Source of the DNA: Desulfomicrobium sp. ZS1
GTDB lineage: Bacteria; Desulfobacterota; Desulfovibrionia; Desulfovibrionales; Desulfomicrobiaceae
Assembly (NCBI RefSeq): GCF_024204645.1
Contig: NZ_CP100351.1
Location: forward strand, 310,001-374,000
DNA: 64,000 bases
Direction of reading: 5' to 3'
Below, in pieces: positions 1-64,000 of this stretch. The position numbers and the translations under genes were made by a program. The number at the start of each line of letters is the position of its first letter. Position 1 is the first letter of the stretch. The notes under the pieces were generated by a model, which was given only the letters and a program-made list of their open reading frames with translations, made no database searches and had not been told where the DNA came from.

Positions 1-2
1 TG

Positions 3-407
3 AAGGTGCTGGAAAACATCGGCATGACCTCCATCGAGCCCGTGGATTACAAGGGCCAGAAGATCGTGCCCTTGCAGTTCCTGAAGTCCGTGCTGCCCGA
101 GCCCGGCTCCCTGGGTCCCCTGACCAAGGGCAAGACCTGCATCGGCTGCGTCATGAAGGGCGTGAAGGACGGCAAGGAGCGCAAGGCCTATATCTATAAT
201 ATTTGCAGCCACGAGGGGGCCTACCGCGAGGTCGGCTCCCAGGCCATCTCCTATACTACGGGCGTGCCGGCCATGATCGGGGCCATGATGATGCTGACCG
301 GCAAATGGCGCGGCGCGGGCGTCTTCAACATGGAACAGCTCGATCCGGACCCGTTCATGGAGAAGCTCAATGTCCACGGTCTGCCCTGGGTGGTGGTGGA
401 TCTGTGA
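3..407 (+). CDS. Carboxynorspermidine synthase, C-terminal part (saccharopine dehydrogenase family)
   Basis: The gene enters from the left edge, so its start is missing; 134 codons are seen. The fragment matches the C-terminal part of saccharopine-dehydrogenase-like carboxynorspermidine synthase, which condenses aspartate semialdehyde with a diamine using NADPH. Visible features are a Cys pair in TCIGCVMKG, the segment NICSHEGAYREVG, and a Gly/Met-rich stretch (VPAMIGAMMMLTGKW) typical of this family. Its TGA stop overlaps the ATG of the downstream nspC, and the two enzymes catalyse consecutive steps of the alternative spermidine/norspermidine pathway, which strongly supports the call. A lysine-pathway saccharopine dehydrogenase is less likely because of this neighbour. 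Confidence 0.85.
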   Translation, partial: KVLENIGMTSIEPVDYKGQKIVPLQFLKSVLPEPGSLGPLTKGKTCIGCVMKGVKDGKERKAYIYNICSHEGAYREVGSQAISYTTGVPAMIGAMMMLTGKWRGAGVFNMEQLDPDPFMEKLNVHGLPWVVVDL

Positions 408-1576
408 TGGATGGGCGCACCGCGTACCGGTTTGATCCCCGCCAGGTCGCCACGCCGTCCTTCGTGGTCGATCTGGGCCTGATTCGGCGCAACCTGGACG
501 TGCTGGCGGAGGTCAAGGAACGGACCGGATGCAAGATCCTGCTGGCGCTGAAAGGTTTTGCCATGTGGAGCGTCTTTCCGATCCTGCGCCAGGTGCTCGA
601 CGGGGTTTGCGCCAGTTCGCCGCATGAAGCGCGGCTCGGACGGGAAGAGTTCAAGCGTGAGGTACACGCCTTTGCGGCGGGCTATTCCCAGGCCGATATC
701 TTCGACCTGTGCACCACGGCCGACCATATCGTCTTCAATTCCTTCGGTCAGCTGGAGAAATTCCGGGGCCTCATCGCCACCGAGGCGGCGCGTCTGGGTC
801 GCGAGATCGAGCTTGGCGTGCGCATCAATCCGGAGCATTCCGAGGGCGCGGTGCCCATCTACGATCCGTGTTCGCCGGGGTCGCGTCTGGGCGTCCGGCG
901 CAAGGACTTCCGACCCGACCTGCTGGAAGGGGTGACGGGCCTGCACTGGCACAACCTGTGCGAGCAGAACGCCGATTGCCTGGAGCGCACCATTGCGGCG
1001 GCGGAAAAGGGCTTTGGCGAGTTCTTCCCGCGCATGCAGTATGTCAACTTCGGCGGCGGCCACCACATCACCAGGTCCGACTACGACGTGGACCTGTTGT
1101 GCCGGCTCATCAGCGAGTTCAAGGCGCGCCACGGCGTGCAGGTCTATCTGGAGCCCGGCGAGGCAGTGGCCCTGAACACGGGCTACCTGGTCTCCACTGT
1201 TCTTGACGTGACGCAGGCCGACATGCCCATCGTCATCCTCGACACCTCGGTCCCGGCGCATATGCCCGACGTGCTCGAAATGCCGTACCGTCCGCACATC
1301 GTCGGGTCCGGCCTTCCCGGCGAAAAGCCCTGGACCTGCCGCCTGGGCGGCCAGTCTTGCCTGGCCGGAGACGTGGCCGGGGAATACTCCTTCGACAAGC
1401 CGCTCGTTCCGGGAGACCGCTTGGTTTTCACCGACATGGCCCACTACTCCATGGTCAAGACCAACACCTTCAACGGCATCCAGTTGCCGAGCATCGCGGT
1501 CTTTGAACCCGAAGATGACGCCATGCGGGTGGTGCGGAGTTTCGGCTACGAGGATTTCAAGGGTCGGTTGTCCTGA
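407..1576 (+). CDS. nspC: Carboxynorspermidine decarboxylase
   Basis: PLP-dependent fold-III decarboxylase (389 aa, normal length) that converts carboxy(nor)spermidine to (nor)spermidine. The N-terminal barrel carries LALKGFAMW with the probable PLP lysine at residue 49. Further along are HWHNLCEQ, NFGGGHHIT and YLEPGEAVAL, family motifs for phosphate and substrate binding, and the C-terminal GGQSCLAGDVAGEY segment holds the cysteine equivalent to the active-site Cys of the partner subunit. The ATG at 407 overlaps the upstream stop (TGATG), indicating translational coupling with the synthase. An in-frame extension to 203 would run through the upstream gene and is rejected. Confidence 0.93.
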   Translation: MDGRTAYRFDPRQVATPSFVVDLGLIRRNLDVLAEVKERTGCKILLALKGFAMWSVFPILRQVLDGVCASSPHEARLGREEFKREVHAFAAGYSQADIFDLCTTADHIVFNSFGQLEKFRGLIATEAARLGREIELGVRINPEHSEGAVPIYDPCSPGSRLGVRRKDFRPDLLEGVTGLHWHNLCEQNADCLERTIAAAEKGFGEFFPRMQYVNFGGGHHITRSDYDVDLLCRLISEFKARHGVQVYLEPGEAVALNTGYLVSTVLDVTQADMPIVILDTSVPAHMPDVLEMPYRPHIVGSGLPGEKPWTCRLGGQSCLAGDVAGEYSFDKPLVPGDRLVFTDMAHYSMVKTNTFNGIQLPSIAVFEPEDDAMRVVRSFGYEDFKGRLS

Positions 1577-1601
1577 AAGTTTTTGGAAAATGAAGCAGCG
1601 A

Positions 1602-1638
1602 AGCGGGAGTCCGGAATATCTGGGTTCCCGCTTTTTTT
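1602..1638 (+). terminator. Intrinsic terminator after nspC
   Basis: AGCGGGA (1602-1608) pairs with TCCCGCT (1626-1632), followed by a run of T residues to 1638. It lies 26 bases after the nspC stop on the same strand. Confidence 0.75.
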
Positions 1639-1742
1639 GGTCCTTCCGGAATTGCTGTGGGTCAATGACTTGGTTAGGAGTCTTCTCACGGAGGACAGAT
1701 GCCATTTCCTGAGCTGTATCAATGTGTTGGCATAGTTGCGAC

Positions 1743-1932
1743 TCGTTGACGAAGCTGGAAAATGCTGGAATCCACATGACCGCGCAAAGGGCCATGGAAC
1801 TGATGCGTAATTTGGCATTTGTTCCTGTGCTGGAATGGGGAAAAGGCTTTGCGTATGGTTGAAGAACCGTCCCCGGAACAGGCCAAAATCCTGACCGCAT
1901 TCGGGCACGAAGCAGCGCGTGGGGTCTTGTAA
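1743..1932 (+). pseudogene. Possible transposase C-terminal remnant with frameshift
   Basis: No intact gene is present. Frame 3 reads LTKLENAGIHMTAQRAMEL and on to a stop near 1860; frame 1 then continues with RMVEEPSPEQAKILTAFGHE and ends at TAA 1930-1932. The two pieces read as one coherent C-terminus of the kind seen in IS1634/IS4-type transposases (a helical segment, then a PSPEQ..IL..F tail), joined by a one-base frameshift around 1840-1857. This is recognition from family appearance only; a chance reading cannot be excluded. No terminal inverted repeats were identified. Confidence 0.3.
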
Positions 1933-2017
1933 AAAAATCAAGAGCTAATATGTTGTATTATTATGAATAATTTTTTTTGAGCCAGAAGCTTGCGGAACTC
2001 CTGTCCATCAAGTGACG

Positions 2018-2044
2018 AAAAAGCCCCGAACTTTCGCTCGGGGC
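2018..2044 (-). terminator. Intrinsic terminator of the tRNA-Gln/tRNA-Glu unit
   Basis: On the minus strand, GCCCCGA (2044-2038) pairs with TCGGGGC (2029-2023) around an 8-base loop, followed by five T residues (2022-2018). It lies 60 bases past the 3' end of tRNA-Glu. Confidence 0.8.
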
Positions 2045-2103
2045 CTAAGGTGATGTTTCCCGGAACCTCCGGGGGGCGGGATGAATCCCGTTATGGTCGT
2101 GCG

Positions 2104-2181
2104 TGGCGTCCCCAAGGGGATTTGAACCCCTGTTATCGGCGTGAAAGGCCGGTGTCCTGGACCGAGCTAGACGATGGGGAC
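2104..2181 (-). tRNA. tRNA-Glu (anticodon TTC)
   Basis: The 78-base minus-strand sequence begins GTCCCCATCG and ends with encoded CCA (2106-2104). The acceptor stem GTCCCCA pairs with TGGGGAC, the T-arm reads GGGGTTCAAATCCCC, and the anticodon loop CTTTCAC gives TTC. It lies three bases downstream of tRNA-Gln and is co-transcribed with it. Confidence 0.96.
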
Positions 2182-2184
2182 AGG

Positions 2185-2260
2185 TGGCTGGGTGACTTAG
2201 ATTCGAACTAAGATTGACGGAGTCAGAGTCCGCTGTCCTACCGTTGAACGATCACCCAGC
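2185..2260 (-). tRNA. tRNA-Gln (anticodon CTG)
   Basis: The 76-base minus-strand sequence begins GCTGGGTGATC and ends with encoded CCA (2187-2185). The acceptor stem GCTGGGT pairs with ACCCAGC, the T-arm contains GTTCGAAT, and the loop CTCTGAC gives anticodon CTG (codon CAG). First gene of a two-tRNA unit with tRNA-Glu. Confidence 0.95.
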
Positions 2261-2271
2261 AGCGAAAAGTC

Positions 2272-2300
2272 TCATTAGGGAAAGAGTTATTGGCTGTCAA
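2272..2300 (-). promoter_or_regulatory. Sigma-70 promoter of the tRNA pair
   Basis: On the minus strand there is a consensus -35 TTGACA (2300-2295), a 17-base spacer and a -10 TAATGA (2277-2272), ending 12 bases before the 5' end of tRNA-Gln. Confidence 0.7.
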
Positions 2301-2319
2301 GATCACAAATTGGCATCGC

Positions 2320-2955
2320 TCACCATGTGGCTCCGGGCGAAAGATCGGGCCTGTATATGGTCTTGAGCACGAGGATGTCGGCGTCCGAAAAGATGCTGTT
2401 CTTTTCTTCCTGAGCCTGTTTTGAGTTGAGAACCGTGCTCAGGGTTGCCTTGGGGTGAGTCATGATGCCCAGGGCGTGCATGAGTTCGTGGCGGACAATC
2501 CAGAGTTTTTGTCCGCCCGAGGTCTGAAAGTTCAGATGCAGGACGATGTCGGCCTTTTTGATGACTCCGCCACTTGAGGCCAGCAGGGTGAAGCCCCGGA
2601 TGCGATCGCCAACCTCCTGCCATCCCGCCATGCCCTGGGAGCTTTTGGTCACCGCCTCCTGCCATTCTTCCCTGGAGTCGGTCAGGAAGAATCGCACATT
2701 GGCCTTGTTCATGGAGGAAACCTGCTTGAAGGACAGATGGGGGATGATGCGGCGCACTTCGTTTACGACCGTATCTATATAATACTGTCCTTCAAGGCGA
2801 TCCTTGCCTCCGATCCAGAACAGCACCGGCTCCTCAAAGCGCGTGATTGTCCCGCTCGGGATGTAGTCGCGCAGGATCGCGTCCGTGTCGGCCTGGGCTG
2901 ACGCGGAGGTGAACAGCAGGATAAGGGCGATTACAAAGAGGGCGTGCTTGTTCAT
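2320..2955 (-). CDS. Exported DUF2927-like protein with HExxH motif
   Basis: A 211-aa protein with a clear signal peptide (residues 1-22, cleavage near SASAQA), so probably periplasmic. The C-terminal half holds RHELMHALGIMTHP: H156-E157-x-x-H160 followed by Gly163 and His167, the pattern of a zinc-metallopeptidase (metzincin-like) site. It resembles the DUF2927 family, whose function is unknown. The ATG overlaps the stop of the upstream DUF721 gene by 4 bases, so both are one transcript. Catalytic activity is inferred from the motif alone. Confidence 0.7.
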   Translation of the reverse strand: MNKHALFVIALILLFTSASAQADTDAILRDYIPSGTITRFEEPVLFWIGGKDRLEGQYYIDTVVNEVRRIIPHLSFKQVSSMNKANVRFFLTDSREEWQEAVTKSSQGMAGWQEVGDRIRGFTLLASSGGVIKKADIVLHLNFQTSGGQKLWIVRHELMHALGIMTHPKATLSTVLNSKQAQEEKNSIFSDADILVLKTIYRPDLSPGATW

Positions 2956-3479
2956 TCGTCTCCTTGGATATCACGTTTGGGGATATCGAGTTTGGGGATA
3001 TCGAGCTCCGGGATATCGAGTTCCGGGCGGAAATGCCTGACGTAGGCCCGGTAGCAGGACGTTACTGGCGAGGAGGGATCCATGCAGGGGAGAAGGTTGC
3101 CGAGGATATCGGGCTTCGGCGCCGCGGGCCGGGGCGGAAATTTTGGCAGCAGCGACTTGTCCAGGGCGGGGCGGCCGGCCATGAGCTCGATCTGCACTTT
3201 TTGAAAATAGGCGTTGCCCAGAAAACTGTTGGCCTTGTCCAGAATGTTTTGCGCGAAATAGGAAAATTCCTGCATGACCATGGAGTTGGTCGCCCCAAGC
3301 AGCATGGTGGTTTTCCGGTGCCCCAGGGGGCGGATCATTTCGGCGATCTCAGGCCCGAGGATTTCGGGCCAATGCCTCCACAACCGGGCTATGGCCAGCT
3401 CCAGCGCGGCTTCGGGCGTACCGAGGACCGTGCCGAGCGCCTCGGACGCGGAGCGTACTTTCTTTTCGCGTTTGTGCAT
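2952..3479 (-). CDS. DUF721/DciA-like protein with C-terminal LDIP repeats
   Basis: A 175-aa protein. Residues of about 15-105 resemble DUF721 (ALELAIARLWRHWPEILGPEIAE, then a beta-rich part with MVMQEFSYFAQNILDKAN), the domain of DciA, the bacterial loader/partner of replicative helicase DnaB. The Pro-rich linker (LPKFPPRPAAPKPD) is followed by a short acidic tail of near repeats, ELDIP-ELDIP-KLDIP-KRDIQ, encoded by tandem GATATCGAG-type DNA at about 2966-3022. The tail is unusual for the family. It is first in a two-gene leftward unit; divergent from sahR with 122 bases between the starts. Confidence 0.65.
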   Translation of the reverse strand: MHKREKKVRSASEALGTVLGTPEAALELAIARLWRHWPEILGPEIAEMIRPLGHRKTTMLLGATNSMVMQEFSYFAQNILDKANSFLGNAYFQKVQIELMAGRPALDKSLLPKFPPRPAAPKPDILGNLLPCMDPSSPVTSCYRAYVRHFRPELDIPELDIPKLDIPKRDIQGDE

Positions 3480-3556
3480 GTGATCTGCCTAACCATCTTG
3501 CCTGCGCCCGGCAAGACTGGTTCTTGACCTTTGAGAAAGGGGCATGTAGGCGGGCC

Positions 3557-3578
3557 TATATCAGGATATCTTGATATA
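3557..3578. promoter_or_regulatory. Probable SahR operator
   Basis: A 22-base near-perfect palindrome: TATATCA (3557-3563) mirrors TGATATA (3572-3578) around a GATATC centre, with only one mismatched pair (3564/3571). It sits 23 bases before the sahR start. SahR of Proteobacteria is known to bind palindromic ATATC-type sites ahead of SAM-cycle genes and to respond to S-adenosylhomocysteine; assignment here rests on position and adjacency to sahR-ahcY-metK. Confidence 0.7.
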
Positions 3579-3601
3579 TAAAAATAAGCACAAGCGCACT
3601 C

Positions 3602-4537
3602 ATGAAACTTTTGACCCAGACCAAGGCCCTGGCCGATGAAACCAGGCTTCGCCTGATCGGCGTGCTGGCCGCGCACGAACTCAACGTGGGCGAGATCGTG
3701 CAGGTTCTGGACATGGGCCAGTCGCGCATTTCGCGGCATCTCAAGATTCTCATGGACGCCGGACTGGTGGTTTGTCAGCGCCATGGTTTGTGGGCCTTCT
3801 ATTCGTCTTCCGCGGCCAATGGTTCCAGGGCGCTCTTTGCGGCGGTGCTGGAAGGGCTCAAGGGCTTGCCCGAGCACCAGCAGGATCTGGACCGCGCCGC
3901 GCAGGTCCTGAACGATCGCAGGCTCTCAACGACCCGCTTTTTTGATGGCATCGCTTCGGACTGGAACCGCCTGAGCCGCGAAATGCTGGGTGATTTCGCG
4001 TTGGGACCGGCCATCATGAAGCGTCTTGCCGCCTCTGAGATGGAGAAGGGCACTGTGGTCGACCTCGGCTGCGGACCGGGACTTCTGCTCGGGCATCTGG
4101 CTGGCGCGGCAGATTGCGTTATCGGCGTGGACAACTCTGCGCGCATGCTTGACGCGGCGGCCAAGCTCCTGCCCGAGGGGCTCGAGGTCAGTCTGCGCAT
4201 CGGCGATCTTGAGCACCTGCCTCTGCGCGACGGGGAGGCGGACGCGGCCATCATGTCGCTGGTGCTGCACCATCTGGCCGCGCCCCAGGACGGCATCGCC
4301 GAGATGGGCCGGGTGGTCCGGCCCGGTGGCCAGGCCGTGCTGGTGGATTTTCTGCTGCACGACAACGAGACCCTGCGCACGCGTTATGGCGATCGCTGGC
4401 TCGGTTTTTCCCAGGGCGACCTCCAGCTGTGGCTGGAAAAGGCCGGATTTCAGGAGCTGGCTTGCGAGTGCCATGCCGTCAATCTGGGGCTGACGCTCAT
4501 GGTCGTCACCGCCCGCCGCGAAGAATTTTCAATGTAA
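3602..4537 (+). CDS. sahR: SahR: ArsR-family repressor fused to a SAM-methyltransferase-like domain
   Basis: A 311-aa two-domain protein. Residues 1-75 are an ArsR winged helix ([13 protein letters not shown], then recognition helix [19 protein letters not shown]). Residues 110-305 form a Rossmann methyltransferase-like domain with motif [10 protein letters not shown] (152-160) and GVDNSARML. This architecture, first in an operon with ahcY and metK, is that of SahR, whose methyltransferase-like domain senses S-adenosylhomocysteine (or SAM) and controls methyl-cycle genes. A palindromic operator lies just upstream, so autoregulation is likely. It may have lost catalysis and serve purely as a ligand domain; this cannot be told from sequence alone. 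Confidence 0.85.
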
Positions 4538-4577
4538 CATCAGGTGGTCACGGCCACATTCAAGGAAAGGAGAAATC

Positions 4578-5999
4578 ATGACATTACCCATTGACCCAAA
4601 GCTTGATTACAAGGTCGCCGACATGAGTCTGGCCGACTGGGGCTCCAAGGAAATGCAGCTGTCCGAGCGCGAGATGCCGGGGCTGATGGCGCTCATCGAC
4701 AAGTACGGCAGCGACAAGCCGCTTAAAGGCCTGCGCGTGACCGGCAGCCTGCACATGACCATCCAGACGGCCATGCTCATCAAGACCCTGCAGGCCCTCG
4801 GCGCGGATGTGCGCTGGGCTTCCTGCAACATTTTTTCGACCCAGGATCATGCCGCGGCGGCCGTGGTCGCCGAGGGCCTGGCCAAGGTTTTCGCCTGGAA
4901 GGGCGAGACCCTGGAAGATTACTGGTGGTGCACGGAGATGGCTCTGACCTGGCCCGATGGAACCGGCCCGGACCTCATCGTTGATGACGGCGGAGACGCT
5001 ACCCTGCTGGTGCACGAAGGCGTGAAGGTCGAGAAGGACCAGACCCTTCTTTCCCGCACCACGGATAATAAAGAGTTCCGCTGCGTGCTCGATCGCCTGA
5101 TCTTGAGCGCCAAGACCGATCCTCAGAAGTGGACCAGGGTCGCCGCCCGCATCCGTGGCGTGTCCGAGGAGACCACCACCGGCGTGCATCGCCTCTATCA
5201 GATGGCCAAAAACGGCGAACTGCTTTTTCCGGCCTTCAACGTCAACGACTCCGTAACCAAGTCGAAGTTCGACAACCTCTACGGCTGCCGCGAGTCCCTG
5301 GCCGACGGCATCAAGCGGGCCACGGACATCATGGTCGCGGGCAAGGTCGTGCTGGTTTGCGGCTACGGCGACGTGGGCAAGGGCTGCGCCCAGTCCATGC
5401 GCGGCTTCGGCGCGCGCGTGCTGATCACCGAAGTCGACCCCATCTGCGCCCTGCAGGCGGCCATGGAAGGCTACGAGGTCACGACCATGACCAAGGGATG
5501 CCAGGAGGCGGACATATTCGTCACCGCCACGGGCAATTACCATGTCGTGCGCGGCGAGCACATGCAGGCCATGAAGGACGAGGCCATCATTTGCAACATC
5601 GGCCACTTCGACAATGAGATCGACATGGGCTTTCTGGAGAACACCCCCGGCTGCACCAAGATCACGGTCAAGCCCCAGGTGGACAAGTGGATTCTGCCCT
5701 CGGGCAAGAGCCTCATCGTCCTGGCCGAAGGCCGCCTGGTGAATCTGGGCTGCGCCACGGGTCACCCCAGCTTCGTCATGTCCAACTCCTTTACCAACCA
5801 GGTTCTGGCCCAGCTCGATCTGGCCAAGAACACCTACGAGCCCCAGGTCATGATTCTGCCCAAGATTCTGGACGAGGAAGTGGCCCGCCTGCACCTGGCG
5901 CGTCTGGGCGTGGAGCTTGAGACCCTGTCCAAGGAACAGGCCGACTACATCGGTGTGTCCGTGACCGGCCCGTTCAAGCCTGATCATTATCGCTATTAA
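4578..5999 (+). CDS. ahcY: Adenosylhomocysteinase
   Basis: A 473-aa cytosolic NAD-dependent enzyme that splits S-adenosylhomocysteine into adenosine and homocysteine. Hallmarks are [13 protein letters not shown] (59-71), [16 protein letters not shown] (80-95), the NAD-binding loop GYGDVGKG (262-269) and the C-terminal PFKPDHYRY. Length is normal for the bacterial form. RBS AAAGGAGA precedes the ATG. It lies 40 bases after sahR and 30 before metK, so the operon couples SAH removal with SAM synthesis under SahR. Confidence 0.98.
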
Positions 6000-6029
6000 C
6001 AGCCTCCCCATGAAAGAAGGAGATTTATC

Positions 6030-7199
6030 ATGATTCTCAATGCCGATCATTATCTGTTTACTTCCGAATCCGTAACCGAAGGCCACCCGGACAAGATCGC
6101 GGACCAGATTTCCGATGCCGTGCTTGATTGCCTTCTGGCTCAGGACCCTCATTCGCGCGTGGCCTGCGAAACTCTGGTCACCACCGGCATGGCCATCATC
6201 GCCGGTGAGATCACCACCGAGGCTTACGCCGACCTGCCCGAGATCGTGCGCTCCACCGTGCGCGAGATCGGCTATGTCAGCTCCGACATGGGCTTTGACG
6301 CCAACACCTGTGCCGTCTTGTCCTCCATCGACAAGCAGTCCCCGGACATCGCCATGGGCGTTGATCGCGCCAAACCCGAGGATCAGGGCGCCGGCGACCA
6401 GGGCATGATGTTCGGCTACGCGACCACCGAGACGGGCGCGCTCATGCCCGCGCCCATCTACTACGCTCACGCCCTGAGCCGTAGGCTGGCCGAGGTGCGC
6501 AAGAGCGGCATCCTTAATTTCCTGCGCCCGGACGGAAAGACTCAGGTCTCCGTTGAATATCACAAGGGCAAGCCTGTGCGTATCGACAACGTGGTCGTAT
6601 CCTCCCAGCACACTCCCGAGGTGACCTACGAGGAGATCGTCGAGGGCATTAAGCGCGAGGTCATCGCCAAGGTCATGCCTGCGGACATGATGGACGAGAA
6701 GACGCGCATCTACATCAATACCACCGGCCGTTTCGTGGCCGGCGGCCCCCTGGCCGACTGCGGCCTGACCGGGCGCAAGATCATCAACGACACTTACGGC
6801 GGCATGGGCAACCACGGCGGCGGCGCATTCTCCGGCAAGGACCCGTCCAAGGTCGACCGTAGTGGCGCCTATATGGCCCGCTATGTGGCCAAGAACGTGG
6901 TCGCCGCCGGTCTGGCCGGAACCTGCGAAGTGCAGATCGCCTACGCCATCGGCGTGGCCGAGCCGGTCTCCGTGCTGGTCACCACCGGCGGCACGGGCGT
7001 GGTGCCCGATGAAGTGCTGACCAAGGCCGTGAAGGAGGTCTTCGACCTGCGCCCCTATTACATCATCAAAAGGCTGAACCTGATCCAGCCCATTTACAGA
7101 AAAAGCGCCTGCTACGGCCACTTCGGTCGCGAAGACTTCGTCTTCCCCTGGGAAGTGACCGACGCCGTCGCCGATCTGAAGACCGCCGCCAAGATCTAG
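6030..7199 (+). CDS. metK: S-adenosylmethionine synthetase
   Basis: A 389-aa protein that makes SAM from methionine and ATP. It shows the signatures [20 protein letters not shown] (10-29), [12 protein letters not shown] (120-131) and [16 protein letters not shown], with GHPDKIAD contributing the catalytic His and Mg-binding Asp. RBS GAAGGAGA precedes the ATG. It is the last gene of the sahR-ahcY-metK operon and is followed at once by a strong terminator. Confidence 0.98.
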
Positions 7200-7221
7200 T
7201 CCTTTGCCGATTTGTCGCGCG

Positions 7222-7256
7222 GGGGCGGAAGAGATGCATCTCTTCCGCCCCTTTTT
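7222..7256 (+). terminator. Intrinsic terminator of the SAM-cycle operon
   Basis: A perfect 13-bp stem: GGGGCGGAAGAGA (7222-7234) pairs with TCTCTTCCGCCCC (7239-7251) around a TGCA loop, followed by TTTTT (7252-7256). Confidence 0.93.
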
Positions 7257-7303
7257 GTTTGCGGCGCTCTTGACCGGGGTGGCCGAGAGGGTCAAGAAAA
7301 GCC

Positions 7304-8680
7304 ATGTCCCAGCCCACGAAGAATCTCACCGTACGCACGCCCACCGACGCCATTCTTGAGAGCATCTCCGACGGGGTGTTCACCGTCGATCTTGAGTGGC
7401 GCATCACGTCCTTCAACCGCGCCGCCGAAGAGATCACCGGCGTGCCGCGCTCCGAGGCTATCGGGCGTCTGTGTTCCGAGGTATTCCGCTCTAGCCTGTG
7501 CGGAGACAATTGTCCCCTGCAGAACACGCTTCAGAGCGGCAAACCCCGTATCGGTACCTGCGGATACATTATCACGGCCCAGGGAGAGCGTATTTCCATC
7601 AGCGTGTCCACGGCCGTGTTCCGGGATGAGAACGGCCAAGTCATCGGTGGAGCCGAAACGTTTCGCGATCTTTCCGAAGTCGATGCACTCAAGCGTGAGC
7701 TCGAAGGCCGTTACCACGTCGGCGAGCTTTTCAGTCGCAGCCCGCGCATGCACAAGCTCTTCTCCATGCTTCCGGCCATCGCCGCCAGCCCGAGCACGGT
7801 CCTGCTCACCGGCGAGACCGGTACCGGCAAGGAGCTTTTCGCCCGCACCATTCACTCCCTGAGCGCCCACGCGAGCGGGCCGTTCATAGCCGTCAACTGC
7901 GCCGCCCTGCCCGACACCTTGCTCGAATCCGAACTTTTCGGCGTCAAGGCCGGGGCCTATACCGGCGCAACCCGCGACCGGCTCGGCCGCTTTGCCCAGG
8001 CCCGAGGCGGGACAATTTTCCTGGACGAAATCGGGGAGATCAGCCCGGCCCTGCAGGTGCGTCTCTTGCGCGTGTTGCAGGAGCGGACCTTCGAGCCGCT
8101 CGGCTCCTCCAGAACCGAATCCACCGACGCCCGCGTCATCGTAGCCACCAACCGCAATCTGACGGAGCTGATCCGGACTGGTGAATTCCGCGAAGACCTC
8201 TACTATCGCATCAATGTCATTCGTCTGGAATTGCCCCCCTTGCGTGAGCGCAAAGACGATCTGCCCCTCTTGGTGGAAGAGTTCATCCGCCGCCTCAATC
8301 GCATCCAAGGTCGCACGGTCACGGGCATCAGCACCGAGGCCCTGGCTTTGCTCATGGCCCATGACTGGCCGGGTAACATCCGGGAGCTTGAGAACAGCAT
8401 CGAGCGGGCATTCGTGCTGTGCGGTGAAGGACGCATCGATATGGACCACCTGCCGGACGAACTGACACTCCTTGTCCCTCGCGGACATTTTACCGAAGGT
8501 CGCACGATGCACGACATGATCGACAGGCAGGCCATTCACGCGGCCCTGGAGCGTAATGATTTCAATCGACTGGCCGCAGCGCGAGAGCTTGGCATCCATA
8601 AAACCACGCTTTTTCGGCGTATGAAGCGTCTTGGCATGGCTCTGCCTGAGCGCGATGGCCGATCTTCTACAAAAGAGTAG
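7304..8680 (+). CDS. PAS-domain sigma-54 activator (ORP-locus type)
   Basis: A 458-aa enhancer-binding protein. Residues 12-125 form a PAS sensor with a Cys group (C57, C66, C70, C86, including LCGDNCPL). Residues 140-370 are the AAA+ domain with Walker A GETGTGKE (170-177) and sigma-54 contact loop GAYTGA (217-222), where Tyr replaces the usual Phe. A Fis-type HTH is C-terminal (NRLAAARELGIHKTTLFRRM). It directly precedes a NifX-fold/Mrp unit with a -24/-12 promoter, matching the known Desulfovibrio arrangement in which a sigma-54 activator controls the orange-protein operons. The Cys-rich PAS suggests redox or metal sensing (inference). Confidence 0.88.
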   Translation: MSQPTKNLTVRTPTDAILESISDGVFTVDLEWRITSFNRAAEEITGVPRSEAIGRLCSEVFRSSLCGDNCPLQNTLQSGKPRIGTCGYIITAQGERISISVSTAVFRDENGQVIGGAETFRDLSEVDALKRELEGRYHVGELFSRSPRMHKLFSMLPAIAASPSTVLLTGETGTGKELFARTIHSLSAHASGPFIAVNCAALPDTLLESELFGVKAGAYTGATRDRLGRFAQARGGTIFLDEIGEISPALQVRLLRVLQERTFEPLGSSRTESTDARVIVATNRNLTELIRTGEFREDLYYRINVIRLELPPLRERKDDLPLLVEEFIRRLNRIQGRTVTGISTEALALLMAHDWPGNIRELENSIERAFVLCGEGRIDMDHLPDELTLLVPRGHFTEGRTMHDMIDRQAIHAALERNDFNRLAAARELGIHKTTLFRRMKRLGMALPERDGRSSTKE

Positions 8681-8698
8681 CCGGTGTGCTACTCTTTT
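8671..8698. promoter_or_regulatory. Perfect inverted repeat: activator site or terminator
   Basis: AAAAGAGTAGC (8671-8681) and GCTACTCTTTT (8688-8698) are perfect 11-bp arms around a 6-base spacer, overlapping the stop codon of the activator gene. It lies about 100-130 bases upstream of the -24/-12 promoter at 8801, a usual enhancer distance. It could instead act as a weak intrinsic terminator, since only four T residues follow within the arm. Confidence 0.6.
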
Positions 8699-8800
8699 GC
8701 CTGCTTGTGGTGCGGTGGCGCTTCTCTTGTTTCTGGTAATTGTATGCTAAGTTCATTATTATCAGTAAGTTATATATTTTTTTTTGGTGTAGCCGTCTGG

Positions 8801-8816
8801 CGGCACGCCTCATGCT
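8801..8816 (+). promoter_or_regulatory. Sigma-54 (-24/-12) promoter
   Basis: CGGCACGCCTCATGCT has the invariant GG (-24) and GC (-12) ten bases apart, with GGCACG and TGCT matching the consensus; only the first T of the -24 box and one T of the -12 box differ. It ends 25 bases before the NifX-fold gene, leaving room for the RBS GAGGAG. Confidence 0.65.
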
Positions 8817-8841
8817 TGGCAGTGGGTAAAGAGGAGCTGGA

Positions 8842-9234
8842 ATGTCGCGCATCGCTTTGCACCACTGGCAGGGTCGTATCGCGCCGGTCTTTGACGTCGG
8901 CGGGCGTATCCTTGTACTGGCAGAAGGGAACCGTGAGCGGGAAGAACATGTCCTGCTGCGCGGCGAACCTTTGCACAGGGCCGAGGATCTGCTTCGTCTG
9001 GACGTCGGAACGCTTATCTGCGGGGCCATTTCGAGGCCCATGCAGGAAGCTCTCATGGCCGGCGGGATAAAGGTTGTCGGTTTTGTGGCAGGGGATTTGG
9101 AACAGGTCATTGCGGCTTGGGAGCGTGGCGATCTGGATGAAACTTTTGACATGCCGGGCTGTCGGGGCAGGGGCCACGTCCGCAAAAGAGGCATGCGGCG
9201 AACAACAACTAACCGCGCATCGTGGAGAGATTGA
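8842..9234 (+). CDS. NifX/NifB-fold (dinitrogenase FeMo-cofactor superfamily) protein, ORP-related
   Basis: A 130-aa protein of the COG1433 fold: RIAPVFDVGGRILVLAEG followed by GTLICGAISRPMQEALMAGGIKVVGFVAGDLEQVI. In Desulfovibrio this fold includes the orange protein (ORP), which carries a Mo-Cu-sulfide cluster. The C-terminal tail is basic (GRGHVRKRGMRRTTTNRASWRD) with one Cys, unlike the compact family norm. Its stop abuts the start of the Mrp ATPase gene, and it follows a sigma-54 promoter. Metal content and function are not shown by sequence. Confidence 0.75.
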   Translation: MSRIALHHWQGRIAPVFDVGGRILVLAEGNREREEHVLLRGEPLHRAEDLLRLDVGTLICGAISRPMQEALMAGGIKVVGFVAGDLEQVIAAWERGDLDETFDMPGCRGRGHVRKRGMRRTTTNRASWRD

Positions 9235-10146
9235 ATGGAGAATATGGAAAATAACGCCCCCAGGACCGGTTCGTGCGATTCATGCAAGGATTCCAGCTGT
9301 TCGGCGGCCAAGCGCGAACAGGGCGAGAACGATCAGGATTTTGAAGACCGTCGGGCTCTGCAATCCCGGCTGTGCCACATTGGACACAAGATCATGGTCA
9401 TGTCCGGCAAGGGCGGCGTGGGCAAGAGCACCGTGGCCGTTAATCTGGCCATGGGACTGATGCTCGCAGGCAAGAAGGTCGGCCTTCTCGACGTCGACAT
9501 CCACGGGCCCAGCGTTCCGACCATGCTCGGTCTGGAAGGGTCGAACATTGAAGCCGGTCCCGACGGGCTCGTGCCGGTGGAGCTCGGGAATTTGAAGGTC
9601 ATGTCCATGGGCTTTCTGCTGCGCAATCCTGACGACGCCGTGATCTGGCGTGGTCCGGTCAAGGGCAATGTCATCAAGCAGTTTTTGAAGGACGTGGCCT
9701 GGGGCGATCTGGATTACCTGATCATCGACGCACCTCCCGGCACCGGTGATGAACCGCTTTCCATCTGCCAGCTCATCAATCCCATCGACGGGGCCGTGGT
9801 CGTGACCACGCCGCAGCGCGTGGCGGCCATGGATGTTCGCAAGTCCATCACTTTCTGCGCCCAGGTAGGTATGAAGGTGCTCGGAGTGGTCGAAAACATG
9901 AGCGGGTTCGTGTGTCCCAAATGCGGGGAACTGACCCACATCCTGCGCTCGGGCGGTGGGCGGCTCATGGCCGAGGACATGGGCGTTCCCTTTCTCGGCT
10001 CCATCCCCATTGATCCGATGGTGGCCGAAGCGGGCGATATGGGTGAGGCCTTTGTCATGCATCATGCCGCAAGCCCCACGGCTGAAATCATGCGCAGCGT
10101 GGTCGCGCCTTTGCTGGAACTGCCGAATGTGAAACAGAACCTCTGA
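9235..10146 (+). CDS. Mrp/NBP35-type Fe-S carrier ATPase
   Basis: A 303-aa deviant-Walker ATPase. It has an N-terminal Cys group (C14, C17, C22 in SCDSCKDSSC), the P-loop MSGKGGVGKST (56-66), DVDIHGPSVP and a C-terminal FVCPKC pair (C227, C230) typical of dimeric Fe-S cluster carriers (NBP35/ApbC). The ATG follows the NifX-fold stop directly; an ATG is also present three codons in. In sulfate reducers the orp locus includes an Mrp protein, so it may load or handle the cluster of the neighbouring NifX-fold protein. Confidence 0.9.
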   Translation: MENMENNAPRTGSCDSCKDSSCSAAKREQGENDQDFEDRRALQSRLCHIGHKIMVMSGKGGVGKSTVAVNLAMGLMLAGKKVGLLDVDIHGPSVPTMLGLEGSNIEAGPDGLVPVELGNLKVMSMGFLLRNPDDAVIWRGPVKGNVIKQFLKDVAWGDLDYLIIDAPPGTGDEPLSICQLINPIDGAVVVTTPQRVAAMDVRKSITFCAQVGMKVLGVVENMSGFVCPKCGELTHILRSGGGRLMAEDMGVPFLGSIPIDPMVAEAGDMGEAFVMHHAASPTAEIMRSVVAPLLELPNVKQNL

Positions 10147-10162
10147 GTTTGGAGTACGCAAC

Positions 10163-11002
10163 ATGCATAAAACCGTGCTTACGGTGCTGGTCGATAATCA
10201 GGCCGGGTTCGGATGTCTGGCGGAGCATGGCTTTGCCTTGTGGATAGAGCATGGCGATGAACGCTTTCTGCTCGATACCGGCCAGGGCACAGCCCTGGCC
10301 GAAAATGTCCGTACCCTTGGCGTTGACCTGAGCCGCACCGACGCGCTTGTTTTAAGTCATGGGCATTATGATCATACCGGCGCGGTGCCCATGGTTCTGG
10401 GGGCCGCGCCGGAGTCCCGGGTTTACTGCCATTCGGGCGTGACCGAGCCTCGTTACAGCATCTCGGGCGGCGAGGTGCGGGACATCCGCATGCCCTTGTT
10501 TTCCATGCGGGCCCTGTCCACTCTCCCTATCGAACGCATGCACTGGAATGGCGGACCCCAGCTGATCGGAGACGGGATCGGCCTGAGCGGTTTCATTCCG
10601 AGGTGGACGGATTTCGAGGACGCGGGAGGCCCTTTCTACTTCGACCCGCATGCCCTGCGTTCCGATCCCGTAAACGATGATCAGGCCTTGTGGATCAGCA
10701 CCGATAAAGGGCTCATTGTCTGCGTGGGGTGCTGCCATGCTGGTTTGATCAACACGATCGCCCATCTCAAGGAAATCACCGGCGAGAGCCGAATTTTAGC
10801 AGTGGTCGGCGGACTGCATCTGGGTGCGGCCAGCCAGGAGCGGCTGGAAAAGACCGTGCAGGCCTTGCGTGATATCAAGCCCGGCCTGCTGGTTCCATGT
10901 CATTGCACCGGCGAGGGTCCTATCGCCTTTCTGCGCGACCATCTGGACTGTCCCGTGCACACTGGTTACAGTGGCTTGCGGATGGACACGTCCGAATTTT
11001 GA
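10163..11002 (+). CDS. Metallo-beta-lactamase fold hydrolase (COG1237 type)
   Basis: A 279-aa cytosolic protein with LSHGHYDHTG (H66, H68, D70, H71), CVGCCHAGLINT, VVGGLHL and VPCHCTG. These belong to the family annotated as dihydropterin ribofuranosyl-aminobenzene phosphate synthase-like MBL proteins, common beside Fe-S/NifX genes in anaerobes. It lies 16 bases after the Mrp gene, so is part of the same operon. The true substrate is unknown. Confidence 0.8.
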   Translation: MHKTVLTVLVDNQAGFGCLAEHGFALWIEHGDERFLLDTGQGTALAENVRTLGVDLSRTDALVLSHGHYDHTGAVPMVLGAAPESRVYCHSGVTEPRYSISGGEVRDIRMPLFSMRALSTLPIERMHWNGGPQLIGDGIGLSGFIPRWTDFEDAGGPFYFDPHALRSDPVNDDQALWISTDKGLIVCVGCCHAGLINTIAHLKEITGESRILAVVGGLHLGAASQERLEKTVQALRDIKPGLLVPCHCTGEGPIAFLRDHLDCPVHTGYSGLRMDTSEF

Positions 11003-11060
11003 TACGCATACCGTGTGCGGCTTTATTGCCGTGACGGAGCAGAATCCCGCGGAGTATTGC

Positions 11061-11807
11061 ATGGATTATATCATTCATCCCATTGTCATGGGCACCAAGG
11101 TCTTCGACAAGGGCATGATGACCTATCAGCATGATTACGGCACCCCGTACACCATCCCCATCTACTGCTGGTACCTGAAGGGTGGGGACAAGAAGATCCT
11201 GGTCGATACCGGAGAGATGCGGCCGGTCGTGTCCGAGGAACGCGAGAAGGCCATCGGCGGGAAGATTTACACCTTCGAGGACGGGCTGGCCAAATACGGC
11301 CTTGCGCCGGAGGATATCGACATCGTCCTGCACACGCATCTGCACAACGACCACTGCGAGAACGACGCCAAATGCGTCAACGCGAAGATCTACGTACACG
11401 AGAAGGAGTTGGAGCGCATCCACGACCCGCATCCGCTGGATTTCCGCTACCTCGAAGACTACATTGAGGAAGTGGAGGAGAACGGTCAGGTCGTGGCACT
11501 GACGGGCGACACGGAGATCGTGCCCGGCGTGACCATGATCCACACCCCGGCCCACACCGAGGGCGGCATGTCCGTGCGCGTGGAGACGGACAAGGGCAGC
11601 GTCCTCATCTGCGGTTTCTGCACCATCCTCGAAAACCTCTATCCACCCAAGTCCGTGACGGCCATGGAGATGGAGGTCATCCCGCCCGGCACTCACGTGA
11701 ACGCCTACGAAGCCTACGAAACCCTGGTCCGGGCCAAGACCCTGGCCGACCACATTCTGCCTCTGCACGAACCGAAATGGGCCAGGATGGAGCGCGTGCC
11801 GGAATAA
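11061..11807 (+). CDS. Metallo-beta-lactamase fold hydrolase (lactonase-like)
   Basis: A 248-aa protein with VLHTHLHNDHCEN (H93, H95, D97, H98), a DTGE turn near residue 49 and TPAHTEGG, giving a complete binuclear zinc-site set like AHL-lactonase-type MBL proteins. The start is ATG 11061; the frame stays open upstream to 10824 but that part lies inside the previous gene. A preceding SD is weak (GCGGAGTATTGC). Quorum-quenching activity should not be assumed; the family is broad. It sits 58 bases after the COG1237 protein. Confidence 0.8.
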   Translation: MDYIIHPIVMGTKVFDKGMMTYQHDYGTPYTIPIYCWYLKGGDKKILVDTGEMRPVVSEEREKAIGGKIYTFEDGLAKYGLAPEDIDIVLHTHLHNDHCENDAKCVNAKIYVHEKELERIHDPHPLDFRYLEDYIEEVEENGQVVALTGDTEIVPGVTMIHTPAHTEGGMSVRVETDKGSVLICGFCTILENLYPPKSVTAMEMEVIPPGTHVNAYEAYETLVRAKTLADHILPLHEPKWARMERVPE

Positions 11808-12040
11808 TGCTGGTCATCAAGTGCGCCGCCTGCCGTAAGAAATTGTGGCGCTACCGCAAGCTGGGACCGGGCGAGGTGCTCCGGTGCCACCGGGAGCGGA
11901 TTGAAAAGGTCTGGATTCTGGAGGAACGGGACGGTAAAGTCTGGTGCGAATGCGGCAAGGCCGTGGGCATCGACAAGGGCACGTTCATCAAGATGAACAG
12001 GAACGCGTTCACGTATTCGGGGACCAAGATCGATATTTAG
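11807..12040 (+). CDS. Small Cys-rich (zinc-ribbon-like) protein
   Basis: A 77-aa protein whose ATG overlaps the stop of the upstream MBL gene (TAATG), which fixes the start. Two CxxC-type sites are visible: CAACRKKLW near the N-terminus and VWCECGKAVG in the middle, spaced as a four-Cys zinc ribbon. It is basic, with no signal peptide. I do not recognise the family; a small metal-binding or nucleic-acid-binding role is possible. Confidence 0.6.
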   Translation: MLVIKCAACRKKLWRYRKLGPGEVLRCHRERIEKVWILEERDGKVWCECGKAVGIDKGTFIKMNRNAFTYSGTKIDI

Positions 12041-12120
12041 GTATTTGAGTTGTTACCTTTTTTAGGTTTACGACCGGCCACAGTTTCATTCCCGCTTTTG
12101 GGTTGACGACCCGCCACCGT

Positions 12121-12145
12121 GTCATTCCCGCGCAGGCGGGAATCC
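12121..12145 (+). repeat. Dispersed palindromic repeat, copy 1
   Basis: A 25-base unit beginning GTCATTCCCGCG and ending CGGGAATCC; CATTCCCGC and GCGGGAAT form an imperfect hairpin. Seven copies occur in the window. Confidence 0.85.
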
Positions 12146-12208
12146 ATGTCTTTCAAAATGTTGAAAATAAATAAGAATTGAGGGGGTTGGCAGGGGGCAG
12201 TGCGGCCG

Positions 12209-12381
12209 CGTGCCGTGGCGTTTCGGGCGAGGCTCGCCGAAACTCCTTCTCCGGCCTCGTAGAGTTTGACCATCGCTGCTTCGAACACGGGCTTGCACTT
12301 CGGGCGGGGGGCGATGGTCAAACAAACGATGCCTGGATCAGTCAGACAGTCGCCGAGCCTCGCCCGAAACACCCCGGCACG
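12209..12381. repeat. 173-bp inverted-repeat element
   Basis: The outer arms 12209-12236 and 12354-12381 are reverse complements over 28 bases with two mismatches, including a perfect 17-base core (GTTTCGGGCGAGGCTCG). Inside, GTTTGACCATCGC (12264-12276) pairs perfectly with 12311-12323, so the whole unit can fold into a nested hairpin. It contains no credible ORF. Either a small non-autonomous mobile repeat or a structured RNA. Confidence 0.6.
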
Positions 12382-12459
12382 CTCGTGTCGAGAGTCGGGC
12401 GGGGCGTTTTGCTGAATGAAATGTACGGGAAATGTCGTCACCAGACGCACATTTGCGAA

Positions 12460-12484
12460 GTCATTCCCGCGCAGGCGGGAATCC
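12460..12484 (+). repeat. Dispersed palindromic repeat, copy 2
   Basis: Identical over 25 bases to copy 1 and in the same orientation. Both copies are followed by CATG and a TTTCAA-containing stretch, so the shared unit extends somewhat beyond the core. Confidence 0.85.
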
Positions 12485-12617
12485 ATGCCTTTCAATGCAG
12501 TGAATAAACATGAGAATGGGGGGGCAGGGGTTGACTCGGCGTGGCCCGCTGTGTCCGAGAGTCAGGATAAGGGGAACAAGCCGTCATTTCGCAGTAGAAT
12601 ATTTACCTGCAAGGGGT

Positions 12618-12637
12618 GCAGGGGGCGCGCCCCCTGC
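12618..12637. terminator. GC-rich palindrome downstream of the CNNM/CBS gene
   Basis: GCAGGGGG and CCCCCTGC form an 8-bp stem around CGCG, placed 17 bases beyond the 3' end of the leftward CNNM/CBS gene. No T-run follows, so termination is only a possibility. The rest of 12041-12653 holds the repeats above and no gene. Confidence 0.4.
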
Positions 12638-12653
12638 CCGCCGGAGGCCTCTT

Positions 12654-13958
12654 TTATTCCACGGCCTCGGGCGTGAACCTGATGCGTACGATGCGGCGGC
12701 GTTCGAGGCGTTCGACCTTGAACACGCCCTCCTTGATCGGCACTTCATCCCCGGCTTCGAGGACCCTTCCGGCTTCGGACAGCAGGAATCCGGCCACGGT
12801 GGTATAGGCCTCGTCTTCGGGCAGCTTGAGTCCGAGTTTGCGGTTCAGGTCGCGCACGGCGAGCATGCCGTCGAGGATGAAGGCCTTACCGTCGCGTACG
12901 ATCTGGGAGCGCACTTCCTCGTCGTATTCATCGTTGATCTCACCTACGATTTCTTCCAGCACATCCTCCAGGGTGACCAACCCTTCCAGGCCGCCGTATT
13001 CGTCCATGACAAAGATCAGATGGGTGCGCGTGGCCTGCATCTGTTTGAGGAGGCTGCCCAGCCGCTTGCCCGAGGGCACGAAGGTCGGCGGGTGCAGCAG
13101 CGCGGTCATGGAGAAGACGAGCCCCGGCTCGCGGGCCATGAACGGTTCCATGTCCTGGCGGAAGAGTACGCCGACCATGTCGTCCAGATCCTCCCCGTAG
13201 ACCGGCAGGCGGGAGTAGCCGTGGATGCGGAAAGCGTCGAGCACTTCGTCCAGGGTTGAGGTGACGGGCAGGGCCGCGATTTCGGAGCGCGGGATCATGG
13301 CCTCGCAGGCCTCGGTGGTGTTGAAGTCGAAGGCGCGGCGGATGAGGCGGCGCTTTTCCTCTTCGATCTGGCCGCTAGAGTAGCTGGCGTCGATGAGCAT
13401 GCGCAGTTCGTCCTCGGTGTAGACCGAACCGTGGGTGGCGCTGGGGGTGAAGCCGAGCAGACGGACCGTGCGGGTTCCGGACCAATCCAGCAGGCGGATG
13501 GGCCAGTAGAAGAGGCGGTAGAAGATCTCCATGGGCAGAGCGATGGCCAGGGCCGTCTTTTCGGCCCGTTCGAGGGCGATTGTCTTGGGAGCAAGTTCTC
13601 CGAGCACGATGTGCAGGAAGGTGATCAGGCTAAAAGCGACGGCGAAGGAGATGGAGTGCAGCACCGCGGGTGGAATCCGGCCTTCGAGCAGCGGTTCCAG
13701 CAGCCGGGCAATGGCAGGTTCGCCGATCCAGCCCAGAGCGAGGGAGGATAGGGTGATGCCCAGCTGGGTAGCGGAAATGTAAGCGTTCAGGTGATCGATG
13801 AGGCGCAGCAGCAGAACGGCTTTTTTGTTTCCGTTTTCGGCCAGACTCACGATACGCGAACGCCGCACGCCAACCAGGGCGAATTCCGCGGCCACGAAAA
13901 AGCCATTGGCCAGGACCAGCGCGAGGACCAGTAGCAGAAATGCTAAAGAGCGGAGCAT
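12654..13958 (-). CDS. CNNM (DUF21)/CBS/CorC_HlyC membrane protein
   Basis: A 434-aa integral membrane protein of the family once called hemolysin/TlyC and linked to Mg/Co transport. The N-terminal DUF21 region (about 1-190) has hydrophobic helices including LAFLLLVLALVLANGFFVAAEFALV, ATQLGITLSSLALGWIGEPAIA and HIVLGELAPKTIAL. A CBS pair follows (MIPRSEIAALPV to MDEYGGLEGLVTLEDVLEEIVGEI), then the C-terminal CorC_HlyC domain (about 355-430). It is monocistronic; transport activity in this family is debated. Confidence 0.88.
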   Translation of the reverse strand: MLRSLAFLLLVLALVLANGFFVAAEFALVGVRRSRIVSLAENGNKKAVLLLRLIDHLNAYISATQLGITLSSLALGWIGEPAIARLLEPLLEGRIPPAVLHSISFAVAFSLITFLHIVLGELAPKTIALERAEKTALAIALPMEIFYRLFYWPIRLLDWSGTRTVRLLGFTPSATHGSVYTEDELRMLIDASYSSGQIEEEKRRLIRRAFDFNTTEACEAMIPRSEIAALPVTSTLDEVLDAFRIHGYSRLPVYGEDLDDMVGVLFRQDMEPFMAREPGLVFSMTALLHPPTFVPSGKRLGSLLKQMQATRTHLIFVMDEYGGLEGLVTLEDVLEEIVGEINDEYDEEVRSQIVRDGKAFILDGMLAVRDLNRKLGLKLPEDEAYTTVAGFLLSEAGRVLEAGDEVPIKEGVFKVERLERRRIVRIRFTPEAVE

Positions 13959-14103
13959 GAAAGAATCCTTGATAAAAACGGGCTGTTTGAACTTTGGCTG
14001 GCGTGGTCAGATCCCCGCAGCGTTCAGAGTCATCTGTAACCATGATCGGCCGCCAGGGTAAAGGCGCAAATGGCGCTGACGCCGAAATTTCGCGCGGGCG
14101 GGA

Positions 14104-14772
14104 TCAATCGTCGATTTCGATCAGTCCGAGGCGTGCGGCATGGCGAACGAAGGCCACGGGGCTTTTGATGCCAAGCTTGGTCATGATGGCGTAGCGGTGG
14201 TTGAGAACGGTCTTGCGGGACACGAAAAGTTTGACTGCGATCTCTTCCGGGGTCAGCCCTTCCGCCAGCAGTCGCATGACCTGCTGTTCGCGCAGCGAGA
14301 GGCTGCCGTAGGACGCGTCCACGGTCTTGGCCTTGCGGCCGGAGATGTCGCTGAGCCTGCGCAGCACCGAGGGCGAGAGGGAACCGTCGAGGTATTGCCC
14401 GCCGGAGAGCACCGTGCCGATGGCCTGTAGAATCCCTTCGCCGCCGGATTCCTTGGACATGTAGCCGCTGGCTCCGGCTTGGAAGGCGGCGGCGATGAAG
14501 TCGAGCTTGGCGTGCATGCTGACGATGAGCACGGGCAGGTCTGGTCGCGCGGCGCGGACTTCACGGGTCAGCTCGATTCCGCTGCCGTCGGGCAGGGAGA
14601 TGTCGATAATGGCCAGATCCGGGGCCAGAGTTTGGGTCAGGCGCAGCCCTTCGGCGCAGGTTCCGGCCTCGCCGACGACGCAGAGGTCGGGTCTTGTGCC
14701 GAGGCGGGCCCTCAGGCCGTCACGATAGAGTGGGTGGTCGTCGATGATGAGGATGCGTTTAGGCGCGCTCAT
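14104..14772 (-). CDS. NarL/FixJ-family response regulator
   Basis: A 222-aa regulator. The receiver domain (5-125) has D11-D12 and phospho-acceptor D57 (IIDISLPDG), and YMSKES supplies the conserved Lys. A LuxR-type HTH is at about 155-215 (SLREQQVMRLLAEGLTPEEIAVKLFVSRKTVLNH). Its start overlaps the 3' end of the kinase gene by 14 bases, marking a cognate pair. Confidence 0.9.
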   Translation of the reverse strand: MSAPKRILIIDDHPLYRDGLRARLGTRPDLCVVGEAGTCAEGLRLTQTLAPDLAIIDISLPDGSGIELTREVRAARPDLPVLIVSMHAKLDFIAAAFQAGASGYMSKESGGEGILQAIGTVLSGGQYLDGSLSPSVLRRLSDISGRKAKTVDASYGSLSLREQQVMRLLAEGLTPEEIAVKLFVSRKTVLNHRYAIMTKLGIKSPVAFVRHAARLGLIEIDD

Positions 14773-15904
14773 TGCTGCTCCTGTTGAGCGGGGTTTCGAT
14801 GCGGATGTGCAGGCCGTGCCCGGGCTTGGAGCGAAAGCTGATCTTGCCGCCCAGGAGCTTGACCCTTTCGCGCATGCTCCATAGGCCCATGCGCTTGGTG
14901 CGGCCGGCCTGAGACAGGCAGCGATCCATGTCCGCCCCGCAGCCGTCGTCTTCGATGCGCACCAAAAGATTCGGATAGGACCCGAGCAGGCGGATGGTCA
15001 CGCGGCTGGCCTTGGCGTGCTTGCGCACATTGTTCAGTGCTTCCTGGATGAGGCGATAGATATTGATCTGGGTGTCGAAGTCGAAGCTGACTCCGTCAAG
15101 ACCGTCGGCAAAGACATCCACCGCGATGCCGTGACGCAGGGAAAAATCCTCGCAGTGCGCGAGCACGGTCTCGACCAGCCCAAGCTCGGTCAGCCCCGGC
15201 GGGAGCAGACCGTAGGCCAGGTCGCGGATGGAACGGATGGCCGTGCCGAGGCGTTCGGCGATGACCCCGGCCTGAGCGCGCCATGGGCCTCCCTCGGGCA
15301 GGCCGCAGCCGATGCGTTCCAGGTCGGCCCGGGCCAGGGAGAGATCCTGGGCCAGATGGTCGTGCAGCTCGCGGGCGATGCGCTGGCGCTCGTTTTCCTG
15401 GGCCATGATCAGTTCCTGGGACAGGGCGCGCATCTGTTCCTCGGCCCGGCGCTGGGCCACGATGCGCCCGATCTGATCGGCCACGGCGTCGATGAGGCTG
15501 CGCTCCTCGCGCAGGAACGGCCCTTCATCGCTGTCCGGACGTTCTTCCAGATAGCAGACTTCGACCGTGCCGCATTCGTCTGCCTCAATGATGATGGGAC
15601 TGGACTGGCACCAGTGGGTGCGCACGAAATTATCGGAGTTGTGCAGCGTGTCGCCCAGGCGGATGGAGGCGCAGGCGATGTCGGGGTATTGCCAGGAAGC
15701 GCGGATCAGGCCGGCGATGTCTGTCAGGAGTTCGGCCAGCGGTTGCTCACGGCGTTGCGCCAGCCGGCTGATGCCGTAGAGGCAATTGAGCTCTTTTATG
15801 CGTTCCAGCAGATCGTGCTGGGTTTTGTGGCTCTGGGCCACGAAACTCTGCCACTCCTCGTTCGAAGCGGGAAAATTATCGGTGTTGTCGGGGCGGATGG
15901 TCAT
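14759..15904 (-). CDS. NarX-type sensor histidine kinase with GAF domain
   Basis: A 381-aa soluble kinase without membrane helices. A GAF-like sensor spans about 30-150, with FVRTHWCQ and EADECGTVEVCYLE, both Cys-containing. HisKA_3 follows with phospho-acceptor H181 in ARELHDHLAQDLS, then HATPase motifs NNVRKHAKAS and GLWSMRERV. The ATG at 15904 is chosen over the longer frame (to 16210) because AGGAGAAACGCTC precedes it and the extension is antisense to the neighbour. Pairs with the downstream NarL-type regulator; signal unknown. Confidence 0.88.
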   Translation of the reverse strand: MTIRPDNTDNFPASNEEWQSFVAQSHKTQHDLLERIKELNCLYGISRLAQRREQPLAELLTDIAGLIRASWQYPDIACASIRLGDTLHNSDNFVRTHWCQSSPIIIEADECGTVEVCYLEERPDSDEGPFLREERSLIDAVADQIGRIVAQRRAEEQMRALSQELIMAQENERQRIARELHDHLAQDLSLARADLERIGCGLPEGGPWRAQAGVIAERLGTAIRSIRDLAYGLLPPGLTELGLVETVLAHCEDFSLRHGIAVDVFADGLDGVSFDFDTQINIYRLIQEALNNVRKHAKASRVTIRLLGSYPNLLVRIEDDGCGADMDRCLSQAGRTKRMGLWSMRERVKLLGGKISFRSKPGHGLHIRIETPLNRSSNERA

Positions 15905-15962
15905 GAGCGTTTCTCCTGGGCAACGGGCGCGTTGGCCGTGTAGCACAGGATGGAGCAGGGGG

Positions 15963-16000
15963 CCAGGGGCGGAACCGGCAGGTAGCCGGTCCGCCCCTGG
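15963..16000 (-). terminator. Strong hairpin between the glutamate-synthase-like gene and the kinase
   Basis: 15963-15979 pairs with 15985-16000 over about 16 bp (CCAGGGGCGG mirrored by CCGCCCCTGG) with a single bulged A, 14 bases after the upstream gene. No T-run follows on the minus strand, so it may attenuate rather than fully terminate. Confidence 0.5.
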
Positions 16001-16013
16001 GGATTTATGCGGA

Positions 16014-17651
16014 TCAGGCCAGGATCTTGCGGGCGATCTCGTCCTGCACGTCGGTGATGAAACGGATGCCGGTTTCGTGCGCGGTTTCGCGGTTGCCGGA
16101 GACGATGTCGCCGCGGGTGATCTCGGTGACCGAGAACTTGCGTGCCCCGGCCAGGAGCTGCTGCAGGCCCGCGCCGAGCTTGTCGGCCAGAGTCCAGGCG
16201 GCGATGGCACCGTAGGGCACGGTCTTCATTTCCTCGGCGCCGATCTTGGCTTTCAGGCTTTCGTAGCCGGCAAAGATCTGTTCCGGGCTTTCGCCGATGT
16301 CCTTGACGGTCTTGGGCAGGCTGTCCCAGTTGCCGGAAATCTTTTCCTTGCGGTCCGGATTGAGGGCGCCTTCGATGTTGGAACCCAGGAAGCCCGGAAT
16401 CATCAGGGTGCGGCCCATGCAGATCAGCTTGACGAAGGGAGCGCCCAGCGCCAGCGCCTTGAAGATGTGATCCTCGCGGGCGAGGCCGCCGGCAAAGGAC
16501 ATGTCCACGACCTTTTTGCCCTGCGCGGCCAGAATATTTCCGTATTCCACCGCTTTGGAGTGCAGCAGGATGGACGGGACGCCCCAGGTCTCCATCATGT
16601 TCCAGGGGCTCATGCCCGTGCCGCCGCCGGAGCCGTCGATGGTCAGAAGATCGAGGTTCGTCTCGGTGGCGTATTTGATGGCCATGGCCAGAGCTTCCAT
16701 GCCGTAGGAACCAGTCTTCAGTGAAATCTTGGTGAAGCCGAGTTTGCGCAGATAGGCCACGGTCTCGACGAAGTTCTGGTGCACGGCTTCGACGGAGGGC
16801 AGATCCGTGTAGCCGAGGCGGCTGTGACGGGCGAAGCCCTTGATGCCGCCGGCCTTGAAGGCTTCCTGCACTTCGGGCAGCTCGGGATCGGGGTCGACCA
16901 GGTAGCCGCGTTTTTTGAGGAACAGGGCGTAATCCAGGCTCTTGACCTCGATCTCGCCGCCGATGTTCTTGGCGCCCTGACCCCATTTGAGTTCAATGCA
17001 GACCTTGTTGCCGTATTTGCCGATGACGTACTCGGCCACGCCGTTGCGCGCGTCCTCGACGTTCAATTGCACGATCATGGTGCCGTAGCCGTCGGAGTAG
17101 CGGTTGTAGATCTCGATGCGGCGATCCAGTTCCGGGGATTTTTCGATGCGGCCGTTCGCCATGCTCGACGCACGGTCAACGCCGACCACGTTTTCACCGA
17201 TGACGATGGGGATGCCGATCAGCGCGCAGCCAGCGGCAAAGGAGTCCCAGTACTTGGCGGCGATGAAGGTCGATCCGAGGGCGCCGGTCATGAGCGGCAT
17301 GCGGACCTTGGTCTTCTCCGTGGCGCCAAAAGAGGTTTCGAGGGAGACGTTGGTGAACAGACAATCGTCGGGGTTGGTGGTGCGGCCTGGAGCAACGCCA
17401 TGCGCGCCGTAGCTGAAACCCTGGATGCGCAGGGAATTATAGCTCACGCCAACATGGCAGGTATTCGCGCTGCCGGCGGTGACGGAACCGAAATCTCTCG
17501 GATAGAGCATATGCCGCCCTTTCAGGCAGGACATCCAGGTTTCGCATTTTCCGGTGCAGTCCGAGCGGCATAACGTGCACAGGCCGGATTCGGCCGGGTT
17601 TCCGCGGTTGGTGGTGCCGAGAACATCGTTGCTTTTGGGCCATTGGATCAT
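16014..17651 (-). CDS. Glutamate-synthase-like FMN protein with N-terminal Cys cluster
   Basis: A 545-aa protein. From about residue 90 it matches the FMN-binding synthase domain of archaeal-type GltB: IELKWGQGAKNIGGEI, TIDGSGGGTGMSP, SFAGGLAREDHIFKALALGA, LICMGRTLMIPGFLG. The first 45 residues contain C25, C28, C32, C36 and C42 (CTLCRSDCTGKC then SC), an arrangement that could bind an Fe-S cluster. ATG 17651 (SD GGGAGACG) is preferred to the longer frame at 17735. There is no glutaminase or NADPH subunit nearby, so the electron donor and true reaction are open; amino-donor use of ammonia is possible. Confidence 0.75.
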   Translation of the reverse strand: MIQWPKSNDVLGTTNRGNPAESGLCTLCRSDCTGKCETWMSCLKGRHMLYPRDFGSVTAGSANTCHVGVSYNSLRIQGFSYGAHGVAPGRTTNPDDCLFTNVSLETSFGATEKTKVRMPLMTGALGSTFIAAKYWDSFAAGCALIGIPIVIGENVVGVDRASSMANGRIEKSPELDRRIEIYNRYSDGYGTMIVQLNVEDARNGVAEYVIGKYGNKVCIELKWGQGAKNIGGEIEVKSLDYALFLKKRGYLVDPDPELPEVQEAFKAGGIKGFARHSRLGYTDLPSVEAVHQNFVETVAYLRKLGFTKISLKTGSYGMEALAMAIKYATETNLDLLTIDGSGGGTGMSPWNMMETWGVPSILLHSKAVEYGNILAAQGKKVVDMSFAGGLAREDHIFKALALGAPFVKLICMGRTLMIPGFLGSNIEGALNPDRKEKISGNWDSLPKTVKDIGESPEQIFAGYESLKAKIGAEEMKTVPYGAIAAWTLADKLGAGLQQLLAGARKFSVTEITRGDIVSGNRETAHETGIRFITDVQDEIARKILA

Positions 17652-18096
17652 CGTTTTCGTCTCCCGTATGGAAATTTGAGTATTGTGTTTCTCCAAAACG
17701 CACGTCGCCACCAGAGAGCCGGTCAAGGAATCCAAGGTGGCGCATCGGCACGCGTTTTCATAAACAAGCGGTCAATGGTGGGGCATGGAGAAATTCAATA
17801 GATTATCTATGTTTCGACCCGAATTGTGTCGATAGGATCGCATCCCATTTTCCTGGTCATTTTGAGATGCGAGAATAGGTAAAATTCCTATTTTTTGGGA
17901 AAAATACCCGAAAAATGAGGTCTCGGCGTGTCTGTTTCAGGGATGGGGCAGGCTAGGCGCGGTGATTTTGTCTGGAATCCAAGGGCATAGGCGGGAGTGT
18001 TGGGAAAGAGAATTTCGTGGTTTGTTATCTCCAACGCCATGTTGGCCGTTTCGCTCCGCCGCGCGTGTCGTGTTCACGAATTTTGACCCCCGACGC
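17652..18096. other. Intergenic region upstream of the glutamate-synthase-like gene
   Basis: Holds a possible operator, AATAGG (17874-17879) and CCTATT (17887-17892) as inverted arms 7 bases apart in AT-rich DNA. No convincing gene was seen; the open frame at 17962-18144 lacks any recognisable feature. Confidence 0.4.
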
Positions 18097-18125
18097 AAAA
18101 AAACCCTCGCGAGGAGGGCTTTTTT
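18097..18125 (-). terminator. Intrinsic terminator of mucR
   Basis: On the minus strand CCCTC (18118-18114) and GAGGG (18108-18104) form a stem around CTCGC, followed by seven T residues. A-run and T-run on both sides make it usable in both directions. It begins two bases beyond the mucR stop. Confidence 0.85.
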
Positions 18126-18127
18126 AC

Positions 18128-18532
18128 TTATGCCGGTGTCTTGACGGCCTTCTTGCGCTTTTCCCAGAGCTTCATGCCCTGCATGGTCTTGCGGCGGTCG
18201 CGGGCCAGGGACTTGGCGACCAGCGAGGTGCCTTTCTTGTAGCCGTACTTTTCGCGGTACTCTTCCGGGGTCAGGCCATGGGTGGCAAGGTGACGCTTGG
18301 TCAGTACCTTGAACGACTTGCCGCATTCGCAGCAGATGACGCTTTTTTCACGGATGGCGTTCTTGGGGTCCACTGCGGGTTCAGTGTCGACAACCGGGAC
18401 AACGCCTTCGGCGACACCGCGAATGCTCTGCGTCAGGGCGCGGATCATTGAGGTGATTTCGTCTTCGTTCATGTTGCGGACAGAGGCCTGGGCCTTGACG
18501 ATTTCGATTGCTTGTTTCAGATAATCTTCCAT
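18128..18532 (-). CDS. MucR/Ros-family zinc-finger transcriptional regulator
   Basis: A 134-aa regulator. The central zinc finger includes CCECGKSFKVLTKRHLATH (C67/C68, C70, H81, H85), followed by the family signature GLTPEEYREKYGYKKGTSLVAKSLA and a basic tail. MucR/Ros proteins bind AT-rich DNA and act as global, histone-like silencers of surface and motility genes in alphaproteobacteria; targets in sulfate reducers are not established here. It has its own terminator and is divergent from yajQ. Confidence 0.88.
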   Translation of the reverse strand: MEDYLKQAIEIVKAQASVRNMNEDEITSMIRALTQSIRGVAEGVVPVVDTEPAVDPKNAIREKSVICCECGKSFKVLTKRHLATHGLTPEEYREKYGYKKGTSLVAKSLARDRRKTMQGMKLWEKRKKAVKTPA

Positions 18533-18834
18533 ATTTACTCCATAGCTATAATAGGGTCATTGATGACGATGTAGCCCGTCAGACAAAGTAGCTTACTACA
18601 TAGTAGAGAATGATGGAATGTCAAATGCTTTGTTGGTAATCATTTATGTATGCTGCTGTTTGCCGAGAGGGTCGTGAGGAACGTGTCTGGATACGATGAG
18701 AAAATATGTGTATTTTTGAGGTATTGATTATCTTCTCCGGGGGATACATTTGGCTGGGACGCTTGACGGCGTTGGGGTTTTGAGGTCAGCATGCGTGCAT
18801 GTTGTGAGGGACGGCGAGACGAAAAGGAGGACTA
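18533..18834. other. Divergent mucR-yajQ intergenic region
   Basis: AT-rich (about 18585-18745) and likely to carry both promoters; MucR proteins favour such DNA, so autoregulation is plausible. A strong SD AAAGGAGGA ends this region before yajQ. No gene seen. Confidence 0.4.
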
Positions 18835-19326
18835 ATGCCATCTTTTGATATTGTGAATGAGATCGATCTGCAGGAAGTTGATAATGCGGTGAATAACGTG
18901 CGCAAGGAAGTCGAAACCCGCTACGACTTCAAAGGCGTGATCACGGAAATGGAGTTCAATCGCAAGACAAAGGTTCTCTCTCTGACTACGGGCGACGAGA
19001 TGAAAATACGGGCCATACGGGAGATGCTCATTTCGCATTTTGTGCGCCGGAAAGTCGACCCCAAGGCCCTGGAATTCGGTGAGCCCGAAAATACCTCCCG
19101 TGGTCAACTCAAGCAGGAAATCAAGCTGCATGACGGCATCGACAAGGATGCCGCCCGCAAGCTGGTCAAATTGATCAAGGACAGTAAGCTCAAAGTTCAG
19201 GCCGCCATTCAGGACGAACAGGTGCGGGTTTCAGGGAAGAAAATAGATGACCTGCAGGAGGTCATGGCGCTCTTGCGGGAGTCGCAATTCGAATTGCCAC
19301 TGCAGTTTGTGAACATGAAGAAATAA
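18835..19326 (+). CDS. yajQ: YajQ family nucleotide-binding protein
   Basis: A 163-aa protein, full length, beginning [20 protein letters not shown] with [56 protein letters not shown]: a textbook YajQ. Members bind c-di-GMP in Xanthomonas or nucleotides/tRNA in E. coli and influence gene expression. SD AAGGAGGA gives a clear start. A small membrane protein gene follows 12 bases later. Confidence 0.95.
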
Positions 19327-19338
19327 CCGGAGGTGCGC

Positions 19339-19569
19339 ATGCACGCATTCATGATGGGCATTTGGTCCTGGATCATTTCCAACCCGCTGATCGGGCTGGG
19401 TATGGGTGCGGTTGTCGTGTTCCTGTTCTGGAAACAGCCCCGGCAGACCATGAAGCTTTTGATCGCACTGCTTGTGCTTGTGGCACTGGGTTATCTTGTT
19501 GCGGGAATTGCCGACTTTGCCATGAACAGCGCCATGGTCAAGGAAAGGGCGATGGAGAAGACTCCGTAG
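19339..19569 (+). CDS. Small two-helix membrane protein
   Basis: A 76-aa protein with two hydrophobic helices (about 14-33, PLIGLGMGAVVVFLFW, and 40-60, MKLLIALLVLVALGYLVAGIA). SD CCGGAGG lies 5 bases before ATG 19339; the GTG at 19333 overlaps the SD and is rejected. It is probably co-transcribed with yajQ. I do not recognise the family. Confidence 0.6.
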   Translation: MHAFMMGIWSWIISNPLIGLGMGAVVVFLFWKQPRQTMKLLIALLVLVALGYLVAGIADFAMNSAMVKERAMEKTP

Positions 19570-19575
19570 TGTGTC

Positions 19576-19672
19576 GTGAATGGTTGTCGGTGAATGGTGA
19601 TTGGATGGGAAAGAGCAAACGCTCCTGTCTTAGGCATGTTTTTCCATTCACTATTCACCACGCGCCATTCAC
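19576..19672. repeat. Imperfect inverted repeat of GTGAATGG units
   Basis: GTGAATGG at 19576 with further GAATGG-like units to about 19610 faces reverse-complement units at 19643-19672, enclosing a 30-base loop. The right arm covers the last codons and stop of the converging kinase gene. It may serve as a bidirectional terminator or be a small mobile repeat. Confidence 0.6.
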
Positions 19673-21279
19673 CGTGTCATAGGCAGGAGCATGCGCACGG
19701 TGGTGCCTTGGCCCGCTTGTGACGAGAATTCCAGGCGTCCGCCGTGGTCGTGCATGATGGCCGATGAGATGGACAGGCCAAGGCCCGTTCCGCCCAACTC
19801 CCGTTTGGTGGTGAAGAACGGGTCCTGGATGTATTTGAGGTCAAGGGGGGAGATGCCGCAGCCGTTGTCCCGCACTTCCACCCCGGCCCAAGCCTTGTCT
19901 TCCCCGAATCCGGACAGGACTTGCACGGTGATCTCCCCGCCCGTGGCGGGCACGGCCTCGCAGGCGTTGACCAGCAGGTTGATGAGCACCTGGATGAGGC
20001 GCTGCAGGTCGGCTTCCACCAGCACAGGCTCCGCGGCCAGTCTGACAAGATAGCCCGGAGCCGCGGTTTTGAGTTTCTGCCGCACGAACGCCAGCGCCCC
20101 GGCCACGACGTTGTTCACGTCAGTTGATTCGCGTTCTCCTTCGGGACGCTGGCGGGAATAGTCTTTGAGCCTTGAGACGATATCCTTGATTCGTTCCGAC
20201 CCGTCGACCATGCCCTGCAGCAAAAGCGGCATCTGCTGCCGGAGCTCTGAATATTCGAGCCCGCCAAGAACATAATCCCCATGCTCTTCCTGATATTCGT
20301 CCAGCACATTGAGGGCGTCGGCCCAGACGTCGCGCAGCAAGGGCAGGTTCAGCGTCAGGAAACTGTTGGGGTTGTTGATTTCGTGGGCCACGCCCGCCAC
20401 CAGCACGCCCAGGGATGCCATTTTGTCCGCTTGGATCATTTTTTGCCCGCGCAGCTGGGCCTTGCGTTCGGCCTCCTTGCGGGTCGTGATGTCCGTCAGC
20501 TTGCCTTCAATGAACACCGTGCGGTCCTCGTCGTCTTTTTCGATTCTGGCATTGAATTCCACCCAGATTTCACTGCCGTCCTTGCGCCGCATGCGGGTCT
20601 CGAAATCCTTGATCACGCCGTCGCGGCGCAGAATGGAAAAGACCAGCTCCCTGTCGTCGGGGTCACAGTATAGCTGCCGGCTGATGTCGGTGATCGTGGA
20701 CATGAGGTCCTGGGGTGAGTCGTAGCCAAGGATGCGGGCCATCTCGCGGTTGGCCTCGATGAATCGCCCCCCGGCCGTGGAGCGGTAGATGCCTTCCAGG
20801 GCTTTTTCAAAAATGGCGCGGTACTTCTTGCCTTCCTCTTCGCGTTCGCTCCATTCGGTGATGTCGTGGGCAAAGACCACGGCTCCGAGAATCTCGCCCC
20901 CCCGCTGCAATGGTACGTAGGTGTTCTGGTAGAACCCGATTTCCCCTTTGGGCTTTCGGTACTTGCGCCGCAGAATGTAGGATTCGCCGGCCAGAACGCG
21001 GTCGAAATTGCGGCGGGAGGTGGCGCGTTCCTCGGGCTCGTTCAGAATGTCGAAAACGTGCATGCCGGGGTGAATGTCCAGATTCCAATTGTGTTTGACG
21101 AATTCCCGGTGGGCCTGGTTGAAGGCGACGTAGTTGTAGTTCAGGTCGAGGGAAAAGAGCATGACGTTGAGCGGCGTATCGATGAGGGCGTGCAAATCCT
21201 GCAACTCGCGGGAGAGTTGGCGGTTTGCGCGTTCCAGGTCGCGCAGCCTCTGCAGCAGGTCTGCCCGTCCGGCGGTCAC
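19669..21279 (-). CDS. PAS-PAS sensor histidine kinase
   Basis: A 536-aa soluble kinase. A coiled coil (1-30) leads to two PAS domains (about 30-145 and 150-275, the second ending in a PAC with FIEGKLTDITTRKEAE). HisKA has H in GVLVAGVAHEINNPNSF, then N-box INLLVNACEAVPA, G1 VRDNGCGI and G2 GGTGLGLS. It overlaps the NtrC-type regulator gene by 4 bases, marking the two as partners at the end of the acuB-liv-acyl-CoA-ligase operon. It probably senses a cytosolic signal. Confidence 0.9.
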   Translation of the reverse strand: MTAGRADLLQRLRDLERANRQLSRELQDLHALIDTPLNVMLFSLDLNYNYVAFNQAHREFVKHNWNLDIHPGMHVFDILNEPEERATSRRNFDRVLAGESYILRRKYRKPKGEIGFYQNTYVPLQRGGEILGAVVFAHDITEWSEREEEGKKYRAIFEKALEGIYRSTAGGRFIEANREMARILGYDSPQDLMSTITDISRQLYCDPDDRELVFSILRRDGVIKDFETRMRRKDGSEIWVEFNARIEKDDEDRTVFIEGKLTDITTRKEAERKAQLRGQKMIQADKMASLGVLVAGVAHEINNPNSFLTLNLPLLRDVWADALNVLDEYQEEHGDYVLGGLEYSELRQQMPLLLQGMVDGSERIKDIVSRLKDYSRQRPEGERESTDVNNVVAGALAFVRQKLKTAAPGYLVRLAAEPVLVEADLQRLIQVLINLLVNACEAVPATGGEITVQVLSGFGEDKAWAGVEVRDNGCGISPLDLKYIQDPFFTTKRELGGTGLGLSISSAIMHDHGGRLEFSSQAGQGTTVRMLLPMTR

Positions 21280-22688
21280 GCTTTGCCTTCCTCTTTCTCG
21301 CGGAGCTTGTTGAGACGCTTGTTGAGCGCCTGCCGGGATACGCCCAGCATGCTCGCGGCCAGAGCCTGATTGTTTCCGGTGCGGCGCATGGCTTCGCGCA
21401 CGAGTTCGGCACAGACATGCTTCAAGGTCGGCAGTTCCGGGCCGAATTGCAGCCTGGTGCCTTCACCGGGCTGAACCTTGCGGGATGCGGCGGGGTGTTT
21501 GTTCACGTGCGCTTTGATGCGCTCCATGTTCAGTTCTTCGTCGCCGGAGCAGCTCAGGGCATCCAGGATCATAAACTGCAGTTCGCGGATGTTGCCTGGA
21601 AAGTCATAGCCGAGGAGCAGGGTCAGGATTTCCGCCGGCACTGCGGGGCGCTTGCGCTGCTGGCAGCCCTGGCGCAGGAAGTGGTCGATCAAAAGGGGCA
21701 GGTCCTCCAGGCGCTCGCGCAAGGGGGGCAGGTGCACGTGATGGCCGCGCAAGCGGTAGTACAGGTCGGAGCGGAAGCGTTCCGTCTCGCCCATGCTCTC
21801 CGGATCGACATTGGTGGCCGCGATGATGCGGGCGTCGGTCTTGCGGGTCACGTCGGAGCCGATGGGCAGGTATTCGCGTTCCTGCACCAGGCGCAGCAGC
21901 TTGACCTGCGAGGCCTGCGGGAGATCGCCGATTTCGTCCAGAAAGAGGGTACCTGCCTTGGCGTTTTCGACCAGGCCGGGGCGGGCCCTGTCGGCGCCGG
22001 TGAAGGCCCCTTTCTTGTGTCCGAACAGGGTGTCGGCAAAGATGTTGTCATCAAGGCCGGCCACGTTGACCGGCACGAATTCGCCCTGCCGTCCGCTTAG
22101 ATCGTGGATGACCTTGGCCACCAACTCCTTGCCGACCCCGGATTCGCCGGTGATGAGCACGGGCTGGGTGCTGCGCGCGATGGCCTCGATATACTGGAAA
22201 ATGGAGCGCATGACTTTGGAGCAGGTCACGATGGGCGCAAAGGCCTGCGGGTGTTCCAGGGTGTCCTGCAGAAAGCGGGTGCGCAGGCTGCTGTTTTCGC
22301 GCTTGAGTTCGCGGATTTCGATGGCGTGCCGGATGCCGGAAACCAGGCTGCTCTTGTCGTTGGTCTTGACGAAGAAATCAAAAGCCCCGCGCTTGATGCA
22401 CTGCACTGCGGTTTCCACCTGGCTCATGCCGGTGATGACCAGGATGGGAATGTCCGGGTTGGTCGCAGACACGGTGTCGATGAGTTCCTGCCCGGACAGG
22501 CCGGGCATGGCCAGGTCCACGGCCATGACCTCGATTTCGGTCGTGGTCAGGATTTCAGGCACCTTGGCGCTGTCGTTGCAGCACAGGATGTTGTCGATTC
22601 CGTGGGATTTGAGGGCCAGGGAAAAGGACCGCAGCCACGTGTCCTCGTCATCGACGAGCAGGACGGGATAAGATGGAAATTTTGTCAT
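21276..22688 (-). CDS. NtrC-family sigma-54 response regulator
   Basis: A 470-aa three-domain protein: receiver (5-125; D13/D14, phospho-acceptor D58 in AVDLAMPG), AAA+ domain with GESGVGKE and intact KKGAFTGAD, and a Fis HTH at the C-terminus (NQALAASMLGVSRQALNKRL). It is the partner of the PAS-PAS kinase encoded next. A candidate sigma-54 promoter lies ahead of the first gene of the operon (31817-31832), so it may activate its own operon; that is an inference. Confidence 0.93.
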   Translation of the reverse strand: MTKFPSYPVLLVDDEDTWLRSFSLALKSHGIDNILCCNDSAKVPEILTTTEIEVMAVDLAMPGLSGQELIDTVSATNPDIPILVITGMSQVETAVQCIKRGAFDFFVKTNDKSSLVSGIRHAIEIRELKRENSSLRTRFLQDTLEHPQAFAPIVTCSKVMRSIFQYIEAIARSTQPVLITGESGVGKELVAKVIHDLSGRQGEFVPVNVAGLDDNIFADTLFGHKKGAFTGADRARPGLVENAKAGTLFLDEIGDLPQASQVKLLRLVQEREYLPIGSDVTRKTDARIIAATNVDPESMGETERFRSDLYYRLRGHHVHLPPLRERLEDLPLLIDHFLRQGCQQRKRPAVPAEILTLLLGYDFPGNIRELQFMILDALSCSGDEELNMERIKAHVNKHPAASRKVQPGEGTRLQFGPELPTLKHVCAELVREAMRRTGNNQALAASMLGVSRQALNKRLNKLREKEEGKA

Positions 22689-22697
22689 GACTGCTTC

Positions 22698-23954
22698 CTA
22701 GTCGTATGTGCGTTCGTCAACAAGAGCCGGGGCCCCTTCCGGGATGGTTTCTCCCAGACCGAGAGTCACCACGACCGGCCGCAGCTTGATCACTTCCTGA
22801 AAGCCCGCGCCAACGGCACCGGGGTCCGCCGGTCCATTGGTTTCGATGCGCAGGGTCAGGATCTCCTTGCCACCGGGATTGCCGACAACCACCTGATGTC
22901 GCAGAATCTGCGGGAATCGGCTCATGGCCTGCGCGACCTGGGCGGGATAGATGAATTGCCCGCGGACCTTGGCGGTGTCGTCCACCCGCCCGAGAATCCC
23001 TTGCAGCTTTGGCATTGTGCGGCCGCAGGCGCAGGGAACATCGGAAAGGCGCGACAGGTCTCCGGTAGCCAGCCGAATCAGGGGATAGTCCGGGGAGAAT
23101 GGCGTAACCACCACTTCGCCGAGTTCTCCCATGGGCACGGGCCGTCCGGTGGCCGGGTCGCAGATTTCCACGAAGCAGCGGTTCGAGAGATGCATGCCGC
23201 CGAGTTCCCGGCATTCGTAGGCGATGCAGCCCACATCGGCCGTGCCGTAGCCCTGACGGATCATCATGCCGAACATTTCCTGCACTTCCGTGCGCAGGCT
23301 CTCGGTCAGGCGTTCGGCGGCAACGAATCCGACCTTGAGGCCAAAGTCCTTTTTGGGATCGAAGCCTTTTTCCCGTGCTTTTTCCCCCAGCGATTTGAGA
23401 AAACTGGTCATGCCCACGAAGACGGTCACGGGCAATTCCTGCATGAGCTGCAGCTGTACGGCCGAGTTCCCGGGACCGGCCGGAATCACCGCGCAGCCCA
23501 GTGCGCGCAGGGGTTCTTCGAGCATCAGCCCGGCCGGGGTGAGGTGGTAGCTAAAAGTCATCTGCGCCAGGTCCCCGTCGCGGACGCCCGCAGCGTAGAA
23601 GGCTTCGGCCCAGCCCCAGTAGTCCACGCCCCGGCCCTCGGGATCGTAAATGGGGCCGGGGGACTGGTAAATGCGTGAAAGACGGCCGGGGGCGTGAGAC
23701 AGAAACCAGGACAACCCTTTTTCACGCTGCAACCGGGACAGATCCTTCTTGCGCAGCACGGGGATGGAGGTGAAATCGTCCAGGGAACGGATCTCGTCCG
23801 CCACGATGTCCGCCGAGGCCAGGCGTTCCCGGAATTCCCCCTCGAATGACAACGCCTTTTCGACCACGGCCTGGATGGTTTGCCACTGCCTGTTCGTCCT
23901 TACGGATTCGGATTCGGTCTCAAGGTCGTGATAAAAGCCCTGTGTTCTGTCCAT
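22698..23954 (-). CDS. PaaK-like adenylate-forming enzyme (phenylacetate-CoA ligase family)
   Basis: A 418-aa protein, close to PaaK length. It has the family features SIPVLRKKDLSRLQ, GYGTADVGCIAYEC (equivalent of the AMP-binding motif), LIRLATGDLSRL and a four-Cys-like CACGR segment in the C-terminal domain. The classical Ser/Gly-rich P-loop appears altered: FSYHLTPAGL stands where SSGTTG is usual, as in some divergent members. Start ATG 23954 (GGAG five bases upstream) is preferred to 23969. It lies in the liv operon, suggesting activation of an imported aromatic or branched-chain acid. Confidence 0.75.
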   Translation of the reverse strand: MDRTQGFYHDLETESESVRTNRQWQTIQAVVEKALSFEGEFRERLASADIVADEIRSLDDFTSIPVLRKKDLSRLQREKGLSWFLSHAPGRLSRIYQSPGPIYDPEGRGVDYWGWAEAFYAAGVRDGDLAQMTFSYHLTPAGLMLEEPLRALGCAVIPAGPGNSAVQLQLMQELPVTVFVGMTSFLKSLGEKAREKGFDPKKDFGLKVGFVAAERLTESLRTEVQEMFGMMIRQGYGTADVGCIAYECRELGGMHLSNRCFVEICDPATGRPVPMGELGEVVVTPFSPDYPLIRLATGDLSRLSDVPCACGRTMPKLQGILGRVDDTAKVRGQFIYPAQVAQAMSRFPQILRHQVVVGNPGGKEILTLRIETNGPADPGAVGAGFQEVIKLRPVVVTLGLGETIPEGAPALVDERTYD

Positions 23955-24058
23955 GAACGCTCCAATCAAGAGTTGTTTGGAAGAAGTTTGCAGAATGAGT
24001 GAGAGACGTTCACCAACCGCTCTGGCTGCGTCGCCATGCGAATGGTTGCCGCAAGGTC

Positions 24059-24856
24059 TCAGCCGAGCCAGCGTTTTCTTCGTCTGTAATGCTTGACGTC
24101 GTGGTAGCTGCGTTTTTCCCCGCCGTGTCCAAGCCCGAGATAAAACTCCTGCACGTCGGGATTTCGGAGCAGGTCTTCGCCCTTGCCGTCCATGACGATG
24201 CGGCCGTTTTCCATGATGTATCCGAAGTCGGCCAGGGACAGAGCCATGCGCGCGTTCTGCTCCACCAGCAGCACGCTGACCCCTTCGGCCGTGTTGATCC
24301 TGCGCACGATGTCGAAAATCTCTTCCACCAGCAAAGGCGCAAGGCCCAGGGACGGCTCATCGAGCAGCAGCAGTTTGGGATTGGCCATGACCGCCCGGCC
24401 GATGGCCAGCATCTGCTGTTCGCCGCCGGACATGTAGCCCGCCAGCTGATGGCGCCGTTCTTTAAGTCTCGGGAAATACGCGTACACCTTTTCGGAGTTG
24501 TGCGCAAAAAGGCGCGCGGGTTGGGTGTAGCCTCCGCAGCGCAGATTCTCCTCCACGGTCAGGTCCTCGAAGATGCGGCGTCCTTCCATGACCTGGAAAA
24601 CCCCGGCCCGGACCAGCTTTTCCGGAACGAGGCGAACCGTCTCCATGCCGTCATAGAGGATGGACCCGGAGGTGACCTTGCCGTTTTCCCCGGCCAGGAG
24701 TCCGGAGATGGCTTTTAAAGTGGTGGATTTGCCCGCGCCGTTGGCGCCCAGGAGCGTGGTGATGCTGCCCGCAGTCACGTCCAGGGACAGGCCTTTCAAA
24801 ACCAGGACCACATCGTTGTAGACCACTTCCAGGTTCATAACTTGGAGGATGTTCAT
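24059..24856 (-). CDS. livF: Branched-chain amino-acid type ABC transporter ATPase LivF
   Basis: A 265-aa cytosolic ATPase with Walker A GANGAGKST, signature YMSGGEQQM, Walker B LLLLDEPSLGLAPLLVEEIF and H-loop region LLVEQNARMALSLAD. The C-terminus has a basic extension (HGGEKRSYHDVKHYRRRKRWLG) beyond the usual end of LivF. Start at 24856 gives MNILQVMNLEVV; the longer frame to 24946 has no support, and ATG 24838 is an alternative. It belongs with LivG, LivH, LivM and LivK in the same operon. Confidence 0.9.
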   Translation of the reverse strand: MNILQVMNLEVVYNDVVLVLKGLSLDVTAGSITTLLGANGAGKSTTLKAISGLLAGENGKVTSGSILYDGMETVRLVPEKLVRAGVFQVMEGRRIFEDLTVEENLRCGGYTQPARLFAHNSEKVYAYFPRLKERRHQLAGYMSGGEQQMLAIGRAVMANPKLLLLDEPSLGLAPLLVEEIFDIVRRINTAEGVSVLLVEQNARMALSLADFGYIMENGRIVMDGKGEDLLRNPDVQEFYLGLGHGGEKRSYHDVKHYRRRKRWLG

Positions 24857-24950
24857 TACGGTATCTCGAAAAATGGGTTTGCGTTGCGCTCTTTCGTTGA
24901 ATGCGGCCGGGTTTCGGGGCAAGGCGCGCGCCCTGCCCCGATGCATGATC

Positions 24951-26108
24951 CTAATGGCCCAGCCATTCCTTCTTGCGTTCCAGGGTCTCGGTCTTGACGA
25001 ATTCGAGTTTGCCGTCCGTAAAGGCGGTGATGTTCACGGACAGGTTCGGGCGGTGGTCATCGGCAAAGTAGCTGATGGCCGGGGCCAGCCCCTGCGGATC
25101 GAAATCACGCATGGTCTCAAGGGCTGCCTTGATGCTTTCGCCTGTTACTTCACCCCCGGCCTTGGCCATTTTCATGCCTTCGCACATGACCATGGCGGAC
25201 ACGAAGCCGCGCACGTAGTGGGTCATCTGCGGCTGGTCCTTGGTCAGTTCGCGGATGATTTTCATGCCCGGCACGTCTTGACCGTAGATGACTCCGCCCT
25301 GCAGGCCGAAATGCCCATTGGCCGCGTCGCCGGCCAGCTTGAAGATGTTCTCGTCACTGCTCCAGATGTTGGTCAAAAAGGTGCAGGTCATGCCGAGTTT
25401 CTGCGCATCCTTCATGATCACGGCCGTGGACGGGGTGGTGCCGCCGGTCCAGACGAAGTCGGGTTCGACCTTTTTGAGGCTCAACAGCTGCGGCGTGGCG
25501 TCGATGGCTTTTAAGTCCACGTTTTCCTGGCCAACGATCTCAAAACCGAGCTCGGTCGCAAATTCCTTCATGGCCGGAATCGGCACGGAGCCGTAAGGGT
25601 TGTCCGGGAAGACGAAGGCCAGCTTGGGGGCGCGTGCTTCCTTCCAGGACTCGCGCAGATATTTGAGACCGGCCCGGCCCTGGGTCGAATAGTCGGGAGC
25701 CGCGGTGAAGTTGTAGGGCGCCTTGGCCGGGTCCATCAGGTGGGCGGAGTAGGAGGCGGAGAAGACCGGGATATGGTCCTTGGCTACGAATTTGACCAGG
25801 GCTTCGGTGTCGCCCGTGCCCCAGCCCTGCATGGCCACGATGCCGCTGGAAGTGAAGCGCTTGTAGGCGGCCAGGGCCTGCTGCACGTTGTAGGCGTAGT
25901 CGACCTGGATGAGCTCAACGGGCTCACCCGCGATGCCGCCGTTGTCGTTCAGCCAGGCGACATAGGCCTTGATGCCATCGGCGTAGGGTGCGCCCACGCT
26001 GGACGTGGGGCCGGTCAAGTCGGACAGGAGGCCCACCTTGTAGGCGGCCGATGCCGTGCTGATGCTGGCGACGAGAGCCAGGACGGTCAGAACAAGAAGC
26101 TTTTTCAT
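24951..26108 (-). CDS. LivK-type periplasmic amino-acid/organic-acid binding protein
   Basis: A 385-aa exported binding protein of the type-I periplasmic fold (Peripla_BP_6). The signal peptide MKKLLVLTVLALVASISTAS ends near ASAA. The first strand KVGLLSDLTGPTSSVG and GVIYGQDVPGMK are family features. SD GGAGACACC precedes ATG 26108; the longer frame at 26168 is rejected. Given two acyl-CoA-ligase-like genes in the operon, the ligand may be an aromatic or branched carboxylate rather than leucine itself. Confidence 0.88.
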   Translation of the reverse strand: MKKLLVLTVLALVASISTASAAYKVGLLSDLTGPTSSVGAPYADGIKAYVAWLNDNGGIAGEPVELIQVDYAYNVQQALAAYKRFTSSGIVAMQGWGTGDTEALVKFVAKDHIPVFSASYSAHLMDPAKAPYNFTAAPDYSTQGRAGLKYLRESWKEARAPKLAFVFPDNPYGSVPIPAMKEFATELGFEIVGQENVDLKAIDATPQLLSLKKVEPDFVWTGGTTPSTAVIMKDAQKLGMTCTFLTNIWSSDENIFKLAGDAANGHFGLQGGVIYGQDVPGMKIIRELTKDQPQMTHYVRGFVSAMVMCEGMKMAKAGGEVTGESIKAALETMRDFDPQGLAPAISYFADDHRPNLSVNITAFTDGKLEFVKTETLERKKEWLGH

Positions 26109-26157
26109 GGTGTCTCCGGATGCGGCGAAAGGTTTTCCCGGCGCGAAGGCCGAGGCG

Positions 26158-27207
26158 TTAATATGCAAAGGGGAACAGCTTCCAATAGGCCTTGGTCAGC
26201 CTCCATTTGCGGGCCAGGCCTTCTGGTTCGAAGATGAGAAAAAGCACCAGCATGAGCCCGAAGACCCCTTCCTTCATGGGCACGATGATGGCGCTTAAGT
26301 CAGGGGCGATGCCCCCCAGGGACGTGGTCAGGAGGTTCAGCATCTCTGGCAGCAGGGTAATGAAGATTGCCCCGAAGATGGACCCCAGCACCGAGCCCAT
26401 GCCGCCGATGATGATCATGGCCAGGTAGCTGATGGACAGCCCCATGGAGAACTGCTCCGGGGTGATGTACATGGTGTAGTGCGCCCACAGCCCTCCGGCG
26501 ATGCCCGCCAGAAAGGAGCTCAGCCCAAAGGCCTGCAGCTTGAAGGCGAACAGGTTGACACCCACGTTCTCGGCGGACTGGTGGTAGTCGCGGATGGCCA
26601 CGAAGGCCCGCCCCGGCCGGGTGCGGATCACGTTGGTCACGACCAGGACGCACAGCACGGTCACGAGCAGGATGAGGTAGAAGATCTTGGAGTCGGTATC
26701 AAAGGAATAGCCCATGATTTCCGGGGCATCCACGGGTAGGCCGTTGGCTCCGCCGGTCAGGCTGCCTGCGTGCAGAAAGACGTATTCGAGGATGAGCTGC
26801 GCGGCCAGGGTGGAGATGGCCAGATAGATGCCTTTGAGGCGCAGCGACGGGATGCCGAAGACCATACCGATCATGGCGGCCACAGCCCCCCCGCCGAGCA
26901 GGGCCAGGAAAAAGGGAATGCCCAGGTTGGACAGTACCGCCGCGCCGTAGGCGCCCACGCCGACGAAGGCCCCGTGCCCGAGCGACATCTGGCCGCAGAC
27001 GCCGGTCAAGAGGTTCAGGGAGACCGCGCCGATGACCGCGATGAGGATCAGGTTCAGGATGGACATGACGTAGGAGTCCAGAAACTGCGGGCAGGCCAAA
27101 AGCACAGCGAAGAAAAGGGCCAGGCAGGTTTTTTGGAACTTCGAGGGGAAAAGTCCGTCCTCGCGGGCGTAGGTCGTGTAGAAGAGACCGCATTTGTGCA
27201 TGCTCAT
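26158..27207 (-). CDS. livM: ABC transporter permease LivM
   Basis: A 349-aa polytopic inner-membrane protein with the LivM signature GHGAFVGVGAYGAA (after VSLNLLTGVCGQMSL), RLKGIYLAISTLAAQL and the EAA-like loop AIRDYHQSAENVGVNLFAFKL. A 33-residue hydrophilic N-terminus precedes the first helix. Its start overlaps the LivH stop by 4 bases. Confidence 0.92.
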   Translation of the reverse strand: MSMHKCGLFYTTYAREDGLFPSKFQKTCLALFFAVLLACPQFLDSYVMSILNLILIAVIGAVSLNLLTGVCGQMSLGHGAFVGVGAYGAAVLSNLGIPFFLALLGGGAVAAMIGMVFGIPSLRLKGIYLAISTLAAQLILEYVFLHAGSLTGGANGLPVDAPEIMGYSFDTDSKIFYLILLVTVLCVLVVTNVIRTRPGRAFVAIRDYHQSAENVGVNLFAFKLQAFGLSSFLAGIAGGLWAHYTMYITPEQFSMGLSISYLAMIIIGGMGSVLGSIFGAIFITLLPEMLNLLTTSLGGIAPDLSAIIVPMKEGVFGLMLVLFLIFEPEGLARKWRLTKAYWKLFPFAY

Positions 27208-28091
27208 ACCCGTTCAATCTCCTTGGTTCCGAACAGTCCGTAGGGCTTGATCATGAGGATGATCACCAGGATCGCAAAGGAGGCCACCTCCTTGAAGCCA
27301 CCCAGGCCAAAAAGGTCCTTGGCCGCGCCCTCGCAGATGTTCTCCAGCACTCCGATGATGAGCCCGCCCAGGGCCGCGCCGAGCAGGCTGTCGAGACCTC
27401 CCAGGATCACGGCCGGGAAGACCTTGAGGCCGAGGTGCCCGAGCTGGGCGTTGATGCCGTTGATGTTGCCGAGGATGATGCCGCCGATGCTCGAAACCAC
27501 GGCCGCGATGCACCACGACAGGGCGAAGATGGATTTGATGCCGATGCCCATGGACTGCGCCGCCTGCTGGTCGAAGGCCGTGGCCCGCATGGCGATGCCC
27601 AGGGACGAATACTTGAAGAAGAGGGTGAAGACCCCGAAGAGCAGGAGCGAGAGGCCAAAGGCGGCCACATAGACCGGGGCGATGGGCAATCCCAGAAGTA
27701 TGTAGGGTTCCTGGGGCAGGATGGGCGGAAAGACCTGGATCTGGGTGCCCCAGGTCATCTGCACGAAGGATTTGAGCATGGACGAGAGCCCGATGGTGAC
27801 CATGATCACGGAGATGATGGGCTCGCCGATGAGCGGCCGCAGGATGAGACGCTCCACGAGGATGGCCAGGGCGATGGAAAAGACCAGGGTCAGCAGGAAC
27901 GAGACCAGAAACGGCAGCTGATACTGCACGGTCAGGGAGAAGCAGACATAGGCCCCGACCATGACCAGTTCGCCCTGGGCGAAGTTGACGACCTTGGTCG
28001 CCTTGAAAATGATGACAAAGCCCAGCGCCACCAGGCTGTAGATGGAGCCGACCACCAGGCCGTTGATGATGAGTTGGAGATAGTATTCCAT
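27204..28091 (-). CDS. livH: ABC transporter permease LivH
   Basis: A 295-aa inner-membrane permease: GLVVGSIYSLVALGFVIIFKATKVVNFAQGE at the N-terminus, then GIAMRATAFDQQAAQSMGI (EAA-like loop) and VILGGLDSLLGAALGGLIIGVLE, all LivH hallmarks. SD AAGG lies 7 bases before the ATG. The 343-base gap before it, carrying repeats, separates it from the AMP-ligase gene. Confidence 0.92.
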   Translation of the reverse strand: MEYYLQLIINGLVVGSIYSLVALGFVIIFKATKVVNFAQGELVMVGAYVCFSLTVQYQLPFLVSFLLTLVFSIALAILVERLILRPLIGEPIISVIMVTIGLSSMLKSFVQMTWGTQIQVFPPILPQEPYILLGLPIAPVYVAAFGLSLLLFGVFTLFFKYSSLGIAMRATAFDQQAAQSMGIGIKSIFALSWCIAAVVSSIGGIILGNINGINAQLGHLGLKVFPAVILGGLDSLLGAALGGLIIGVLENICEGAAKDLFGLGGFKEVASFAILVIILMIKPYGLFGTKEIERV

Positions 28092-28158
28092 AAATGACCT
28101 TATGGGTTGTTGCCGTCGGCGTTTTCGTTCCAGAGTCTCTGGAATGCGTGAAAGGCAT

Positions 28159-28183
28159 GGATTCCCGCCTTCGCGGGAATGAC
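28159..28183 (-). repeat. Dispersed palindromic repeat, copy 3
   Basis: The same 25-base unit as at 12121, reversed (GGATTCCCGCC to GGGAATGAC), with TTCGCG replacing the CTGCGCG centre. Confidence 0.85.
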
Positions 28184-28284
28184 GCTGAACAAAGGCGTCA
28201 GACTCCGGCCTGTAAAATTCGGGTTGGTGCTTGGATAAACGCGGTTACGTTGAGTGAGCTCGGGCAGTTCCGTGCGAGAACCAT

Positions 28285-28309
28285 GGATCCCCGCCTTCGC
28301 GGGGATGAC
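28285..28309 (-). repeat. Dispersed palindromic repeat, copy 4
   Basis: The unit carries paired changes (GGATCCCCG and CGGGGATGAC) that keep the stem base-paired, evidence that folding matters. Same orientation as copy 3. Confidence 0.85.
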
Positions 28310-28373
28310 GCGGTGCTGGCGCGAGGGGCTGTACCTTTGTGTTTTGGGGGACAGCTTTTCGCCCCTCCACGAA

Positions 28374-28398
28374 GTCATTCCCGCGAAGGCGGGAATCC
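28374..28398 (+). repeat. Dispersed palindromic repeat, copy 5
   Basis: Faces copies 3 and 4 in the gap between the AMP-ligase and livH (28092-28434). No gene lies in this gap. The array may form mRNA stem-loops that protect or attenuate the operon transcript. Confidence 0.85.
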
Positions 28399-28434
28399 AT
28401 CTTCGTTCCGGTCGCACTTCCTGCCTCGCCTTCA

Positions 28435-30339
28435 TCACGCCCCACCTCCCACAGCCACGTCGCGGATGCAGATGGCGCCAGTCATCTCGCGGTGCGAGCC
28501 GTCCTGGTAGGTGATGGCGATGCACAGGTCCGTGTTGTCCGTGCCGTCGTACAGGGCGGCGATCAGTTCCGCGTAGCGTTCATTTATGACCTTGCGCCGG
28601 ATCTTCCTCGTGCGGGTCAACTCGCCGTCGTCGGCGTCGAGTTCCTTGAAGAGCAGGGCGAAGCGCGTGACTTCGGTGCCGGGCTGCAGGGAGGGGTTGA
28701 TGGCCCGGATTTCGGACTCGATCAGGTCGTAGAGTTCAGGCTTGGCCGCCAGATCCTGGTAGGTGGTGTAGGTCAGCCCCTTGGACTCGGCCCAGCGGCC
28801 GGCGATGTCGCCGTCCAGGCAGATGATGGCGGTGATGAACTCGCGCTTGTGTCCAAGAACCACGGCTTCCTGCACATAGGTCGAGAACTTGAGCTTGTTC
28901 TCGATGAACTGCGGCGAGAAACGCACGCCCTTGCCCGTGGTCATGACGTCGGACAGGCGGTCGATGATGACGAGCTGGCCGTTGTCCTTGAAGAATCCGG
29001 CATCGCCCGAATGCAACCAGCCATCGGTGATGGTCTCGGCGGTGGCGGCATCGTTGCCGAGGTACCCTTTGAACACGGCGGCGCTTCTGGACAGGATCTC
29101 GCCGTCCTCGGCGATGCGGATCTCGGTCCCGGTGATGGGTTCGCCCACGGATTCGAAGCTGACCGCGCCGTCGCGGTGGATGCAGGAGATGCCCGCGATC
29201 TCGGTCTGGCCGTAAATCTGCTTCAGGTTCACGCCCATGGCGTGAAAAAAGGTGAAGGTGTCGGGTCCCAAGGGAGCTCCGCCCGTGGACGCGGAGCGGA
29301 TGCGCGAGAAGCCGAGCCGGTCGCGGAGCGCCCGGAAGAGTCCCCAATCGGCCAGCTTGTTGGCCATGCGCAGGCCCGCTGAAGGCGTCTCGCCGCGCAG
29401 GATCACGCCGGCATATTTGAGCCCGATGGGCATGAAGGTGTTGAAGAGAAAACGCTTGAAGCGGGTGGTCTCCATGATCCGCACCCGGACCTTGGCGGCC
29501 ATGTTCTCCCACACCCGTGGCGGCGAGAAAATGAGGTGCGGCCCGATTTCGCGGATGTTTTCCTGCACGGTGTCCGGCTCTTCGGGGAAATTGACGCAAA
29601 ATCCGAACAACAGAGCCGAGGACACGGCCATCATCTGTTCGCCCATCCAGGCCAGGGGCAGGAAGGACACGAACTCGTCGGTGTCGCGCTTGGGGTCGGA
29701 CTGGCCGAGGTTCCAGGCCATGGAGAGGAGGTTTTTGTGCGAGAGCATGGCCAGCTTGGGGCGTCCGGTGGAGCCTGATGTGGTGGCGATGAGCGCCGTG
29801 TCGTCCGGGGAGACGTCCTTTATCCAGCTCTCGAATTCGTGCGCCCGCTCTTTGCCCAGCGCTCGGATCTCGTCGAAGGATTTGAGTCCCGGCGCGTCGT
29901 ATCCGATCAGGCCCTTGGAGTCGTGATAGACGATGTATTCAAGGAGCGGCAGGGATTCTCGGATGGACAGAATCTTGTCGACCTGTTCCTGATCCTCGGC
30001 CACCACCAGCCGGGCCTTCGAAAGCTCGAACACGTAGCCGATTTCTTCGCCTGGCGAATCCTGATACAGCCCGAGGGAAACGCCGCCCAGACCCTGGATG
30101 GCCAGTTGCGCCCAGAGCCATTCGGGGCGGTTGTCGCCGATGATGACGATGATGTCTCCCCGGCCCAGGCCCAGGGCCTTCATGCCCGCCGCGAACTCGG
30201 CGGTGATGGTCCAGTACGTCAAATAGGAAAAGGGCTGCCAGATGCCGAAGCTTTTTTCGCGCAGGGCCGTGCGGCCGGGACGGCTGCGGCTGTTTTCGAG
30301 GAGCAGCCTCGGGAGGGTGGTTTCGTACGGAGCGGTCAT
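28435..30339 (-). CDS. Long-chain/aryl acyl-CoA synthetase (AMP-forming)
   Basis: A 634-aa ANL-superfamily enzyme, near the length of long-chain acyl-CoA synthetases. Motifs: P-loop TTSGSTGRPKLAMLSHKN (about 190-208), IYGQTEIAG, GWLHSGDAGFFKDNGQLVIIDR and VRFSPQFIENKLK. It would activate a carboxylic acid to its CoA thioester using ATP. Its ATG follows the LivG stop directly (TAAATG). With LivG upstream and LivHMKF downstream, uptake and activation of the same acid is the natural reading; such ligases embedded in liv operons are common in deltaproteobacteria. Substrate not determinable. Confidence 0.88.
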   Translation of the reverse strand: MTAPYETTLPRLLLENSRSRPGRTALREKSFGIWQPFSYLTYWTITAEFAAGMKALGLGRGDIIVIIGDNRPEWLWAQLAIQGLGGVSLGLYQDSPGEEIGYVFELSKARLVVAEDQEQVDKILSIRESLPLLEYIVYHDSKGLIGYDAPGLKSFDEIRALGKERAHEFESWIKDVSPDDTALIATTSGSTGRPKLAMLSHKNLLSMAWNLGQSDPKRDTDEFVSFLPLAWMGEQMMAVSSALLFGFCVNFPEEPDTVQENIREIGPHLIFSPPRVWENMAAKVRVRIMETTRFKRFLFNTFMPIGLKYAGVILRGETPSAGLRMANKLADWGLFRALRDRLGFSRIRSASTGGAPLGPDTFTFFHAMGVNLKQIYGQTEIAGISCIHRDGAVSFESVGEPITGTEIRIAEDGEILSRSAAVFKGYLGNDAATAETITDGWLHSGDAGFFKDNGQLVIIDRLSDVMTTGKGVRFSPQFIENKLKFSTYVQEAVVLGHKREFITAIICLDGDIAGRWAESKGLTYTTYQDLAAKPELYDLIESEIRAINPSLQPGTEVTRFALLFKELDADDGELTRTRKIRRKVINERYAELIAALYDGTDNTDLCIAITYQDGSHREMTGAICIRDVAVGGGA

Positions 30340-31134
30340 TTAGCGTCCCTTATAGAGCGCGTCATCATCGCCGAGATAGGCGCTGATGACCTTGGGATTG
30401 TTCTGGATGGCTTCGGGCGTTCCGCTGGCCAGCACCCGGCCGAAGTCGAGCACGATGACGTGGTCCGAGAGGTCCATGACTACGCCCATGTCGTGCTCAA
30501 CCAGAAAGACGGTCACGCCCCATTCTTCATTGATGTCGAGGATGGAGCGGGCCATGTCCTCGGTCTCCTCCAGGTTCATGCCCGCCATGGGCTCGTCGAG
30601 CAGCAGCAGTTCGGGTTCGGCGGCCAGGGCGCGGCCCAGTTCGACCTTCTTCTGCACCCCGTAGGGCAGGTGTCCGGCGATTTGATGGCGGTAGGGGGAG
30701 AGGTTCAGAAAATCGATGATCTCCTCGACGCGCTGCCTGTGGCGATTCTCTTCGGCCCGAGCCTTGCCGAGGTAGAAGATGGATGCCAGCAGCCCGTAAT
30801 CAAGGCGCGAGTGGCGGCCGACCATCAGATTGTCGAGGACCGAGAGGCCCCGGAACAAGGCGATGTTCTGGAAGGTGCGGGCCAGGCCGAAGCTGGTTCG
30901 CTTGTGCGCGGGCACGCCGGAGAGTTCGCGGTCGCCCATGCGGATCATGCCCTTGGTCGGGGTGTAGCGGCCGGAGATGCAGTTGAGCATGCTGGTCTTG
31001 CCCGCGCCGTTGGGGCCGATGAGCGAGGTGATGCTGCCCTTTTGTACGCTGCACGATACGCGGGATAGGGCGGCCACGTTCTTGAAGGTCAGGGTGACCT
31101 CCTGCACCGCGAGCAGGGGACTACTGCCATTCAT
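30340..31134 (-). CDS. livG: Branched-chain amino-acid type ABC transporter ATPase LivG
   Basis: A 264-aa ATPase with Walker A GPNGAGKTS, the LivG-typical long insert up to SRLDYGLLASIFYLGKARAEE, signature LPYGVQKKVELGRALAAEP, and Walker B LLLLDEPMAGMNLEETEDM. ATG 31134, with GAGGA eight bases upstream, overlaps the acuB-like gene by 14 bases. It is split from livHMKF by the AMP-ligase gene, yet completes the transporter. Confidence 0.92.
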   Translation of the reverse strand: MNGSSPLLAVQEVTLTFKNVAALSRVSCSVQKGSITSLIGPNGAGKTSMLNCISGRYTPTKGMIRMGDRELSGVPAHKRTSFGLARTFQNIALFRGLSVLDNLMVGRHSRLDYGLLASIFYLGKARAEENRHRQRVEEIIDFLNLSPYRHQIAGHLPYGVQKKVELGRALAAEPELLLLDEPMAGMNLEETEDMARSILDINEEWGVTVFLVEHDMGVVMDLSDHVIVLDFGRVLASGTPEAIQNNPKVISAYLGDDDALYKGR

Positions 31135-31774
31135 GCTTGAAATCCTCGGGCCCGACCACGTCGTATCCGGTTTTCTGCAATGCTGCCGCAATGGATGACG
31201 GGTTGGGCGTGTCCACGCGGATGACGACCATGCGGCGTTCCTTGTGGGTGAATGTCCCGGTGGAGATGATGGAGTAGCCCATGGCGTCGATGATGCCCGA
31301 GACTTCCTTGAGCACGCCGGGCCGGTCCACGACCTCGAAGACGATGCGCGAACCGCCCTGGCCGAAACCCATCTCTTCGGCCAGCACTTCGAGCATGACC
31401 GTGCGGTTGATGTAGCCGATGAGATCGCCGTCCGGGTTGACCACGGCGAGCCCGGCCAGGTTCTTGGCGTGCATGAGCATGGCGGCGGTCTCGATTTCCG
31501 TTTCCGGGGTGACGGGGGTGATGTCCGTGCGCATGATCCGGCTGACGGTCAGCTTGGACAGGAGGTAGTTGATCTCGTGCTTGTCCAGTCCGGTCACGAG
31601 CGAAGGCATGGCCGCGCTGATGTCTTCGGTGCGTACGTACCCGATCAGTTTTCCGTCCTTGACCACAAACAGCATCCAGAGTTGCTGCTCGTCCATGAGC
31701 CGCTGCGCGTCCTCGACGAGTGCTTCCGGCGGCATCGCTATGAAATTTTTGAGCATTTTGAGCCCGACAAACAT
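31121..31774 (-). CDS. AcuB-like CBS-ACT protein
   Basis: A 217-aa cytosolic protein with a CBS pair (about 10-135; MPPEALVEDAQRLMDEQQLW and ITPVTPETEIETAAMLMHAKN) followed by an ACT domain (about 145-215; RIVFEVVDRPGVLKEVSGII). AcuB-family proteins bind adenylates and/or amino acids and tune acyl-CoA metabolism. SD AAGGAG precedes ATG 31774; the extension to 31840 is rejected. First gene of the leftward operon. Confidence 0.85.
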   Translation of the reverse strand: MFVGLKMLKNFIAMPPEALVEDAQRLMDEQQLWMLFVVKDGKLIGYVRTEDISAAMPSLVTGLDKHEINYLLSKLTVSRIMRTDITPVTPETEIETAAMLMHAKNLAGLAVVNPDGDLIGYINRTVMLEVLAEEMGFGQGGSRIVFEVVDRPGVLKEVSGIIDAMGYSIISTGTFTHKERRMVVIRVDTPNPSSIAAALQKTGYDVVGPEDFKHEWQ

Positions 31775-31816
31775 GGTTGCTCCTTTTTCTCGGGGTGTGG
31801 GTGTCGGAGTGCGTTT

Positions 31817-31832
31817 AGAAATGTTCGTGCCA
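31817..31832 (-). promoter_or_regulatory. Candidate sigma-54 promoter of the acuB-liv operon
   Basis: On the minus strand TGGCACGAACATTTCT has a perfect -24 box (TGGCACG) but TC instead of GC at -12. It ends 42 bases before the acuB-like start. The operon encodes an NtrC-type activator, which makes a sigma-54 promoter sensible, but the -12 deviation weakens the call. Confidence 0.4.
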
Positions 31833-32161
31833 GAACGCATCGTGGCGAGTTGATGACGCGTGATTTTTTTAATTTTTTTTTAAAAATATATTAAATTCAG
31901 GATTTTGAATTTAGATAAGAACAGCCAAAAGTTTCAAGTTTGGTTGCGGGAAGACGGGATGCGATTGTTCGTGGTTTAGTAATAGCAATAAAAATTGACA
32001 AAAAAAGATCGGTTTTGGTGAAAAGAGCCCACATGTGGGGCAAGGCATTCTGCAATTAAAATTGCTCAAGAAAAAAAAGTTGCCGCCGGGTTTTCAGAAG
32101 GGTCCTTGACAGGTTGGCATGGCGGGATTATTTTGAACATAGTTTCAATATAGGGGGAAGG
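31833..32161. other. Divergent regulatory region with three palindromes
   Basis: AT-rich, no gene. Three inverted repeats are seen: TAAATTC/GAATTTA (31892-31898 and 31907-31913), CCCACATGTGGG (32028-32039) and GCAATTAAAATTGC (32052-32065). The last two lie 97-134 bases before the DUF134 gene and could be activator sites for the ORP-type operon; no good -24/-12 promoter was found beside them. Confidence 0.45.
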
Positions 32162-32758
32162 ATGGGACGCAGGAGAAAATGCAGATTTGTGGCCGATGTG
32201 CCCGCCGTGACGGTTTTCAAGCCGGTGGGAGTACCCATGGGGCAGCTGCATGGGGTGGTGCTTGGTCTTGATGGTTTTGAGGCCATGCGGCTGGTGGACG
32301 GTGAAGGGATGAGCCAGGAGGAGGCCGCTTCCCGCATGCGGGTTTCCCGGCCGACCCTGTGCCGTATTCTGGGAGAGGCCAGGATTCAGGTGGCGCGGGC
32401 GCTCTCGCGCGGCTGGGCCCTGCGCATTGATGTTGATGGAGAGCACACCGTGACGGGTGCGGATTTAGAAGAAATGACCCCGTGTTGCCTGCGCGGCAAG
32501 AGCTGCGCCAGGGGTACGGAGCAAACGCAAGGAGAACGGTCATGCCAGGACGAACAGGACAAGGTGGTGGCGGAGGACAAGGTGGTGGCGGAGGACGAGG
32601 TCAGGGTGGACGCGGTCAGGGCGGTCAGGGCGGCGGATGCCGCGGTAGGCGTCCCGGTTGCGGAACCGGAGCCGGTATCCAGGGAGGAGCCGGAGTCGGC
32701 GCTGGTGCCAAGGGAGGAGCCGGGCAGGGGCGCGTGCGTCGCGACGGATCCTGTCTGA
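32162..32758 (+). CDS. DUF134 family protein with unusual C-terminal tail
   Basis: Residues 1-100 are a DUF134 domain (MGRRRKCRFV, VFKPVGVPMGQL, LDGFEAMRLVDGEGMSQEEAASRMRVSRPTLCRIL), a sigma-region-4-like HTH found beside NifX-fold genes. SD GGGGAAGG precedes ATG 32162. A Cys group CCLRGKSC follows. From about residue 128 the frame runs through the Gly-rich gene and becomes low-complexity acidic (VVAEDKVVAEDEV); that tail may be fortuitous or the true frame may end earlier by frameshift. Total 198 aa against about 100-130 for typical members. Confidence 0.75.
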   Translation: MGRRRKCRFVADVPAVTVFKPVGVPMGQLHGVVLGLDGFEAMRLVDGEGMSQEEAASRMRVSRPTLCRILGEARIQVARALSRGWALRIDVDGEHTVTGADLEEMTPCCLRGKSCARGTEQTQGERSCQDEQDKVVAEDKVVAEDEVRVDAVRAVRAADAAVGVPVAEPEPVSREEPESALVPREEPGRGACVATDPV

Positions 32759-32814
32759 CGGATGGACAGGCACCCCAGTCCCCAGGGATTGACACCGTGA
32801 AAGCGGAGGAATAA
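32542..32814 (+). CDS. Glycine-rich small protein overlapping the DUF134 gene
   Basis: A 90-aa protein beginning MPGRTGQGGGGGQGGGGGRG, rich in GQG/GRG repeats and with few Cys. AAGGAG lies seven bases before ATG 32542, a better initiation site than expected by chance. Similar short Gly-rich proteins accompany NifX/Mrp genes in sulfate reducers. It overlaps the last 217 bases of the DUF134 frame in another frame. Role unknown. Confidence 0.6.
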   Translation: MPGRTGQGGGGGQGGGGGRGQGGRGQGGQGGGCRGRRPGCGTGAGIQGGAGVGAGAKGGAGQGRVRRDGSCLTDGQAPQSPGIDTVKAEE

Positions 32815-32842
32815 TCGCTCATTTGAGCAAAATGGAGGTGCC

Positions 32843-33535
32843 ATGCCACGACCCAGGAAATGTCGCCGCATCGAAGGATGTCCCAAGGCGTCGTTTTTCA
32901 AGCCGCAGGGAATTCCCCTGCGCGAACTGACGGAAGTATATCTGACCATGGACGGCTTTGAAGCCTTGCGCCTGGCCGACTACGAAGGCCTGAGCATGGA
33001 AGAGGGTGCCGAGCGCATGCATGTCTCCCGGCACACTTTTGGCCGCATCTTTGGCGATGCCCGTCGTGTCGTGGCCAAGGCGCTGGTGGAGGGGTTGGCT
33101 CTGCACATCGCCCATGATGCCAAGATGCCGTGTTTTCAACTGTATCCGGACCGTGTGGCGGCCCGCAACAAGGAGTTTAGTATGACCAAGATAGCCATAA
33201 CCAGTGAAGGCCCGAACATGACTGACCGCGTTGATCCGCGTTTTGGCCGGGCCGCCGGATTTGTCGTCGTCGATCTTGAGACCATGGAGTCCACATACAT
33301 CGACAACGGCGGTTCCCAGACCCTGTCGCACGGAGCCGGCATTCAGGCCGCCGAAAACATCATCAATGCCGGAGCTTCGGTGCTCCTGACCGGGAGCGTC
33401 GGCCCCAAGGCTTTTACAGCCCTCAAGGGTGGAGGCGTGAAGATCGGCCACAACATGAGCGGTGGCACCGTGGCTGATGCGGTGGAAGCATTCAAGGCCG
33501 GCAAGGTTGAATTCACGGACTCTCCAAACAGATAG
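32843..33535 (+). CDS. DUF134-NifX-fold fusion protein
   Basis: A 230-aa fusion. Residues 1-100 are DUF134 (MPRPRKCRRIEGCPKASFFKPQG... with HTH LSMEEGAERMHVSRHTFGRIF); residues 114-230 are a NifX/ORP fold (MTKIAITSEGPNMTDRVDPRFGRAAGFVVVD, then GASVLLTGSVGPKAFTALKGGGVKI). The DNA-binding domain joined to a metal-cluster-type domain suggests a metal- or redox-responsive regulator (inference). SD TGGAGG precedes ATG 32843. An internal SD and ATG allow separate translation of the second domain. Confidence 0.85.
   Translation: MPRPRKCRRIEGCPKASFFKPQGIPLRELTEVYLTMDGFEALRLADYEGLSMEEGAERMHVSRHTFGRIFGDARRVVAKALVEGLALHIAHDAKMPCFQLYPDRVAARNKEFSMTKIAITSEGPNMTDRVDPRFGRAAGFVVVDLETMESTYIDNGGSQTLSHGAGIQAAENIINAGASVLLTGSVGPKAFTALKGGGVKIGHNMSGGTVADAVEAFKAGKVEFTDSPNR
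33170..33184 (+). promoter_or_regulatory. Internal ribosome binding site and start for the NifX-fold domain
   Basis: AAGGAG (33170-33175) lies six bases before an in-frame ATG (33182-33184), Met114 of the fusion, exactly at the domain border. It would give a free 117-aa NifX-fold protein from the same mRNA. Confidence 0.55.
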
Positions 33536-33544
33536 GGTGTCATC

Positions 33545-34414
33545 ATGATCGTATCGGTTGCCAGCGGAAAGGGCGGCACAGGCAAGACCACGGTCACGGC
33601 CTCACTGGCCGTGTCGTGGTCACGGCCGGTGATGGCTGTTGATCTGGATGTGGAAGAACCAAATCTTCATCTTTTTTTGAAACCGGAGGTCACGGATACT
33701 GAAGTCGTGACTATTGAAATTCCCGAAGTAGACGAAAGTAAATGCACATATTGCCGCAAGTGCGCGGAACTGTGTCAGTTTAAGGCCATCGCGGTCATGG
33801 GCACGACCATCATGACCTTTCCGGAGATGTGTCACGGTTGTGGCGGGTGCATGGCCATCTGCCCCGAAGGCGCCATCGGCGTGGGCACTCGTGAGCTTGG
33901 CGTCATGGAGCGCGGCGTTTCCAGGAACGTGCTGCCGTGCCTGACCGGACGACTGCGCGTCGGCGAGGCCATGAGCCCGCCGCTCATGCGCCACGTGCGT
34001 TCGTGCATGCGCGCGGAAAGTGCCGCCAAGTCCATGGACGTGTTGGTCGATGCCCCTCCCGGCGTGAGTTGTCCGGCCATGAGCGCGGTGGCCGACAGCG
34101 ATGTCATCGTGCTGGTCACCGAGCCCACTCCTTTCGGTTTTCATGATTTCAAACTGGCCTGGGAAGCCTTCTCTCCTTACGAGAAGCCCATTGCCGTGGT
34201 CATCAATCGGGCCGGTCTGGGTGACAATCGTGTCTACGAATTCTGTACGGCCCAAAACCTGCCGATTCTGGCTGAAATTCCCTACCGCCGCGACATCGCG
34301 GAACATTACTCCAAGGGAATGATCCTGGCCGAACTCGATGCGGATTTGGGCGAGCTGTTTTCCAAGCTGGGCCGGGACTTGCGGGCGATGGCCAAGGAGG
34401 CCCGATATGCGTGA
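33545..34414 (+). CDS. MinD-type ATPase with inserted 2[4Fe-4S] ferredoxin (ORP operon)
   Basis: A 289-aa protein. Deviant Walker A ASGKGGTGKTT (6-16) is followed by a ferredoxin insert with two CxxCxxCxxxC sets (C67, C70, C73, C77 and C96, C99, C102, C106), then the rest of the MinD fold (VLVDAPPGVSCPAMSAVADSD). Such ATPases occur as a tandem pair in the Desulfovibrio orp operons. It is likely to handle or transfer clusters for the NifX-fold proteins here (inference). Its 3' end overlaps the second ATPase by 8 bases. Confidence 0.92.
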   Translation: MIVSVASGKGGTGKTTVTASLAVSWSRPVMAVDLDVEEPNLHLFLKPEVTDTEVVTIEIPEVDESKCTYCRKCAELCQFKAIAVMGTTIMTFPEMCHGCGGCMAICPEGAIGVGTRELGVMERGVSRNVLPCLTGRLRVGEAMSPPLMRHVRSCMRAESAAKSMDVLVDAPPGVSCPAMSAVADSDVIVLVTEPTPFGFHDFKLAWEAFSPYEKPIAVVINRAGLGDNRVYEFCTAQNLPILAEIPYRRDIAEHYSKGMILAELDADLGELFSKLGRDLRAMAKEARYA

Positions 34415-35279
34415 GGTAGTTGTGATCAGCGGCAAGGGCGGTACCGGAAAAACGTCCCTGACAGCGGCATTTGCCCATTTGGCCGAGAGCAAGGTGATCT
34501 GCGACCTTGATGTGGACGCGCCGGATCTGCATCTCCTGCTTGACCCCACCATCATTCGTGATGAAGCGTTCATTTCCGGGCATGAGGCGGTCATCAATGC
34601 AGAAAAATGCACGGGCTGCGGCCTCTGCGCATCCATGTGCCGTTACGATGCCATAGACGAGAAGGACGGCGTTTTCAGCATCGCTCCGCTACGCTGCGAA
34701 GGGTGCAAGGTCTGCGTAGCCTTCTGCCCTGAACAGGCCATAGATTTTCCCGCCAGGCATTGCGGGCAGCATTACCTGAGCGAGACCCGGTTCGGCCCGA
34801 TGGTGCATGCGCAGCTTTTCCCCGGACAGGAAAATTCGGGGCTTCTGGTTTCGCGCCTGAAGAAGGAGGCCCGCGCACTGGCCGAAGAGCGAGGTCTTGA
34901 TCTGATTTTGTGCGACGGTGCACCGGGTATCGGTTGCCCCGTCATCGCGTCCCTGGCCCAGACGGATCTGGCAGTGGTTGTGACCGAGCCCACCCCGTCG
35001 GGCGTTCACGATCTGGAGCGCGTGGCCAGCCTGTGCGATCATTTTCGCACCAAGGTCGCGGTCGTGGTCAATAAGCACGACCTCAATCCCGAGCAAACAA
35101 GTCGAATTGATGCGCTCTGCTCGGAAAAGGGATACACACTGGTCGCCTTGCTGCCTCACGACACGGCGGTCACCGAGGCCATGGTGCGGCGGCAGGCCAT
35201 TACCGAGGGTGAAGACAGTGACATCGCCACGCAGGTTCGGCAGGCTTGGCGGGCGATTACGAATCTTTTGCAATCGTAA
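34407..35279 (+). CDS. Second MinD-type ATPase with inserted ferredoxin (ORP operon)
   Basis: A 290-aa paralogue of the preceding gene: Walker A ISGKGGTGKTS (7-17), two CxxCxxCxxxC sets (C68, C71, C74, C78; C97, C100, C103, C107), and ILCDGAPGIGCPVIASLAQTDL. ATG 34407 gives the domain start; the longer frame to 34338 lies in the previous gene. The two ATPases probably act as a heterodimer, as the tandem arrangement is conserved. Confidence 0.92.
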   Translation: MREVVVISGKGGTGKTSLTAAFAHLAESKVICDLDVDAPDLHLLLDPTIIRDEAFISGHEAVINAEKCTGCGLCASMCRYDAIDEKDGVFSIAPLRCEGCKVCVAFCPEQAIDFPARHCGQHYLSETRFGPMVHAQLFPGQENSGLLVSRLKKEARALAEERGLDLILCDGAPGIGCPVIASLAQTDLAVVVTEPTPSGVHDLERVASLCDHFRTKVAVVVNKHDLNPEQTSRIDALCSEKGYTLVALLPHDTAVTEAMVRRQAITEGEDSDIATQVRQAWRAITNLLQS

Positions 35280-35300
35280 GTTTATCGAACAAGGAGAAAC

Positions 35301-35684
35301 ATGTTCATGGAAAAAGTTAGAATCGCAGTCCCCTCGTCAAATCCGGGCGGACTTGAAGCAGAAGTCGGTGCCCATTTCGGGCATTGCGACGTGTACACCA
35401 TCATTGACGTCGAGGCCGGTTCCGTAGCGCAGGTCAGCACCCTGCCCAACGTGCCTCACGCCCAGGGCGGATGCATGGCCCCGGTTCAGCATTTGGCGAG
35501 CAACGGGGTCAACCTGCTCATCGCCGGTGGCATGGGCATGCGCCCGCTGATGGGTTTCAACCAGGTCGGCATCCAGGTTTATTATGGCGCCGGCGCTCCG
35601 AATGTCGGAACAGCAGTGGACGCGCTCCTGAAGGGCGCGTTGGTTCCTTTCACCCAGGAATACACCTGCGGCGGTGGCCAATAG
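35301..35684 (+). CDS. NifX-fold protein (orange-protein candidate)
   Basis: A 127-aa stand-alone NifX/ORP-fold protein: MEKVRIAVPSSNPGGLEAEVGAHFGHCDVYTIID, then GGCMAPVQHLASNGVNLLIAGGMGMRPLMGFNQVG and a Cys near the end (YTCGGGQ). SD AAGGAGAAAC precedes the ATG; an ATG two codons in is an alternative start. Family members bind Fe, Mo or Mo-Cu clusters. It follows the two ferredoxin-ATPases, the setting known for the orp2-type operon. Confidence 0.82.
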   Translation: MFMEKVRIAVPSSNPGGLEAEVGAHFGHCDVYTIIDVEAGSVAQVSTLPNVPHAQGGCMAPVQHLASNGVNLLIAGGMGMRPLMGFNQVGIQVYYGAGAPNVGTAVDALLKGALVPFTQEYTCGGGQ

Positions 35685-35760
35685 CCATCCTCCCGGCCGG
35701 ACGATTTAGCCTATGGAGATCGTCTGGCCATTTTTTTAAGCATCCTTGAAGGAGGACGAC

Positions 35761-36120
35761 ATGCAGGTGGTCATTGTCACCGAACGGAATGAGGCACTGC
35801 ACGATTTCGCGCAGGGACTGGGAGGCGATGTCGCGTGGGCGAAGAGCACGGAAGAAGTTCTCGGACGTGCAAAGACCCCGCCCTGGCAGCTTGTCGTGGT
35901 CGACGCGATGACCCCCGGGATGGACTACAAAACTTTTGTGATGGATCTGTTGCGCGTGAACGCCATGCTCAACACCGTGATCATTACGGACATGGGAGAG
36001 GAAGCGTTCCACGAGGACAGCGAGGGGCTCGGAGTGGTTTGTGCCGTGCCGGCCACACCCGGACGGGAGCATGGGGTCAAGGCCATGGACAGGCTCCGCC
36101 AAATGCTGGGGATGGGATAG
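35761..36120 (+). CDS. Degenerate receiver-like protein at the end of the ORP-type operon
   Basis: A 119-aa protein with a CheY-like pattern (LVVVDAMTPGMDYKTFVMDLLRVNAMLNTVIITDMGEEA) but without the acidic pair at the first strand (VIVTERN) and without the usual Lys. D at VVVDAMTPG may remain phospho-accepting. AAGGAGGACGAC precedes ATG 35761; the TTG at 35746 is rejected. Orp operons of Desulfovibrio end with a small protein of unknown function; this may be its counterpart. Confidence 0.6.
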   Translation: MQVVIVTERNEALHDFAQGLGGDVAWAKSTEEVLGRAKTPPWQLVVVDAMTPGMDYKTFVMDLLRVNAMLNTVIITDMGEEAFHEDSEGLGVVCAVPATPGREHGVKAMDRLRQMLGMG

Positions 36121-36245
36121 GCCGCCAGAGGCAGACGGTATTCCGCGCCCAGGGCTTTCATCCCGACGGGTTCAAACCAGTCAGTCCATATTGGGTTGGC
36201 ATGAAATGCAGATCGCAAGTCAACACTGTCTACGTAACGTTTGGT

Positions 36246-36270
36246 GTCATTCCCGCGCAGGCGGGAATCC
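36246..36270 (+). repeat. Dispersed palindromic repeat, copy 6
   Basis: Identical over 25 bases to copies 1 and 2. It faces copy 7, 30 bases away. Confidence 0.85.
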
Positions 36271-36300
36271 ATTCTGCGAATTGCAACCGTTCAAAATCAT

Positions 36301-36325
36301 GGATCCCCACCTGCGCGGGGATGAC
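36301..36325 (-). repeat. Dispersed palindromic repeat, copy 7
   Basis: Reversed variant (GGATCCCCACC to GGGGATGAC). Together copies 6 and 7 can pair with each other to form one long hairpin. The gap 36121-36464 contains these repeats, a CATGCC/GGCATG inverted repeat (about 36360-36377), a terminator and no gene. Confidence 0.85.
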
Positions 36326-36406
36326 TTCCAGGCGAGGCGCAGACTGGTGTTACGGTGCTCATGCCGGGACAGGCATGTAACGAGGCCAATGCCCGTATTC
36401 GTATTG

Positions 36407-36444
36407 AAAAAGGGGGACCATCCTGCGGGACAGTCCCCCTTTTC
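36407..36444. terminator. Bidirectional intrinsic terminator
   Basis: AAAGGGGGAC ending at 36418 pairs with GTCCCCCTTTT starting at 36433; A and T tracts flank both sides. It sits 21 bases past the 3' end of the leftward phosphorelay operon. Confidence 0.88.
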
Positions 36445-36464
36445 TTTCACCTTGTCGCGAAACC

Positions 36465-36890
36465 TTAATTATACTCGTTCATGGCCGCGTCGGCGTACGT
36501 GTCTTCAAGCACCTTGCGCAGACGGAAGGCTCCCTCGATCATGGGGGCGAGTTTCGGCAGACCGTCGATCTTGTCGACATAGCTGAACGCGCCCATGACT
36601 TCGGCCAGGCGGCGGGTCTCCTCGCTGCCGTGTCCGGTGAAGAGCACGACCTGGATCTTGGAATTGATGGCCTTGATCTGTTTCAGGGTCTCGATGCCGT
36701 CGATGCCGGGCATTTCGATGTCGAGGACCACGACATCATAGCTCTTTTTCTTGACCATCTCCAGGGCGTCATCGCCGGTATGGGCCACATCCGGGGACAC
36801 ACCGTAAAGAATATTGAGGCGATCGGCGAGGATGCGGCACAGATCCTTCTCGTCGTCCACGATCAGAAGCTTCATCTTGTTCATGTTCAT
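36465..36890 (-). CDS. Single-domain response regulator
   Basis: A 141-aa receiver with D12-D13, phospho-acceptor D57 (VVVLDIEMPGIDG) and TGHGSEETRRLAEVMGAFSYVDKID. A short helical tail replaces an output domain, so it probably passes phosphate on or acts by protein contact. Overlaps the preceding hybrid kinase gene by 4 bases; last gene of the operon. Confidence 0.9.
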   Translation of the reverse strand: MNMNKMKLLIVDDEKDLCRILADRLNILYGVSPDVAHTGDDALEMVKKKSYDVVVLDIEMPGIDGIETLKQIKAINSKIQVVLFTGHGSEETRRLAEVMGAFSYVDKIDGLPKLAPMIEGAFRLRKVLEDTYADAAMNEYN

Positions 36891-38035
36891 TCCTCCTTGG
36901 CAGATGCCGGGTTTTCCGGCCCGTTATGTTCGTTGTGCGCATGCACGGCCATAGGCACCTTTATGGTGAAGGTCGTACCATGCCCAGGGGTGCTGCGCAC
37001 GGAGATGCTTCCTCCCATGGCCTCGATGATGCCGTGGCAAATAGCCAGCCCCAGTCCAATTCCCTTGCCCACCTCCTTGGTGGAGAAAAAGGGTTCGAAA
37101 ATTCGCGTCAGCAGATGCTCTTCGATGCCGCAGCCCGAATCCTGAACCGAAATAATGAGCTCCGCATCCTCGATGTCGGCCTGAATCGTCAGCAGACGTT
37201 CTTCGGCGGGCGTCGATTCGAGGGCGTCCATGGCATTGTCGACAAGGTTGCCAAGGATCTGGCTCCATTCCGAGTCCGGCAGTTGGACGTCGCGCAACTG
37301 CTCCGGCCAGCGCTTATCGACCCGGATGCCCATCTTTTCGATTTGCGTCTGGCGCGCAATGAGAACTTCGTGCACCAGATCGGGCAGATTCGTGGTCGTC
37401 CCTTTAGCGTCCAAGGCGCACCTCAAGGTCAGCAGCTTGGAGGTGATGGCCTTGCAGCGCAGGCCCTGTCGCCGGATCAGGGCAATGGATTCGAGGATTT
37501 GCTCCCGGCTGTTGTTCTCAAGGGCCGTTTCGTCCAGGATTTCTTCGATCCAGCCCGCTTCATTGAGCACCACCTGCAACGGGTTGTTGATCTCGTGGGC
37601 CACGCCGGTGGCCAGTTCTCCCAGGGCGGCAAGCTTGGCCGTTTCCGCCATGCGCTGCCTGGACATGTTTTCCATCCGTCGCCCTTCAGCCTCCCCGATG
37701 GCCGAAACAAGGGTGTCTATGTCGGCCGGCTTGGTCAGGTAGTCCCGTGCACCGCCTTTCATTCCGGCGACAGCCGTGCCCAGGGTGGTGTCGGCCGTGA
37801 GTAGGATCACTTCCGGCGCGGGCTTTTCGGCTCGCAGCGCGTACATGGTTTCAATCCCGCTCATGCCCGGCATGGTGATATCAAGCACCACGACCTCCGG
37901 CGCAAAGACCCGCGCGACGTCCAATGCCTCCTGCCCGTTGTACGCTGTCCTGACCTCCATGCCGCGCGTGCGCAGGCGTTCGGAGAGCAGATCCGTGAAA
38001 TCACGTTCGTCGTCGACGACCAGGACTCGTACCAT
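36887..38035 (-). CDS. Hybrid receiver-histidine kinase
   Basis: A 382-aa protein with receiver first (1-118; D8-D9, phospho-acceptor D52, K102 in YLTKPAD) and then HisKA (H147 in GVAHEINNPLQ) and HATPase (NLVDNAMDALE, DSGCGI, GKGIGLGLAICHGI). A receiver ahead of the kinase core suggests it is controlled by another kinase in this operon. No membrane segment. Confidence 0.9.
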   Translation of the reverse strand: MVRVLVVDDERDFTDLLSERLRTRGMEVRTAYNGQEALDVARVFAPEVVVLDITMPGMSGIETMYALRAEKPAPEVILLTADTTLGTAVAGMKGGARDYLTKPADIDTLVSAIGEAEGRRMENMSRQRMAETAKLAALGELATGVAHEINNPLQVVLNEAGWIEEILDETALENNSREQILESIALIRRQGLRCKAITSKLLTLRCALDAKGTTTNLPDLVHEVLIARQTQIEKMGIRVDKRWPEQLRDVQLPDSEWSQILGNLVDNAMDALESTPAEERLLTIQADIEDAELIISVQDSGCGIEEHLLTRIFEPFFSTKEVGKGIGLGLAICHGIIEAMGGSISVRSTPGHGTTFTIKVPMAVHAHNEHNGPENPASAKEE

Positions 38036-38041
38036 ATCGTT

Positions 38042-38425
38042 CTACCGCAAAGGCTGTTGTTTGCCTTGGGTCACGGCGTGGACGCTGTCGATCAGCGTAC
38101 CGATGTCCAAGGGTTTTTTGTGGTACATCGCCGCCCCGAGATGAATGCAGGTCTCAAAATCCAGGTCCGAACCATGGCCGCTGAGCATGATCACGGGGAG
38201 ACCGGGCCACTGCTTGCGAATGCGGCGCAACACCTCCACTCCGTTGATCCCCGGCATGCGCAGGTCAAGCACGACCACATCGGGTGGGTTCTCGGCGATC
38301 ATGTCCAGCCCGCTTTGGCCGTCAAACGCAACCGCGGCGGGGAATCCGCGCATCTCAAGCCGCTCTTGCAGCGTGGTCACGAATGCCTCTTCATCATCGA
38401 TGAGTAAAATGCTGGGTTCGTCCAT
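38042..38425 (-). CDS. Single-domain response regulator
   Basis: A 127-aa receiver: D10-D11, phospho-acceptor D54 (VVVLDLRMPGING), MLSGHGSD and MYHKKPLDI. SD AGGAGCAC precedes ATG 38425, so the longer frame to 38494 is rejected. Member of the phosphorelay operon. Confidence 0.9.
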   Translation of the reverse strand: MDEPSILLIDDEEAFVTTLQERLEMRGFPAAVAFDGQSGLDMIAENPPDVVVLDLRMPGINGVEVLRRIRKQWPGLPVIMLSGHGSDLDFETCIHLGAAMYHKKPLDIGTLIDSVHAVTQGKQQPLR

Positions 38426-38448
38426 GTGCTCCTGCCGCGATTGTGTTC

Positions 38449-39075
38449 TTAGCGCTGAACGGGAAAAAAGAGTTGCAACCGACTGCCGTCCCATTCCACG
38501 CGTCCCGGTTCAAGCATTGTCTCCAAAGCGGCGATTCCCTCCCGGTCGGGAATGACCCCTTCCGGGGGACATATGGTCAAGATATGAAAGTCTGTTCCAC
38601 CTTCGAGGTTGACACGCATCACGCCGTCCTTCATGCCTGCACCCACCGCCCATTGCAGCGCTCTGTAACCGCTCATGAGCACCTGCAGGGCACCCATGGA
38701 AACAGGCAAGGCGGTGGACGGGACGTTAAAGTTCAAGGTCGTGCCCTTCAAACGTACGTAACGATCCGCTAACTTGGCCAGGGTTTTGGAGTAGGCGGTC
38801 AGGTCACAGCCTTCGAGCAGGTCCGTGTCCGGCGTGTGAGCCAGACGGCTGGTGGCGTCGAGCAACCCTTTGCCCCGATCCACCTGGAAAGTGATGTTCT
38901 CAAGGGTGCGCTCCATGTTGGGCTTGTGCTTGAAATCAACCCTGGAGTTCACTTTGAGAATGTCGCCGATGAGTCCCGCCGATTCGCGGATAATGGCCAG
39001 GATGTTTTGCATTTCATGCATGGTCTGAGCCGTGACCGTGCCCATGAAACGCGCTTCTTTTGGGATTTCAGGCAT
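38449..39075 (-). CDS. Degenerate histidine kinase-like phosphotransfer protein
   Basis: A 208-aa protein. The first helices contain TMHEMQNILAIIRESAG, an H-box-like motif, followed by a second helix rich in charged residues. The remainder occupies the place of an HATPase domain but lacks N, G1 and G2 boxes, so ATP binding is unlikely. It may act as a dimeric phosphotransfer protein between the receivers encoded on either side. AAGGA precedes ATG 39075. Overlaps the upstream receiver gene by 8 bases. Confidence 0.65.
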   Translation of the reverse strand: MPEIPKEARFMGTVTAQTMHEMQNILAIIRESAGLIGDILKVNSRVDFKHKPNMERTLENITFQVDRGKGLLDATSRLAHTPDTDLLEGCDLTAYSKTLAKLADRYVRLKGTTLNFNVPSTALPVSMGALQVLMSGYRALQWAVGAGMKDGVMRVNLEGGTDFHILTICPPEGVIPDREGIAALETMLEPGRVEWDGSRLQLFFPVQR

Positions 39076-39460
39076 GTGGAGTTCCTTCGGGTAAGCGTAT
39101 GGCCTCGTCGATGGTTCGGATGAGTTCTTCAAGGTCAAGGGGTTTTGTCAGATAGGCGAAGGCGCCATGGCGCATGCCTTCTATCCCGTCGCGTGTCTTG
39201 CCCTGCCCGGTGAGCAGGATGACCTCGACCTTGGGGTGTTCGCTTTTGACCTTTTGCAGAACTTCGATTCCTTTCATTCCCGGCATCATGACGTCCAAAA
39301 CAATCACCTGCGGTACATTGTCGGCCACGGCCTTCAGTGCCGCTTCTCCGTCATGGACAACTCGGGCGTTGACTCCTCTGAGTTCCAAACGTTCGGCCAA
39401 GGTGACGATGAAATCGACTTCATCGTCCACGAGCAGGATGTTCCATGTGTTCATATCCAT
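39068..39460 (-). CDS. Single-domain response regulator
   Basis: A 130-aa receiver: D12-D13, phospho-acceptor D56 (VIVLDVMMPGMKG), LLTGQGKTRDGIEGM and YLTKPLD. Lies two bases after the dCache kinase gene, the probable first phospho-donor. Confidence 0.9.
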   Translation of the reverse strand: MDMNTWNILLVDDEVDFIVTLAERLELRGVNARVVHDGEAALKAVADNVPQVIVLDVMMPGMKGIEVLQKVKSEHPKVEVILLTGQGKTRDGIEGMRHGAFAYLTKPLDLEELIRTIDEAIRLPEGTPHA

Positions 39461-39462
39461 GA

Positions 39463-41178
39463 TTAACCTTCCACAGGGTGTTTGGGCAGCAGGATGGTCA
39501 TGGTGGTGCCCTCGTTCAGTTTGCTTTCGACCTTGATCTCTCCGCCCAAGCGTTTGACGATGCCATACGTGATGGACATGCCGAGCCCGGTGCCTTTTTC
39601 TTTTTTGGTGGTGAAAAACGGTTCAAACATGTTTTTGGCCGTTTCCTCGGACATGCCGCAGCCGTTGTCCTCGATGGAAATGGCGACGTAATGATCGTCC
39701 ACGTTCCAGCTGGACAGCACTATTCGCCCACCGTCGGGCACGGCGGCCAGGGCGTTGTTCAAAATGTTCAGGAAAACTTGCTGGATCTGTCCGTGGTCGG
39801 TGGCGATGTTTGGCAGGTTCTTGGAAAGTTCGCGCCTTAGTTCCACGTTGCGATATTGGGCCTCGCGTTCCAGAAAACCGAGGGTCTCCTCCAACACGGC
39901 GTTGACGTCGAGCACCTCGATCTTCACATCCATACGCTTGGCAAAGCCGAGCATGCGATGGGTGATGCCCCGGCAACGGTCCACGGATCTGAGGATGGAC
40001 TCGATTTGTTTGGAAAACTTTTCCTTTTCCGGAAAATCGGGCCTGAGACCCATAATGTCGCGCATGAGTCCGGCCTTTTCGTTGATGATGGCCAGGGGAT
40101 TGTTGATTTCATGCGCGACGCCCGCGGCCAAGCGACCGATGGAGGACAGCTTCTGGGAATGCTCCATCTGGTGGATGGCACCCAGGCGCTGTTCATCACT
40201 TTCCTGTAGACGGTTGATGAGTACGCTGGTCAAGCGGTAGACGGCCATGAAGATGAAGATGACGCCGGTGACAAATATGACGAGCAGGTCGAGGCGCACC
40301 GTGTACCAAGTGCTGAAAGCCGTCGGCTTGAGTTTGACGGCCACAAGGGCGAAATCCGAATCGGCGATGAATGCCGACGCGATGTAGATGTCGTTTTGAT
40401 CGGGGTCGCGGATGCTCTGCACGTTGGATTCAAAATTCGTTGGAGGCAGGTCGAAGGGCAATAAGTCCAGCACCTTGCCGTAACGGCGAGACTCGGTCTG
40501 CAGGATTCCATTGCGGCTGACCAGAAAAGCGTCGCTGCCCGGTTCCAGGCCCATGGCCGAGATGATGCGGTCGAAATGCATGGTGTCGAGGGTGGCCCGC
40601 AGAATCCACGACTGGCCGCTCTCGGTGGTGTGTCGCACTGCAATGACCACATGGGGAAATTTGCGGAAACCCAGGAACACGTCACTTATGTACGTGCCCT
40701 TGAACTGGACTTGATGAAACCAGTCCTGGGAAGTGTAATTGCGGTCTTTGAGATCGTACGGACCGGCATAGCTGACCTGGTTACCGGCGGTATCGATGAG
40801 CCCAAGATCCACAAATCCGGTGAACTCGCGGCGCATGACCTGAAAGATGCGCTGCAGATTGGCGTCATTTGAGAGCTCGTCGAAAGAGTAGGCCGAGGCG
40901 ATAAAGCTGATGGTCGAGGTTCGCTCGGCCAGGAACAGCTCGAAAGAATGCTTGGCCTTGCCCACCAGCGAGCGCAACGGGGCCTGGATTTCGGCCGACA
41001 TGGAGTTCTGGTGCTCGTAATAATTTATTGCGGCCAGCGAGAGCAGCGGCAACAGGGTGACCAGAGCCATGAGCAAGACGATTTTTCGTCGCAGTAGCTT
41101 GTAGCGGTCTGGGGAATTGATCACCGTGGCCAGATCGGCCTTGATGGCTTCCATGGGGCCGGACAGGATTTTTTTCAT
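39463..41178 (-). CDS. Membrane sensor histidine kinase with periplasmic dCache-like domain
   Basis: A 571-aa kinase. TM1 at about 33-52 and TM2 at about 296-316 bound a 240-residue periplasmic sensor of dCache type (SQDWFHQVQFKGTYISDVFLGFRKFPHVVIAV is typical). Cytosolic core: HisKA with H356 (AAGVAHEINNPL), N-box NILNNALAA, EDNGCGM and GTGLGMSITYGIVK. It overlaps the NifX-fold gene by 4 bases. dCache domains bind small organic molecules; the ligand here may relate to the TauE/SafE substrate (inference). Confidence 0.92.
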   Translation of the reverse strand: MKKILSGPMEAIKADLATVINSPDRYKLLRRKIVLLMALVTLLPLLSLAAINYYEHQNSMSAEIQAPLRSLVGKAKHSFELFLAERTSTISFIASAYSFDELSNDANLQRIFQVMRREFTGFVDLGLIDTAGNQVSYAGPYDLKDRNYTSQDWFHQVQFKGTYISDVFLGFRKFPHVVIAVRHTTESGQSWILRATLDTMHFDRIISAMGLEPGSDAFLVSRNGILQTESRRYGKVLDLLPFDLPPTNFESNVQSIRDPDQNDIYIASAFIADSDFALVAVKLKPTAFSTWYTVRLDLLVIFVTGVIFIFMAVYRLTSVLINRLQESDEQRLGAIHQMEHSQKLSSIGRLAAGVAHEINNPLAIINEKAGLMRDIMGLRPDFPEKEKFSKQIESILRSVDRCRGITHRMLGFAKRMDVKIEVLDVNAVLEETLGFLEREAQYRNVELRRELSKNLPNIATDHGQIQQVFLNILNNALAAVPDGGRIVLSSWNVDDHYVAISIEDNGCGMSEETAKNMFEPFFTTKKEKGTGLGMSITYGIVKRLGGEIKVESKLNEGTTMTILLPKHPVEG

Positions 41179-41528
41179 GTCGTTTCCATTGCCCGGTCGT
41201 AGAGGATGTCTCCGGCTTTGAGTGCTCCTTCCGTCAGGCGGGAGACAACGCGTTCCACCGGACCCATGACCGAGTCGATGACGTCGATGCGCTTCCAGCG
41301 CAGATAGTGGTAATACTCGTCCTCAATGCCTCCGCAGACGATGGTGCCGATGTCCCGGGAAAGGGCCAGATCGCACAGTTCGTCTCCGGAAGCGTAAGCC
41401 AGAAGAAAGGACTTGCGCAAGACGATTTCTCCACCATCGGAAATGGTCAGCAGCAGCGCTTCAGTGGTTAGATCGAAGCGAGGAGCGATTTCGTCTTTGG
41501 CGACGGTGATCAGCACGCGGCGTTCCAT
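41175..41528 (-). CDS. NifX-fold protein inside a phosphorelay operon
   Basis: A 117-aa protein with the COG1433 pattern MERRVLITVAKDEIAPRFDLTTEALLLTISDG and GTIVCGGIEDEYYHYLRWKRIDVIDSVMGPVERVV. It lies between a sigma-54-like PAS protein and the membrane kinase, overlapping the latter by 4 bases. A single internal Cys (TIVCGG) is shared with the 8842 paralogue (LICGA). Role as metal or redox sensor input is possible but unproven. Confidence 0.75.
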   Translation of the reverse strand: MERRVLITVAKDEIAPRFDLTTEALLLTISDGGEIVLRKSFLLAYASGDELCDLALSRDIGTIVCGGIEDEYYHYLRWKRIDVIDSVMGPVERVVSRLTEGALKAGDILYDRAMETT

Positions 41529-41530
41529 TG

Positions 41531-42763
41531 CTATCGCTCCTCTGTGTTCTTGCGACCGGCTTTACGGCCTTTCTCCACCGGTCGGCCAACCGCTTCAGGC
41601 TCGACGTCGTCGGTCAAATGCATGGGCAGGTGTTCGGTCCGAATGGTATCGCCGTTGCAGACCATGGCGGCAAACTCCATGATGTTCTTGAGTTCACGCA
41701 CGTTGCCCGGAAAATCGTGGGCATAGACATGGCGCTGTGCTCTGGGGCTTATGGCGCTGATATTCTTTTTGAAACGCGTCGCATAATGGCTCATGAAATG
41801 ATGCAACAGAAATCCAAGGTCTTCCGCACGGTCTTTGAGCCTGGGCAGGTGCAGGCGGATGGCTGAAATGCGATGAAAAAGATCTTCCCGCAGACGGCCG
41901 TCCTGAACCAGTTTTTCCGGTGATTCGGCGGTGGAAGCCATGAGCCGGGCGCTGGTGCGCATGGGTTTGCCCGCGCCGACAGGCACAATGGTTCCTTCGT
42001 CCAGAAATCTGACCAGACTGCTTTGCTGGGCGAGCGGCAGATCCGCTATCTCCGACAAGTACAGGGTTCCGCCTTGAGCCTGCTGGAATCGGCCCGGTTT
42101 GAGCTCTCCGTCGGGTCCCTGCATGCGTCCGAACAGTTCTGCGTCGAGCAGTTCGGAGGGCATAGGCCCGCAACTGAAACGCACGAAGGGTTCGCGTGAT
42201 CTGGGCGAAGCCTTGTGGATGGATTCGGCCAAAAGATCCTTGCCCGTGCCTGTCTCGCCGGTGATCAAAACCGCAGTGTCGTGCTGGGCGATGACCGGCA
42301 CAAGGCCGAGAATCTTTTTCATGGCCGGACTGCGCCCAACAATCTGGCCATGGTCCGCGGCTTGGGACAGGCGCGCCTCGATTTCCCGCAAGGCCGTCAA
42401 TTCTTCAACCACATCAAGCACGCAGATCGGGCGGTTGTTGCCGTCCAGAACGCGCACCGGAGTGATACGGACGGGAATCTTGCGGTGGTGACGGTTGATG
42501 CAATCGGTCTCAATTCCGACTCCCGCAGCGGCCTCGCGTCCGTGGGGGCAGTCCTGCAGGCAGGCCCGGCTGCGCAGGACGTGCCGGCAAGGCAGTCCGT
42601 GCACTTCTTCCCGGTTGTAGCCGGTCAGAGCTTCGAGGGCCTTGTTGAGCATGAGGACATGCCCCTCTTCGTCCAGAAGGGCCACCCCAACGGGCAGCCC
42701 GTCCAGCAGGGAGGGCAGGTCCGGGCAATTGGTGCCGATCAATTCTTCAATCCGTTTGAGCAC
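41531..42763 (-). CDS. PAS/AAA+ sigma-54-activator-like protein lacking GAFTGA
   Basis: A 410-aa protein. A PAS domain (about 15-130) carries a Cys group (CRHVLRSRACLQDCPHG) like that of the activator at 7304. The AAA+ domain has Walker A GETGTGKD and Walker B-like GGTLYLSEIADLP, but the GAFTGA loop is replaced by GRMQGPDGELKPG, so sigma-54 contact should be lost. The C-terminus after GNVRELKN is short and basic, with no clear Fis HTH. GTG 42763 is chosen: AAGGAGAGGCTC precedes it, and upstream ATG 42817 lies in the previous gene. Confidence 0.78.
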   Translation of the reverse strand: MLKRIEELIGTNCPDLPSLLDGLPVGVALLDEEGHVLMLNKALEALTGYNREEVHGLPCRHVLRSRACLQDCPHGREAAAGVGIETDCINRHHRKIPVRITPVRVLDGNNRPICVLDVVEELTALREIEARLSQAADHGQIVGRSPAMKKILGLVPVIAQHDTAVLITGETGTGKDLLAESIHKASPRSREPFVRFSCGPMPSELLDAELFGRMQGPDGELKPGRFQQAQGGTLYLSEIADLPLAQQSSLVRFLDEGTIVPVGAGKPMRTSARLMASTAESPEKLVQDGRLREDLFHRISAIRLHLPRLKDRAEDLGFLLHHFMSHYATRFKKNISAISPRAQRHVYAHDFPGNVRELKNIMEFAAMVCNGDTIRTEHLPMHLTDDVEPEAVGRPVEKGRKAGRKNTEER

Positions 42764-42774
42764 GAGCCTCTCCT

Positions 42775-43194
42775 TTAGTGCGCGCCGCCTCCGACGATTC
42801 CGGATGCCGCGAAGCAAAGGACAAGGACTTCAAGGAATGCAATAATGGCGAACGCGAAGTCCTTTTTCTTGAAGTAGGCGAGGGTGACCGGGATATAAGC
42901 CACGATGGTCAGACCACCCAGGAGCGCGATTCCAAGGAAGTTCAGGAAGTCGCCATTGGTCAGCAGAGTTGCCCAGCCCCAGCCGGTGGGTACGTTGTTG
43001 TCCGCGAGATACTGGCCTACGGGCAGGGCCCAGTATTTGATCACGTTATCCATGGAAACGTAGGGGTCCATGATGCCGGTGACGTAGAGCACGTATGTGA
43101 CAAGCATGAGCGCGAGGCCGCTCCAACATCCGTAGAAGAGGATGTTTGCGTAGGCAATCTGTTCGGCAGGCGCGTTGGTATCGGGTTTATTCAT
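42775..43194 (-). CDS. Three-helix membrane protein linked to TauE/SafE
   Basis: A 139-aa protein with three hydrophobic helices (about 21-45, 82-107 and 112-133) and a loop rich in Trp/Gly. It has no Cys pair for cofactor binding and no recognised domain. It lies 27 bases after the permease gene, so it may be an accessory subunit. Family not recognised. Confidence 0.65.
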   Translation of the reverse strand: MNKPDTNAPAEQIAYANILFYGCWSGLALMLVTYVLYVTGIMDPYVSMDNVIKYWALPVGQYLADNNVPTGWGWATLLTNGDFLNFLGIALLGGLTIVAYIPVTLAYFKKKDFAFAIIAFLEVLVLCFAASGIVGGGAH

Positions 43195-43221
43195 GTCTTT
43201 TCTCCTTGATTCTGGAATATG

Positions 43222-44211
43222 TTAGAAGCCCAGGCCCTTGGCCAGTGCCTTTCCACCTGCGAAGAGCAGCACGCCGATGACCATGTAGCGGATGAATGTG
43301 GGCTTGGCGATGGCCAGCAGACGCACACCAACGAAAGAGCCCATCATCAGACCCACGATGGAGGGTATGGCCATGAGCGGGATGACGCAGCCCTGGTTCA
43401 GATAAACCCAGGCGGCGGAGGTATCGGTGATGGAGAGCAGAAATTTACTGGTACCGACGGCGACCTTGAGCGGCGCGCCCATGAGCAGGTTCAGGACGGG
43501 AACGTTTGCCCAGCCCGCGCCAAGTCCGAACATGCCGGCCATGATGCCGATGACGATGAAGAGCAAGAGGCCCATGATGGTGCGGTGGGTTTTCCACTCC
43601 ACGATTTCGCCGGTGGCGGGCTCGATGTAGGCGCCTTGCATTCCAAGGGCCATACTCAGGGCATCCTGCTTGGTGACGACGGGGCGGGCCGTGTTCTTGG
43701 AGAGCAGGAGCAGGATGGCGATACCCATGATGGTGCCGCCCAGACAGATTTGGATTATGTGGTTCGGCAGCGCGAGTCCAAGGAAGGCGCCGAGGATGGC
43801 GCAGCTGGAGGCTATGAGCGCAACGGGCAGTGCCAGGCGCAGACTGGCCAGGTTGCGTTTCAGCAAGCCGGGTCCGGCGGCCAGGGCTCCGGCCAGGGCC
43901 ACGAGCAGTCCCGTGCCGCGCACAAAGTCAAGGTGGAAGGGGAAAAATCCGCTGACCAGCGGTACGTAGAGCACGCCGCCGCCAACACCGGCAAGGACCG
44001 CGATGATGCCAAGTATAAAACAGAAAAACAGCAAGATGACAGGCCAGGCCCACCAGGGCAGGACTGAAGATGTACCCGTGGCTTCCGCCAGCTGTTTGGC
44101 CGCTTCATCCGCGATTTCAGGGTTATTGCTTGCCCAAGCCAAAGTGACCAACAGGAGTGCGCACAATGCGGCCCCTCCCAGAATTCGCATCCACTTCGTG
44201 TTCAGTTTCAT
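43222..44211 (-). CDS. TauE/SafE-family permease (sulfite/sulfonate export type)
   Basis: A 329-aa protein. An N-terminal signal-like helix (WMRILGGAALCALLLVTLAWA) and a short periplasmic stretch precede the duplicated TauE/SafE fold; repeats begin ILGIIAVLAGVGGGVLYVPLV and IMAGMFGLGAGWANVPVLN, both holding the typical G-x-G-G-G pattern. ATG 44211 is used since the 79-codon extension crosses the promoter region. Family members move sulfite, sulfoacetate, taurine or thiosulfate-type anions. First gene of the sigma-54-driven operon down to 36465. Confidence 0.88.
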   Translation of the reverse strand: MKLNTKWMRILGGAALCALLLVTLAWASNNPEIADEAAKQLAEATGTSSVLPWWAWPVILLFFCFILGIIAVLAGVGGGVLYVPLVSGFFPFHLDFVRGTGLLVALAGALAAGPGLLKRNLASLRLALPVALIASSCAILGAFLGLALPNHIIQICLGGTIMGIAILLLLSKNTARPVVTKQDALSMALGMQGAYIEPATGEIVEWKTHRTIMGLLLFIVIGIMAGMFGLGAGWANVPVLNLLMGAPLKVAVGTSKFLLSITDTSAAWVYLNQGCVIPLMAIPSIVGLMMGSFVGVRLLAIAKPTFIRYMVIGVLLFAGGKALAKGLGF

Positions 44212-44295
44212 TCCTGTTTCGCTCCCGTTTACACGTTCTTCAAGAATTGATTGATGTTGCACCGCGATGCACAACGCATCCGAACTCCAGAATAG

Positions 44296-44310
44296 GCAAA
44301 GACTATGCCA
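44296..44310 (-). promoter_or_regulatory. Sigma-54 promoter of the TauE/phosphorelay operon
   Basis: On the minus strand TGGCATAGTCTTTGC matches TGGCAYR-N4-TTGC exactly, with GG and GC ten bases apart. It lies 84 bases upstream of the permease start. Confidence 0.85.
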
Positions 44311-44363
44311 GCACGAAAATACAGGCGGGCCCTTTGTTGACGTACCTGAGCACAGAGAGTAAA

Positions 44364-44379
44364 CGGCAAAATATTGCCG
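44364..44379. promoter_or_regulatory. Palindromic activator site A
   Basis: CGGCAAAATATTGCCG: arms CGGCAA and TTGCCG. It stands about 55-70 bases upstream of the -24 box at 44310 and 107 bases before the divergent activator gene, an enhancer position. A near-identical site lies at 45678-45693. Confidence 0.75.
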
Positions 44380-44486
44380 CAAGCGGCAGGATTGTGCCTT
44401 TTTTCTCAAGTTCAGACCCCACAGGGCAAAATGCCGGTGCGTAGACATTCAGCTTTTCGCCGAAAGCATGGAGTAGGATTCAAGCA

Positions 44487-45563
44487 ATGGAATTTCAGCC
44501 GGATATTGTCAAACAGCCCAAAAGTGGAGGGCGTACGCGGTCCGGCAAGAAATTGCCGGAAGCTCCGCTGGATTCCGGAGTGGAGATTCTGGAGCTGGGA
44601 ACAGAGGACGGTCTGGGAAAGTTTGTCATCCAGTCCCGGACCATGCGCGACCTTTATCGCCTGGCTACGCAGGTTGCCGGGTCCGATGCGACCATCCTGG
44701 TCTACGGCGAATCGGGTACGGGCAAGGAGCTTTTCGCCCGCCTCGTGCACCAGCTTTCGGGTCGCAGGGCAAAGCCTTTCATCCCGGTCAATTGCGGGGT
44801 GCTCAAGGGCGAGCTCTTCGCCGACAAATTCTTCGGGCATGAGGCCGGAGCCTTCACCGGAGCCCAGCGTCAGCGTAAGGGCAGCTTTGAGCTGGCCGCC
44901 GATGGGACCCTGTTTCTGGATGAAGTGGGCGAGATTCCGCCCCCCAATCAGGTCGATTTTCTGCGTGTACTGGAAGAGAAGACCTTCCGTCGCCTGGGCG
45001 GGGAGAAGACCCAGCCCTTTGATGCACGCATCGTGGCCGCCACCAACCGGGTGCTGCACAAGATGGTCACTGTGGGGGAATTCAGGGCCGACCTGTATTA
45101 TCGCCTGAATGTCATTCCGGTAACCCTTCCGCCCCTGCGTGAGCGCATCGACGACATTCCTCCTCTGGCCGAATATTTTCTGGCCATGTACCGGCATCGC
45201 TATCATAAGCCTGATGTACGTCTGGCCCCGGCCACGCTTGAGACCTTGTGCGGGTATTCCTGGCCGGGCAATGTGCGCGAGCTGCGTAACCTGACGGAAC
45301 GGCTGGTCCTGCTTTGCGCCGAACCTCTGATCGAACCCGCCCACCTGCCCCTGGAGATGCGTTTGGCCACGGGCTTGCCCGCCACGGAATGCGGTCAGAA
45401 CGTCATGACCCTGGAAGCGGCCGTGCGCCAGGCCGAAGTCGCGGCCATTGTCAGAGGCTGGGCCGAAGCCGGGGGCAGCAAGGCCAAATTGGCCGAGATT
45501 CTGGCCGTGAGCCCTCGTACTCTGCGCTATAAATTGGCTGAATACGATTTGAAGCTGACCTGA
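44487..45563 (+). CDS. Sigma-54 activator without sensor domain
   Basis: A 358-aa enhancer-binding protein. The first 45 residues show no receiver or PAS domain; the AAA+ domain follows with GESGTGKE, intact EAGAFTGAQ and DEVGEIPP, then a Fis HTH (GGSKAKLAEILAVSPRTLRYKL). Lacking its own sensor, it may be regulated by partner proteins, as for PspF-type activators; the phosphorelay proteins or the AAA+-like protein at 41531 are candidates. It is divergent from the TauE operon, with matching palindromes on both sides of the gene. Confidence 0.9.
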   Translation: MEFQPDIVKQPKSGGRTRSGKKLPEAPLDSGVEILELGTEDGLGKFVIQSRTMRDLYRLATQVAGSDATILVYGESGTGKELFARLVHQLSGRRAKPFIPVNCGVLKGELFADKFFGHEAGAFTGAQRQRKGSFELAADGTLFLDEVGEIPPPNQVDFLRVLEEKTFRRLGGEKTQPFDARIVAATNRVLHKMVTVGEFRADLYYRLNVIPVTLPPLRERIDDIPPLAEYFLAMYRHRYHKPDVRLAPATLETLCGYSWPGNVRELRNLTERLVLLCAEPLIEPAHLPLEMRLATGLPATECGQNVMTLEAAVRQAEVAAIVRGWAEAGGSKAKLAEILAVSPRTLRYKLAEYDLKLT

Positions 45564-45674
45564 TTTTTTTCCTGCCTTTCATCCTCGCGTTTCATTCTTT
45601 CGTGTCGAATGTAGATTATCATTTAATTCAGCTAAGTATTGGTATTTCACCGCTGTGCTGCGGAAAGAATATGA

Positions 45675-45696
45675 AAGCGGCAAAATTTTGCCGCTT
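45675..45696. promoter_or_regulatory. Palindromic activator site B
   Basis: A perfect 22-base palindrome: AAGCGGCAAAA (45675-45685) mirrors TTTTGCCGCTT. Its core CGGCAAAATTTTGCCG differs from site A by one base. It lies 165 bases upstream of the tonB-like gene. A weak -24/-12 candidate (CGGCGTTTGCGTGGC, starting near 45718) follows. The gap 45564-45860 otherwise holds no gene. Confidence 0.75.
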
Positions 45697-45860
45697 GGTC
45701 TGTCTGTCGAGCATTGTCGGCGTTTGCGTGGCCATGGGTCCTGCTTGAGACACTATAGTTCGGATCATGCGTCTCAAATAACACGTTTTCTGTATTGATT
45801 ACACAAAAGGATTGAGTTAGAGCGAAGGCCGTTTCAAAAATTTTACTACGTATTGAATTC

Positions 45861-46871
45861 ATGAGCAATTTTGTCGGAATTTCAGATCCGGTCTGTCTTG
45901 AATTGCCTGAACTGGGACTCTGCGGGGGCGGTTGTTCCACGCCCGTGGCGCTGGCGGACGGCTGCGTCCGCCGCCGACGACCTTCGATTGCGGTGCCATG
46001 CGTGAGTCTTGCGGCTGCGATGCACGGGGCGCTTGTTTTCCTGGCTCTGACTATGGCCATGGGCGTGAGCGCGCCCCGTCCGGTGATCGGTATTTCCCTG
46101 CTGCCTGCCCTGGGTCCAGGGATGATGGATCGCGGAGGCGACCGGTCCGGGTCTTCCCTGGGGCGGGTGGCGGCTGAGAGTCCTGAGCAGGCCCGGCACG
46201 TGGAGCCCGTTGCAACTACGGATGTTGTTCAGAAATCGCCCAGGTCCGCACCGGCGGTTAAAAAAAACGCCACGGTCCGGGTTGCGCCAGAAAAATCTCG
46301 CGGCGGGTCTGTTGCCGCCACCCGGCCCCGTATAAAGCCGCGCGAGCCCATGCCGCAGACGCTGCCTTCGGTCGTGAGCGTGCCGGCTTCGCTTGGGCAG
46401 GACCAGATTTTCAGCAATGAAGATCCGGGCGCCGAAGGGAAGACATCGGTCGCAGACCTTCAAGCCCGGCACGCCGAATCAACAGGTGCCGCCGATGCCC
46501 TGTCGCATGGCGCATCCGGCACGTCCGACGTCATGGGAGGACAGGGCTGTGCTGGATCCGGGGTTGGTGGAGGTCCGATTGGAGCGTCTTTCGGCGATGC
46601 CGATGGGCCCAGCTTCGTGCAGCGAGTCATGCCCCGATATCCGGAGCTTGCACGGCGCAGGGGACGGGAGGGGCTGGTGCTGCTGCGTCTTGTTATCGGC
46701 CCTGGCGGAGAGTTGCGCGACGCCCAGGTCGTCGAGGGTGGCGGGCATGGCTTTGACGAAGCGGCCCTGGCCGCGGTCAGGGCTTCCGTCTATGCCCCGG
46801 CCATGCGGGAAGGCCGGGGCGTGGAGTGCGCCGCCTTGTTTCCCATCCGTTTCACCCTGAAGGGGAGTTGA
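45861..46871 (+). CDS. TonB-family energy transducer
   Basis: A 336-aa protein. A 45-residue cytosolic lead with a Cys group (LCGGGCSTPV) precedes one TM helix (about 46-68, VSLAAAMHGALVFLALTMAMGV). A long Pro/Lys/Ala linker spans the periplasm and the C-terminal TonB domain (about 250-335) reads MPRYPELARRRGREGLVLLRLVIGPGGEL and DEAALAAVRASVYAPA. No exbB/exbD is nearby. First gene of the uptake operon ending with the outer-membrane receptor. Confidence 0.88.
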   Translation: MSNFVGISDPVCLELPELGLCGGGCSTPVALADGCVRRRRPSIAVPCVSLAAAMHGALVFLALTMAMGVSAPRPVIGISLLPALGPGMMDRGGDRSGSSLGRVAAESPEQARHVEPVATTDVVQKSPRSAPAVKKNATVRVAPEKSRGGSVAATRPRIKPREPMPQTLPSVVSVPASLGQDQIFSNEDPGAEGKTSVADLQARHAESTGAADALSHGASGTSDVMGGQGCAGSGVGGGPIGASFGDADGPSFVQRVMPRYPELARRRGREGLVLLRLVIGPGGELRDAQVVEGGGHGFDEAALAAVRASVYAPAMREGRGVECAALFPIRFTLKGS

Positions 46872-46917
46872 TTTTTTGAAACACCCCGCTTGAAACATTC
46901 AACCACTCGAGATTCTG

Positions 46918-48015
46918 ATGCTTCTTCGTGCTCTATTTTCGGTCGTGTTTGTTCTTTTCATGTCGCCTTGCGTTTCGGCCCTGACCGTGACCGACGCCCT
47001 GGGCCGCGTGCATGAACTGCCTGACGACGTATCGCGCGTCATCTGTTCCGGTTCGGGTTGCCTGCGCCTTTTGACCTATTTGCAGGCCCAGGATCTGGCC
47101 GTGGCCGTGGACGACATCGAATCCAAGCGCAACCGGTTCGATTCGCGCCCCTACGCCATGGCCAACCCGCAGTTCAGGACCATGCCGATCTTCGGGCAGT
47201 TCCGGGGGCAGGACAATCCGGAGCTGATTCTGACGCTTGATCCGCAGCCACAGGTCATTTTCAAGACCTATGCGACCATGGGACATGATCCGGTGGAATT
47301 GCAGAACAAGACCGGCATTCCCGTGGTCGTGCTCGACGCCGGGGATCTGGGCGGGCGACGCGACAGGTTTTATGCGGCCCTGCGGCTCATGGGCCGGATC
47401 GTGGGCAGGACGGAACGGGCCGAGAGCCTGGTGGCCTATTTCGATGCGGCCATCGCCGACCTTGCGCGGCGCACGAGGGATATTGACGAATCCAAGCGGC
47501 CCACGGCCTACATCGGAGGCGTGGCCTACAAGGGGCCTCACGGTTTTCAGTCCACGGAGCCGACGTATCCGCCCTTTGCGTTCGTGCAAGCCCGCAACAT
47601 GGCCCGCGAAGAGGGCGGAGCGGGCAGGGACCTCAGCAACACCGATGTGGCCAAGGAGAAAATCGTGGTCTGGGATCCGGACCATCTGTTCCTGGATCTC
47701 TCCACGCTGCAGATGGGCGAGGAGGCCGGCGGCCTGCACGAACTGCGCACCGACCCAGCCTACGCGACCCTTTCGGCCGTGCAGGAGGGCCGGGTTTACG
47801 GGGTGCTGCCTTACAACTGGTACTCCCAGAACTTCGAGTCCATCCTGGCCGACGCCTATTTCGTGGGCAAGATTCTCTACCCGGAGCGTTTCGCGGACAT
47901 CGATCCCAAAGCCAAGGCCGACGAGATCTATTCCTTTGTGGTCGGCAAGCCCATGTTCACTGAGATGAACCGGACCTTTTCCGATCTGGCCTTCATCCGG
48001 GTGCCGGTGCGCTGA
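46918..48015 (+). CDS. Periplasmic metal-chelate binding protein (FecB/BtuF type)
   Basis: A 365-aa exported protein; signal peptide MLLRALFSVVFVLFMSPCVSA. The type-III binding-protein fold starts LTVTDALGRVHELPDDVSRVICSGSGCLRLLTYL, with NPELILTLDPQPQVIFKTYATMG and VVWDPDHLFLDL. These subgroups bind ferric, cobamide or other metal chelates. The stop overlaps the permease start (TGATG). A Cys or Met ligand preference cannot be assigned, so the metal stays open. Confidence 0.85.
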   Translation: MLLRALFSVVFVLFMSPCVSALTVTDALGRVHELPDDVSRVICSGSGCLRLLTYLQAQDLAVAVDDIESKRNRFDSRPYAMANPQFRTMPIFGQFRGQDNPELILTLDPQPQVIFKTYATMGHDPVELQNKTGIPVVVLDAGDLGGRRDRFYAALRLMGRIVGRTERAESLVAYFDAAIADLARRTRDIDESKRPTAYIGGVAYKGPHGFQSTEPTYPPFAFVQARNMAREEGGAGRDLSNTDVAKEKIVVWDPDHLFLDLSTLQMGEEAGGLHELRTDPAYATLSAVQEGRVYGVLPYNWYSQNFESILADAYFVGKILYPERFADIDPKAKADEIYSFVVGKPMFTEMNRTFSDLAFIRVPVR

Positions 48016-49082
48016 TGCATTCCGATCACGGCAACGTGCCCGAGGAGTACAAACGCTATCTGGCCTGGAAGACCCTGGTCGTGGTGCTGTGCGCTCTTGC
48101 CCTGGCTGCGGCCCTGCTCATGTCCCTGTGCGTCGGCGCGGCGGGTCTGCCCCTGGGTGATGTGCTTTCAAGCCTCCTGGGCCAAGACTCAACCCCCCGC
48201 ATCGACGCCATCGTGCGCGGCATCCGCCTGCCCCAGTCCCTGGCGGCCATGGTCGCGGGCGGCGGGCTGGCCGTGGCCGGGGCGGTCATGCAGGCCATTC
48301 TGCGCAACCCTCTGGGTTCTCCCTTTACCTTGGGCATTTCTCACGCCGCCGCCTTCGGCGCGGCCTTTTCGGTCATGGTTCTGGACTCGGGACTGATGAC
48401 CTCGGGCCGGACGGCCGTGACCATCACCAGCCCTTATGTGACCACCGCCTCGGCCTTTTTGTGCAGCCTCGTCGCTTCCGGGATCATCATCGCCATTTCC
48501 CGCACGCGCGGTACCCGGCCCGAAACCATGGTGCTGGCCGGAGTGGCCCTGGGCGCGCTCTTCACCGCCGGGACCATGTTCCTGCAGTATTTCGCCACGG
48601 ACGTGCAGCTTTCCGCCATGGTTTTCTGGACTTTTGGGGACACGTCCCGCGCCAGCTGGGCGGAGCTTGGGCTCATGACTCTGGTTACGCTTGGCGGCAC
48701 GCTCTATTTTCTGGCCAACAGCTGGAACTACAACGCCATCGATGCCGGGGACGAGACAGCCAAGAGTCTGGGGGTGCGGGTCGAACGGGTGCGCATCGTA
48801 GGCATGCTGCTCTCCAGCCTGGTCACGGCTGTGCTCATCGCCTTCCTGGGCATCATCGGCTTTGTGGGGCTGGTGGTGCCGCACATGTTCCGGCGCGTCA
48901 TCGGTGCGGATCACCGTTTTTTGCTGCCCGCGTCGCTGGTGGGCGGGGCGCTGTTGCTGCTGCTCTCCGACACGGCGGCACGTTTGGTCATGGCCCCGCA
49001 CCTTTTGCCCGTCTCCGTGCTGACAGCCTTTTTGGGGGCTCCGACCTTTCTTTATCTCATCGTCAGGGGGCGGCGCTCATGA
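48015..49082 (+). CDS. FecCD-type ABC permease
   Basis: A 355-aa polytopic permease: RGIRLPQSLAAMVAGGGLAVAGAVMQAILRNPLGSPFTLGISHAAAFGA is the FecCD hallmark, followed by GDTSRASWAE and GIIGFVGLVVPHMFR near the coupling loop. It overlaps the genes on both sides (TGATG and ATGA), so all are translated together. Confidence 0.93.
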   Translation: MHSDHGNVPEEYKRYLAWKTLVVVLCALALAAALLMSLCVGAAGLPLGDVLSSLLGQDSTPRIDAIVRGIRLPQSLAAMVAGGGLAVAGAVMQAILRNPLGSPFTLGISHAAAFGAAFSVMVLDSGLMTSGRTAVTITSPYVTTASAFLCSLVASGIIIAISRTRGTRPETMVLAGVALGALFTAGTMFLQYFATDVQLSAMVFWTFGDTSRASWAELGLMTLVTLGGTLYFLANSWNYNAIDAGDETAKSLGVRVERVRIVGMLLSSLVTAVLIAFLGIIGFVGLVVPHMFRRVIGADHRFLLPASLVGGALLLLLSDTAARLVMAPHLLPVSVLTAFLGAPTFLYLIVRGRRS

Positions 49083-49834
49083 TGCTTTCGGTCTGCGGGG
49101 TGCACTTCACCTACAACAGCCATCCGCTCCTGCGGAACATCGATTTCAGCCTCGAACGCGGTGAGCTGCTGGCCATCCTCGGTCCCAACGGTGTGGGCAA
49201 GACCACCTTGCTCAAATGTATGAACGCCATTCTGCGCCCGGCTTCGGGCGCGATTCTGGTGGAGGAGCGCGACATCCTTTCGCTTGCGCCCTCGGACATC
49301 GCCCGCGACATCGGCTATGTTTCCCAGAAGAACGAAGCCTCCCGCCTGACGGTCTTTGACGCCGTGCTCATGGGCCGCACCCCGCATATCCGCTGGCGCA
49401 TGAGCGAAGACGACCTGCGCAAGACCGACGCCATTTTGCATACCATGGACCTGTGCTCCATGGCCATGCGCCACATCGACACCTTGAGCGGCGGCGAGCT
49501 GCAGAAAGTCTGCATCGCGCGCGCTCTGGTGCAGGAGCCTTCGCTCCTTTTGCTCGACGAGCCCACCAGCGCCCTGGACCTCAAGAATCAGGTCGAGATC
49601 ATGAATCTTGTCCGCCGGGTGGTGGACGAGCACCGCATCGCCGCGGTCATGAGCATGCACGATCTGAACATGGCCCTGCGCCATGCCGACAAGACCATCT
49701 TCCTGAAGGATGGAGACATTCACGCCATGGGCACGCCAGGCTGCGTGACCCCGGAGATCATCCACGAAGTCTACGGCCTGCCGGTGCACATCCATCGCAT
49801 TGACGGCCGTTCCATAGTCATCCCTCAAAACTGA
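49079..49834 (+). CDS. FecE-type ABC ATPase
   Basis: A 251-aa ATPase: Walker A GPNGVGKTT, signature TLSGGELQKVCIARALVQEPSLLLLDEPTSALDLKNQ and H-loop SMHDLNMALRHAD. ATG 49079 overlaps the permease stop; the upstream part of the open frame is inside the permease gene. Completes the importer. Confidence 0.93.
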   Translation: MMLSVCGVHFTYNSHPLLRNIDFSLERGELLAILGPNGVGKTTLLKCMNAILRPASGAILVEERDILSLAPSDIARDIGYVSQKNEASRLTVFDAVLMGRTPHIRWRMSEDDLRKTDAILHTMDLCSMAMRHIDTLSGGELQKVCIARALVQEPSLLLLDEPTSALDLKNQVEIMNLVRRVVDEHRIAAVMSMHDLNMALRHADKTIFLKDGDIHAMGTPGCVTPEIIHEVYGLPVHIHRIDGRSIVIPQN

Positions 49835-49848
49835 AAAAGGAGTAGTGC

Positions 49849-50460
49849 ATGCCCTGCCGGATTTCACCTGAACAGATAGACGCGACCATCGCCTTTCACG
49901 GCCACAGCTGCCCGGGGCTGGCCATCGGCATCCGTGCCGCTGAGCTGGCCCTGCGCGAGCTGGACAACCCCAAAGACACGGAGATCGTGGCCGTGGTCGA
50001 GACGGACATGTGCGGTGTGGACGCCTTGCAGTTTTTGCTGGGTACGACCATGGGCAAGGGAAATCTGATCCACCGCGATCACGGCAAGATGGCCTTTTCC
50101 TTTTTCCGCCGCGAGACGGGTCGGGGCGTGAGAGCCTTGCTTAATCCTGACTCTCGCCGGGGCATGGACGACGAGATGGCCGAATTGATGAAGAAGACCG
50201 GCAGTGGCAAGGCCACCGAAGCGGAAAAAATGCGGATGGAAGAACTTCGCGCCAGCCTGCAGCACCGTTTCATGACCCTTCCATTGGACGAGATGTTTCA
50301 GGTGACAAAGATGGACCAGGGCGCGCCCAGGCCCCCCCGGATACTGCAGAGCATGGTCTGCGAGCATTGCGGCGAGACGACCATGGAGTCGCGTACCCGC
50401 CGTTTTGCCGGGCAGACGCTGTGCATTCCGTGTTTTCAGATGGTTGAGCAGAAAATATAG
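49849..50460 (+). CDS. FmdE-family protein with C-terminal zinc ribbon
   Basis: A 203-aa protein. The FmdE domain has FHGHSCPGLAIGIRAAELAL (H17, H19, C21), VETDMCGVDALQ (C54) and GTTMGKGNL, a probable metal/ligand pocket. The C-terminus holds a zinc ribbon (C170, C173, C191, C194). FmdE was named from the formylmethanofuran dehydrogenase cluster of methanogens, but its reaction is not established. It sits 14 bases after the importer ATPase and is the last gene before the operon terminator, so it may process the imported metal or chelate. Confidence 0.88.
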   Translation: MPCRISPEQIDATIAFHGHSCPGLAIGIRAAELALRELDNPKDTEIVAVVETDMCGVDALQFLLGTTMGKGNLIHRDHGKMAFSFFRRETGRGVRALLNPDSRRGMDDEMAELMKKTGSGKATEAEKMRMEELRASLQHRFMTLPLDEMFQVTKMDQGAPRPPRILQSMVCEHCGETTMESRTRRFAGQTLCIPCFQMVEQKI

Positions 50461-50468
50461 TTTTTGAT

Positions 50469-50495
50469 GGCGGGTCTTTCAGATCCGCCTTTTTT
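50469..50495 (+). terminator. Intrinsic terminator after the FmdE-family gene
   Basis: GGCGGGTC (50469-50476) pairs with GATCCGCC (50482-50489) including one G-T pair, then a run of six T residues. Confidence 0.88.
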
Positions 50496-50632
50496 AGGTT
50501 TTCCAGCAGGCACGCTTTATCGTCGGATGAGGTATGCTTTGTCGTGATATTGTTGCGCCTATGAGTAGCACGATTTTGGAAATAATGCTTTGCGCGTTAT
50601 ATTTTAAACTACATTTTCTAATGGAGGTGTTC

Positions 50633-52825
50633 ATGGGGAAGAGAATTGTGATTTTGGTTTGGATGCTGATTTTTATGGCGTCCAGTGCCCGAGGCGCCGG
50701 ACCGGAGGTCCAATTGGAGGAGATGACCGTGGTCGGTGAAAAGCTGGTTACGCCTACCCGTCAGACCAACGAACAGGTCTACACCGGGACGGAAATTACC
50801 AGAAGTGGGCTTGATCTGCCAGGCGCCAGGGCTGAGACCAGCGTCTACGAGGCCATGGATTCCTTGCCTGGGGTGCAGGTTGAAAGCGTTGACGCATCGG
50901 GTCTGGCAGTAGAGCAGACGAACACGCGCGTGCGCGGCGTGCGGGGATTTCTGGGGTCCATGACCGTGGAAGGCGTGCCCAACTGGGGCGGCAACCCCAT
51001 GGGACCGCGCGAGTATCTCTATGACATGGAGAATTTTGAGAGCATCGCCGTGTACAAGGGCGCGATTCCCGCCGGTCTGGGCACTGGCGTGGGGGCCAGG
51101 GGCGGAGCAATCGAGTTGCGTCCGCGCTGGCCCGAAAAGGATCCGGGGATGGATTTGAACTTCGCCATTGGTTCAAACGCCTACAGCCGGGCGCATTCAC
51201 GGGTCGATACCGGGAGCGTGGGACCGCTTGACACGGCATTCAGCGCATCGGCCTCCTGGACCGAGGCCGAAAAATGGAAAGGGCCTGGAGATCTGGGGCC
51301 GCGTTTCAACACTAATTTCATGATCGAGCAGCCGTATCACGGGGAGGACGCCGTGAGGGTCTGGTTCAATTACAACGAGATCGAACAGGACCTTTACCGT
51401 GCCCTTGGCTATGCCGAAGTGCAGGATCTGCATGGCAATTACCGAAAGGATTTCAACGAAACGCTAACCGGAGTCAAGAATCAGGATATTTATCATTACA
51501 AGAACAATCGTTCCGAACATTCTAACGCGGACATCCTGGCCGTGGTGCCTTTCACGTTCAACGAGATGTTCAAAGCCACGCTCAAGCCCTATTATTCACG
51601 GGAAGACGCGGAGATATACCAGGGTGTTGTCTCGCAGGGCGGGATTGTGCAGAAGCGCATCCGCGACATCGAACGCCTGGGCCTGCTTTCGCAACTGGAC
51701 ATCGACATGGACGTGGTGCGGTTGTCCGTGGGGCATCTGTTCGAGTCCGTGGACATGCAGATCAATACGGATATTCATGATCCCAGGACCGGCGCTTTCG
51801 TGAAGCACAGTATCCAGACCGAGAATGACGGCAACGGCTACGTGAACAGTCCGTTCGCCACTCTGGCCGGAACCGTCGGAGCCTTCGATTGGCAGGCGGG
51901 ACTCAAGTATTTTCGCTACGACGAGCCCGCCAGCAAGGGGTACGTTCCCGTGGGTGGCGTTTCGACCGAGGCTGTGGATTTGGCGCGAGATTCGCGCGTG
52001 TACGACATCTGGCTGCCCAGCGTGGGCGTGAGCTACGCGGTCAACGACATGTTCCAGCCTTACGCCAGTTACGGCCGCAGTCACATCAGACCCTACTCGT
52101 ACGTGCCGCTGATCAACCTGTACAACGCCAACCAGCCGGCATTTCAGGCTGCGGGAGTGACCCTGCAAGAGATGTTCGATGGATACGACATCGAGACTTC
52201 AGACAATTTTGAAATGGGGCTGCGTATCACCCATGAACGCTTCGATATCACCCCGGCGATTTTTTATTCCAAGCATGACAACCTGTTGACCACTGTCTAC
52301 GATCCACGCGTGGATCTGAGCTACGCGCAGAACGTGGGCAAAGCCACCGGTTATGGACTGGAGGTGGAAGGCAACTTCTATCTGACGCAGTCGGTGACCC
52401 TCTTCGTCAACCCGACCTATACCCGTCTGACTTACGATGATGACCTGTCCTACCAGGGCAATACGCTCAAAACCAGTGGCGAGCAGGTTGTCGACACTCC
52501 GGAGTGGATGGTCAAAACCGGCCTGGTCTGGAAAGTCGGAGACGTGGAGTTTATTCCCTCCGTGCGTTACATGGGTGAGCGATACGGGGATGTGGAGCAC
52601 AATGAGAAGATCGACAGCTATATGGTCGCGGATCTGGGCGTGAATTATGTCAATCGCGACGTGACGTTCGCTGAAGCCCTGAAGCTTTCGCTTAACCTCT
52701 ACAACCTGTTCGACGCCGAGTACGTGTCCAGAATCAACGCCTCCGACGATACCCGCGCGGGTAGCGCCTCGTATTACGTAGGCGCGCCTTTCACGGCGGT
52801 GTTCAGCGTAGGTCTGGAATTCTGA
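50633..52825 (+). CDS. TonB-dependent outer-membrane receptor
   Basis: A 730-aa receptor. The signal peptide (MGKRIVILVWMLIFMASSARGA) is followed by a TonB-box-like EEMTVVGEKL, a plug domain (about 60-190; SVYEAMDSLPGVQVESVD, VRGVRGFLGSMTVEGVP) and a 22-strand barrel ending FTAVFSVGLEF with terminal Phe, the outer-membrane insertion signal. ATG 50633 has GGAGG five bases upstream; the earlier in-frame ATG at 50534 is rejected. It is separated from the FmdE gene by a terminator, but with tonB and the importer forms a complete route for a chelated metal or similar ligand. Confidence 0.93.
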   Translation: MGKRIVILVWMLIFMASSARGAGPEVQLEEMTVVGEKLVTPTRQTNEQVYTGTEITRSGLDLPGARAETSVYEAMDSLPGVQVESVDASGLAVEQTNTRVRGVRGFLGSMTVEGVPNWGGNPMGPREYLYDMENFESIAVYKGAIPAGLGTGVGARGGAIELRPRWPEKDPGMDLNFAIGSNAYSRAHSRVDTGSVGPLDTAFSASASWTEAEKWKGPGDLGPRFNTNFMIEQPYHGEDAVRVWFNYNEIEQDLYRALGYAEVQDLHGNYRKDFNETLTGVKNQDIYHYKNNRSEHSNADILAVVPFTFNEMFKATLKPYYSREDAEIYQGVVSQGGIVQKRIRDIERLGLLSQLDIDMDVVRLSVGHLFESVDMQINTDIHDPRTGAFVKHSIQTENDGNGYVNSPFATLAGTVGAFDWQAGLKYFRYDEPASKGYVPVGGVSTEAVDLARDSRVYDIWLPSVGVSYAVNDMFQPYASYGRSHIRPYSYVPLINLYNANQPAFQAAGVTLQEMFDGYDIETSDNFEMGLRITHERFDITPAIFYSKHDNLLTTVYDPRVDLSYAQNVGKATGYGLEVEGNFYLTQSVTLFVNPTYTRLTYDDDLSYQGNTLKTSGEQVVDTPEWMVKTGLVWKVGDVEFIPSVRYMGERYGDVEHNEKIDSYMVADLGVNYVNRDVTFAEALKLSLNLYNLFDAEYVSRINASDDTRAGSASYYVGAPFTAVFSVGLEF

Positions 52826-52842
52826 TCGATCCTGCCGCATGA

Positions 52843-52876
52843 GGCCCCGGTTCCTGTTTTGAGCGGAGCCGGGGCC
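52843..52876. terminator. GC-rich hairpin between converging genes
   Basis: GGCCCCGG (52843-52850) pairs with CCGGGGCC (52869-52876). No T-run follows, so its strength as a terminator is uncertain. Confidence 0.5.
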
Positions 52877-52889
52877 AGAAGCGTTCAGA

Positions 52890-53408
52890 TCAGTTGGCGC
52901 TCCAGTTCTCCTGATGGACAAGCTCCGGCCGGAAGCGGTTCACGGCCTCGAAGTGTCCTTCCGGCCAGCCCACGGGGATGAAGGAGAAGGGGATGATGTT
53001 TTCCGGAATGCCCAGGAGCTTGCGAAATCCCTCCATGCGGTCTTTTTCCGGGTAGACGCCGACCCAGACCGTGCCCAGACCCAGGTCTCGGGCGGCCAGG
53101 AGTATGTTCTGAGTGGCGGCGCCCAAGTCCTGGTCCCAGAAGGTCGGCCATTTCTTGCCGTCAGGATCGCCGCAGACCAGAATGGCGGCAGGGGCCTGCA
53201 GGACCATCTTGCTGTAGGGATGAAAGGCCGGGATGGCGTCCAGCCTGGCGCGGTCCGTGATGACAACGAAGTGCCAGGGTTGCTGGTTCCCTGCCGAAGG
53301 CGCGGCCATGGCTGCGCGCAGAATGGTCTCGATCATTTCTTCGGGCACGGGTTTGTTTAGATACTTACGGATGCTTCTGCGGGTGTGGATGGCATCGAGG
53401 AGTTCCAT
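52890..53408 (-). CDS. Nitroreductase family FMN protein
   Basis: A 172-aa flavoprotein: RRSIRKYLNKPVPEEMIETILRAAMAAPSAGNQQPWHFVVI is the FMN-binding N-terminus, GAATQNILLAARDLGLGTVWVGVYPE the conserved helix-strand unit and PVGWPEG the late loop. It probably reduces nitro, quinone or related compounds with NAD(P)H. SD AGGAGATG lies a few bases before the ATG. Not clearly tied to its neighbours. Confidence 0.92.
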   Translation of the reverse strand: MELLDAIHTRRSIRKYLNKPVPEEMIETILRAAMAAPSAGNQQPWHFVVITDRARLDAIPAFHPYSKMVLQAPAAILVCGDPDGKKWPTFWDQDLGAATQNILLAARDLGLGTVWVGVYPEKDRMEGFRKLLGIPENIIPFSFIPVGWPEGHFEAVNRFRPELVHQENWSAN

Positions 53409-53490
53409 CAGACATCTCCTTGCTATCGGGTTTCCATGCCTCGTGGCATGAGGTTATCTTTCATTACGTGTCGGTGCCCGGTATGCCAAG

Positions 53491-53529
53491 AAAAAACGCC
53501 CCAAGGCCGTGAGGTCTGGGGCGTTTTTT
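53491..53529. terminator. Bidirectional intrinsic terminator
   Basis: CGCCCCA (53497-53503) pairs with TGGGGCG (53517-53523), flanked by A6 and T6. On the minus strand it ends the peroxiredoxin transcript 20 bases past the stop. Confidence 0.88.
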
Positions 53530-53549
53530 CATCCAGGTGCATAAATGGC

Positions 53550-54149
53550 CTATTTGAGCGCCTGCATGGCTTTTATGAGTGGACCCAGGTCCGGGCGTGA
53601 GTTGATGTCGTGCACGTCGATGTAGCGGATGACGCCGTGCTTATCGATCAGAAACAGGGAGCGTTCGGCCTCGCCCGTGGAACGCAGGATGCCAAGCGCC
53701 TCGGCCAACCGGCCGTGGGGGTAGAAATCCGAGGCCACGGGAAACCATACGCCGCCCATCTCCTGCACCCAGGCGTGGAGTGTGGGCACATTGTCCACGC
53801 TCACGCCGATGAGCGCGGTCTGGGTCTCTTCGAACATGTCCTGCACGATGTTGTAGCCGGGCCATTGGCCCGAGCAGACAGGAGTCCAGGCCGCGGGCAC
53901 GAAGGACAGGACCACGTTCTTTTTGCCGCGAAAATCGGACAGGGCGACTCTGCCGCCGTCGATGGTCGGCAGGGAAAAGTCCGGAGCCGGGTCACCGATT
54001 TTGACCTTGAGTACACTGTCCAGGGGCTTGAGCTGGCCTGTTTGGTAAATCCTTTCCTTGGGTATTGAAGTCTCCTGGGCCAGAACTAGGGCCGGGACAA
54101 TGGCCAGCAAGACGGGGAGGATCAGATAAGCGAGCAGTGATCGTGTCAT
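53550..54149 (-). CDS. Exported AhpC/TSA-type peroxiredoxin
   Basis: A 199-aa protein with a signal peptide ([24 protein letters not shown]), so periplasmic. The thioredoxin fold has [42 protein letters not shown] with peroxidatic C92 in the PxxxTxxC context. No resolving Cys is obvious, so it may be a one-Cys type using an external thiol, plausibly the CxxC protein encoded just upstream. ATG 54149 starts the signal peptide; the extension to 54239 is inside the upstream gene. Confidence 0.85.
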
Positions 54150-54153
54150 GTTT

Positions 54154-54744
54154 TTATTTTCCTTTGTTGCAGGCTTGAAGTGCCTCTTCAAGAAAGGTTT
54201 CCGCTGATTCCATGCGCCCAAGCAGTGTTTTGACGACACGGATTTCCTTTTCCTCCGGGTTCATGGCCAGGACATAGAAGAACGGGGTGCCGACTTCTCC
54301 GATTTCCTTGTTGACCGTGAAATCCGGGTCCGAAAAGAGCGGGAAGGTGGTTGCGTACTTGTCGCGGAAGACCTGCACCTCGAAGTTCGAGTTGCCGATG
54401 CCCACGCCGATGAGCTTGACGTCGTCGGCCAGCCCCCGGCTTTGGATGAGCGCGTGCAGTTCATTGAGGACCGGGGCCTCGCGTTGGCAGTGCGGACAGT
54501 ACATGCTGAAGGCCACGAGGATGACGGTCTTGGCGTTGATTTCGGAAAGATGCCGTGGCGAGGGGCTTTTGAGACCCAGCTGGGTCAGATGCTCCGGGCT
54601 CAGTTCGCCGCGTAGGAGCAGGTCCGGCATGGCGGCACCTACGGGCAGGGGGTGGGAGTCCGCGTTGTCCGAAGCCTCCATGGCCAGGGCGCTACCGGAG
54701 AGCAGCAAAGAGAGAAGAAAAGTAAATACGATGCTGGTTCGCAT
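54154..54744 (-). CDS. Periplasmic TlpA-like thioredoxin
   Basis: A 196-aa exported protein; signal peptide [21 protein letters not shown]. The thioredoxin-like core contains [22 protein letters not shown] with C83-P-H-C86, a redox-active pair like that of DsbA (CPHC), and [12 protein letters not shown] carrying the TP motif. Four bases separate it from the peroxiredoxin gene, so the two probably form a periplasmic peroxide-reduction couple (inference). Confidence 0.85.
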
Positions 54745-55067
54745 AAAGACTCCTTGAGTCAGGCTTGCATGAAAAGGGGCGGTTGCCCGTGAGGGTATGA
54801 ATTGTCAGGGCATCCACGAATATTTGGACAAATACTAGCAAGATGTGACGGTCGCGGCAAATGACTTTCTATTACTCAGGCTTTTGCACCGGAGGAAAAG
54901 GAAAATCTCCGCCGGCAGGAGGCCGACGGAGATCATTTCAGACGGGGTGGAAGAGCAGGTTCATTCCGGCATGAGGTGACGTTTCTTGAGCCATGAGTGC
55001 AGCCTCATGGTCGCAAGAGGCCTTTGCAACATTGGACCCCGGGGCCGCCCGTTTGAAGTTGGGTGTT
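54745..55067. other. Gap between tatA and the thiol-protein pair
   Basis: Contains one clear hairpin (ATCTCCG at 54905 paired with CGGAGAT ending 54933), followed on the minus strand by two T4 tracts, a plausible terminator for tatA. An AT-rich patch near 54825-54845 may hold the promoter of the thiol genes. No gene was seen. Confidence 0.5.
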
Positions 55068-55256
55068 TTATGCGGTCGTGTCTCTGGGTTTTGATTCGGC
55101 CGTGACGTCGATCACCTCCGGTTCGCTGAGCCCTCTTTTGAAATTGGAAATGGCCCGGCCCATATTGGTGCCGAGAAGCGGGAGATTTTTTGCCCCGAAG
55201 ACAAACAGGGCGATGACCAGAATGATGAGCAGTTCCTGAACGCCTATTCCGAACAT
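55068..55256 (-). CDS. tatA: Twin-arginine translocase TatA/E
   Basis: A 62-aa protein: one N-terminal TM helix ([24 protein letters not shown]) with the FGxxxLP-type hinge and an amphipathic helix [17 protein letters not shown]. It is slightly short for TatA. It stands alone, with no tatB or tatC in this window; other Tat genes would be elsewhere. Confidence 0.93.
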
Positions 55257-55683
55257 GAGAGCCTCCGCGAGAGATGCTGGAAAAATGGTTTGACGCGTTT
55301 TAAATCAGGGCGACAAAAGCAAACACGGCCCAGACTTTTTTGGTCTTGGAATGCGAGCCATCATAGCAGGGGACGTGCCCAAGAGAAAGAGGGAAGATGC
55401 TTGAAAAAGTCAGTCCAATCTTTTGGCCGCAATAACAAAGCCGTCCGCGATGGTCCGCCTTTCTGGGTACCATGGAGGTTAGATAGGCATCGTACTCAAA
55501 TCTTACCAGGAGGCAACTCCGTGTCGACATGCCCGAGCGGAGGGCATAACCTTCTGTGGCGTGCGGGAGGGTGGAGGAATCCGTCTTTTTGCTTGCGTCA
55601 GGCGGTGCGGCCTTGGTAGCCGTCTGTCCGGTCCTTTTGCCCGTGATAGTTCCATGCATGTCATTATTTCAGGAGTTTTAAGC
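55257..55683. other. tatA-phosphomannomutase intergenic region with hairpins
   Basis: No gene seen. At about 55504-55618 several stems occur: GGAG-GCAA-CTCC (55509-55520, GNRA-type tetraloop), ATGCCC/GGGCAT (55529-55534 and 55542-55547), ACCTTC/GAGGGT (near 55549-55573), and outer TACCA (55504) with TGGTA (55614-55618). This may be a structured leader or small RNA ahead of the phosphomannomutase gene; it matches no class I can name. Confidence 0.35.
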
Positions 55684-57036
55684 ATGAATATTTCCTGTTT
55701 CAAAGCCTACGATATTCGCGGTCGCGTTCCGGACGAACTCGATGAGACCCTGGCCTATCGCATCGGGCGCGCCTACGCCGCGTTTTTGAATCCCGACCGC
55801 GTGGTGGTCGGCCATGACATCCGCCTTTCAAGCCCGGCCATGGCGGACGCGGTGATCCGCGGCCTGCGCGATTCCGGCGTGGACGTGTGCACTCTGGGCG
55901 AATGCGGCACCGAGGAAGTGTATTTCGCTGTCTTTGATCAGGGCCTTGATGGCGGGATCATGGTTACAGCCAGTCACAACCCCAAGGATTACAACGGGAT
56001 GAAGTTCGTGCGCGAAGAGTCCCGCCCCATCAGCGGCGACACGGGCCTTTTCGCCATCCGCGACCTGGCTGCGGCCGGAGAATTCAGGACCGCGCAGCGG
56101 GTCGGTCAGTTGCACGAACTGAAAATGCGCCCGCGCTACATCGATCATCTTTTGTCCTATGTGGACCGCAAGGTTTTGAGGCCCCTGTCCATCGTGGTCA
56201 ATGCCGGCAACGGCGGCGCCGGCGTCATCGTCGATCTGCTCGAACACAAGCTGCCTTTCAAATTCCATAAACTGCTGCACAAGCCCGACGGCAATTTTCC
56301 GGCCGGCGTGCCCAATCCGTTGCTGCCAGAAAACAGGGAACTGACCTCCCGGGCGGTGCTTGAACACAAGGCGGATCTGGGGCTGGCCTGGGATGGGGAC
56401 TTCGACCGCTGCTTTTTCTTTGACGGGAGCGGGCGCTTTATCGAGGGCTATTATCTGGTCGGGCTTTTGGGCGAAGCGTTCGCGCGCAAGTTTCCGGGGG
56501 CGGGCATCATCCACGACCCGCGCCTGACCTGGAACACCATCGCCGCCGTGAGCGCGGCAGGGGGCAGGCCCATCATGTCCAAGACCGGGCATGCCTTCAT
56601 CAAGGAACGCATGCGCCTGGAAGACGCGGTCTACGGCGGGGAGATGAGCGCGCACCATTATTTCCGCGATTTCGCCTACTGCGATTCGGGCATGATCCCC
56701 TGGCTGCTGGTGGCCGAACTCATCTGCCTGACGGGTAAATCCCTGGCCGAACTGGTGGACGAGGCCCAGTCCGCTTACCCGGCCAGCGGCGAGATCAATC
56801 GCAGGGTGAAAGACGCCAAATCCGCCATCGCCGCCGTGGAGGCGCGCTTCGGGGACGCCGCTGCGACCCGCGACACGACGGACGGTTTGAGCCTGGAATT
56901 TGAGCGCTGGCGCTTCAACCTGCGCTCATCCAACACCGAGCCGGTGCTGCGTCTCAACGTCGAGTCGCGCGGGGACCGGGCGCTCATGGAGGAGAAGACG
57001 CGGGAGATCCTGGAGGTTGTGGACGGGATGGACTGA
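55684..57036 (+). CDS. Phosphomannomutase/phosphoglucomutase
   Basis: A 450-aa alpha-D-phosphohexomutase of AlgC/ManB type. Domain 1 has the catalytic phosphoserine loop [15 protein letters not shown], domain 3 the metal loop [11 protein letters not shown], then sugar loop [19 protein letters not shown] and phosphate loop [14 protein letters not shown]. It interconverts mannose/glucose 6- and 1-phosphates for LPS and polysaccharide precursors. ATG 55684 has AGGAG eight bases upstream; the extension to 55561 is rejected. Confidence 0.95.
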
Positions 57037-57059
57037 GTGGACTGAATGGACTGAATGGA
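57030..57059 (+). repeat. 9-bp tandem repeat at the 3' end of the mutase gene
   Basis: GGACTGAGT followed by two GGACTGAAT units and a partial copy. The first unit supplies the TGA stop, so unit number does not alter the protein unless the stop mutates. Confidence 0.8.
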
Positions 57060-57088
57060 AGGGATGGTTCTGGGAGTGCCCAGGATGG

Positions 57089-57120
57089 ATGAGGGCGAGG
57101 CCGGGAGGCTTCGCCCTCAT
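57089..57120. terminator. 14-bp hairpin between converging genes
   Basis: ATGAGGGCGAGGCC (57089-57102) pairs with 57107-57120 with one G-T pair around a GGGA loop. No T-run on either side, but its place between converging stops fits a terminator. Confidence 0.55.
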
Positions 57121-57130
57121 GGTATTTCGG

Positions 57131-57880
57131 CTACTTGCTGAAAACCTTTTTCAGCAGATCCGTGGTTCGTGCGGCCGGGTTGGTGCGGATGGCCGCTTCT
57201 TCCTTGGCCACATAGTGGAAGATGCCGTCCATGCCTTTTTCCACCACGTAGTCCGTGAGGTTGGCCTTGGCGTCGGGCATGAAGGGCAGGGCTTTGTACT
57301 GTCCCATCATGTTGTCATAGGCCTGCACCGCTCCGGCCTCGGCCAGGGTGGCGTCGACGATGGGCTGCATCTCAGTGGCCAGACCCGGGCCCATGGCCTT
57401 ACGGAAATACTGGGTGGCCGAGTCATTAGGGCCGCTCAGTATTTTCTGGGCATCTTCGATGGTCATGGCCGAGATGGCGTCCACGAAAAGAGCCTTGGCT
57501 TTGGGCGTGGCCTGTTCGGCGGCCCGGTTCAGCTTCAGTTCCAGATCGTCGACCAGACTCGAATACCCTGCGGCCTTAAGCGCTTTTTGTACCGTGGCGA
57601 GCTGTCCCGGCAGGGGGATGTGGATGGCCTTGTCCGTGTAAAAGCCGTCCGTTTGGCCCAGATTTGCCACCACGTTCTCGGTACCCACACGCAGGGCTTC
57701 CTTCAATCCATCGCCCATTTCGCCCTGGGACAGGGAACCGGTTGTGGACCCGCCGGAAGACAGCAGGCCGAGGCCCTGCTGCAGCAGGTTGTTTTGTGCC
57801 GAAGCGGTGGGGGACACGAGCAGCAGAGCCGCGAAAAGCACGCAGATTTTGTTCAGCGACACGATGGTGCGAAAAGGCAT
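57131..57880 (-). CDS. DUF4197 exported protein
   Basis: A 249-aa protein with a signal peptide (about 1-28, ICVLFAALLLVSPTASA). The mature part shows the DUF4197 pattern: GLKEALRVGTENVV, FYTDKAIHIPLPGQL, AISAMTIEDAQKIL, SATQYFRKAM and YVVEKGMDGIFHYVAKEEAAIRTNPAARTTDLLKKVF. Members are mainly helical periplasmic proteins of unknown function. Monocistronic. Confidence 0.88.
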   Translation of the reverse strand: MPFRTIVSLNKICVLFAALLLVSPTASAQNNLLQQGLGLLSSGGSTTGSLSQGEMGDGLKEALRVGTENVVANLGQTDGFYTDKAIHIPLPGQLATVQKALKAAGYSSLVDDLELKLNRAAEQATPKAKALFVDAISAMTIEDAQKILSGPNDSATQYFRKAMGPGLATEMQPIVDATLAEAGAVQAYDNMMGQYKALPFMPDAKANLTDYVVEKGMDGIFHYVAKEEAAIRTNPAARTTDLLKKVFSK

Positions 57881-57972
57881 GAGACCTCCGGTGTTGATGA
57901 AATGTTTAGAGAGATTCTAGGGCCGATTCGGCTGCGCAGGCAAGGGAAAAAAGGAATGCCCCGGCGCGTCGC

Positions 57973-58815
57973 CTAGCTGAGTTCGTCCAACAGGGTTCCC
58001 GTGTCGCGCATGAGGAGCCGGATCAGGATTTCCTCCAGGGACAGGGTCGGCGTCTGCCGCCTGGCCTCCACGGCCTGGTCCAAGAGGTCGGCCTGGGAAT
58101 CAAGGGCCGTGGCCTGATAGGTCAAACCGTCTTCACGCTGGGAGTAGATTTCTTCCAGGGTGGCCATGTCGCCGATATGGGTGGAGAGGCTGTCCAGTTC
58201 GGTTTGCAGGCTGCCTGCCGGGTCGTCTTCCAGATTGCCGCCGTCAAGCGCGGCCAGACCGGCTTCATCCATTTCCTGAAAGACAACGTCGAACCCGCCT
58301 CCTCCCACCGCCGAGGGAAGCGACTGGATGTGCACCTTGCCGTCGGCGCTGATCTGGTCCGTGTCCCATTGCGATTTGTCCAGCACGGCGATGCCGTTGT
58401 GGTAGGTGCCTTCGATGATCGGCGTTATGCTGTCGCGCAGGGCGTTGTATTGATTCTCGACATCCACGGAATAGGCCAGGGTGCCGTCCTTGATCTGCTG
58501 GGCGAGGCTCTGCATTTCTTCCAGAACGCCTTTGATCGTGCCTACAGCGCTGGCCGCGATGCCGACCATGGAGGAGGCTTCCAGCACATTTTTACCGGCC
58601 CGGCGGATGGCCGCGCTGTCCGAGCGAAGCCTGCCGGTGATGGCCTCGTCGAAGGGATTGGTCAGAGGCTTGACCGGTTGCTGCCCAAGAATCATCTCGC
58701 GCAGGTTCGCACCCACGGCGGACCCTTGGAAATAGGCGTTCGTGAGCAGGTCCTGCTGCCATATCTGGGTGGCGGTGGAGACGACGAATAGTTTTTGCAG
58801 GTCGCTTAAGGCCAT
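57973..58815 (-). CDS. Flagellin-related protein with divergent termini
   Basis: A 280-aa protein. Residues 80-148 resemble the flagellin D1 region (IKGVLEEMQSLAQQIKDG, then YNALRDSITPIIEGTYHNGIAVLD, like the flagellin RMRELAVQ..ANGT..NTTFNGxxLLDG pattern). The first 60 residues and the last 70 do not match the flagellin D0 helices (end LLMRDTGTLLDELS). AGAGG precedes ATG 58815; the 58896 start is rejected. It is encoded just after truA, motE and fliJ, so a flagellar or filament-accessory role is likely. It may not polymerise, as D0 seems absent. Confidence 0.6.
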   Translation of the reverse strand: MALSDLQKLFVVSTATQIWQQDLLTNAYFQGSAVGANLREMILGQQPVKPLTNPFDEAITGRLRSDSAAIRRAGKNVLEASSMVGIAASAVGTIKGVLEEMQSLAQQIKDGTLAYSVDVENQYNALRDSITPIIEGTYHNGIAVLDKSQWDTDQISADGKVHIQSLPSAVGGGGFDVVFQEMDEAGLAALDGGNLEDDPAGSLQTELDSLSTHIGDMATLEEIYSQREDGLTYQATALDSQADLLDQAVEARRQTPTLSLEEILIRLLMRDTGTLLDELS

Positions 58816-58902
58816 GAAAACCTCTACACTGGCGCTAATGGTGTCGAAATAGTCGAAATTCGGTAGAATATTCTTGATAAATCGGCTGGTTTTCAAAAGT
58901 CA

Positions 58903-59643
58903 TTAATACATGACTTCTTCCAGGGTGAGCCCTCTCGCCGGGGCCGTGGCCGGGGCCTTGCGGCGATCACACCCTTCGAGGATGGCGCGGACATCTGCGG
59001 GGGCCAGCCCGCCTCGTCCCACTTCGACCAAGAGGCCCATGAGGTTGCGGACCATTTGTTTTAAAAAACCATCGGCCTGAAAGCGGAAGACCCACTCCGC
59101 CGGGTGCTGCCCTTGGGTGCGGACAACGGGCTCCAGGGTCCGCACGGTGCCCTTTATCTCCGTGCCGGCGTTCTGGAAGGCTGCAAAATCGTGGGTTCCG
59201 GCAAGCACCTTCGCGGCCTGGTCCATGGCCTCGAAATCAAGCCCGCGCACAGGCCAGACAAAGGGCGCCCGCTGGGGCAGGGTGAACCCGGGCTCGGTCC
59301 AGAGCGTATAGGCGTAGCGCTTGGAGCGGACCGAAAAGCGCGCGTGAAAGTCGTCCTGTGCCTCCTGCGCTTCGAGAATGGCAATGTCGTCCGGGAGCAT
59401 GGCATTCAGGGCCTGCCTCCAGGGGATATGCCTTTTGGACTCGGGCACGTCGAAGTGAGCCACCTGCGCCAGGGCATGCACGCCCGAATCCGTGCGTCCG
59501 GAGCCGTGGACCCGCACCAGTTCGCCGCAGATGCGGGCCAGCTTGTCCTCGATGGTGCCTTGAATGGTCTCGCCCCGGCCCTGGACCTGCCAGCCCTGGT
59601 AGCGGGTGCCGACGTAGGCCACGGTCAGGCGGATGCGCGGCAT
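58903..59643 (-). CDS. truA: tRNA pseudouridine synthase A
   Basis: A 246-aa enzyme modifying U38-U40 in tRNA anticodon stems. It has GTRYQGWQVQ, the catalytic aspartate D52 in GSGRTDSGVHA, KRYAYTLW and FLKQMVRNLMGLLVEVGRG. Normal length. Its ATG follows the motE stop by one base. Confidence 0.97.
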   Translation of the reverse strand: MPRIRLTVAYVGTRYQGWQVQGRGETIQGTIEDKLARICGELVRVHGSGRTDSGVHALAQVAHFDVPESKRHIPWRQALNAMLPDDIAILEAQEAQDDFHARFSVRSKRYAYTLWTEPGFTLPQRAPFVWPVRGLDFEAMDQAAKVLAGTHDFAAFQNAGTEIKGTVRTLEPVVRTQGQHPAEWVFRFQADGFLKQMVRNLMGLLVEVGRGGLAPADVRAILEGCDRRKAPATAPARGLTLEEVMY

Positions 59644-59644
59644 G

Positions 59645-60304
59645 CTAATTTCCGCTTTCCCCGGTCTGCAGCCGGGTCAGGGCCGCAGAGAGCGCGGCCG
59701 CGCGGTCGGCCCGCACCGATGAAAGGATCTCGCCGGCCTTACGGCCGCTCATCCCTGCCAGGATTCTGACGGCGATGGGTTCTTCCAGAGTCTGCAGGAC
59801 CAATGCGGCCTGCTTGGGCTTCATGTTCGAATAGACATCGATGAGATGCGCCATTTTTTCGTCCTGGATGCTTGCGGCGGAATCGATCAGGTTTTGCATC
59901 CTGATTTCAAGCTCCCGCAATGTTGTGAGCTTTTCATCGACTTGCCGCTCCAGAGCCTGCAGTTCCGCTTCCTTCTTGGCCAGGGCCTGTTCCCGTGCAT
60001 TGAGGTCCTGGGGCTGGCTTGTCTGCGTATCGGGAGCGGTGGCGTTGTCCTGGGTTTCCGCGGAAGTCGCCGTAGGCTCCTCGGCCTGTGCCGGACTTGC
60101 GGCAATGGCCGGGCGGATGATCACGGGTTGCAACAAGAAGTTTTCCGGGACGGTGGACGGAATCCAGAGCAGGCAGATGGCTACCAGCTTGACCGCCGCG
60201 AGGGCGATGCAGGCCTGGACCAGTCTAGTAAGGCGTGCGCCCGTGCCGGAGGGTGCCTGTCTCGTCGAATTCTTTTTGCTCTTTTCGTTGTTCTTCCTGA
60301 CCAT
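59645..60304 (-). CDS. MotE-family flagellar chaperone
   Basis: A 219-aa protein: basic cytosolic lead, one TM helix (about 30-50, VQACIALAAVKLVAICLLWIP), a coiled coil (about 105-150, EQALAKKEAELQALERQVDEKL) and a C-terminal MgtE-N/FliG-like domain (SNMKPKQAALVLQTLEEPIAVRILAGMSGRKAGEIL). This is the MotE architecture, which guides MotC or stators in other bacteria. Its start overlaps the fliJ 3' end by 80 bases. Confidence 0.85.
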   Translation of the reverse strand: MVRKNNEKSKKNSTRQAPSGTGARLTRLVQACIALAAVKLVAICLLWIPSTVPENFLLQPVIIRPAIAASPAQAEEPTATSAETQDNATAPDTQTSQPQDLNAREQALAKKEAELQALERQVDEKLTTLRELEIRMQNLIDSAASIQDEKMAHLIDVYSNMKPKQAALVLQTLEEPIAVRILAGMSGRKAGEILSSVRADRAAALSAALTRLQTGESGN

Positions 60305-60668
60305 GTTTTTCTGCCTGTTTAGCCCGGAGTTTCTCCAGGAGTTTGCGGTCTTTGGCTTTTGTCACCAATTCAAGCCGACGGGTTTCGGCCAGCTTCTGCA
60401 GCTCGACAAGTTTTGCCTGTGCTTGTTTTTTGTCAAGTTCCAGACGCTTTCGCCACCCCGACCAGAGCCACAGCTCCGGTTGGGTCATTTGTTTGAGGCG
60501 GCTCAGCTCAAGAAGACAGGCCTCCAGGTCTTTGTGCAAAGCCTCCACGCGCAGGTTCTGTTCGGCAATCTGTTGCCTGGTCAGGCTCAAGGCCAGTTTT
60601 GCCTGGTCTTCGAGCTGCCTGCGGTATTCCAGGATTTTTTCAAGTTTGAATAAAAAGGGGCGTGCCAT
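60225..60668 (-). CDS. fliJ: Flagellar export chaperone FliJ
   Basis: A 147-aa all-helical coiled-coil protein starting MARPFLFKLEKILEYRRQLEDQAK, the standard FliJ N-terminus, and rich in Lys/Glu/Gln. FliJ links the flagellar export ATPase FliI to the export gate. It shares 80 bases with motE in another frame; other flagellar genes are not in this window. Confidence 0.88.
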   Translation of the reverse strand: MARPFLFKLEKILEYRRQLEDQAKLALSLTRQQIAEQNLRVEALHKDLEACLLELSRLKQMTQPELWLWSGWRKRLELDKKQAQAKLVELQKLAETRRLELVTKAKDRKLLEKLRAKQAEKHGQEEQRKEQKEFDETGTLRHGRTPY

Positions 60669-60694
60669 ATCGGCATATTAGCAAAAAGCGTGCA

Positions 60695-60723
60695 CAAAAA
60701 AGCCCGACCATTTCGGCCGGGCT
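60695..60723 (-). terminator. Intrinsic terminator after the nitronate monooxygenase gene
   Basis: On the minus strand AGCCCGGCC (60723-60715) pairs with GGTCGGGCT (60709-60701) including one G-T pair, then T6. Confidence 0.9.
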
Positions 60724-60748
60724 TTCGGTAACTTTGGAGTCGCTTGTG

Positions 60749-61831
60749 CTAGGCGGCGCTGGCTGCCGCGATGTACCCTTGGCGCAGGGATTCGATCAGC
60801 TCCTTGACGGAGACGATGGCGTTGACCCGGTACGCGTTGGCTCCTGCAAAGGCGAAGCCGTGTTTCAGCATGCCTTTCTTGGCGTTCACCAGGGCCAGCG
60901 CGATGCAGTACGGGCTCTTGGTGTAGTCGCAGGAACTGATGCAGTGGAACGGGCACTTGAAGGGCTTCTTGAGGCCGCTGTTCACGTCATCGAGAAAGGG
61001 ACCCCTGACCGCCCGTCCGGGAAGACCCACGGGGCTTTTGATGATCTGGATGTCCTCTTCCTTGGCGTTTATGTAGGACTCCTTGAATTTGATGTCCGCA
61101 TCGCATTCGTGGGTGGCTACGAAGCGGGTGCCCATCTGTACTCCCGCCGCGCCCATCTTGAGGTATTTGTGGATGTCCGCGCCGTCCCACACACCGCCGG
61201 CGGCGATGATCGGGATCGGTCGACCGACTTTTTCCTCGAATTCCCGTACGGCTTCGATGACTTCGGGCACGGTCTTTTCAAGAGAGAACTCGGGGTCGTC
61301 GATCTGCTCGGGCTTGAAACCGAGATGGCCGCCGGCCTTGGGTCCCTCGACCACGAAGGCGTCGGGCAGGTAATCGAACTTGGACAGCCATTTCTTGCAG
61401 ATGATGCTGGCGGCCCGGGCCGAGGAGATGATGGGCACGAGCTTGGTTTTGGCCCCGTCTTTGATGTAGGAGGGCAGATCAAGAGGCAGACCGGCACCGG
61501 CGAAGATGACGTCCGCGCCTTCCTTGATGGAGGTTTTGACCAGGTCGCTGAAATTGGTCAGGGCGACCATGATGTTCACGCCCAGGATGCCGTCGGTTTT
61601 TTCGCGGGCCGTGCGCAGTTCACGGGCCAGGGCGCGTATGTTGGCTTCGCGGTAATTGCTTCCGATATCGGGCTCGCCCATGCCGATCATGGCGGCGGCG
61701 ATGACGCCGATGCCGCCTTCCTTGGCCACGGCCGAGGCCAGCCCGGAAAGGGAAATGCCAACACCCATGCCGCCCTGGATGATGGGGATTTTTGCAACAA
61801 GATCGCCGATCTTGAGTTGTGGAAAGTCCAT
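60749..61831 (-). CDS. Nitronate monooxygenase/FabK-type flavoprotein
   Basis: A 360-aa FMN TIM-barrel protein: PIIQGGMGVGISLSGLASAVAKEGGIGVI (FMN entry), IFAGAGLPLDL, GPKAGGHLGF with the catalytic-type His, and IPIIAAGGVWDGADIHKYLKMGAAGVQMGTRF. A C-terminal Cys-rich segment CPFHCISSCDYTKSPYC is typical of the clade found in anaerobes. ATG 61831 (SD CAGGAGA) is preferred to 61891. Whether the substrate is a nitronate or an enoyl-ACP cannot be settled. Confidence 0.88.
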   Translation of the reverse strand: MDFPQLKIGDLVAKIPIIQGGMGVGISLSGLASAVAKEGGIGVIAAAMIGMGEPDIGSNYREANIRALARELRTAREKTDGILGVNIMVALTNFSDLVKTSIKEGADVIFAGAGLPLDLPSYIKDGAKTKLVPIISSARAASIICKKWLSKFDYLPDAFVVEGPKAGGHLGFKPEQIDDPEFSLEKTVPEVIEAVREFEEKVGRPIPIIAAGGVWDGADIHKYLKMGAAGVQMGTRFVATHECDADIKFKESYINAKEEDIQIIKSPVGLPGRAVRGPFLDDVNSGLKKPFKCPFHCISSCDYTKSPYCIALALVNAKKGMLKHGFAFAGANAYRVNAIVSVKELIESLRQGYIAAASAA

Positions 61832-62049
61832 GGTGTTCTCCTGTATGGATTGCGCCTCGTGGCCGTTGGAAAGCAGAGCTTGAGTGACCACTTAATGGAG
61901 GCGTTTGTCGCGCTGCTAACTTAAAATAAAACAGGGGTCAATGAAGGCCCGCCGGACCCATCATGCGCAGAATGGCATAAATGGCGGATGGGCCAATGTG
62001 CAGGCATTGAACGGGCCTTCAAGGACGCAGGATACATACCTGCAGGGGG

Positions 62050-62775
62050 TCAGATTGACAGGGACAGGGGGAGCAGTGCGCAGACCTCCCCGGCAATGAT
62101 GGCCGCACCCAGGAAATCGCCATTCACGCCTTCGTGCTTGCGGCCCAGCGCCAGCAGCGCGGCCAGGGCGGCCACGGCCAGTGCTAGGGTGGCGGCCAGA
62201 TGGCTCGGGCCCAGAGGCAGGGCCGGCAGCAGGGCGGTACAGCCGCCCAGGATCAGGGCGGAGGTGGTCGCGCCTTGCACGGCGTTTTGTCCCAGACCGG
62301 GCCGGGACAGGCTTTGGCTCATGCGGGCCAGGACCAGGCAGCAGAAGCGGCCGAAAACAGGGGCGAAGAGCAGCGCGATCCACGCATTTTGAGCGACGGC
62401 CGCTTCGAAGAGCGCGGTCTGTAGTCCAAGGCCCAGAATAAGGCCCATGGTGCCGAAGGCTCCAATGTGGCTGTCCTTGACGATGGTCCAGAAACGCATT
62501 CCCGTGGCCCCGCTGCCCCATCCGTCCCAGAGGTCGGCCCATCCGTCCCAGTGCAGGCCCCGGGTCAGATAAATATTGAGCCCGGTCAACAGCCAGGCCA
62601 GGACCCAGGACGAAAGCGGGAGCATCGACGACAAGGCCAAAATCAGCCCAAGGAGGAGCCCCACCATCGGATACATGGGCATGGACCGGCTGATGGCCTC
62701 GCTGGTGGTGATGTGGGCACGGCCCAGGCGGGTCAGAAAAGTCAGGGCAACGAGAAAATCTTGCAGCGGGTTCAC
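62050..62775 (-). CDS. cobS: Adenosylcobinamide-GDP ribazoletransferase (cobalamin synthase)
   Basis: A 241-aa polytopic inner-membrane enzyme of the last steps of cobalamin assembly. It has FLVALTFLTRLG at the N-terminus, LTRGLHWDGWADLWDGWGSG with the metal-binding Asp motif, and MKDSHIG-like VKDSHIGAFG. GTG 62775 is chosen because it overlaps the TGA of the upstream gene (GTGA), indicating coupling; the frame to 62823 lies in that gene. Confidence 0.92.
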   Translation of the reverse strand: MNPLQDFLVALTFLTRLGRAHITTSEAISRSMPMYPMVGLLLGLILALSSMLPLSSWVLAWLLTGLNIYLTRGLHWDGWADLWDGWGSGATGMRFWTIVKDSHIGAFGTMGLILGLGLQTALFEAAVAQNAWIALLFAPVFGRFCCLVLARMSQSLSRPGLGQNAVQGATTSALILGGCTALLPALPLGPSHLAATLALAVAALAALLALGRKHEGVNGDFLGAAIIAGEVCALLPLSLSI

Positions 62776-63554
62776 TGGTGCGGGGTATCCTTTTGAGTCA
62801 GGCGTATGTTTCGGCCGGGGCAAAGGCCTAAGGTACGGGCACAGTCGCCCTGGTTCACGGCCAGCTCCAGCACCCCCTGACTGCCCGCCAGGAGCCCTAT
62901 TTGTCCCGGCGCGAGGTTTGCGTAGGTTGCAGCCGTAACAACCGATCTGCCGTCATCGAGGGCCCAGGTCCCTGGCAGGCCGGGAAAATTTTCGGCGCGC
63001 AGGTTCAGCAGGCAGTTGCCGAAGCGGTCCACATGCAGGACCGTGCAGTCAATGGCGCGGTTTTCAATCTCGGCCCAGGGGAGATCTCGGCGCATGATCC
63101 TGTCCGGGCCGATGCGCGATCCCATGGCTTGCGGCGCCGCGCCCAGGGCCAGCCGGGCGGCGATGGGCGCGAAAATGTCCCGCCCGTGAAAGGTGTTGCC
63201 GACGGCGTAAGCCTGCGCGTCAATCCGCCACCACGAGACAGGCTCATCGATCAGAAATGACAGCAGGCCATTGTCCGGGGCCAAGAATAACTGATTCTCC
63301 CGTTCGGCCAGCACAATGGATCGCGATGAACCGACTCCAGGATCGACCACGCTCAGAAAGATGCTCTGCGGCGGAAAGTATTGATAACTGGCCTGCAGCA
63401 AAAAGCCGGCTTGAAGTATGTTGTGCGCCTCCACTTCATGGCAAAGGTCCACAATGTGCGCGTCCGGTGCCTCGCGCAAAAGAACCCCCTTCATTTGCCC
63501 TGCATAGGCATCGAGGTGCCCAAAGTCTGTAAGTAAAACGATAACCGCGTGCAT
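62772..63554 (-). CDS. SAM hydroxide adenosyltransferase (DUF62 family)
   Basis: A 260-aa protein of the fluorinase/chlorinase-like family that hydrolyses SAM to adenosine and methionine: VLLTDFGHLDAYAGQMKGVL, FLSVVDPGVGSSRS, LFLAPDNGLLSFL, FHGRDIFAPIAARLA and HVDRFGNCLLNL. The start is taken at 63554; ATG 63560 and 63596 are alternatives, none with a clear SD. Frame extension to 63725 crosses tRNA-Pro on the other strand and is rejected. It is coupled to cobS by a 4-base overlap. Confidence 0.85.
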   Translation of the reverse strand: MHAVIVLLTDFGHLDAYAGQMKGVLLREAPDAHIVDLCHEVEAHNILQAGFLLQASYQYFPPQSIFLSVVDPGVGSSRSIVLAERENQLFLAPDNGLLSFLIDEPVSWWRIDAQAYAVGNTFHGRDIFAPIAARLALGAAPQAMGSRIGPDRIMRRDLPWAEIENRAIDCTVLHVDRFGNCLLNLRAENFPGLPGTWALDDGRSVVTAATYANLAPGQIGLLAGSQGVLELAVNQGDCARTLGLCPGRNIRLTQKDTPHQ

Positions 63555-63607
63555 GGCATGTTTTACGGCCAAGGCCGGGGGCTGTCCAGAGCCCATCGAG
63601 AAATCTG

Positions 63608-63637
63608 TTGACAGTGTGAAGCGCGCCTGTGTAGATA
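63608..63637 (+). promoter_or_regulatory. Sigma-70 promoter of tRNA-Pro
   Basis: Consensus -35 TTGACA (63608-63613), 18-base spacer and -10 TAGATA (63632-63637), ending 10 bases before the tRNA. Confidence 0.65.
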
Positions 63638-63647
63638 CGCCACTCTT

Positions 63648-63724
63648 CGGGGCGTAGCGCAGTTTGGTAGCGCATCGGTTTTGGGAACCGAGGGCCGGAG
63701 GTTCGAATCCTCTCGCCCCGACCA
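63648..63724 (+). tRNA. tRNA-Pro (anticodon TGG)
   Basis: A 77-base tRNA beginning CGGGGCGTAGCGC with encoded CCA (63722-63724). The acceptor stem CGGGGCG pairs with CGCCCCG, the anticodon loop TTTGGGA gives TGG, and the T-arm reads GAGGTTCGAATCCTC. Confidence 0.97.
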
Positions 63725-63732
63725 ATAGAAAT

Positions 63733-63766
63733 CAAGGACTTAGATGTAAAATCTAGGTCCTTTTTT
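63733..63766 (+). terminator. Intrinsic terminator of tRNA-Pro
   Basis: AAGGAC-T-TAGAT (63734-63745) pairs with ATCTA-G-GTCCTT (from 63751) with one T/G pair, followed by T6. Confidence 0.85.
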
Positions 63767-64000
63767 CTTTTCTTTTTTTGCCTGCCCAACACTATGCCCA
63801 ACACTTGTTTGAGGAAGCGAAGTGTTTGGCACAGACGGGATATGATGGGATCGAGGGGGATAGGGGGGGATGAGTGTTGGAGTGACGCGTGTTGGCGGGT
63901 GGTTTGATTATTTTCGTGCTGCTGGATTAGCGGGCTATTTGGCGCGACATGCTGGGGCCGTGACCCATTTTTCCGGTGGCAAACAGCGCGCTTACAACTT
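63767..64000. other. Motif-rich DNA downstream of tRNA-Pro (possible attachment site arm)
   Basis: No gene seen before the window ends. CCCAACACT occurs at 63785 and 63797, and the reverse-complement forms AGTGTTTGG (63821), AGTGTTGG (63873) and GTGTTGG (63889) follow. Such clustered short repeats beside a tRNA 3' end resemble integrase arm-binding sites, but no integrase is visible here. Confidence 0.35.

Follow-up and report, generated by a model that had tools for sequence, protein, structure and literature searches.

Our analysis indicated that the operon running from tonB to a TonB-dependent receptor gene in Desulfomicrobium sp. ZS1 is very probably a NikR-repressed system for the uptake of nickel or a nickel chelate, a reading based on regulation and strongly supported because of the NikR boxes associated with these genes. 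The genes, their order, the predicted operator, the sharing of this operator with other nickel genes and the conservation of the metal ligands were all taken from the sequence, and from them we infer repression by nickel, a nickel-chelate cargo and the step performed by FmdE. Sulfate reducers depend on nickel hydrogenases, and free nickel is scarce in sulfidic water. With this operon they would be credited with a NikR-controlled nickel importer of the Fec type that includes a TonB-dependent step at the outer membrane, and FmdE, which is named after methanogen operons and whose function is unsettled, would gain a specific metal and a specific testable step.

Genes and layout of the operon

The first-pass annotation of the window (the whole 64-kb stretch of DNA that was analysed) had placed tonB and the genes for a periplasmic binding protein (SBP), FecC, FecE, FmdE and a receptor in series, and all six were confirmed in position and strand (Table 1). 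The receptor open reading frame is present and ends at 52825 as proposed, but its start at 50534 was revised, since the ATG at 50633, preceded by GGAGG, is probably the start.

Table 1. Features of the operon and its upstream region (window coordinates)
Feature	Position	Strand	Evidence
Possible sigma-70-type promoter overlapping the operator: TTGATT (45795-45800), 16 bp, TTAGAG (45817-45822)	45795-45822	+	sequence
Predicted NikR operator ATAACAC-N13-ATTACAC	45778-45804	+	match to nikK/[NiFe]-hydrogenase pattern; kept in genus
tonB	45861-46871	+	TonB_C, E 3.8e-20
SBP (periplasmic binding protein), FecB/TM0189 class	46918-48015	+	Peripla_BP_2; 2ETV E 1.5e-80 by sequence, 2ETV also best fold match
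FecCD-type permease	48015-49082	+	PF01032, E 7.9e-87
FecE-type ATPase	49079-49834	+	ABC_tran, E 7e-34; ATGA overlap with permease
FmdE, H17/H19/C21/C55 metal site and C-terminal C4 zinc ribbon (C171, C174, C192, C195)	49849-50460	+	PF02663, E 3.3e-44; zf-dskA_traR
Terminator-like hairpin with T run, FmdE/receptor gap	50469-50495	+	sequence GGCGGGTC-TTTCA-GATCCGCC-TTTTTT
Weak NikR-like element before receptor, GTGATAT-N14-GTAGCAC, 11/14	50544-50571	+	motif match
TonB-dependent outer-membrane receptor, revised start	50633-52825	+	TonB_dep_Rec barrel, E 2.8e-36; Plug, E 2.4e-7

The closest solved relative of the SBP was TM0189 (2ETV), with 40% identity over the full length. The structure search placed the SBP in one fold group with HI1472 (3PSA, rank 17), a protein that binds molybdate, and the fold alone did not separate nickel binders from iron or molybdate binders. 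A literature search on the TM0189 and YiuA entries gave nothing on their ligand. Residues C43 and H208 of the SBP are nearly invariant across the binding protein family and are possible metal ligands.

A predicted NikR operator upstream of tonB

The first-pass annotation had recognised no Fur-like box and no cobalamin riboswitch, which agreed with our scans, but it had overlooked the NikR box at 45778-45804. This box, located 56 bp before tonB, was the sole place in the window where a site with spacer 13 reached 11/14; it is imperfect (11/14), and its half-sites are in direct rather than inverted order, the same as at nikK. The pattern RTAACAC-N13-ATAACAY, with at most one mismatch, was found at three places in the 3.87-Mb genome (the nikK site, the [NiFe] hydrogenase site and 45778-45804) while its reversed control had zero matches in the genome; only the nikK and [NiFe] sites went into the pattern, but it was chosen knowing the resemblance of the window site and was not blind. 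The specificity of the pattern for these three places is a fact of the genome.

NikR, nikK, nikM and the [NiFe] and [NiFeSe] hydrogenases of this genome were assigned by family models, the NikR gene (3608520-3608939, minus strand) scoring 228.5 bits with NF003381 against a cut-off of 105. A NikR box is located before nikK-nikM (3491496). At the two hydrogenase loci (L091 and L092), a NikR-like box was observed before the [NiFe] hydrogenase small-subunit gene (875502) and a looser one before the small-subunit gene of the [NiFeSe] hydrogenase HysBA (2270273).

Alignment of genus members showed that the operator at 45778-45804 is intact or degenerate, and that it persists in the genus despite decay of tonB and the receptor gene. 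The TTGATT hexamer overlapped by the operator is present in several of these members and may act as a -35 element.

NikR boxes upstream of orthologous operons

The boxes of deltaproteobacterial regulators used in our scans, including the NikR motif, were those of PMC545781, in which a NikR-boxed hypothetical cluster of D. psychrophila (422176-177) is reported. Among the boxes scanned upstream of 43 orthologous operons, the NikR box GTGTTAC-N13-GTAACAC, in both half-site orders, was the only one in clear excess. When half-sites in either orientation were counted from -150 to +80 of the SBP open reading frame start, a site of at least 12/14 was found in 15 of the 43 loci, a density about 260-fold that found elsewhere (5 sites in 763 kb). 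The scan was repeated on non-duplicate held-out loci, fetched after the score threshold had been fixed, with a near-window of -200 to +30. A site of at least 12/14 was found in 18/33 of these, all between -64 and -92, and in none of the remaining 226 kb; these 33 loci are mostly from one genus and do not represent 33 independent events, while the first set of 43 comes from several families.

The canonical NikR box is absent from about half of the orthologous loci. A variant element, G(N)CACG(A/T)(A/T)TT...TATAC, defined post hoc from the sequences themselves, was found at the SBP promoter of ten loci and nowhere else in the 1,900 kb fetched; these ten loci are mostly devoid of the canonical box, and about ten loci carry the variant alone. 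At the level of the class, the SBP was present in 92 of 247 genomes, all 92 of which encode NikR, and in none of the nine genomes lacking NikR (Fisher p about 0.03); this co-occurrence carries little weight, since almost every genome encodes NikR and the genomes are related.

Other regulatory signals and alternative cargoes

Upstream of the 43 orthologous operons, none of the motifs for Fur, ModE, Zur, HcpR/Fnr and sigma-54 clearly exceeded shuffles at a consistent position. The Fur box gave one weak Fur-like site in the 43 regions, and the ModE box (CGGTCACG-N14-CGTGACCG) was found in 1/43 loci, equal to shuffles. Neither the window nor seven relatives yielded a cobalamin riboswitch, and Rfam at a permissive threshold gave a chance L20-leader hit only.

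Sigma-54 control of the operon, which had been suggested from an upstream palindrome, was not borne out. The palindrome is real (45677-45694), but it belongs, together with the activator, with the divergent TauE gene: with one mismatch allowed, CGGCAAAATTTTGCCG has two copies in the genome, and these flank the activator gene (44487-45563). A -24/-12 promoter (TGGCAY-N5-TTGC), conserved in six genomes, is located before TauE by the palindrome copy at 44363, while a search for TGGCAC-N5-TTGC with up to two mismatches gave no match from 45564 to 45860, a range that includes the stretch from 45695 to tonB. TauE is the most likely target of the activator, and the palindrome at 45677-45694 probably does not serve the tonB operon. 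The region from 43222 to 45694 shows a sigma-54 activator without a sensor domain beside a divergent TauE/SafE-type exporter.

Ferric-siderophore uptake, as homology-based annotation would have it, is a highly improbable function of the operon. The receptor and the SBP do fall in broad siderophore superfamilies, but every specific model was far below its cut-off, the single weak Fur-like site was all that 43 upstream regions yielded, and NikR boxes are present. The earlier proposal of a dedicated metal or chelate route, distinct from an ordinary siderophore or B12 system, was upheld.

Uptake of cobalt or corrinoids by a BtuCDF-like importer, in which cobalt chelates or cobinamide would be moved and FmdE would handle cobalt, is very unlikely. 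The best NCBIfam match of the permease was BtuC, although at 204.6 bits it was below the cut-off of 334, and a NikR-type system of Helicobacter mustelae moves both nickel and cobalt, to judge by a title cited in PMC11247825. Against cobalt are the lack of a cobalamin riboswitch noted above, the NikR boxes common to the operon and the hydrogenases, and the distance of the receptor from BtuB (31 bits with the TonB-B12 model against 600). Cobalamin uptake by BtuBCDF itself was rejected, as the BtuC, BtuD and BtuB models were not above cut-off and the riboswitch was not found.

The receptor

Comparison of the receptor with CntO- and FoxA-labelled chains showed generic similarity only, in the C-terminal barrel, and a structure search with the receptor model (mean pLDDT 72) matched all kinds of TonB-dependent receptors about equally. 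Aligned relatives preserve, in the weak element at 50544-50571, an ACGA block together with a half-site resembling GTnnnAC. Two unlinked receptor orthologs from two other genomes have their own 12/14 NikR box, about 170 to 210 bp upstream; in both cases no other site in 17 kb reached 12/14. No NikR box was found for a third unlinked ortholog (G065).

Distribution, neighbourhoods and gene decay

The SBP-FecC-FecE-FmdE unit was found in somewhat over half of 80 FmdE loci from public genomes, in hosts belonging to the Desulfovibrionales, the Desulfobulbales and others, and neighbourhood clustering of these 80 loci gave no further widely conserved neighbour. All four genes were present in each of 33 additional loci of the class. 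The coupling of FmdE to the importer that had been proposed earlier was supported: FmdE is a conserved partner gene of SBP-FecC-FecE. Nickel uptake in the Desulfobulbales, cable bacteria among them, was surveyed in 2024 without any mention of FmdE or FecB (PMC11247825), although the operon does occur in this order (L013, L016, L017 and L038, for instance).

The tonB and receptor genes are not part of the conserved unit; both are intact in the ZS1 genome and in G004 and G008. Sister genomes G001 (L106) and G012 (L108) have tonB and the receptor gene reduced to remnants or gone, and G003 (L109) has a truncated receptor gene of which only the plug and the last residues are left, with SBP-FecC-FecE-FmdE intact in all three. 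The two genes were seemingly lost together, which therefore suggests that they form a pair.

Other arrangements of FmdE were also observed. It adjoins or follows an Opp/Nik-type ABC importer in about five to seven loci (L067, L077, L081, L084 and L085 among them), and the one SBP scanned from such an importer was nearest to the NikA models, below cut-off. The Opp/Nik-type neighbourhoods favour the nickel reading. FmdE directly follows a DASS-family anion transporter in L065, L066, L072, L073, L075 and L082 (one member scanned), and such neighbours, together with other kinds of transporter, speak against that reading. In L009 (8900-10609) tonB is directly followed by FmdE with no ABC importer genes in between.

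FmdE

FmdE scored 150.6 bits with PF02663, against a curated cut-off of 22.9, and contains the HxHxC...C ligands. Of 120 relatives, 119-120 retain the four core ligands and the four cysteines of the zinc ribbon. H17, H19 and C21 of the His/Cys pocket described by the first-pass annotation were correct and the pocket is invariant, but its fourth residue is C55 and not C54. The same four core residues of the D. hafniense homolog (2GLZ) hold mixed Zn/Ni in the crystal, with zinc 2.6 times more abundant than nickel, in a protein purified over a nickel column (PMC2954224). The nickel could come from this column, and the crystal is weak evidence for nickel because of this purification. The authors of that study also noted that the majority of FmdE genes adjoin metal transporters (PMC2954224).

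Two FmdE-MoCF_biosynth fusion proteins are encoded in the ZS1 genome (L002 and L003, at 36 kb and 1.36 Mb). Their FmdE domains are without metal ligands, having FHGYPAPG where the importer type has FHGHSCPG. Molybdenum-type and importer-type FmdE can therefore be distinguished within this genome, both by fusion to a molybdopterin-binding domain and by this motif.

The uptake of a molybdate or tungstate chelate, with FmdE serving molybdenum enzymes, would suit the name of FmdE, its methanogen operons and the presence of HI1472 in the fold group of the SBP. It is nevertheless scarcely probable at all, given that the ModE box is at shuffle level (1/43) and that the molybdenum-type FmdE domains of this genome belong to the two fusion genes. 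Molybdenum, tungsten, nickel and cobalt had been listed earlier as candidates; nickel was retained and the other three do not stand as its equals, as it is nickel to which the NikR boxes point; the ModE box did not exceed chance, and the molybdenum-type FmdE domains lie in separate genes.

That FmdE is a nickel-handling step is a proposition with at best an even chance. Within the nickel reading, FmdE may not be a metallochaperone but a regulator that senses nickel, or else an enzyme, stabilised by zinc, that cleaves the chelator after import; we regard these roles as possible but doubtful. The C4 zinc ribbon and the unexplained ligand at the conserved cysteine of the T. acidophilum homolog (PMC2954224) would suit them, but the invariant HxHxC...C fits simple metal handling equally well.

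Proposed mechanism

In the nickel uptake that we propose, NikR would leave the operator overlapping the tonB promoter when nickel is scarce, and tonB-SBP-FecC-FecE-FmdE and the receptor would be made. The receptor would import a Ni(II) complex on TonB energy and the SBP would pass it to the FecC2E2 pump. In the cytoplasm, the metal would be bound by the HxHxC...C site of FmdE, which sits at the base of a cleft, and FmdE would either strip nickel from its carrier or hold it and deliver it to the maturation of nickel enzymes ([NiFe] and [NiFeSe] hydrogenases). More broadly, and tentatively, importer-linked FmdE might constitute a widespread, unrecognised cytoplasmic nickel-handling class (dechelatase or metallochaperone) that accompanies a NikR-controlled Fec-type nickel-chelate importer in the Desulfobacterota, so that these anaerobes would use a nickelophore-like ligand.

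Comparison with known systems

The FmdE of the operon shares with other members of PF02663 (2GLZ, 2GVI and 3D00) the core domain, the HxHxC...C site and the zinc ribbon, but it is linked to an importer predicted to be NikR-controlled and not to formylmethanofuran dehydrogenase. TM0189 (2ETV) of Thermotoga maritima is annotated as putative Fe(III) binding. The deltaproteobacterial NikKMLQO/NikMNQO importers have the same type of NikR operator and occur in the same genome; unlike the operon, they are of the ECF type, without an SBP or a receptor, and are encoded elsewhere (3487804-3491550). NikABCDE/Opp-type nickel importers resemble the operon in that FmdE comes immediately after them at some loci (L067, L077, L084 and L085), but they use an SBP_bac_5-type binding protein instead of one of the FecB class.

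The NikR-regulated nickel route of Helicobacter, for which PMC11247825 lists literature, comprises TonB/ExbBD, the FrpB4/FecA3/NikH receptors and the CeuE-FecDE ABC importer. The operon resembles this route by a TonB-energised outer-membrane step and a Fec-type ABC importer under predicted NikR control. It differs in that its SBP is of the TM0189 class (15% identity to nickel-bound CeuE of H. pylori, 4LS3, rank 26) and in that it contains FmdE. By analogy, the operon would work like the NikR-TonB-CeuE route of Helicobacter, built from other branches of these families and with FmdE added.
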